DNA from: a virus
Virus record (IMG/VR): IMGVR_UViG_3300024520_000500
Span: 1 to 23,645 of that record
Strand: one strand, 5' to 3'
Length of the DNA stretch: 23,645 nucleotides
The position numbers were made by a program, and so were the translations under genes. Positions 1-23,645 of the stretch are shown in pieces; positions within the stretch are counted from its first letter, which is position 1, and each line of letters starts with the position of its first letter. The notes under the pieces are model-generated. The model saw nothing but the letters and a program-made list of their open reading frames with translations, had not been told where the DNA came from and searched no databases.

Positions 1-127
1 TCCGCCGGCGATAGTCTCGAGCGCGGCGCGAAAGTAATCACGCTCCGCGCGGTGGATCCTGCTGAATTCCTTTGTGCCGCCGAGCGCGAAATCGCAATCG
101 GCAAGACGCTCGCGCAGCCGTTGAGCG
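1..127. repeat. 127-bp exact direct repeat, left-edge copy
   Basis: Identical to 1910-2036. The copy begins at base 1 of the window, so the true repeat may extend further left. A further match, 126-158 to 2111-2144 with one base missing, follows directly. Relative to the internal region, the left copy has lost bases 2037-2110. The length of exactly 127 equals a common maximum de Bruijn k-mer, so an assembly origin must be considered. Confidence 0.9.
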
Positions 128-573
128 CGCCCGCCGCACAGTAGCACGGAGGTTGACCGCTCGTTCTCGGCTACTTGAGTTTCGATCAGCGTCACAAACA
201 TACGATGTCTGAGTGCGATTCCAAATGCATCATGGCGTCTGGCAAGCGCTTCCTCAGCTTTGTGCCAGTCAATCACTTCCGCGACGGTGCTTGGGTTTAC
301 CATCGTTGGATTATATTCGCCCTGCTCGTCGCCAATCCGCTGCACCAGCCGCTCGTTCTCGGCTTTGAGTTGGTCGCGCTCTTGTTTCCACCGCTCGGCC
401 TGTCTGATTGCCTCTTGCGTGTCATCGATCTCCTTGATCGTCTCGCCGACTTTACCTGCAATTGCCTCAAGCTCAAGCAGGCGGGCGGCGGCTTGGCTGA
501 ACCTGGCATCACGTTGTGGTGCTGCTTTGTTTTCCAACCACTGCGCCAGTTCTTCGGGGGTTTGGTCAGTCAT
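1..573 (-). CDS. Coiled-coil phage protein, C-terminus beyond the window edge (mosaic gene)
   Basis: Open from ATG 573 through 191 codons to the window edge with no stop, so the gene is partial. A strong AGGAGG lies 7 bases before the ATG, and the ATGA overlap with the upstream gene supports the start. Residues about 30-90 are Glu/Lys/Gln-rich with heptad-like spacing (LLELEAIAGKV, ERLVQRIGDEQ), suggesting a coiled coil. From about residue 139 the sequence is borrowed: a short CGGR piece matches the zinc-ribbon gene at 2067-2378, and residues 149-191 (AQRLRERLADCDFALGG onward) are identical to the middle of the 104-aa protein at 1760-2074. The gene therefore looks like a fusion of three segments. 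I do not recognise a function. The fusion could be real phage mosaicism or an assembly artefact; the N-terminal two thirds is secure as a coding region. Confidence 0.7.
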   Translation of the reverse strand, partial: MTDQTPEELAQWLENKAAPQRDARFSQAAARLLELEAIAGKVGETIKEIDDTQEAIRQAERWKQERDQLKAENERLVQRIGDEQGEYNPTMVNPSTVAEVIDWHKAEEALARRHDAFGIALRHRMFVTLIETQVAENERSTSVLLCGGRAQRLRERLADCDFALGGTKEFSRIHRAERDYFRAALETIAGG

Positions 574-764
574 CCGCTTTCCTCCTCGAATTGTCTGCGG
601 CGTAGTTCCGTTTGTGTCGGCTCTTTCGCTTTCAGGTATTCACCGATCCAGTAATCGATCTCGTTGCGCTGGCGTCGAAGCTTGCGAACGTAGAACGCAA
701 CAACGACCACCAGGACAAACACAAACCCGATCACGAACAGCGCGAAGTGTTTCAGCTCAATCAC
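570..764 (-). CDS. Small single-pass membrane protein
   Basis: A 64-aa protein from GTG 764. One long hydrophobic segment spans about residues 7-27 (FALFVIGFVFVLVVVVAFYV), followed by a basic VRKLRRQR stretch and a charged, helical C-terminal half. The positive-inside rule predicts the C-terminal part in the cytoplasm. The GTG overlaps the stop of the 24-aa gene upstream by 8 bases (GTGATTGA), and its own TGA overlaps the next ATG, so it sits in a translationally coupled chain. A longer form from GTG 824 is open but would cover the whole 24-aa gene. A holin or spanin component could have this shape, but there is no lysin nearby, so no function is assigned. Confidence 0.6.
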   Translation of the reverse strand: MIELKHFALFVIGFVFVLVVVVAFYVRKLRRQRNEIDYWIGEYLKAKEPTQTELRRRQFEEESG

Positions 765-831
765 GAGACACCAAACCGCAGCGACCTTTCGTGTGACCGG
801 TGTCGGTGAACTTCCAGCAGGCACACGTCAT
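757..831 (-). CDS. 24-aa Cys-containing micropeptide
   Basis: ATG 831 is preceded by GGAGG with 7-base spacing, one of the best ribosome-binding sites in this region. The peptide begins MTCACWKFTDTGHTKGRCG and has three Cys and one His, so metal binding is conceivable. It overlaps the end of the 90-aa gene upstream by 4 bases and the start of the membrane protein downstream by 8 bases. It may be a real micropeptide or a leader that delivers ribosomes to the membrane protein. Function unknown. Confidence 0.45.
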   Translation of the reverse strand: MTCACWKFTDTGHTKGRCGLVSRD

Positions 832-1100
832 GTCATCACCTCCTTCTCCCGCTCTTGCTCGAATTGGTTGGCGTCTGGGGATATTTTTAGTAAACGACAA
901 CCACAAGCGCACTGGGAGCCACCAAAAGGCACGGCCACTTCCGGCGAGTGACATATCCTGCATGGTCCCGTTGAATTGGGAACAATCGCGCCAATGCCCC
1001 AGCACGATTCACCTCGCCAATTTTGGCCGTGCGGGTCGTCACCATTGATAACCTGAACCAAGTCTCCCGTCGACAGTAGTATCCCGTTGCAATCTTTCAT
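828..1100 (-). CDS. 90-aa Cys-rich (zinc-ribbon-like) phage protein
   Basis: The start at ATG 1100 was chosen because AGAGGT lies 5 bases upstream; the open frame continues to 1244 but that part overlaps the Lar-like gene. The middle of the protein has a CRIC pair and, about 17 residues later, a CACGC cluster, the spacing of a small zinc ribbon. The N-terminal part (GDLVQVINGDDPHGQNWRG) looks like a small beta-barrel. It is one base downstream of the Lar-like gene and overlaps the 24-aa ORF by 4 bases. Zinc binding is inferred from the Cys pattern only. I do not recognise the family. Confidence 0.65.
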   Translation of the reverse strand: MKDCNGILLSTGDLVQVINGDDPHGQNWRGESCWGIGAIVPNSTGPCRICHSPEVAVPFGGSQCACGCRLLKISPDANQFEQEREKEVMT

Positions 1101-1101
1101 G

Positions 1102-1371
1102 TCAGACCTCTCTTTTTGGCCTACAGGATAGCACCGGCAATAGCCCTGATCGGATATCCCAGTCCCTCTCAGCGCGTTTCTGGTTGCCTGTAACGGGTCC
1201 ACGAGCGCCACAGGTGTTGCAGCGTATGTGGGCGAGTGGGGCAAGTCCTTCGGCCTCTATGGCCTCGAGGTTGGACTCGTCTCCACAAAAGGGGCAGGGC
1301 TGTTCCACAGTGAGCGTGCGGCTTAAAGCCGTGGCGCGCTCACCTGTCGGTTTGTCGTCAGGGTCAATCAC
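1102..1371 (-). CDS. Lar-like restriction-alleviation family zinc-ribbon protein
   Basis: The 89-aa protein starts at GTG 1371, with a full GGAGGT 5 bases upstream and an 8-base overlap (GTGATTGA) with the preceding stop. The core is CPFCG ... IRCNTCGARGPV ... A-ERDWDIR. This matches the small Lar-type family (Cys-Pro-x-Cys-Gly, about 20 residues, Cys-x-x-Cys-Gly-x-x-Gly-Pro, then an Ala and Trp near the end). Family knowledge: Lar proteins of Rac and related phages modulate host type I restriction-modification to protect unmodified phage DNA. Many phage proteins with this fold have not been tested, so the anti-restriction role here is inferred. Both CxxC pairs are intact. Confidence 0.65.
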   Translation of the reverse strand: MIDPDDKPTGERATALSRTLTVEQPCPFCGDESNLEAIEAEGLAPLAHIRCNTCGARGPVTGNQKRAERDWDIRSGLLPVLSCRPKREV

Positions 1372-1639
1372 CAGTTACCTCCTGATCCGAGCCCCGGCAT
1401 TCAAGATCGGAAACACGCACGCCGCGGCGAGTGCGCCCGTCGCCTGCGGGAAATGGCGGCGCGTGCTCATACCTTCGGCCTAAACATGGTCCCGGCGCCG
1501 CCGGATCCGTGCGTTGGCGGTTGTGGACACCGACCAGGTAGTGCGCGAGTTCTTCGTCGTCGAGTTCCATGAACCAGCGCCATTCCGTCGAATAGATGCA
1601 CAGCGGATCCCTGCGCGTGTGCTTTTTGATTGTTGCCAT
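1364..1639 (-). CDS. 91-aa phage protein of unknown function
   Basis: Starts at ATG 1639 with GGGAG about 10 bases upstream, just after the terminator hairpin. The N-terminal half (MATIKKHTRRDPLCIY ... WRWFMELDDEELAHYLVGVH) is amphipathic and looks like a folded helical region. The C-terminal half is Arg/Pro/Gly-rich and may be disordered. It overlaps the Lar-like gene by 8 bases. It is the first gene after the terminator, so its expression needs read-through or an unseen promoter. I do not recognise it. Confidence 0.55.
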   Translation of the reverse strand: MATIKKHTRRDPLCIYSTEWRWFMELDDEELAHYLVGVHNRQRTDPAAPGPCLGRRYEHAPPFPAGDGRTRRGVRVSDLECRGSDQEVTGD

Positions 1640-1655
1640 GCCTCAAAGTCTCCCG

Positions 1656-1691
1656 ATAAAAAGCGGGGGGGGCAGTTGCGAGTGCCCCCCC
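1656..1691 (-). terminator. Rho-independent terminator for the minus-strand operon
   Basis: A perfect 9-bp stem (plus-strand GGGGGGGCA at 1666-1674 with TGCCCCCCC at 1683-1691) encloses an 8-base loop. On the minus strand it is followed by CGCTTTTTAT, giving the U-tract of an intrinsic terminator. It lies 69 bases after the stop of the 104-aa gene at 1760, and so probably ends or weakens the main late transcript before the small accessory genes. Confidence 0.75.
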
Positions 1692-1759
1692 TAATCCAGC
1701 CAAGCAATTTATAAAACTCTTCGGCTTGCCGCTCCTTATGGCGCACCGAACATTGGTGC

Positions 1760-2074
1760 TCAGGTTTTCGGACGCAGCAATCGTCGGAATGCGGCGCCCC
1801 ATGTTCGATCGATCACGCGCGGCGGCGGCGGCGCCGGCGGGTTCGGGCGCGCGCGTTTGTCCATGGCGTCGAGCGCGGTTGTTGCGACGATCGCCGCTGT
1901 CGGTTCGGATCCGCCGGCGATAGTCTCGAGCGCGGCGCGAAAGTAATCACGCTCCGCGCGGTGGATCCTGCTGAATTCCTTTGTGCCGCCGAGCGCGAAA
2001 TCGCAATCGGCAAGACGCTCGCGCAGCCGTTGAGCGATCAAGCAGTCGGACGTCACTTGCCGCGGGTCAGCCAT
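1760..2074 (-). CDS. 104-aa phage protein of unknown function
   Basis: Starts at ATG 2074 in an 8-base overlap (ATGGCTGA) with the zinc-ribbon gene. Residues about 10-55 (LIAQRLRERLADCDFALGG, then a Glu/Arg-rich helix with RAERDYFRAAL) are predicted helical. The C-terminus has a proline run (PNPPAPPPPRV) and a basic tail. The DNA for residues about 13-54 (1910-2036) is repeated exactly at the left window edge inside another ORF. It is the last gene before the terminator. No family recognised. Confidence 0.6.
   Translation of the reverse strand: MADPRQVTSDCLIAQRLRERLADCDFALGGTKEFSRIHRAERDYFRAALETIAGGSEPTAAIVATTALDAMDKRARPNPPAPPPPRVIDRTWGAAFRRLLRPKT
1910..2036. repeat. 127-bp exact direct repeat, internal copy
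   Basis: By eye, base for base identical to positions 1-127, in the same orientation; identity stops at 2037 (A) versus 128 (C). It lies inside the 104-aa gene, and both copies are read in the same protein frame. Confidence 0.9.
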
Positions 2075-2378
2075 TAAACGCGCCGCACTCGCAGACCATG
2101 TCGTGACCGACGCGCCCGCCGCACAGGTAGCACGGAGGTTGACCAGGTGGCGTCGGCCAATTGTCCGCCAGTTCGAGTTGATCGGGTGCCGGTGGATCCG
2201 GTTGCGGCGTCGGCCAAGAATTCTCGAGCGGCGGTTCCGGATCGATCCGATCGGGCGGACACGACGGGCAGAACATGCGCCGGCGCGGCAGCGGTCGGAA
2301 CCAATCATTGCAGAACACACAACAGGCCGACATGCCTGCGCGCACGAGCTCGGTCACGACGTTGCTAGCCAGCGCCAT
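2067..2378 (-). CDS. Double zinc-ribbon-like phage protein (103 aa)
   Basis: Starts at ATG 2378 (GTG 2384 is also in frame). The protein has two Cys clusters: CCVFC ... MFCPSC near residues 20-40 and CYLCGG ... MVCECG near the C-terminus, joined by a Pro/Glu-rich linker (PEPPLENSWPTPQPDPPAPD). Each cluster has two Cys pairs, the pattern of a treble-clef or zinc ribbon, so it probably binds two zinc ions. It overlaps the following gene by 8 bases. Such small phage proteins often bind nucleic acid, but nothing here shows a target. Confidence 0.65.
   Translation of the reverse strand: MALASNVVTELVRAGMSACCVFCNDWFRPLPRRRMFCPSCPPDRIDPEPPLENSWPTPQPDPPAPDQLELADNWPTPPGQPPCYLCGGRVGHDMVCECGAFNG
2111..2144. 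repeat. 34-bp near-exact repeat of 126-158
   Basis: Bases 2111-2144 match 126-158 with a single missing G in the left copy (at 2126). In the left copy this piece directly follows the 127-bp repeat, whereas internally the two are 74 bp apart. Confidence 0.85.
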
Positions 2379-2439
2379 AGTCACCGCTTACGACTAGAAT
2401 CAGTAGGACAAACAGGGCAGCAGAGATTGCGTTTCGCAT
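2365..2439 (-). CDS. Possible 24-aa hydrophobic peptide
   Basis: ATG 2439 opens a 24-codon frame reading MRNAISAALFVLLILVVSG and ending at TAG 2365, overlapping the start of the zinc-ribbon gene by 14 bases. It has the form of a signal peptide or tiny membrane peptide. There is no good ribosome-binding site, so the call rests on composition and on its position at the head of the group. Confidence 0.3.
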   Translation of the reverse strand: MRNAISAALFVLLILVVSGDYGAG

Positions 2440-2525
2440 TGGATTGATAGAGCCTGCACGGATCTCGCGTCGGAATTTAACCGCCGCGGGTGTGCCTGGT
2501 CAACTTGTAAGGTGGGAGAAAAGCT
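2440..2525. promoter_or_regulatory. Divergent intergenic gap, likely to hold promoters
   Basis: This 86-bp stretch separates the minus-strand small genes from the plus-strand lipoprotein gene. GGGAG at 2514-2518 is the ribosome-binding site for GTG 2526. TTGATA at 2444-2449 resembles a -35 box, but I find no convincing -10 box at 17 bases. A promoter for the plus-strand gene is expected here from its isolation; the exact site is not identified. Confidence 0.3.
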
Positions 2526-2756
2526 GTGCAGAAATTGTGGATATTACGGGGAAAAGTGCGGGTTTGTGTGACGATTCTTGTTATTGCAGGAATGGTGCCA
2601 GCTGCAGTCGGTTGCAGCGGCGGGAAGCAAGTTCGGGCAGACACCTGGCGAACATACCAGGAAATATGCCAAACGGGCGTGGCGGCGTTTGCTGCAACGA
2701 CCTACGGAACGAAGCTCACTTGCTCCGACGGTGCCGTGTATTTTGTCTACAGCTAA
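2526..2756 (+). CDS. Small putative lipoprotein (76 aa), only plus-strand gene
   Basis: Starts at GTG 2526, with GGGAG 7 bases upstream. The N-terminus has basic residues, a hydrophobic core (VCVTILVIAGMVPAAV) and a lipobox-like A-V-G-C with Cys at about residue 30, followed by SGGK. This predicts lipidation by Lgt, cleavage by signal peptidase II and anchoring to a membrane. The mature part is about 47 aa with two more Cys (EICQTG, LTCSDG) that could form a disulfide. The -3 residue is Ala rather than Leu, slightly off consensus. It is oriented against all its neighbours and its stop overlaps the stop of the 85-aa minus-strand gene by 2 bases. This resembles a separately expressed cargo (moron-type) gene. 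Superinfection exclusion is one possible role, not shown. Confidence 0.65.
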   Translation: MQKLWILRGKVRVCVTILVIAGMVPAAVGCSGGKQVRADTWRTYQEICQTGVAAFAATTYGTKLTCSDGAVYFVYS

Positions 2757-3010
2757 GTCGGGTCGACGTCCGTATATTCTACGGCCGGCGGTTTCACCCA
2801 AACTTGCATGATCTCGACGCCGCGGCCGCCGTCGTCGCGGCGGTCGCTTAGTTCGTTTTTGTAGGTAACGCGCCAATACGTGTCATCTGCTCGCCTGTAG
2901 TAAATCTCGTGTACGTGCCGTGCCGTTGGCTCTATCGGCGCGCGGTCGGTGCGCTCGCGCAGTTCGACGGCAGTTTTGCCAAGCAGCTCGTCGATCGTTG
3001 GTTTCGCCAT
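2753..3010 (-). CDS. 85-aa phage protein of unknown function
   Basis: Starts at ATG 3010, 3 bases after the stop of the fibre-like gene. The N-terminal segment (MAKPTIDELLGKTAVELRER) is helical and the rest is charged with aromatic residues (HEIYYRRADDTYWRVTY), ending in a beta-rich segment (VEIMQVWVKPPAVEYTD). It is the last gene of the tail block and converges on the plus-strand lipoprotein gene. It could be a small fibre-associated or chaperone protein by position; no family is recognised. Confidence 0.6.
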   Translation of the reverse strand: MAKPTIDELLGKTAVELRERTDRAPIEPTARHVHEIYYRRADDTYWRVTYKNELSDRRDDGGRGVEIMQVWVKPPAVEYTDVDPT

Positions 3011-3013
3011 AAT

Positions 3014-3391
3014 CTATTGCCTGCCCTGGTCGGCGTAAAACGCCAGACCGTCGAGGAATACGATACCTGTCGTCGTGCTCCATGCGCCAGTTAAGGTTGT
3101 TTGAAAATTCACACCGCCGTTTGTTTCGATGTATATCCGCGCGATTGTGTAGTTCGTACCGTCGAAGCACATGACAGCGGGACTGATTTCCGCGGTCGGG
3201 CGGAATCCGGCGTCGAGCACAAAAATTTCTGACGCCGGCGCTGCGCCGTTTTCAACTAACCCCTTGAGCAGCACGAGCCCGTCAGGATTCTTGCGATAGC
3301 CGGCCGTCGTCCATGTGGCGGAGTCGTTGTAATTTATCCATGTTCCCGACAGCGTCGGCGCTATCCATGGGCTAGCAATACTATCAGGCAT
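3014..3391 (-). CDS. Tail fibre or receptor-binding-type protein (125 aa)
   Basis: ATG 3391 overlaps the preceding stop by 8 bases (ATGCCTGA). The middle reads GYRKNPDGLVLLKGLVENG followed by EIFVLDAGFRPTAE. This 'G-Y-R-K-x-P-x-G-x-V-x-L-x-G-x-V ... L-x-x-G-F-R-P' pattern is typical of C-terminal head domains of phage fibre and receptor-binding proteins. The protein is beta-rich and begins with SPWIAPTLSGTWINY, also common in these domains. It probably sits as a small separate fibre or tip piece at the distal tail. The exact partner and receptor are unknown. Confidence 0.6.
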   Translation of the reverse strand: MPDSIASPWIAPTLSGTWINYNDSATWTTAGYRKNPDGLVLLKGLVENGAAPASEIFVLDAGFRPTAEISPAVMCFDGTNYTIARIYIETNGGVNFQTTLTGAWSTTTGIVFLDGLAFYADQGRQ

Positions 3392-3686
3392 TTTTGCGCG
3401 CCCCGATCACGATCAATTCGACGGGCGGCGGTGCATCATCGAGCGCTTTTAGCGCGATCCTCACTTTGGGCGGGCGACCGTCGACACGGTGCAACAGATA
3501 CATGCTTAATTTTGTAAGCGCCTTTATCTGCGCGATCGCCGCCGGCAAATCCTGCACGCTTTCGTCGACCCATGCGTCGAGCTCCGCTTGCGTCATGTTC
3601 CGCAATTGATCCACCGTCGGTGATCGCTTCGTCGCCTGCCAACCGTCGTATTCGGCCGAGCACATTTGGATCAGATCGAGTCCCAT
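3384..3686 (-). CDS. 100-aa tail-tip-associated protein of unknown function
   Basis: ATG 3686 has AGAGG about 8 bases upstream; a TTG at 3689 is also in frame. The protein is mostly helical (DQLRNMTQAELDAWVDESV, then QIKALTKLSMYLLHRVD) with a short beta-like C-terminus. Its position between the long tail-tip protein and the fibre-like gene suggests a tail assembly or fibre chaperone role. I do not recognise a family. Confidence 0.55.
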   Translation of the reverse strand: MGLDLIQMCSAEYDGWQATKRSPTVDQLRNMTQAELDAWVDESVQDLPAAIAQIKALTKLSMYLLHRVDGRPPKVRIALKALDDAPPPVELIVIGARKNA

Positions 3687-3689
3687 CAA

Positions 3690-6600
3690 TTATGCCTCTA
3701 GGATATTAACTGCTTCGAACCAGTAGACGCCGCCGCCAAGTGACGAACCGCCGACCGAGCCGACGATCAATGTGTCGTGACTCATGGCAACGGAACTGCC
3801 GAAAAGTTGATTGGCGAACGGCTCGAGCGTTTCGATTGCTTGGATCAGCGTCCATACTTCGCTATCCGTTTGTCTATCCCAGATTTGCACCTGCCCGACG
3901 TTTGCATGGTCTGCACTGTGCCAATCAGACGCGCCCGCGGCGATGCGCGTAGGTGCGTCGCCTGGTCCGAATGCCAGACTTTTGCCGAATTGTGTCGGGT
4001 TGGAAACGTCCTGAAATTCGATCGTCTGCTGCAACGTCCAAGTGTCCGTCGTTGTTTCTTTCAGGATATGCACGCCGCCCTCAGTCGGCGTTGACGGGTG
4101 ATTTGGCGATGCCACAGCGATATACGTGCCGTCGTCGCTGATCGTCAAAGCGTCGCGGGTCGTCAGACTCAACCCTGCCTCGGGTACGTCAAAAGTGTCA
4201 CGCTCGGTAAACGCCGTGCCGGTGTCGCGATAGATATACACTCGCCCATCCGTGCCTAGGCCGAAATCTGTCGCGAGCACGGCGAGCGTCGAACCGTCAG
4301 CGGAAAAGCGCACGACGTGGCCGAAATAACGCTGCCCCGATGCCGGCCCGTTGATCGGTGCCGGCGACGCGCCATAAGGTGCCCAAGCCGTGCCGGTGCG
4401 TTTGTAGATGTGAATGCGCCCGTCGTTCGCGGCACCGTTGTTGTATCGCGATGCACCGACGCAGGCAAAAATCCCATCGTCCTTATTGATAGCAACCGAT
4501 TCGCCGCGACCCTCACCGGCTGATCCGGCGACGTTGTGTTCGATGGTGAAAACGCCATCCAAAAAACTATAGATAACGTGCCTGCCCGATGCGGCGCCGT
4601 TTTCAGTGTCTGCCCAGTCACCGACCATAAAGCGCTGGCCGTTCTGGGCGATACTTACGGCGTGCCCCCAATTGCCCGCCGTCGTGGCGGGACTGAGAAT
4701 TGTCTCGTTGACGACTTCCCATATCCCGCGTTTTTTCATTAGGTTTACTTTCAGACCATCGGCGCCGGTAGGTGCGCCAGCGATGCAGAACAAACCCGAG
4801 CGCGCCATATCTACGCCTAGACCATAATTCGAACCACCGGGGCCCTGGTTGTATTGGAGCTGCTTGAACAGCCCGCGCGCAGAATAGCCAATGATTTGAT
4901 TGCCAGCGATCGACCACTCGGAATCGCCGCCGTTATTTACCGACAGTATCCTCAATCGAGATTCCCATTCTTCGCCTTCGGATATATTGATTGAGACCTC
5001 GTCGACCGTGGAATCGCTAACGATCGCGACCGTGCGCCACGCTGCCGCCGACGTCCGGCGCGCCTGTATTTCGTACGCGCTGAATGCTGCGTCCGTTGTC
5101 ACCGTCCACGAAATAGTAGCGCTAGCGATCAGATTGCCGATTGCCGGGCCGACTGCCTGCAGTTCAGACGTTTTCGTGATCGTCGGCGCCGACGGCGTCG
5201 CGATCTGCACGATGCCGATCACTTCCTCCTCGACGCCGATCGGTTCCGGAATAAACTGGATTTTTGTCTGCGCATTTATCTGCGTGTGCGCCTGCGTGCC
5301 GAAATACCACGACGACCGATCCGGGATCTCGTCGAGTAGCCAACCGAGCAGATCGGATCCGGTCGTGCGCTCGTCACGCGTGCCGCGGATAACGCTCGCA
5401 CCGTGGCTCGCGGTGCGCCGGGCGACTGCGTTCGGCGGCGTGCTGTCGCCGTCGAGCAGCAGAACAAATCCACCGGGTGCGCCGCCGCCGCCATCGCCCG
5501 CCCAGTAATTATCGCCGCGTGAAACACTCGCTTGTCCGGCGGATCCGTTGGCGCCGCTGGTATCGATATCGGCGCTCGCACCGAAAGACATTCCGCGCGC
5601 GATGATAAGCAGACCCGCCCCACCGTCGCCGCCGGCGCCGCCGTTCGCGTTTAGTGTCGATCCATAGTCGCCGGTGCCGATCCCGCCGGGCCCGCCGGAT
5701 CCGGTCAGCTTGGTCGGCAATCCGGTCAGCGACGTTCCGGCGGCGTTGATTGTGAGCGCGAACTCGGGCAGTGCGCCGAGCGCCGGCGCATAAGACCAGG
5801 CAACGCCGGGGTTCGGTTCCTTTTCGCCGATGAACTGCGTCGACTGCGACAGATTTGTGTGCCGCAGTCCGCCACCAGCAGACGGCGAGCCGACATAACC
5901 GACGACGCCCTGCGTCGCGTTGTTGGTGTACAGCGTTTGCCCGTTGCCGCCGTTCTCACCGCGCCCGACGCCGTCAAACGAGCCCAGCTGCGTGAAAAAC
6001 CCGCGCACGAAAATGCGCACCGTTCCATTGATCGTGATCGTCACGCCCGAATTCAGCTGCAAATTGCCGAGATAAAAATAGTCGCCGGCGGTGAGGTTGC
6101 CATTGCTGATAATGTTGCCGCCGCTGATATTTAGCGGCACGTCGAGATCGGTCGCGCCTTGCGACGTGTACCACGTGTTTGCCAGGTGGGACGCGGCGAC
6201 GCTTTCAGTGATCGCGCCCGCGGCCTGCGAGGATCCGAACAATGTCAGATTGACCGCACCCGTCACCCAATCCGTCGACGACTTTTGCACTTCGAACGAT
6301 CGATCGAGCCCGGTTCCGGTGTGTATGTCGCGGATCTGCGAAAGATTTACGCGAACAATGTCGCCGACCTCGAGCACGTTGAACCGGTGAAAGACGCGCA
6401 GCGTCAGCCGCAGCGGCGGGCCCGCGTGGCGCGATCGGAACGTGTCGAAGTGTGTGCGCAGGTTCTCGTCGTTGTTGACTGCGGTCGCGACGCCGCGGAA
6501 AACGAAACGTTTGGTATTCGCCTTACCCCAGATCGCAATTGAGTCCGTGTCGATTAGCACATTCGATTTCGTGTACTGGTCGTCCTTGGCCTTCTCGAGG

Positions 6601-8216
6601 TGGTTGAAATTCCAATCGACTTGTATCGTGTTGATTATGTCGGGCAGCGAGTGCTCGAGCTCCCCGTAAGCGGCGATCGTTTCATTGTTGAGCTCGGCCA
6701 CGTAGTCGGCGTCGTTCAATACCTGCGTGAACCGCTTTAGTCCTATCTCGCCGCTCGCATAGACCGGCATGTATCCGCCGATCCACAACAGAATTTCGCG
6801 CTCGATGAACCGCTTCGCGTCCTGTTTCTTGATCCCGATAAAACGCAGCCGGATCGCTTCGGGATCGCTACCGTCAGCCGGCGAGGTGCTGTCGTACAGG
6901 TCGACGCCGATGCCGGTGAAATCGGCCGCACGGATGTACGCCGCCGGCATGTCCGCGTGCCAGTGCGCCGGCGTCGTGTCGGCGCCCTGCCCGATTAGTG
7001 TGCCATCCATTACAGAGCGCAGGATCTTGATCGCCGGGCCCTCGAGATAAACGACCTCTTCGATTTTCGGCTGGCGATCATTGTCGGCGCCCGAATTGAG
7101 ATCGACCGCCGCTTGCGACGAACTCAACGCGCCGCGCGCCAAAACGTGCAGACTGATTCCGTCGGTTGTGTGCGTGAACAATGCGGTGCTCGCGTTGCCT
7201 AACGTCGGATGATCGCCGCAACGGATTATCTCGTCCTTGATCTTGACGTAGCACACGGCGGTATTCGGCGCGTCGCTGTAGCCGCCGTCGTGGTCGACTA
7301 AGAAAAACGTGTCGGTTTTATTCGGCTCGTGAACGGGTATGTGCGTTTGCGTCGCAGTGATGTCGGTTTTGAGCGTCGTTGTGTGGACGTCGAAAACGTC
7401 CTTGCGTGCGAACCGCTGCGCGTCGGATGCGTCGATCGTGTAAACGCTATCGCGGTAGGTCGGGCGGTCGACGAAAAACGTGTGCCGCAGTTCGTAGTCC
7501 GCCCATATCATAGTGCCGTAACCGACCCAGACCTGCACGCGAGCGCGGCGCATGCCGTCTCCGTCGGTGTTTATTGCGTCCTCGATCAACTCGGTCAGCG
7601 TGCCGCTTTCCGTTTCCTTTGAGATCGACAGTCCATACACGGACCCGTCGAATCCGGACTGCTCCTCGAACGTGATCGAGCCGCCGGCGCCGGCGACGAT
7701 CGTTTGCGTGTGATAACCGTCGGCACTTTGCAGCGTGCCATTGGTGCCGCCGAGATCGATACGGATCGAGCCCGCCGTGCGCCCGCGGATCCCGAACCGC
7801 ACTATGCAGCTGTCGCCGCTCGCGAAGCGGTTGTTAGTTTGCGCAAGGGTTGCGGCGCCGCCGCCGTACGTCGCCTGTCGGTTCGCCGTGTCGATCGTGA
7901 CGTCGCCGGATACCGTCGTCCAATCGCCGGCGCCGAACTCGCCGTCCTTGACGAAGTTGCGCGGATCGATTACCTCGAACTTCAGATTGCCGATTTCTGA
8001 TATCGCTTTTTCCGGCGTCACGCGTTGCGACACGCCGTCGACGTTGCGCAATGTATCGTTGAGCACGTTCGCGCCGGTCGGGTACTTGGCGTGCACGTCG
8101 CTCGTGGCATAGACGACGTTCGTGTCGGCCAAATCTAGCGACATGCCGACCGTGACGTGTACCTGTTTGTTGAGCGCAAAGTTAGCGCTCGAGAAGTTGT
8201 TGTTATCAATTAACAT
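3690..8216 (-). CDS. Large tail-tip/adhesin protein with Gly-rich, FN3-like and beta-propeller regions (1508 aa)
   Basis: ATG 8216 overlaps the previous stop by 11 bases; no Shine-Dalgarno is visible, so it is probably translationally coupled. Residues 1 to about 665 look like a tail hub or baseplate region (DAQRFARKDVFDV, FIEREILLWIGGYMPVYASG, FHRFNVLEVGDIVRVNLS), with a possible beta-sandwich insertion at about 86-205. Residues 690-925 are beta-rich and end in a Gly-rich block (GGPGGIGTG, GGAGGDGGAG, GDGGGGAPGG). Residues about 1008-1105 resemble a fibronectin type III domain. Residues about 1131-1505 hold seven repeats of 52-62 residues, each with an FG-x-S-V start, a Gly/Ala-rich turn and a VYIY-like strand, close to FG-GAP_2/integrin-type propeller blades. 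The position after the tape measure marks it as the distal host-recognition protein. Domain limits are estimates; the hub assignment is by context. Confidence 0.8.
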   Translation of the reverse strand: MLIDNNNFSSANFALNKQVHVTVGMSLDLADTNVVYATSDVHAKYPTGANVLNDTLRNVDGVSQRVTPEKAISEIGNLKFEVIDPRNFVKDGEFGAGDWTTVSGDVTIDTANRQATYGGGAATLAQTNNRFASGDSCIVRFGIRGRTAGSIRIDLGGTNGTLQSADGYHTQTIVAGAGGSITFEEQSGFDGSVYGLSISKETESGTLTELIEDAINTDGDGMRRARVQVWVGYGTMIWADYELRHTFFVDRPTYRDSVYTIDASDAQRFARKDVFDVHTTTLKTDITATQTHIPVHEPNKTDTFFLVDHDGGYSDAPNTAVCYVKIKDEIIRCGDHPTLGNASTALFTHTTDGISLHVLARGALSSSQAAVDLNSGADNDRQPKIEEVVYLEGPAIKILRSVMDGTLIGQGADTTPAHWHADMPAAYIRAADFTGIGVDLYDSTSPADGSDPEAIRLRFIGIKKQDAKRFIEREILLWIGGYMPVYASGEIGLKRFTQVLNDADYVAELNNETIAAYGELEHSLPDIINTIQVDWNFNHLEKAKDDQYTKSNVLIDTDSIAIWGKANTKRFVFRGVATAVNNDENLRTHFDTFRSRHAGPPLRLTLRVFHRFNVLEVGDIVRVNLSQIRDIHTGTGLDRSFEVQKSSTDWVTGAVNLTLFGSSQAAGAITESVAASHLANTWYTSQGATDLDVPLNISGGNIISNGNLTAGDYFYLGNLQLNSGVTITINGTVRIFVRGFFTQLGSFDGVGRGENGGNGQTLYTNNATQGVVGYVGSPSAGGGLRHTNLSQSTQFIGEKEPNPGVAWSYAPALGALPEFALTINAAGTSLTGLPTKLTGSGGPGGIGTGDYGSTLNANGGAGGDGGAGLLIIARGMSFGASADIDTSGANGSAGQASVSRGDNYWAGDGGGGAPGGFVLLLDGDSTPPNAVARRTASHGASVIRGTRDERTTGSDLLGWLLDEIPDRSSWYFGTQAHTQINAQTKIQFIPEPIGVEEEVIGIVQIATPSAPTITKTSELQAVGPAIGNLIASATISWTVTTDAAFSAYEIQARRTSAAAWRTVAIVSDSTVDEVSINISEGEEWESRLRILSVNNGGDSEWSIAGNQIIGYSARGLFKQLQYNQGPGGSNYGLGVDMARSGLFCIAGAPTGADGLKVNLMKKRGIWEVVNETILSPATTAGNWGHAVSIAQNGQRFMVGDWADTENGAASGRHVIYSFLDGVFTIEHNVAGSAGEGRGESVAINKDDGIFACVGASRYNNGAANDGRIHIYKRTGTAWAPYGASPAPINGPASGQRYFGHVVRFSADGSTLAVLATDFGLGTDGRVYIYRDTGTAFTERDTFDVPEAGLSLTTRDALTISDDGTYIAVASPNHPSTPTEGGVHILKETTTDTWTLQQTIEFQDVSNPTQFGKSLAFGPGDAPTRIAAGASDWHSADHANVGQVQIWDRQTDSEVWTLIQAIETLEPFANQLFGSSVAMSHDTLIVGSVGGSSLGGGVYWFEAVNILEA

Positions 8217-8619
8217 AAGTGCGCAGTTTTAGGACCGTTAGGCGAAACACGTCGAGCCCGACCTCGAGTCGGTCGAACGACCATTGTTCCGTTATGAGAT
8301 AGGCGCGGGTGATAGACGTCGACGGAATGGCGACCGTGCCGAACGGATCGAATTCGAACGGTTCGTAGTTGTCGACGGAGTGCAGGAATTCTTGCCACAG
8401 ATCGATGTCGGCGAGCGCGATCTGCGCGGCTTGTATCGACCAGGTGCCGACGCCGGCGTGTCGCAGCCCTTCGAACTGCCCGCCGACGGATTCGTTAGTG
8501 CGTTTGTTAACCGATCCACTCGGCGCCGATAGGCTCGCGTTGAACTCGAGCGTATATTCGGTGCCGGCCACATGCCCTGTCGAGAGTTGGCGCTCGGCGC
8601 GGTATTCGAAATAACTCAT
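8206..8619 (-). CDS. Minor (distal) tail protein, 137 aa
   Basis: ATG 8619 overlaps the tape-measure stop (ATGA), and the gene sits between the tape measure and the large tail-tip protein. That is the slot of lambda gpM or distal-tail adaptor proteins. The sequence is beta-rich (TEYTLEFNASLSAP, GVGTWSIQAAQIALADIDLW, YEPFEFDPFGTVAIPS, LDVFRLTVLKLRTYVN). The FEFDPFG turn and the repeated strand pattern fit a tail-tip ring protein. I cannot assign it to a named family from sequence alone. Confidence 0.6.
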   Translation of the reverse strand: MSYFEYRAERQLSTGHVAGTEYTLEFNASLSAPSGSVNKRTNESVGGQFEGLRHAGVGTWSIQAAQIALADIDLWQEFLHSVDNYEPFEFDPFGTVAIPSTSITRAYLITEQWSFDRLEVGLDVFRLTVLKLRTYVN

Positions 8620-10409
8620 GCGACGAGCTCCGCTTGCTGTCGGGTTCCCGCATCGATCACTACGACGTCGCGATTGTTGACGGCGTCACGGATCTCGGGG
8701 ATTACGTCGTCGAGCACGAACTGGCGACTCAACACGTTGCCGGTGATATGGATTGTCACGCTCGACTGCGACGTGCTTTCAGGATTGACGGTGATCGGGT
8801 TCGACGGTTCGCCGGGGTTCGCACCGCTGCCGCCGCCGGCGCCGCTGATCCCGCCACTGCCGACCGACGCGGCCTGCGCGAGTCCGGTCGCTGCGATCGC
8901 TGCCACAGATGCCGCGCCGAGTGCTGTGATCTGACCGGCGACCGGCGGGCCCGCGATCGGGCCGAGTTCCTCGAGCGCGCGCATTGCGGCTGCTTTGGTC
9001 GACATGATCGTGTTCGCGATCGCCAACCCTTTATGCAGCGCGATCGCCGCGATCGCTGCCGACTTACTCTTGCCGGCGAATGCCTGCAGGAGTGCGACGC
9101 CTTGCGACAGTGCCGCCATGCGCGCGGTTATTATCATTTCGCTCGCTGTTTCCTCGATTCGGATCCGCTCCGCCGCTTGCTCCGCATACTTGCGCGTCGC
9201 TTCGGCTTCGGGTTCGATCCACATGTCGAGGTGCTTTTGCCGCTCGGCGAGAATCCTTGCTTGTTCTTCCTGCAGGATTTCGAAAATCAGCTGATGCTTT
9301 GCGCGCTCCTGTTCCTCGATCACGTTGAGGTTCGGCAGTCCGATCGGCACGCGTTGCCCTTCCGTGATCGAGATCGGCGGCGCGCGACCGGCTTCGGCCG
9401 CGGCGCTACTCTCACCGATCGCCGCGCGTTCCTTTTGCAATGCGAGAATCTGTTTCTGCACCTCGAGCAATTCGATGGTGCGCGTTTTCAGATCGGCCGC
9501 TTCCTGCCCCGATGCTTTGAGCGCTTCGACCTGCGACAACAGAATGTCGCGGCGGGTGCGCAGATTCGTCAGATCGCCGGCGATATCGGCCAGCCGACCC
9601 TGGTCGGTGTTCAAGACATTAACGAACGAAAGAAACAGTTTTAACTCGGCGGTGCCGTCCTTGAGCTTCGTCACGAACGTCGTAATGTCGTCGGCGAACT
9701 CGACCGCCAGCTGATTGCCGAGCCCCTGCATTGCCGACGTCAGGCGAGTCGTCGCATCCTTTGCTTCCGACATTTTGTCGGCCGTTGCTTTGTCGAGCGT
9801 CAGACCCAGCGCGTCAGCTTCCTTGCGCAGTTCGCGGATCGCGGCCGACCCGCCTTCCATCGTCTGCAGCAGCGCCACGCCTTCGGTGTCGAACAGCTTC
9901 ATCGCGAGCCGAACTTTGTCGGAATCCTTTTCGACGCCCTGCATGGCATCGGCGATCGCTTCGAATTGCTGCTCCGGCCGCAGCCGGCTAAGCGACTGCA
10001 CCTCGAGTCCGAGTTCGGCGAGCGCGCCTTTCGCCTCGCCGGTTCCTATTGCCGCCTCTGCGATCCGCCGGGTCGCGCGCTGAATGCCGGTCGTTAGTGT
10101 CGTGAACTGCACGCCGGTGCGCTCGGCAACGAACTGGTATTGCGAGAGCGCTTCGGTCGATGCGCCCAACCGCGTCGAGAGCTTGTTGATCTGATCGCCG
10201 GCGGCGATCGCCTTTTTGGTGAGCGCAAGCAGACCTATACCGGCGACGCCGGATATCGCAGTCTGGAACTTGAGCAGCGCGCCGCCCGTTTTCGTGACGA
10301 TCGTGCGAAAGGATGTCGTTTGCCGCGCGGCCTGTTTCATCCCGCGTTCAAACTTGGCCGACCGGGTGCGAATGTCGACGATTAGGCTACGAAGTACGCT
10401 TGCCGCCAT
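8616..10409 (-). CDS. Tail tape measure protein (597 aa)
   Basis: Starts at ATG 10409 with GGAG about 10 bases upstream and overlaps the T-like gene by 23 bases. It has the tape-measure layout: a basic helical N-terminus (VDIRTRSAKFERGMKQAARQ), a hydrophobic segment at about 50-64, long coiled-coil stretches (SQVEALKASGQEAADLKTRT, EEQARILAERQKHLD), a C-terminal Ala/Gly-rich hydrophobic region at about 440-535, and a beta-like tail. It sets tail length and leaves the tube during DNA entry. At roughly 0.15 nm per residue the tail would be about 90 nm, short for a siphovirus. Location between the chaperone pair and tail-tip genes confirms the call. Confidence 0.9.
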   Translation of the reverse strand: MAASVLRSLIVDIRTRSAKFERGMKQAARQTTSFRTIVTKTGGALLKFQTAISGVAGIGLLALTKKAIAAGDQINKLSTRLGASTEALSQYQFVAERTGVQFTTLTTGIQRATRRIAEAAIGTGEAKGALAELGLEVQSLSRLRPEQQFEAIADAMQGVEKDSDKVRLAMKLFDTEGVALLQTMEGGSAAIRELRKEADALGLTLDKATADKMSEAKDATTRLTSAMQGLGNQLAVEFADDITTFVTKLKDGTAELKLFLSFVNVLNTDQGRLADIAGDLTNLRTRRDILLSQVEALKASGQEAADLKTRTIELLEVQKQILALQKERAAIGESSAAAEAGRAPPISITEGQRVPIGLPNLNVIEEQERAKHQLIFEILQEEQARILAERQKHLDMWIEPEAEATRKYAEQAAERIRIEETASEMIITARMAALSQGVALLQAFAGKSKSAAIAAIALHKGLAIANTIMSTKAAAMRALEELGPIAGPPVAGQITALGAASVAAIAATGLAQAASVGSGGISGAGGGSGANPGEPSNPITVNPESTSQSSVTIHITGNVLSRQFVLDDVIPEIRDAVNNRDVVVIDAGTRQQAELVA

Positions 10410-10698
10410 ATGCTTTTAGCTCCGCCTTGAATTTCTTCGCCGCCGCGAGTTCGCGTTTCTCTCGCGGGATAAACGGCATAAAGTCGCTCGGCTTGTAGAC
10501 CTTCCGCCGTTTGCTGCTGGTGTTAATGTTCGCAAGCAGTGCGTGGCCGATCGCGACGCGCAGGTCTGCGCGTTCCTCGCCGAACGGTTCGATACTGTAG
10601 TACGCCATCCAATCCGTAAATTCGCCGGACAACATATCGGTCTGTAGCTCGCGGACGGTTCGCCCGCCCAGCGCTAACGCTAGACGGTGCCAGAACAA
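10387..10698 (-). CDS. Tail assembly chaperone, T-like (frameshift or reinitiation partner)
   Basis: The only canonical start is TTG 10698, but the same frame is open up to 10743 and encodes TGLKQRPDRLFWHRLALALG, whose FWHRLALALGG-x-T-V core is characteristic of phage T-like tail assembly proteins. The frame is -1 relative to the upstream G-like gene and they share 25 bases (10743-10719). In lambda-type phages a -1 slip makes a G-T fusion that recruits the tape measure. Here I find no X-XXY-YYZ heptamer in the shared stretch, so the fusion needs a non-canonical slip or the gene is translated by reinitiation near the G stop. The C-terminus is basic (REKRELAAAKKFKAELKAYG) and overlaps the tape-measure start. 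Confidence 0.75.
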   Translation of the reverse strand: MFWHRLALALGGRTVRELQTDMLSGEFTDWMAYYSIEPFGEERADLRVAIGHALLANINTSSKRRKVYKPSDFMPFIPREKRELAAAKKFKAELKAYGGKRTS

Positions 10699-10715
10699 AC
10701 GATCCGGCCGCTGCT

Positions 10716-11114
10716 TCAGTCCTGTATTGCGTCCTCGAGTGACTCAGGTGCCAGCCCGTTAAGTCGCTGCGCTTCCATCGTCAAACGCTCGAGCACCTTC
10801 CACGACTTTTTGCCGAGTCGCTCGATATCGGCCGGATCGGTAAACATAGGTTCGAGATCCTGATCGCAGATCGCGAGCGCCAAGAATTGCAGCCGTTCCT
10901 CCGCAACCGTCACTTCCCCCGACGTTGCCATTAGTGTTGTGCGGTCAATACCCGACAGTGCGCGCACGCGCACGACCGAATTCGCTCCCCACTCTGGCGT
11001 GGGAACGTCCTTGTATAAAACGTCGGTGCCGGCGAGGATCTGCTCGAGCGTCAGCGGCGCCGCGGTGTCGGGTGCCTGCGGCGGTTGTTGTTTCGGTTTA
11101 GTCTCTTTGCCCAT
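10716..11114 (-). CDS. Tail assembly chaperone, G-like (132 aa)
   Basis: Starts at ATG 11114 with CAGGAG upstream, 25 bases after the tail tube gene. The N-terminus is a Lys/Gln/Pro-rich disordered stretch. The middle (NSVVRVRALSGIDRTTLMAT ... ERLQFLALAICDQDLEPMFT) and the helical C-terminus (KVLERLTMEAQRLNGL) match the tail tube-to-tape measure chaperones of siphoviruses. Its place between tail tube and T-like gene is the standard lambda/HK97 order. It should coat the tape measure during tail assembly and be absent from the virion. Confidence 0.8.
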   Translation of the reverse strand: MGKETKPKQQPPQAPDTAAPLTLEQILAGTDVLYKDVPTPEWGANSVVRVRALSGIDRTTLMATSGEVTVAEERLQFLALAICDQDLEPMFTDPADIERLGKKSWKVLERLTMEAQRLNGLAPESLEDAIQD

Positions 11115-11139
11115 AAGTCGTTTAGTGCTCCTGGTTGTT

Positions 11140-11553
11140 TTACGTCCAAGTAACTATTCCGGATATTTCCAGCGTGACGCTCATCGTCACCGCTTCGTCG
11201 ACGGATCCCGTGATCGGCGTGCCGAGCACGTACGCTGAGAACGTCGCGACACTGTTCGGCGAGTCGGTAAAGGTGATTCGCCAGCTGCGCAGCGTGCGAT
11301 TCGTGCGATCGGTGCGGATCCCGGTGTGTGTGGCATCGGCCGGATCGTGCAGAACGTCGATCGATATCTGCCCCTCATCCTGCAGGCCGACGAGCTTTTC
11401 CTTTGCGGTGCTCTGTAGTGTCGTGACGTCGATCACCGACGCCTGCCCGCCGGGCCCGCTGAAACCCTGCACGCCGGCAATCGTCGTGTAGACTTCCGGG
11501 CTCGCAGCGTCGCCTCGTGCAACGATGATCCCTTGTGCTTCGCGTGCTGTCAT
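11140..11553 (-). CDS. Major tail tube protein (137 aa)
   Basis: ATG 11553 has AGAGGT about 7 bases upstream, 4 bases after the DUF3168-type gene; the longer frame to 11619 only overlaps that gene. The protein contains the tail tube pattern: VYTTIAGVQGFSGPGGQASVIDVTTL near the N-terminus, a beta-rich core (GQISIDVLHDPADATH, RSWRITFTDSPNSVATFSAYV) and a final strand pair (TMSVTLEISGIVTWT). This matches lambda gpV/TP901-type tube subunits, but without a C-terminal Ig-like domain. It forms the hexameric rings of the tail tube. As an exposed virion protein it is also a candidate target for the upstream glycosyltransferases, which is speculation. Confidence 0.85.
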   Translation of the reverse strand: MTAREAQGIIVARGDAASPEVYTTIAGVQGFSGPGGQASVIDVTTLQSTAKEKLVGLQDEGQISIDVLHDPADATHTGIRTDRTNRTLRSWRITFTDSPNSVATFSAYVLGTPITGSVDEAVTMSVTLEISGIVTWT

Positions 11554-11557
11554 TTGC

Positions 11558-11932
11558 TTAGACCTCTCGATTCCAAATTGAAATATCCAACGAGCGGCGG
11601 TAGAGATCGGGCTCGTCAACTTCTAACTGCTGGTCGTCGTGACCAGCGACTGCGAAAGTCGTCGCCGCGCGCGCAGCGTCCAGCACGGCGCGCACGAGTG
11701 TCTCGAGATCGTTCGAGTCGCGCACCCAACAGTCGACTTGAATGTGCGGGTTTTCTAGTTCGGTGTAACCCTGCAGATCGTAGAGTGATCGGGCGGTTAT
11801 TCGTTGATACACAAGCGCCGGGTAGGTGACGTCTTGCGGTAGCTTTTCCTCGTAAATCCGCGTCGACACTATGCCGGCGACGGTGCCGTCGAGTCGCAGT
11901 GCGTCATACAAACGTGTTTCGGCGTTGCTCAT
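11558..11932 (-). CDS. DUF3168-type tail terminator/completion protein (124 aa)
   Basis: ATG 11932 overlaps the previous stop (ATGA). The sequence MSNAETRLYDALRLDGTVAGIVSTRIYEEKLPQD... then TYPALVYQRI and PHIQVDCWVRDSNDLETLVRAV follows the DUF3168 family of phage tail completion proteins. These share the fold of lambda gpU-like terminators, forming a ring at the top of the tail where it joins the head. Length is typical. Context between the gp10-like and tail tube genes agrees. Confidence 0.8.
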   Translation of the reverse strand: MSNAETRLYDALRLDGTVAGIVSTRIYEEKLPQDVTYPALVYQRITARSLYDLQGYTELENPHIQVDCWVRDSNDLETLVRAVLDAARAATTFAVAGHDDQQLEVDEPDLYRRSLDISIWNREV

Positions 11933-12345
11933 TTTCTTAACTCGACCTCGATCCGTTCCCAAAGGCGATCGATCACCGCGGTCGCAGCCTGGTCTTTGCC
12001 TTCGTCGAATGCCGGGCGCATGAACGGGCGCGCGCGGTGGTGCTTTGTTCCGTACTCCTCGAACAGCCCGTAGAACGCACCGCCGGCTGATCGCTTGCCG
12101 GATCGCAGGCCGACGACGACGCGGAACTCGTCGCGGTCGCGGCCGCGGCGCGATCGCATAATGATCCCGCGCCGCAGTTGCCCGCTGCGCTTCGGTGCTT
12201 TCGCTTTTGCCTTGCGCCGGAAAATCACCGCGCCGGCGCGGGTCGCGTTGCGCACGACGCGCCCCTGTATTCGCTTGGGTGTGCGACGCAGTAACCGCTC
12301 GAGCTCGGCGGCGCCGAGCATTTGCAATCCGATAGGCTTCGCCAT
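11929..12345 (-). CDS. HK97 gp10-like head-tail joining protein (138 aa)
   Basis: Start set at ATG 12345 (MAKPIGLQMLGAAELERLL), just downstream of the head-closure stop; the longer frame from 12369 overlaps that gene. The basic middle (RRKAKAKAPKRSGQLRRGI) and the FYGLFEEYGTKHHRARPFMRPAFDE motif are diagnostic of the HK97 gp10 family (Y-x-x-F-x-E-x-G-T ... A-R-P-F-x-R-P-A). It belongs to the neck, connecting head closure and tail terminator. It overlaps the next start by 4 bases. Confidence 0.85.
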   Translation of the reverse strand: MAKPIGLQMLGAAELERLLRRTPKRIQGRVVRNATRAGAVIFRRKAKAKAPKRSGQLRRGIIMRSRRGRDRDEFRVVVGLRSGKRSAGGAFYGLFEEYGTKHHRARPFMRPAFDEGKDQAATAVIDRLWERIEVELRK

Positions 12346-12347
12346 GG

Positions 12348-12668
12348 TCAGACGTTTTCCTCGCGGCACTCGAGGTTGAGTTGCCGGTTTCGCTCGCCGG
12401 GATTGAGTGCGGCGAGAATCTCGAACGTGCGCGTGCCGAACTGGATCCGGTGCTTCGTCGTGACGCCGGCGAGGTATCGAAGTACTACCACGTGCGTCGT
12501 ATCACCGCGCACGGTGCTGTTGGCGTTTTTCTCCGTGCCTTTCACGGGATTGATCGACGCACGCCGGGTCGCGAACGTCGACCAGGTGTCGACCGTGCCG
12601 CCGCGCGCGTTCTGCGTCTGCGTCGTTTTCTGGATCGTGACCATGTGGCGCAGCGTGCCGGGGTTCAT
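12348..12668 (-). CDS. Head closure / head-tail adaptor protein (106 aa)
   Basis: ATG 12668 overlaps the connector stop (ATGA). MNPGTLRHMVTIQKTTQTQN..., DTWSTFATRRASINPVKGTE and the HRIQFGTRTFEILAALNPGERNRQLNLEC end are typical of the phage head-tail joining family (PF05521, related to SPP1 gp16 and the HK97/lambda stopper). It forms the ring below the connector that closes the DNA channel until the tail binds. Length and position are standard. Confidence 0.85.
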   Translation of the reverse strand: MNPGTLRHMVTIQKTTQTQNARGGTVDTWSTFATRRASINPVKGTEKNANSTVRGDTTHVVVLRYLAGVTTKHRIQFGTRTFEILAALNPGERNRQLNLECREENV

Positions 12669-13234
12669 ACGGCATAGATCCGGTATTGATCGAGGATCGA
12701 CTCGACGTGCAGCGGCACCTTGGCAACGATCGTGCCGGTTACTATCGGCACACGTGCCTCGTACCAGTGCGCGACAATCATCGCGATCGCCTGGCGCAGC
12801 GCCTGCGGGATTGCGTTCTGATCGCCATACCCGGCAACGTAGGCGAGCAACACGGCGTCGGCCTCGAGCCGCGTCGCCGGCCAGCTGACGCCGTTCGCGC
12901 GCTCTACGATCCCCTGCGGGATGCTCAACTTGTATTGACTCGCGGCCAGCGTTTGCGTCGCGCCGTTTGCGTCGACATATGTGACCGACGCGACAGATAG
13001 GATCGGGCGGCGCTGCAACTTAAATGTCGTGATCGGGAACGCGTCGACGTAATGCGTCAGCGTTTGCGTGAAAAAAGCGCGCCCGGTGTAGTTCTCGGCA
13101 TAGTTCGTCGCGGCTTGGATCAGCAACGCGATATATCCGTCGTCGTCGGTGTGCTCGACCTGCGCGTGTTTCTTCGCGTCCTCGGCCGATATCGGTACGC
13201 CGGCGGGTTCGGTTGTTCGCAGCTCATAAGCCAT
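12665..13234 (-). CDS. gp6-like head-tail connector (189 aa)
   Basis: Start at ATG 13234 (MAYELRTTEPAG), which overlaps the stop of the cassette's last gene by 11 bases; the frame is open to 13291 but that part is inside the upstream gene. The N-terminal ISAEDAKKHAQVEHTDDDGYIALLIQAA is the hallmark of the phage gp6-like family (PF05135). The middle has QRRPILSVASVTYVDANG and the C-terminal helix IPQALRQAIAMIVAHWYE. HK97 gp6 forms the ring under the portal. This gene restarts the canonical head order after the sugar cassette. Confidence 0.85.
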   Translation of the reverse strand: MAYELRTTEPAGVPISAEDAKKHAQVEHTDDDGYIALLIQAATNYAENYTGRAFFTQTLTHYVDAFPITTFKLQRRPILSVASVTYVDANGATQTLAASQYKLSIPQGIVERANGVSWPATRLEADAVLLAYVAGYGDQNAIPQALRQAIAMIVAHWYEARVPIVTGTIVAKVPLHVESILDQYRIYAV

Positions 13235-13877
13235 TGCTAAGGTGCCCCCATGCTTCGCCCGATTCGATGTCGGACCAGTGCCAATCGGCAAACGGTAATA
13301 GGTCGCGCCAGTTCGGCTCGTTGAGAATATGCGTCGCGTCGAGCGCCGTTACCTCAAGACCGAGCAGTGCCGCGCGAACTAGCGCTGTGCTCAGATAACC
13401 GCGGGCGAACCGATGGCGCGTCAGTGCCGCGTACAACGACTCGGTCGGCTTTTCGATTTCCGGGTGCAATCGTACGGTGTCGGCTTGCTCGACCGTGCCG
13501 CCATAGTCGGCGAGGAAAATCGTCCCGCTGTCGCCGGCCTGGTCGTCGATCTCGGGCGGCGCGCGCCCGGTGCCGAGCAAAAACTTGCGACCGCCGTCGG
13601 GCCGCAGCCAACCAAGCGACACGTTCGGCATACTCGCCATGTAGCGGCCTTGCGGTTCAAATCGGTAGTAGGCGCGATCTAACCAGATCGTGCGCTCGTG
13701 CTCGAGCCAATACTGCTTTGCAAAGTGCGGGCCGCTGACGACGTGAACGTCCGCCGGCGCGCGCGGGTCGTGCGTGACGCGAGCAGTCAGCCCGTGCGCT
13801 TCAAAGCCTCGCGAGAGCCACACGCCGTGTTCGACTTGATGTGCCTGCGCAGGATTGACGTGAACGGCAATATCCAT
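13224..13877 (-). CDS. Cassette protein of unknown fold, possibly glycosyltransferase-like (217 aa)
   Basis: ATG 13877 has GAGGT about 9-10 bases upstream and overlaps the preceding glycosyltransferase by 91 bases. The sequence begins MDIAVHVNPAQAHQVEHGVW and has a GFEAHGLTARVTHDP segment, an alternating beta/alpha pattern like the N-terminal Rossmann half of GT-B enzymes. Then come HVVSGPHFAKQYW and RTIWLDRAYYRF. No E-x7-E or other clear catalytic motif is visible and the protein is short for a full GT-B enzyme. The C-terminal part (ALDATHILNEPNWRDLLPFADWHWSDIESG) is Trp/Asp-rich. By neighbourhood it acts on the same substrate as the glycosyltransferases, but this is inference. Confidence 0.6.
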   Translation of the reverse strand: MDIAVHVNPAQAHQVEHGVWLSRGFEAHGLTARVTHDPRAPADVHVVSGPHFAKQYWLEHERTIWLDRAYYRFEPQGRYMASMPNVSLGWLRPDGGRKFLLGTGRAPPEIDDQAGDSGTIFLADYGGTVEQADTVRLHPEIEKPTESLYAALTRHRFARGYLSTALVRAALLGLEVTALDATHILNEPNWRDLLPFADWHWSDIESGEAWGHLSNGL

Positions 13878-14473
13878 GGTTCGTTGACCTCGAGCTCATG
13901 CGGATCGGGGCGACCGTGGAACGCGATCACGCTCGCATCCGCCGGCGGTGCTTGTTTTCCGCGACAGTGATACTTATACGAACAAACGCCCGGTAGACGA
14001 ATCCAATCGTTGCCGAGCAAGTGCCACAGATATTCCTGGTCGCCGTAAAATCGTTCCGAGTCGATCGGGTAGTCGAACTCGCGTTGCGGTTTGTCCCACC
14101 AGCCCGACCACGCCATGACAGAGCTTTGAATGCCGCCGTGCCCGGACTGCGCCCAATTCGCCGGCGCGCACAAGCGGCCGCGCGGTGTGTTCGCGTACTC
14201 GACCAGGTAGTCGAGCTCGCCGCAGATAACGACGTCGAGATCCAAGTAAATACTCGGACCCATGGCGAGCGTCGGTGAGAATAGTCCGATTTTCTGCCAC
14301 CAACCCGAATAACTGACGGGCGGCAATCGCGTCGTGATGCCGGGTAGCGTTGCTGTCGTTATACACACGAACTCGTGCGGTTCGCGCAGGTGCTGCTCCA
14401 CCGCGTCGCGTAATGTGTACACGTAACCCGGCGAGTACTTGTCGCCCCAGAAAACGCAAAAAACAGTCAGCAC
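13787..14473 (-). CDS. DxD glycosyltransferase (228 aa)
   Basis: Starts at GTG 14473 (or GTG 14476), overlapping the methyltransferase stop by 7-10 bases; the frame open to 14578 is an overlap. It has a GT-A layout: beta strand TVFCVFWGDKYSPGYV, helix LRDAVEQHL, FVCITT, GWWQKIGLF, then the metal/nucleotide-binding D-x-D at 78-80 (YLDLDVVI). Later come GGIQSSVMAW, FYGDQEYLW (residues 142-150) and AFHGRPDPHE (184-193), whose His is a typical GT8-like metal ligand. It should transfer a sugar from a nucleotide-sugar; donor and acceptor are unknown. After about residue 200 the coding region overlaps the next gene, so that tail is probably non-essential. Confidence 0.8.
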   Translation of the reverse strand: MLTVFCVFWGDKYSPGYVYTLRDAVEQHLREPHEFVCITTATLPGITTRLPPVSYSGWWQKIGLFSPTLAMGPSIYLDLDVVICGELDYLVEYANTPRGRLCAPANWAQSGHGGIQSSVMAWSGWWDKPQREFDYPIDSERFYGDQEYLWHLLGNDWIRLPGVCSYKYHCRGKQAPPADASVIAFHGRPDPHELEVNEPWILPFTSILRRHIKSNTACGSREALKRTG

Positions 14474-14979
14474 CACACACCCCAGACGGCATTGGCGCCG
14501 CGCATTATTTCGTCGCCGAACTTCTCGTCGACCGCTTGCACGACGCCGGGGAAATTGCGGTCGTAGTCGTGACCGCACAGCAGACCGCCGGTGCGGATCT
14601 TAGGTAGCCACAATTCGATGTCGCGACGCACGGATCGGTAGTCGTGCTGTGCGTCGATGAACGCGAAATCCAGCGCGCCGACGTGGACCAATGGCGCGGC
14701 GCACTCGCTGTGCATCCGCATTTCGATCGCGCGCTCGCCGAACGGATTGACCGCCGATAGATACTGCGAATAAATCACCGACCAGTTCCAGCCGATATAG
14801 TCCTCGTTCGCGCCGGGCTGATCCTCCCACGGGTCGACGGCGTACATTTCGAGCGACGGATACTGGTGCAGCAGGTGCGCAATGAACCGCCCTTCCTTTA
14901 CGCCGACCTCCGCGCCGAGCAACGGTCGGATGTGCGAGATCCAGCCGGCGACAACATGCCAGCGCGCGCTCCCCGTCAC
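14467..14979 (-). CDS. Class I SAM-dependent methyltransferase, Methyltransf_24/CmcI-like (170 aa)
   Basis: GTG 14979 overlaps the previous stop by 4 bases (GTGA). The sequence has the SAM-binding motif I region LGAEVGVKEGRFIAHLL (residues 21-37), an acidic end of strand 2 (MYAVDPWED), the FIDAQHDYRSVRRDIELW block (108-124) and the GGLLCGHDY block (131-139). The FIDAxHxY and GGxxxGHDY patterns are typical of small-molecule or sugar O-methyltransferases related to Methyltransf_24 and CmcI. It lacks DNA methylase signatures (no D/N/S-PP-Y/F/W). A sugar or other small acceptor made by the neighbouring enzymes is the likely substrate. Confidence 0.8.
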   Translation of the reverse strand: MTGSARWHVVAGWISHIRPLLGAEVGVKEGRFIAHLLHQYPSLEMYAVDPWEDQPGANEDYIGWNWSVIYSQYLSAVNPFGERAIEMRMHSECAAPLVHVGALDFAFIDAQHDYRSVRRDIELWLPKIRTGGLLCGHDYDRNFPGVVQAVDEKFGDEIMRGANAVWGVWC

Positions 14980-15569
14980 TTGCGTTTCCGCTTCCTGTCG
15001 GTGAAAACGACTTCCTCGCCGACGTCGCCGGCGGCGGCAGCAACCGCCGCGACGATATCGATTAGGTGTATCGCGTCACGCTTGACGCGCTCAACGATTA
15101 TCGATTCGATCGAGTGCTTCGCGAGCTCCGCGATCAACGGCGGTTGCTCGGCGTGCCACTTCGGGCGATCGGTCATCATTAAATATTTTGACCCGCTGGT
15201 CAGCAGGTTGCTAAGCGCGAGCTCGCTTGCGGCGTAGGGCAAATGATTGAGCACCCATAGGCACAGGATCAGATCGGACTGCGGCGGTTGTTCCTCGAGC
15301 AAGTCGAACCGGTTTACTCGCTCGTGGCGCGGAACCAGATCGAGGCCGAGATAGTGCGCGCCGCGCAGATCCATATGTTGCAACCAGTTGAGATCGCCGG
15401 CGCCGACGTCGCAGATCGTCTCGATCCCATAGCGCGTGATTACTTCCGGGATCCACTCGCGCTGCAGTTCGGTCGTACTCATTTTCGAACCGTAGCCGCA
15501 CGGAGTCTCGGGCAGTCCGCCACTCCAACCGCGTTCGAACTTGGCGCGGTCGGCGATAATGTCGCTCAT
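14976..15569 (-). CDS. Class I SAM-dependent methyltransferase (197 aa)
   Basis: ATG 15569 overlaps the upstream glycosyltransferase stop (ATGA); upstream open frame to 15962 is a shadow. Motif I is CDVGAGDLNWL (residues 53-63), followed by YLGLDLV with an acidic residue at 77 and SDLILCLWVLNHLP (98-111), the strand-4 region. The C-terminal half has KYLMMTDRP and a basic end (DRKRKRK). The N-terminal RAKFERGWSGG ... GYGSKMSTT segment resembles phage and plasmid methyltransferases with an N-terminal substrate cap. No DNA methylase catalytic motif is seen. It forms a pair with the adjacent Methyltransf_24-type enzyme. Confidence 0.8.
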   Translation of the reverse strand: MSDIIADRAKFERGWSGGLPETPCGYGSKMSTTELQREWIPEVITRYGIETICDVGAGDLNWLQHMDLRGAHYLGLDLVPRHERVNRFDLLEEQPPQSDLILCLWVLNHLPYAASELALSNLLTSGSKYLMMTDRPKWHAEQPPLIAELAKHSIESIIVERVKRDAIHLIDIVAAVAAAAGDVGEEVVFTDRKRKRK

Positions 15570-16057
15570 CGATACGCCTCGTAAAGTGCGACCGCGTCCG
15601 GATCCGGGTGATCGTGAAACCACGGCTGCGTCGAGAGATCGGTAAAATGCACCAGCTTGGCGCCGTCGGTTACTTTGTCCTCGACGTTCCAATTGAGCGG
15701 AATCACACACGACTTGGCCAGCAAGTGCTCCTCGCGTTTGTTCCTGCAGGTGTGTTCGTACCCGGTGATGATCGCGACCTCCGTTGTCCCGTCGCGCAGG
15801 CAAACGAAGCGGCCCGCCTCGCGCAGCTCCCATAACTCCGCAATGTCGCCGAGCACGATCATGTCCGGATCCAGATAGATAGCGTCGCGGACCCGGTAGC
15901 GCACGTTTGAAAATCCGGTGCAGCCTTCCTCCGGTACGGTCGCAACGTGGCTGATCTCGCACGGCGTCGACGTGTTGCGCAAAATGCTGCGCTCGGTCAG
16001 TCCCTCGATAATTCGAAATCGGTCAGACATGCCGATAGTGATCGGTATGGAAAGCAT
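15566..16057 (-). CDS. GT8-like glycosyltransferase, short (163 aa)
   Basis: Start at ATG 16057 with GGAG about 9 bases upstream; this overlaps the preceding gene by 61 bases, while the alternative ATG 16030 would cut the first strand. The sequence runs IPITIGMSDRFRIIEGLTER, SILRNTSTPCEI, then the D-x-D at 63-65 in AIYLDPDMIVLGDIAELW, LVHFTD (135-140, metal-binding His) and PWFHDHPD. This is the core of a GT8-like GT-A enzyme. It is much shorter than typical GT8 enzymes (about 250 or more residues) and tight between FSNVRYRVRD and the DxD strand, so it is a minimal or trimmed version. It should use a nucleotide-sugar; acceptor unknown. Confidence 0.75.
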   Translation of the reverse strand: MLSIPITIGMSDRFRIIEGLTERSILRNTSTPCEISHVATVPEEGCTGFSNVRYRVRDAIYLDPDMIVLGDIAELWELREAGRFVCLRDGTTEVAIITGYEHTCRNKREEHLLAKSCVIPLNWNVEDKVTDGAKLVHFTDLSTQPWFHDHPDPDAVALYEAYR

Positions 16058-16653
16058 CGCATTGCGCTCCGTTCGGTGCAGTTGATTATTTCCACGCCGT
16101 AGTCGGCCGGCGTGATGGTTTGCATTTCGCGAATCAATCCCTCGAGCTCGCCGTCGGGCCCGGTCATCGGCCAGTGCTGCAAGTGCGACGGGTACTCGCC
16201 GAAATAGTGCCGCGGCGCGGCGTACGCGTGGCGGTTTATCTTGCCGGCGTAACGCATGTCCCAACCAATGAGCAGCATTACCTTGCACCCATAGTGCAGC
16301 GCGAGGTTGACGATCTGCGGTCCCGATCCGTGGTGCGCGCAGATGTAATCCGGATCCGTCGAGAGCCCCGGTTCCCACCGTTCGGCTATGTAGTGGATCC
16401 CATACTTCGCCGCGCTTTCGGGGCGCGTGGTCCACTTCGCACAGTCGTAGTCGCGAATCTGCGGCCAGTAGGTATCCCACCACTGCCAGTTGCAGGCGAG
16501 GTGGACGTCGAGGCCGAACTCGAACGCGTTATTGCAGCCGAACGTTCGCAGGTGCGACACGCTGGCGACCTGGTCCGCGGTCAGACTCGGGCCCGTGCCG
16601 ATCACGACGCCGATTCGCGGTTCGCCTGGTTCGAATAAGTCGAAAGTGTGCAA
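15997..16653 (-). CDS. GxGPSL Rossmann-like phage protein, second tandem copy
   Basis: The conserved region starts at RIGVVIGTGPSLTADQV and contains LACNWQWWDTYW, AAKYGIHYI, GSGPQIVNLALHYGCKVMLL, HYFGEYPS and YGVEIINCTERSAMRCFP. It matches its upstream neighbour along the whole length, so the two are tandem paralogues. G-x-G-P-S-L occurs in MptE/DUF115 and in flagellin-glycosylating Maf proteins, and phages carry related proteins sometimes labelled 'norphogenetic protein'; activity is unproven. Start is uncertain: TTG 16653 gives the most natural N-terminus but has no Shine-Dalgarno; GTG codons at 16725, 16734 and 16758 lie inside the upstream gene. It overlaps the next glycosyltransferase by 61 bases. 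Confidence 0.65.
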   Translation of the reverse strand: MHTFDLFEPGEPRIGVVIGTGPSLTADQVASVSHLRTFGCNNAFEFGLDVHLACNWQWWDTYWPQIRDYDCAKWTTRPESAAKYGIHYIAERWEPGLSTDPDYICAHHGSGPQIVNLALHYGCKVMLLIGWDMRYAGKINRHAYAAPRHYFGEYPSHLQHWPMTGPDGELEGLIREMQTITPADYGVEIINCTERSAMRCFPYRSLSACLTDFELSRD

Positions 16654-16672
16654 AACGGTTTTTGCGACCGCG

Positions 16673-17347
16673 CTACAGCGCCGTTTCCGGGGTGCCCGCG
16701 CCGGCGGGTTTGGGATCCGCTCCACGTGGAACACGGAGCGCGACCTCGAGATCGGCACGCGGGAACACTTCCAGCGCGCCGCCGCGGGTGCAGTTCGTCA
16801 CCTCGATTCCGTAGAGCTCCGGGCGCAGATTTGCAAACGCCCATTGCATCAAATCGAACGGCTGGTCGACGTTGAACCGCGGCGGATGATCGCCGAAAAA
16901 GTGCCGTTTCTGTTGCCCGAGTTCGCCATGTTGCAGATCGATTCCGAGCAGCAGGATCCGACGCGCGCCGAATAGATACGCGAGGTTGATCGCCTGGTAG
17001 GCGCTATTGCTGCCCGTGTGAATGCAGTCCTGCCCGAGCCCAGCGTGGTCGACGCCTTTCAGACGGTGCAATCCGTACTTGATCGCGGCACCTTCGTCGA
17101 CCGTCCACCGCTCGCCGGCGAACGCTTTGAACGCGTGCAGGTTCGGGTTGTGCTCGGAATAGTGAAAATCCCACCAGTGATAGTCGCAGGAATACAGATA
17201 GTCCGCCCATGGCGCCACGCGATACACGTCGCTGATTGCGATCACGATCGCGCGCCCGCGGCACGCGTCGACGTCAGCCTGCAGCAGACTCGGGCCGCTG
17301 CCGATAACGACTACCGGTTGCGATCCGGTTTGGCGGACTTGTTCGAG
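16673..17347 (-). CDS. GxGPSL Rossmann-like phage protein, first copy, likely made by -1 frameshift
   Basis: The conserved N-terminus PVVVIGSGPSLLQADVDACR is encoded at 17317 to 17258. The frame has a stop at 17428-17426 and no ATG, GTG or TTG before GTG 17245, which lies downstream of that motif. Translation must therefore enter from the overlapping 63-aa gene (slip site 17353-17347) or use a non-standard start. Further motifs are SDVYRVAPWADYLYSCDYHWWDFHY, IKYGLHRLKG, GSNSAYQAINLAYLFGARRI, HFFGDHPPRFN and YGIEVTNCTRGG, shared with the following paralogue. Relatives include MptE/DUF115, Maf-like and phage 'norphogenetic' proteins; the fold suggests nucleotide or nucleotide-sugar binding. A fusion would be 52 + 224 = 276 aa. 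Function unproven. Confidence 0.65.
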   Translation of the reverse strand, partial: LEQVRQTGSQPVVVIGSGPSLLQADVDACRGRAIVIAISDVYRVAPWADYLYSCDYHWWDFHYSEHNPNLHAFKAFAGERWTVDEGAAIKYGLHRLKGVDHAGLGQDCIHTGSNSAYQAINLAYLFGARRILLLGIDLQHGELGQQKRHFFGDHPPRFNVDQPFDLMQWAFANLRPELYGIEVTNCTRGGALEVFPRADLEVALRVPRGADPKPAGAGTPETAL

Positions 17348-17502
17348 TTTGGGCGGGCGGGCCCGCCTTCCTGCTGCGCCAGTCCGGCGGCGACCATATC
17401 GGCGGCGAAATTGCCGGTGATCTCGTCACCGACGACAAACTTTCGCGCGTGCTTTTCGCCGTCCGGTGCGCCGCGGAATTCGCGAAGTACTGTTGCTTTC
17501 AT
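17311..17502 (-). CDS. 63-aa head-region protein; zero-frame partner of the frameshift
   Basis: ATG 17502 is preceded by AAAGGAG at 7-base spacing, the best ribosome-binding site near the capsid gene. The protein is MKATVLREFRGAPDGEKHARKF... then VGDEITGNFAADMVAAGLAQ and a hydrophilic tail. Small proteins of this shape (strand, charged loop, 'G-D-x-I' strand, helix) commonly follow the major capsid gene in siphoviruses, possibly as accessory head proteins; no function is proven. The slip site lies at its codons 51-52, so a share of ribosomes may extend it by 224 residues. It could also be a module that targets the downstream enzyme to the capsid, which is inference. Confidence 0.7.
   Translation of the reverse strand: MKATVLREFRGAPDGEKHARKFVVGDEITGNFAADMVAAGLAQQEGGPARPNSNKSAKPDRNR
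17347..17353 (-). promoter_or_regulatory. Candidate -1 frameshift heptamer C-CCA-AAC
   Basis: Read on the minus strand, C CCA AAC fits X-XXY-YYZ exactly in the phase of the 63-aa gene; slippage moves ribosomes into the GxGPSL frame. AGGAAGG lies about 12 bases upstream, like the stimulatory element of dnaX, and ACCGG/CCGGT with a 7-base loop could form about 18 bases downstream. The AAC A-site codon is not the strongest bacterial slipper. Confidence 0.5.
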
Positions 17503-17522
17503 AGCTGCTCCTTTTGCATTGT

Positions 17523-17550
17523 GGCGGCGGCGCACAATCGCGCCGCCGCC
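17523..17550 (-). other. Perfect GC hairpin between the capsid gene and the next gene
   Basis: GGCGGCGGCGC (17523-17533) and GCGCCGCCGCC (17540-17550) form an 11-bp all-GC stem with a 6-base loop. There is no T-tract after it on either strand, so it is not a classical intrinsic terminator. In the 81-bp gap after the capsid gene it may stabilise the capsid mRNA or reduce read-through into the cassette. Confidence 0.6.
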
Positions 17551-17583
17551 GCCTACGTGGTCGGCTCGGGGCCGCGGGATAGA

Positions 17584-18963
17584 TTAGGAAGCGGCGACCT
17601 TGACCAGCTTGATCGCGTCGTCGTTTAGTTTGTTCCCGCCCAACCGTCGCCGGATGTAGAACTTGATATTGCCCGGTGCCGTTATGTTGTCGTCGACGGT
17701 GATGCGCAAGGTATTGACGATGTCGCCAATTTGATAGCCTTCGTTGAAATCACCGAACGCGATCGGGAACGTGTTCGCGCCGATATCGGGCATCGCTTCC
17801 GCCTCGAGTATCGGATAGCCAAGCAACCCGTTCGGCTGACCGGCCGCGAGGCCCGGCACCCATAGCAGATTGCCGTTTGCGTCACGCAGTTTCCGGATCA
17901 CGCCGAGCGTCGCCTTGTTCATAACCCAAACAGCGTTAGCACGGTATCCCGCTTTTAGCGCCATCATAGTGTCGATCAAAACCGCTTCCGGTGCCGTTAC
18001 CGGCGACGGCGCGAAAATGTAATCCTGCTGGAACGCAGCCGCGGCGCCCGTCGGGAAATACTGCAGAACCTGAAACGCACGCTCCGGGCTGACGCCTTCG
18101 TCCGCCGTGGTGACCGGCGTGCCGTCGAGAAAACCCGTCGGCTTGTCGGTGCCGTTGCCGGTGACAAACGCAACGCCTTCCTGCTGCGCGAGCACGCGAG
18201 TCGACACGTCCTCGACCAGTGAGGCGACGTCGAACTCGAGATCGTCGACAGCTTCCTCCTGCACGAACGGGTAGGCATAGGCGGTGCCATACGTGAGCGT
18301 TGCCAAGTGGAAAACCGGCGTCGTCGTTTCCGACCGAGCGCCGCCGGCGCCGACCCAACCGCCGATGCTGTTATTGTTGAGTGCGATAAATCGGTGATTT
18401 TCGTTCGATGCCTGTTGCACGTTTGCGACCTGGCGTATCGGGCTCAGGTCGTAGATTTTCGACACAATGCGATCGCTGACCAGTGTCGGAATCGCGTTAC
18501 CGCCGCCCGTGGTCGTGATGGTGATCGCACGACTCTGATCGGGTTCGCTGATCCGGCCGAAATCCATCCACGCGCCCGACTTGTAACGACGCTGCAAACG
18601 CTTCGGCAATTTGCGAATCGATTCCGCGGCAGCAAGTTGGCACTCCTCGAGCCGCCGGATCGTTTCGGGATGCTTGTTGTGTCGCAGCCAATCGTCGAAT
18701 GCGTCCTCGTGGTCGTAAAGCGCTTCGGGTACGTGCGATCCGTCCTCGCCGATCAGCAGCGGCGTATTCGCTTTCGCCTCGACTTTCGACAAACGCTCGA
18801 GCACCTCGGCGATCGCCGCGTCGACCTTCTGAACGTTGACGACGATTTCGTCCGTCGCCTTACCGTCCTCGATAATCTGCTTATAGCGCAGATCGTCGGC
18901 CGCTTTGAATTCTGCGAACGCGACGCCGAGTTCGTCGATAGTGGTTTTCAATTCCTTATCCAT
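17584..18963 (-). CDS. HK97-type major capsid protein (459 aa)
   Basis: Start ATG 18963 is supported by AGAGGT 7-8 bases upstream and an 8-base overlap (ATGGATAA) with the protease gene. Residues 1-65 form the coiled-coil delta (scaffold) domain (ELKTTIDELGVAFAEFK, KVDAAIAEVLERLSKVEAKA). A linker follows to about 140-150, where the protease should cut. The mature part has the HK97 fold signatures: TGGGNAIPTLVSDRIVSKIYDLSPIRQ, ENHRFIALNNNSIGGWV, VQEEAVDDLEFDVASLVEDV, QEGVAFVTGNGTDKPTGFL, AVWVMNKATLGVIRKLRD and the C-terminal NIKFYIRRRLGG. It assembles the icosahedral shell. It is a plausible acceptor for the downstream glycosyltransferases because it is adjacent and the most abundant virion protein. 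Confidence 0.95.
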   Translation of the reverse strand: MDKELKTTIDELGVAFAEFKAADDLRYKQIIEDGKATDEIVVNVQKVDAAIAEVLERLSKVEAKANTPLLIGEDGSHVPEALYDHEDAFDDWLRHNKHPETIRRLEECQLAAAESIRKLPKRLQRRYKSGAWMDFGRISEPDQSRAITITTTGGGNAIPTLVSDRIVSKIYDLSPIRQVANVQQASNENHRFIALNNNSIGGWVGAGGARSETTTPVFHLATLTYGTAYAYPFVQEEAVDDLEFDVASLVEDVSTRVLAQQEGVAFVTGNGTDKPTGFLDGTPVTTADEGVSPERAFQVLQYFPTGAAAAFQQDYIFAPSPVTAPEAVLIDTMMALKAGYRANAVWVMNKATLGVIRKLRDANGNLLWVPGLAAGQPNGLLGYPILEAEAMPDIGANTFPIAFGDFNEGYQIGDIVNTLRITVDDNITAPGNIKFYIRRRLGGNKLNDDAIKLVKVAAS

Positions 18964-19705
18964 TACGGATACCTCTGATTTGTTCAATCAATCCGCTCGT
19001 GTGAGCGATCGTTTCGTCGTCGTCGTCGACCTGGTCGGCGTCACACTGACCGGGATCGTCGGCGTCTGCGGCGTCACTCCGCATCGCCTGCCAGCCGCCC
19101 GCGATTAAGCGTTTGGCCTCTCGTTTCGACAGTCCTGCGTCACGCAAGAATGCCTCGAAATCTCGTACGTCCTTGAGAAATTCCGCGCGCCATGCGTCGC
19201 GGACCTCCGTGATCTGTGCGTCACGATTTGCGGGAAACGTAACGATGCTCGTTTCCCACAGATCGATCGTGTTGATTTTCCACGTGCGAGTTTCTTCGTC
19301 GTACTCCTCGCCGCCTATCGGCACGTTGAAACCGATCGACAAACCGTTGACCGCGCCCATCTTCAGCAGCGAATACGCCTTATCCGCCGTCGGCACCGAC
19401 TTCTGCACGGCGAGCGTGCCTTTGACAAACAGCCCGTGCTTGTCCTCGCGCATTTCGTCGTAAACGCCGATCGGTTCATCCGATCGGTGTTGCCATAACA
19501 GCTTCGGCATTGAGTCGTTCGACTTGTGCGCCGCGAGCGATTCTGTGAATGCGCCCGGCTGGATCTCGTCGCCGTAACTGTCGACGACGCCGAAAACACT
19601 GCCGTAGCCTTCGAACGTGCCGTCGGTGTCGAGTTGCTTGATGTTGAGCGGGCGCACAGCTTGGCGCGACTTCGGACGATCGTCGATCAGTTCGAACTTA
19701 TTCAT
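18956..19705 (-). CDS. HK97-family prohead protease (249 aa)
   Basis: ATG 19705 overlaps the portal stop by 8 bases (ATGAATAA); the longer frame to 19777 lies within the portal gene. Conserved blocks are DTDGTFEGYGSVFGVVDSYGDEIQPGAF (28-53), LLWQHRSDEPIG with catalytic His73, NGLSIGFN with catalytic Ser123, and DLWETSIVTFPAN around 148-160, which usually supplies the third catalytic residue (probably Glu151). It cleaves the delta domain from the capsid protein and then itself during maturation. The C-terminal Asp-rich tail (ADADDPGQCDADQVDDDDE) is hydrophilic. Motif residues are seen; the triad assignment follows the family. Confidence 0.92.
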   Translation of the reverse strand: MNKFELIDDRPKSRQAVRPLNIKQLDTDGTFEGYGSVFGVVDSYGDEIQPGAFTESLAAHKSNDSMPKLLWQHRSDEPIGVYDEMREDKHGLFVKGTLAVQKSVPTADKAYSLLKMGAVNGLSIGFNVPIGGEEYDEETRTWKINTIDLWETSIVTFPANRDAQITEVRDAWRAEFLKDVRDFEAFLRDAGLSKREAKRLIAGGWQAMRSDAADADDPGQCDADQVDDDDETIAHTSGLIEQIRGIRNG

Positions 19706-20951
19706 CGTCGAATAACTCCTGTTGGTTTCCCGGTGGCGTGTCGTCGTCGTCGTCGGTGTCGTCACCTTCGGTGCCAATGTTTAGCGGTTGGCGATAGTCC
19801 TCGCCGCCGTCGCGCGGGTTCAATCCCTCGCGTTCGCGTGATTCGTTCGGATTCAACACGCCCGCCTCTATGCCGGTTTTATAGCCGACCATGCGATCCT
19901 TGAAATCGCCGCGCGCAAGCATGTCGGTATCCCAAACGAACCGCGTTCGCATACGCTCGGCGGGCGGCAGTAATTCACGCGCGAACGTCTGCGCGGCCCG
20001 ACAAAGTCTCGGCTGCAGTGAGATCGTGAGAAACGCACGCAGCTGCTGCTCGAGTCCCGTGCCCCACGTCGTCGCTTTTGCCGTGTCGTTGAGAATGAAC
20101 AGCGGCACGCCGAACGCGCTCGCGATCTCTTGCTTCTGGTACTGGCGGACCTCGAGGTACTGCGCGTCGCTGTTCGACATGGCGACCGTGTCGACCTTCA
20201 TATCGCCCTGCAGAATCATGGTTTTGAAACTGTTCTGCGCGCCCTCGTACTTTTCGGCCAGCTGATTCTGCAACAACGTGATCTGCTCGGGCGTTGCTGA
20301 CGGTGCGCTGATAACCTTGCCGATCGACGCGCCGTGCTGGAATAGTTTCGAGCCGTGCTGTTCCGTTCGCAGCGCGAGCCCGATCGACTCGCGCAGCTGA
20401 CCGATCGTCGACATGCCAACGACGGAGTTCGTGCCGAAATTGCGAAAGTGAAATATTTCCGACGCCGGGAACGTGCCGGCGACGCCGGTTCCCTCCGGGC
20501 GCACGACATAAGCGAGCGACCAGTCGGGCAGCTGCTTAACCGTTACAGAGTCCGCCGGCACCGGCATCAGTCGCACGACGGCGCCGGTGCCGTCGCGCAC
20601 CTTGAGCGCGTACGCATTGCCGCGCAGTTCCGACCAGGTGAACAAGTGCGACACGAACTCGTGTGCGGTTTGCCAATCGTTCGGTGCGTTGAGCAGCGAC
20701 AGTGCCTTGTGATCCGGCGCTGCGATCCAGCTATCGCCCTCGCGTTGCTGCACGCCGATCGGCAGCTGCGCGATCACTTCGGAAATGATCTTGACGCACG
20801 CCCAGACCGTCGCCTGTCGCATGGCGTTTTTTTCGGTGACGATCACGCCGGACGACGTTCGCCCGCCGCCGCCGCCGCCGTCGAGCAGCGCGAGGATCTC
20901 GGCGTCGCTCCTGCCAGCTTCCTTAATCTGTTGGGGTGCGGTCAGAAACAT
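19698..20951 (-). CDS. HK97-type portal protein (417 aa)
   Basis: ATG 20951 has GAGG 7 bases upstream; a TTG at 20957 is also in frame. The order of motifs follows the HK97 portal family (PF04860): NAMRQATVWACVKIISEVIAQLP (42-64), SLLNAPNDWQTAHEFVSHLFTW, ELRGNAYALKVRDG, EIFHFRNFG, LRTEQHGSKLFQHGA, YQKQEIASAFGVPLFIL, LEQQLRAFLTISLQPRL. It forms the dodecameric DNA channel at one head vertex. The N-terminus carries a run of six Gly (25-30) from a simple GGC repeat, and the C-terminus is Asp-rich (TEGDDTDDDDDT). Both stretches are probably disordered. Confidence 0.95.
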   Translation of the reverse strand: MFLTAPQQIKEAGRSDAEILALLDGGGGGGRTSSGVIVTEKNAMRQATVWACVKIISEVIAQLPIGVQQREGDSWIAAPDHKALSLLNAPNDWQTAHEFVSHLFTWSELRGNAYALKVRDGTGAVVRLMPVPADSVTVKQLPDWSLAYVVRPEGTGVAGTFPASEIFHFRNFGTNSVVGMSTIGQLRESIGLALRTEQHGSKLFQHGASIGKVISAPSATPEQITLLQNQLAEKYEGAQNSFKTMILQGDMKVDTVAMSNSDAQYLEVRQYQKQEIASAFGVPLFILNDTAKATTWGTGLEQQLRAFLTISLQPRLCRAAQTFARELLPPAERMRTRFVWDTDMLARGDFKDRMVGYKTGIEAGVLNPNESREREGLNPRDGGEDYRQPLNIGTEGDDTDDDDDTPPGNQQELFDDE

Positions 20952-21108
20952 TCGCAAGCCTCGCAGCGTTGATTGCCATTGCCGTTACAAACAAACCGCC
21001 GCCGATCAGTGCCGGCGCCAGTCCCCACAATAGATAGATACCGATCGTCGTCGTGCCCAGGCCGAACCACGCGAGCACCTCGATTGCTATTCGCGGATTA
21101 AACGACAT
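20923..21108 (-). CDS. Small two-helix membrane protein between terminase and portal (61 aa)
   Basis: ATG 21108 overlaps the terminase stop by 11 bases, and its end overlaps the portal start by 29 bases, so it is coupled to both. Two hydrophobic helices (VLAWFGLGTTTIGIYLLWG and LAPALIGGGLFVTAMAINAA) are separated by a Gly/Pro turn; the ends are hydrophilic. Tiny membrane proteins are often found at this point in siphovirus genomes, but no role is established. A holin-like role is possible though its site in the packaging block argues against it. Confidence 0.7.
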   Translation of the reverse strand: MSFNPRIAIEVLAWFGLGTTTIGIYLLWGLAPALIGGGLFVTAMAINAARLANVSDRTPTD

Positions 21109-22777
21109 GGATCTGCGGCGGCGTTATGTCCTTGCGGACCATCAATCGGCCAACACCCATAATGCAGGCGACGATGCCGTCGATTTTGTTTTCTGGTTTT
21201 TCTTTACGCGGGTATACGTTCTCTTTTGCGTCGACCTTGGCAACGGTGTTGCTCGCCATCCAATTGAGCACCGCGTGGTCTGGATGGTGGAACCGTCCGG
21301 CCGCGACTGCGGCCTCGATTTCATACATTGCGGGCGACATTGCCGATACCGTGTTCCGCCACTCGATCGCGGTCGCACCTTTCGCCGTGATCCCCTGCGC
21401 TAGTTGCGTCGCACGCCATGGATCGTAAACGATCTCGGTTAGGTCGTACGCGGCGAGCTCGGCCTCGGCGTCGGTTTGGATCACGTTAAAATCGATCTCC
21501 TCGCCGTCGGTTTCCTCGATCAATCCGTCGTTTACCCACGCCTGATAATGATCGTTGTTGTCCTCGGCCACCGTCGCTTCGGGTAAGTAGAATTTCGGAT
21601 AGACCGTGTAGTGCATTTTGCCGTCGCGCATATCGGCGAACAGTTTCACGCTTGCGACCAGATCGATCCGCGACGCCAGATCGAGCGACAGAACGCAAAC
21701 GCTACCCGCGTGCTCGAGCACGTCGAGCGTCCGGTCGGCGCACTTGTTCCATGCATCCATATTGAAAAACGCGGTATGCGCGCCGGTCCATTGGTTCAGA
21801 TGCTTGCGCCGGAATGCGTTCTGATGCCGCGCCGATTGCTTTGCCTTTTGCTGCTGGCGCAGCAGGAACTCGGCGTCCACGCTTACGCCATAGTTTGGGT
21901 TTGCCTTTTTCAGCACCGCGGGATCTGTCCACTCGTCGCCGTCGTCGCTGCCGAATATGACAACGAACACGCGCTCGTCGATAAACACGCGTGACAATAC
22001 TTTGCGATAGTCGAGCTCGGCGAGGTAGCACGGGCTAGATAACGAACTACCGGCCGTCGTGATCTTGAGCAGCAGCGGCTGCTGGCGTGCGCCCATGCCG
22101 GTGGCCATTGTTTCGACCTGGTCGTCGCTGGCGTGCTCGTGGTATTCGTCGATCACGGCGCAGCTGGGCGAGCCGCCGTCGCCGGGTGTTCCGATCAGCG
22201 GTTCGAACTTCGACCCGGTCGACATAACAGAAAGGTTTTTTGCGTGTACCTCAATTCCGAACTTGCGGCACATTGACGGCGTGCGTGCGCAGATCAGTCG
22301 CGCCGGTTTGAAGACCTCGAACGCTTGTTTTTCCGACGTCGCTCCGCTGTAGACTTCGGCGCCGAATTCGTCGTCCGCGACGAACAGCCGCAGCGCGATC
22401 GCCGCAGCGAGTAACGATTTTCCATTCTTGCGCGGGATCTTGGCGTAGCACTCGCGGAACCGGCGCAGCCCGTTGTCGCCGACCCAGCCAAACAAGTTGC
22501 AGACGATGAACCGCTGCCACGGCTCGAGCTTTATTTTCTCGCGCCGGCCAGCCCATACCCCTTTGGTGTGCGGCAGCTTTTCAATGAACGCGCACGCCGC
22601 TTCGGCTTTTGCGACGTCGTACACGTAGTCGAACGGCGCTTCGCGTTGAAAGTCGTCGAGAAACCGCACGCATGCCTGCCGCAATTCCTGACACGCGGGC
22701 TCGTGGCCGACGCGGATCCGGCTGGCGTACTTGTAAGCGTCGCGACTGTAAGGGTATTTCGCGAACTGCTTCAGCAT
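21098..22777 (-). CDS. Terminase large subunit (559 aa)
   Basis: ATG 22777 follows the small-subunit TAA without a gap. The ATPase part has a Walker A-like PRKNGKS at 115-121 and Walker B AVIDEYHEH with Asp210-Glu211; upstream WQRFIVCNLFGW (87-98) is the adenine-binding Q-motif region. The nuclease part has SLDLASRIDL (364-373, Asp366), EIVYDPWRAT (448-457, Asp452) and NKIDGIVACIMG (530-541, Asp533), the three acidic metal ligands. This is the Terminase_1/HK97 gp2-type family (PF03354). It translocates DNA into the prohead and cuts the concatemer. Length is normal and all key residues are present. Confidence 0.95.
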   Translation of the reverse strand: MLKQFAKYPYSRDAYKYASRIRVGHEPACQELRQACVRFLDDFQREAPFDYVYDVAKAEAACAFIEKLPHTKGVWAGRREKIKLEPWQRFIVCNLFGWVGDNGLRRFRECYAKIPRKNGKSLLAAAIALRLFVADDEFGAEVYSGATSEKQAFEVFKPARLICARTPSMCRKFGIEVHAKNLSVMSTGSKFEPLIGTPGDGGSPSCAVIDEYHEHASDDQVETMATGMGARQQPLLLKITTAGSSLSSPCYLAELDYRKVLSRVFIDERVFVVIFGSDDGDEWTDPAVLKKANPNYGVSVDAEFLLRQQQKAKQSARHQNAFRRKHLNQWTGAHTAFFNMDAWNKCADRTLDVLEHAGSVCVLSLDLASRIDLVASVKLFADMRDGKMHYTVYPKFYLPEATVAEDNNDHYQAWVNDGLIEETDGEEIDFNVIQTDAEAELAAYDLTEIVYDPWRATQLAQGITAKGATAIEWRNTVSAMSPAMYEIEAAVAAGRFHHPDHAVLNWMASNTVAKVDAKENVYPRKEKPENKIDGIVACIMGVGRLMVRKDITPPQIHVV

Positions 22778-23224
22778 TTACCAATCGTCGTCGAGCGGCG
22801 GCGCCGCCCATTCGGTCGAGACTCGCGTGCGCGAACTCGGCGTCATGCCGAATTCGGCGGCGAACTTGTGGCAGAGCTCGGCCGCGCGGTTCGCGACGCC
22901 GAGTTCGGGATTTTGGATCCGGTTGCCGTTCGTCGTGCGGATTACTTCGCCGTCATGGCGCACGCGTTCCTCCGCGTCGCACCAGCGCGCCCAGTATTGG
23001 CAATACATGGCGAGCACCGACCGGTCGATCGCGGTAATGATCCCCAGCGCTTGCAGTTCCTTGCACACGCGCCGCCACTCCTTTTTAGCGCGCGGCATGA
23101 GGTGCCGCGGGCAGGGCGGCGTGCGCGGCTTCGGCTTTGGTTCCTTTTTGTTGAGCGGTCGCTTGCCGGGATTGCCCTGCAGCAAACGCAGGTTCGTCGG
23201 TTTCGGTTTTCGTCCTGCTGCCAT
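22778..23224 (-). CDS. P27-family terminase small subunit (148 aa)
   Basis: Start at ATG 23224 with GAGG 9 bases upstream; the open frame extends to 23620 but the upstream part overlaps other ORFs and lacks family features. The N-terminus GRKPKPTNLRLLQGNPGKRP is the hallmark of P27-type small terminases (PF05119). It is followed by a helical region (PRAKKEWRRVCKELQALGII ... LAMYCQYWARWCDAEERV) and NPELGVANRAAELCHKFAAEFG, then a short tail. It recognises the phage packaging site and delivers DNA to the large subunit, whose gene is immediately downstream. Confidence 0.92.
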   Translation of the reverse strand: MAAGRKPKPTNLRLLQGNPGKRPLNKKEPKPKPRTPPCPRHLMPRAKKEWRRVCKELQALGIITAIDRSVLAMYCQYWARWCDAEERVRHDGEVIRTTNGNRIQNPELGVANRAAELCHKFAAEFGMTPSSRTRVSTEWAAPPLDDDW

Positions 23225-23241
23225 TTCTTCAGTCCTCGAAT

Positions 23242-23451
23242 TTAACGGTACGCCTGGCACACGCCCGCGGCGGCGTAGACGCGGCACCAGCGCTCGAGCG
23301 CCGGCCAGCTGGGCTCGCTCACTGGTTCGGGTTTCGGCGGCGCCGGCGCCGGCGGCGAATTCGTCAGCGACCACAGAAACGCCGTCAAGATCGCCGCCCG
23401 GATTAGCGCTCGGTAAGTACGCGCGAAAATCTCTCGGCGACCGGTAGCCAT
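23242..23451 (-). CDS. Small membrane-anchored Pro-rich protein (69 aa)
   Basis: Begins at ATG 23451 or 23460; the frame is open to 23529. One hydrophobic segment (LIRAAILTAFLWSL) is followed by a Pro-rich stretch (PPAPAPPKPEPVSEP) and a C-terminal part with two Cys (RWCRVYAAAGVCQAYR) that could form a disulfide outside the cytoplasm. It ends 17 bases before the terminase small-subunit start. The start overlaps the 65-aa ORF by about 50 bases. Neither start has a strong ribosome-binding site. Function unknown. Confidence 0.45.
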   Translation of the reverse strand: MATGRREIFARTYRALIRAAILTAFLWSLTNSPPAPAPPKPEPVSEPSWPALERWCRVYAAAGVCQAYR

Positions 23452-23600
23452 TCCTGCCATTGCTCGATCGAGTCGAGCCTCGCGTTTGCTTCGCGCCCGT
23501 GCTCGGCGCGGTCCTTGTGCCGGATCCAACCGATCGCGAACGCCATGGCGCGCGCGGCGGTTTCAACTTCCGGGCCCGGGTTGGTATTTCGACGTCCCAT
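23403..23600 (-). CDS. 65-aa phage protein of unknown function
   Basis: ATG 23600 has a G-rich stretch upstream (GGGG, about 2-6 bases away, and a longer run further back). The product is a charged, mainly helical protein (ETAARAMAFAIGWIRHKDRA, SIEQWQEWLPVAERFSRVL). It is the rightmost gene, directly before the packaging genes. It overlaps the membrane ORF downstream. No family recognised. Confidence 0.5.
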   Translation of the reverse strand: MGRRNTNPGPEVETAARAMAFAIGWIRHKDRAEHGREANARLDSIEQWQEWLPVAERFSRVLTER

Positions 23601-23645
23601 GCCCCAAATACCCCCCCCATAATTTCGCGAGCGTAAAAAGAAAGC

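Follow-up and report, generated by a model that had tools for sequence, protein, structure and literature searches.

A programmed -1 frameshift probably tethers a domain of the Maf/sialyltransferase type to a small post-capsid domain in the viral record IMGVR_UViG_3300024520_000500, likely bringing it to a structural acceptor for glycosylation. The record was analysed over a stretch of 23,645 nucleotides, here called the window. For the family of phage and prophage loci to which this layout belongs, a programmed -1 frameshift fusing the GxGPSL enzyme to the small post-capsid protein is strongly supported by comparison of their sequences.

Organisation of the post-capsid gene block

The block between the capsid gene and the gp6-like connector gene consists of eight ORFs on the minus strand (Table 1), i.e. 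a 63-aa gene and seven further genes encoding two GxGPSL proteins, two DxD glycosyltransferases, two class I methyltransferases and one protein without family. The initial annotation had counted only the latter seven; all its families were recovered, but the 63-aa gene precedes them. It had also described all genes as coupled to the head genes by start/stop overlaps. Six true overlaps bear this out, namely GxGPSL 2/GT8 (61 nt), GT8/methyltransferase 1 (ATGA), methyltransferase 1/methyltransferase 2 (GTGA), methyltransferase 2/second DxD glycosyltransferase, second DxD glycosyltransferase/protein without family and the latter/connector, but the capsid stop is separated from the 63-aa gene by 81 nt, and the most likely start of GxGPSL 2, a TTG, falls after the stop of GxGPSL 1. 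GxGPSL 2 is a paralogue of GxGPSL 1 (33% identical). The score of the GT8-type glycosyltransferase sits at the PF01501 cut-off, and methyltransferase 1 matches PF13489 below cut-off (3.1e-5). The window contains no Rfam hit or tRNA. None of its genes was recognised as one for making a donor sugar, which counts against the function proposed below. The tail chaperone pair G/GT, which precedes the tape measure gene and whose frameshift was considered for the block and rejected, lies elsewhere (11114-10387).

Table 1. Features of the post-capsid block and its neighbours in the window
Feature	Position	Strand	Evidence or remark
Major capsid protein, HK97 type, upstream neighbour	17584..18987	-	phrog_10 major head protein 1.1e-60
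63-aa post-capsid protein	17311..17502	-	first ORF of block
Predicted -1 slippery heptamer C_CCA_AAC	17347..17353	-	in phase with 63-aa gene, 17 codons ahead of GxGPSL
GxGPSL protein 1, open -1 frame	16673..17425	-	phrog_4603 3.6e-31
Maf/GT42-like transferase domain of GxGPSL protein 1	17314-16676	-	within open -1 frame
GxGPSL protein 2	15997..16653	-	phrog_4603 3.3e-22; likely start TTG 16653, possible GTG 16758
Short GT8-type glycosyltransferase, DxD in YLDPDMIV	15566..16057	-	PF01501 24.3 bits, 2.6e-5
Class I methyltransferase 1	14976..15569	-	phrog_3382 methyltransferase 2.9e-22
Class I methyltransferase 2 (Methyltransf_24)	14467..14979	-	PF13578 1.9e-14, above cut-off
Second DxD glycosyltransferase (YLDLDVVI)	13787..14473	-	phrog_1962 glycosyltransferase 1.5e-19
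Protein without family, last gene of module, before connector	13224..13877	-	homologues L003, L004/L032, L005, L006
gp6-like head-tail connector, downstream neighbour	12665..13234	-	PF05135 9.5e-14; phrog_442 9.5e-33

Frameshift signals across the family

The -1 overlap layout is present in 49 non-redundant phage/prophage loci, that of the Pseudomonas laboratory phage D3 among them, and most of these loci contain a counterpart of the heptamer, as a rule C_CCN about 12 codons ahead of GxGPSL. Canonical heptamers stand in the correct phase in 17 of these, versus 2 and 1 in the other phases, with C_CCA_AAG in D3, PMG1 and phi1 and C_CCT_TTG in Tetraselmis virus S20. At precisely 12 codons ahead of GxGPSL, 26 of the 49 loci have CCC in the correct phase, and more than half of the family possesses C_CCN with a degenerate second half. 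A covarying hairpin begins 2-3 nt after the slippery site in 30 relatives; it contains 8 doubly changed cells compared with 1.4 after shuffling, its covariation score was reached in 0 of 500 shuffles, and slid controls scored far lower. A stimulator resembling a Shine-Dalgarno sequence, placed 10-18 nt ahead of the slippery site, gives only a weak signal, equally strong in 5 of 300 codon shuffles. Long A runs in a few relatives (L041, L049, L006) would fit a joining of the frames by transcriptional slippage of RNA polymerase instead of by ribosomes, which is nevertheless very improbable given that most sites are C_CCN without a long homopolymer and that the hairpin lies directly downstream.

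Substitutions in the relatives change from a 0-frame to a -1-frame coding pattern at the heptamer. Variation at 0-frame codon positions 1/2/3 amounts to 15/17/40 upstream and 33/154/32 downstream of the site in the D3-like set, and to 22/15/74 upstream, then 16/44/17 downstream in 11 independent pairs. The collection scan used narrower alignments; alignment A1 is too diverse. Since the window comes from an assembled IMG/VR record, its frame break might reflect faulty sequencing or assembly, or the decay of a fusion gene, an explanation hardly tenable in view of the same relation in the independently sequenced D3, PMG1, phi1, Psp6 and Tetraselmis virus S20, its presence in dozens of contigs and genomes, and purifying selection on both frames, each on its own side of the site.

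Stand-alone enzymes with their own ATG exist in some relatives (PAJU2, L011; P1, L018; L004), and D3-like loci possess a GTG 20 codons ahead of the motif. Both agree with GxGPSL 1 being a separate protein, made from a non-canonical start or by re-initiation after the stop of the small gene, with the overlap as compact packing. This is improbable, as the D3-like stretch before the heptamer, including the part past the GTG, evolves as 0-frame coding sequence (positions 1/2/3 from -36 to -3: 6/4/17), many loci lack any ATG, GTG or TTG in the stretch before GxGPSL, the in-phase slippery site does not vary among 54 D3-like haplotypes, and the hairpin covaries.

The predicted frameshift site and the small protein in the window

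The GxGPSL 1 frame is -1 relative to the 63-aa gene and contains no ATG, GTG or TTG between its beginning at 17425 and the GxGPSL motif; it is therefore not the normally started, coupled gene of the initial annotation. The heptamer is of the X_XXY_YYZ type. An in-phase heptamer is expected by chance in the window overlap with 7% and a start-less frame as long as the one observed with 52%, and no hairpin is evident after the heptamer, where the folding of the sequence is no more stable than that of shuffled versions (z -0.17). The case for the window consequently rests on the relatives, from which we infer that the site is used here as well. A point against this use comes from L034-L036, which carry the closest homologue of the 63-aa gene (46-50% identical) at the same place: there the two frames are offset by +1, and a GTG could serve as start.

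The predicted fusion of the 63-aa gene and the GxGPSL frame comprises 276 aa, and each half was given its own structure prediction. Residues 1-40 of the 63-aa protein have AF2 pLDDT values mostly around or above 90, and its N-domain of about 45 residues is predicted to form the N-terminal part of the frameshift product. An N-domain profile from 38 loci recovered, in a test with five sequences, D3 orf6.5 (1.8e-13), Psp6 (1.4e-6) and, as a weak match, the window gene (3.7e-4). Structure comparison yielded no informative fold match for the small N-domain; a match to the GINS small domain (Z 4.2) is uninformative.

Predicted fold and class of the GxGPSL enzyme

The predicted fold of GxGPSL 1 matches the Maf flagellin glycosyltransferase 5mu5 (Z 15.5, rmsd 2.6, 172 aligned residues) and CstII (Z 10.7; about 10.5 for CstI/CstII of family GT42), and a GxGPS-type loop with a downstream SG motif is common to GxGPSL, Maf and CstI/CstII. 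Identity to Maf and CstII is about 15%. Maf is moreover larger, and the substrates of CstII are lipid-linked glycans. The sequence profile reaches E 0.13 against CstII. PF01973 (MptE-like) scores 29.5 bits (E 7.8e-7) against a curated cut-off of 34.6, for which reason the domain is named only Maf/GT42-like. Glycosyltransferase activity appears plausible from the modelled fold. Both GxGPSL proteins of the window match the profile of PHROG 4603 ("alpha-2,3-sialyltransferase"), which also includes P1 PmgO and PMG1_0008.

Recurrence of the module and comparison with D3 and P1

The complete row of seven enzymes is found again, collinear, in another viral contig (L003), and parts of it are present in L004/L032, L006 and L005; the block is therefore no chance reading of ORFs, and the recurrence of the row marks it as a transferable module. 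GxGPSL 2 is 60-65% identical in L003-L006 and the GT8-type glycosyltransferase 62-63% in L003. The last protein, 33-52% identical in L003, L004/L032, L005 and L006, always stands last and has no match in Pfam, NCBIfam, PDB or isolated phages. The second DxD glycosyltransferase is homologous to P1 PmgQ (30% identity, 9e-14; pmgQ region L018:4367-4993).

D3 orf6.5/orf7, annotated as two genes, resemble the window in their post-capsid place, -1 overlap, in-phase heptamer and homologous GxGPSL domain, but D3 lacks the row from GxGPSL 2 through GT8, both methyltransferases and the second DxD glycosyltransferase to the protein without family at this site. A small gene with one GxGPSL protein is usual at this place in D3-like phages, so that the earlier view of a slot usually empty or with one small gene needs amending, while the six later genes are indeed unusual. 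PmgO of P1 differs in having its own ATG and in not adjoining the capsid gene; pmgO, pmgP and pmgQ are dispensable (PMC10695390), which counts against the proposal made below.

Proposed mechanism and function

Most ribosomes would end at the 63-aa gene's own stop and release a small free protein, while some would slip back one base on C_CCA_AAC, their tRNAs re-pairing on CCC AAA, bypass this stop and continue in the -1 frame, so that the small domain is fused to a GxGPSL domain with the glycosyltransferase fold of Maf and CstII. The ratio of small to enzyme-bearing protein would thus be set by the frameshift, which would also link the enzyme to a protein produced beside the capsid. Being tied physically to the small post-capsid protein, the GxGPSL enzyme offers a concrete reason to consider a structural acceptor. 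Most likely, the small domain would dock the transferase to such an acceptor (capsid, connector or tail), where a sugar would be added; the second GxGPSL protein, the two DxD glycosyltransferases and the two methyltransferases would lengthen and methylate the glycan. The proposal of a sugar/methyl module expressed with the head genes stands on its families, the Maf/CstII fold and synteny, although it had missed the start-less first enzyme reached via the -1 frameshift. Decoration of virion proteins by this module is likely; immune or receptor evasion as its purpose is speculation.

Enzymes of family GT42, CstII for one, transfer sialic acid to lipooligosaccharide. Fusion and module could both be real and yet target host surface polysaccharide (O-antigen change, phage exclusion) or another small molecule, and phage glycosyltransferases also change host serotype, as stated in PMC12619734. 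Such a target seems rather unlikely, because the genes belong to the late head operon, the enzyme forms a fusion with the post-capsid gene product, its predicted fold most resembles that of a flagellin transferase, and the homologue PAJU2 ORF010 is deposited as "structural protein", a label without stated basis. A structural acceptor is hence preferred.

Precedents exist for parts of this arrangement. Maf O-glycosylates flagellin (PMC11339370). Caulobacter FlmG likewise joins an acceptor-binding N-domain to a nonulosonate transferase domain, and this joining is required, but it is an ordinary single ORF with TPR repeats, a GT-B fold and flagellin as acceptor (PMC7591256). Programmed frameshifts in structural operons yield longer minor products in T7/T3 gene 10, the major head protein of Lactobacillus phage A2, Listeria PSA and the tail chaperone G/GT (PMC5009743, PMC10885494). 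In contrast to the T7 gene 10 and A2 type, the capsid gene of the window is not shifted, its ORF ending at 17584, and what the separate small post-capsid protein would acquire is an enzyme domain instead of an Ig-like or chaperone extension. Glycosyltransferases encoded by mycobacteriophages reportedly decorate capsid and tail tube (Freeman 2023, as cited in PMC13313380 and PMC12619734). Mycobacteriophages belong to another host group, the citing passages mention no frameshift tether, and for the window phage a glycan is a prediction.

Significance

Programmed frameshifting is well documented in phage tail chaperones and a number of capsid genes; in the present layout the shift appears to tether a sugar-transferase domain to a small post-capsid protein. 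The search of the open literature found no earlier account of a phage frameshift involving a sialyltransferase; most subscription papers and the original D3 genome reports lie outside its scope, so that priority is not certain. The annotation of a common gene pair, listed as two genes and in several cases with the enzyme starting after the GxGPSL motif, is corrected. Quite tentatively, phages may widely employ a frameshift to set the number of copies of a head-associated small protein bearing a glycosyltransferase, so that assembling heads would bring their own decorating enzyme in fixed stoichiometry and capsid or neck would be glycosylated in place. The tether gives a physical reason to examine D3-like phage particles for glycans.

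The capsid-connector block

The late operon of this 23.6-kb viral record is of the tailed-phage type, lies on the minus strand and runs from terminases, portal, protease and HK97-type capsid through the module region to the gp6-like connector and head closure, followed by a gp10-like protein, tail terminator, major tail protein, chaperones and tape measure. The cassette of seven genes that the initial annotation placed between capsid and connector is present, but the block comprises eight ORFs, a 63-aa gene being the addition. Elsewhere in the window, the tail chaperone G and Phage_tail_T-like ORFs (11114-10387) show the usual -1 relation, with no canonical slippery heptamer in the overlap. 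Past the tape measure region, 3690-8216 encodes a 1508-aa protein, possibly a tail-tip or fibre protein, with no PHROG match and a weak C-terminal match to FG-GAP repeats.

ORFs between the capsid gene and the gp6-like connector
Feature	Position	Strand
63-aa gene	17502-17311	minus
GxGPSL protein 1	open frame 17425-16673	minus
GxGPSL protein 2	16653-15997	minus
GT8-type glycosyltransferase, short	after GxGPSL 2	minus
Class I methyltransferases, two	between capsid and connector	minus
Second DxD glycosyltransferase	between capsid and connector	minus
Protein of unknown family	between capsid and connector	minus

Overlapping GxGPSL frames

GxGPSL 1 possesses no ATG, GTG or TTG from the beginning of its open frame to the GSGPSL motif. 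It is overlapped by the 63-aa gene, from whose frame (0-frame) a -1 shift leads into GxGPSL 1, and C_CCA_AAC is in phase within the overlap (17353-17347). Taken alone, the window provides weak evidence for a frameshift, since shuffled overlaps contain an in-phase heptamer in 7% and lack start codons in 52%; the question is decided by the relatives.

Scans of viral and genome collections yielded 80 non-redundant GxGPSL frames, 49 of them overlapping and start-less; named hosts include Pseudomonas, Bordetella, Achromobacter, Lysobacter, Halomonas and Microbulbifer. Canonical heptamers occur in these 49 overlaps 17 times in the right phase versus 2 and 1 in the others, and a right-phase CCC precedes GxGPSL by exactly 12 codons at 26 loci, and other loci have it at 11 or 14. 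The site typically reads C_CCT_TTG, C_CCA_AAG or C_CCT_TCG; at many loci it is no more than C_CCN, its second half being degenerate. This gene pair and its -1 relation are shared by phage D3 and relatives (orf6.5, orf7), with C_CCA_AAG in phase, and in several records the annotated 'sialyltransferase' start falls beyond the protein's GxGPSL motif. In Tetraselmis virus S20, C_CCT_TTG stands exactly at the opening of the -1 frame, and Psp6 has T_TTT_TTG.

The closest homologues of the 63-aa gene, at loci L034 (3211-3447), L035 (4775-5023) and L036 (4787-5023), overlap the GxGPSL gene in a +1, not a -1, relation. The overlap contains CCC_TTT, a possible +1 shift site, in L034 and L035, and CCG_TTT in L036; all three share a GTG lying 17 codons ahead of the motif, a possible start of the GxGPSL gene.

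RNA structure and substitution pattern

Loci with the 12-codon spacing possess a stem of about 11 pairs, beginning 2-3 nt past the heptamer, whose 3' arm is supplied by the GxGPSL motif codons themselves. Among 30 sequences 88% of cells are paired, doubly changed cells number 8 versus 1.4 in shuffles, and the covariation score lies above all 500 shuffles; slid registers are all far worse. In the window's own sequence no such hairpin is evident.

In 54 D3-like haplotypes, substitutions upstream of the heptamer fall mainly on the third position of the 0-frame (15/17/40 at positions 1/2/3), downstream on that of the -1 frame (10/26/12, then 33/154/32 in 0-frame numbering), and the heptamer has zero variants. 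The switch recurs in eleven pairs drawn from independent clusters (22/15/74, then 16/44/17). Judged by this switch and the invariant heptamer, sequencing error is excluded as the cause of the frame break at family level, and D3-like phages are unlikely to start the enzyme at an upstream GTG. The comparative evidence for programmed -1 frameshifting is strong: such a shift almost certainly operates in the family and very probably in this window. No earlier description of it was found in the open-access literature searched.

Predicted folds

The structure modelled for GxGPSL 1 (mean pLDDT 86.7) best matches the Maf flagellin glycosyltransferase 5mu5 (Z 15.5, 172 residues); the CstI/CstII sialyltransferases come next (Z about 10.5), and an MptE-like pyrophosphokinase matches more weakly. 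Because its Pfam MptE-like score is under the curated cut-off, it is called Maf/GT42-like and not a proven member. About 45 residues of the 63-aa protein are predicted to fold into a compact domain, for which the fold search returned no informative structural match; the domain is related to other post-capsid proteins, although this link is weak when the gene of the window is taken alone. The unshifted product would carry a short C-terminal tail of low complexity. In post-capsid genes of loci L117-L132 and others, the unshifted product continues past the slippery site into a Ser/Ala/Thr-rich basic tail, which is forced by the overlapping GxGPSL codons; a role as acceptor is one example of a conceivable function.

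Distribution of the module

Viral contig locus L003 carries the entire seven-enzyme row in collinear order; L004/L032 (both from one contig) have everything except the GT8 gene, and L005 and L006 carry parts of the row. In L003, L004 and L006, GxGPSL 2, the GT8 protein, both methyltransferases and the second DxD glycosyltransferase are mostly 52-65% identical to the window, versus 27-41% for capsid, portal and connector; the row thus behaves like a single unit passed from phage to phage. A comparison with relatives lacking the cassette, as proposed in the initial annotation, finds that locus L041 and D3 pass straight from the GxGPSL 1 homologue into the connector; the extra genes are therefore best seen as an insertion downstream of GxGPSL 1.

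In P1 (L018: 2444-3630 and 4301-5002) the module occurs in free-standing form: a tandem GxGPS pair, pmgO and pmgP, each with its own ATG, followed by the glycosyltransferase pmgQ, homologous to the second DxD glycosyltransferase of the window. Between the head closure and gp10-like genes, D3-like phages carry a further glycosyltransferase and a methyltransferase (L009:4222-5617; L011:2465-4408, PAJU2); the GxGPSL gene of PAJU2 is located there, with its own ATG, and is deposited as 'structural protein'.

Possible role

The majority of ribosomes would yield the small 63-aa protein, while a fraction would slip and produce a predicted 276-aa fusion, whose small domain may deliver the enzyme to an acceptor among the structural proteins. 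Further elaboration of the sugar would fall to the remaining transferases and the methyltransferases. The GxGPSL enzyme is probably a glycosyltransferase. A virion protein is a somewhat favoured acceptor, and docking through the small domain has about an even chance. The analogy for such delivery is with FlmG, where flagellin glycosylation requires a separate acceptor-binding N-domain (PMC7591256), and with Maf, which attaches nonulosonic acids to flagellin by O-glycosylation (PMC11339370). Mycobacteriophage capsids and tail tubes can carry glycans (Freeman 2023, as cited in PMC13313380, PMC12619734). Growth of P1 is reported to continue after knock-down of pmgO, pmgP and pmgQ (PMC10695390), which suits decoration better than an essential morphogenetic step.
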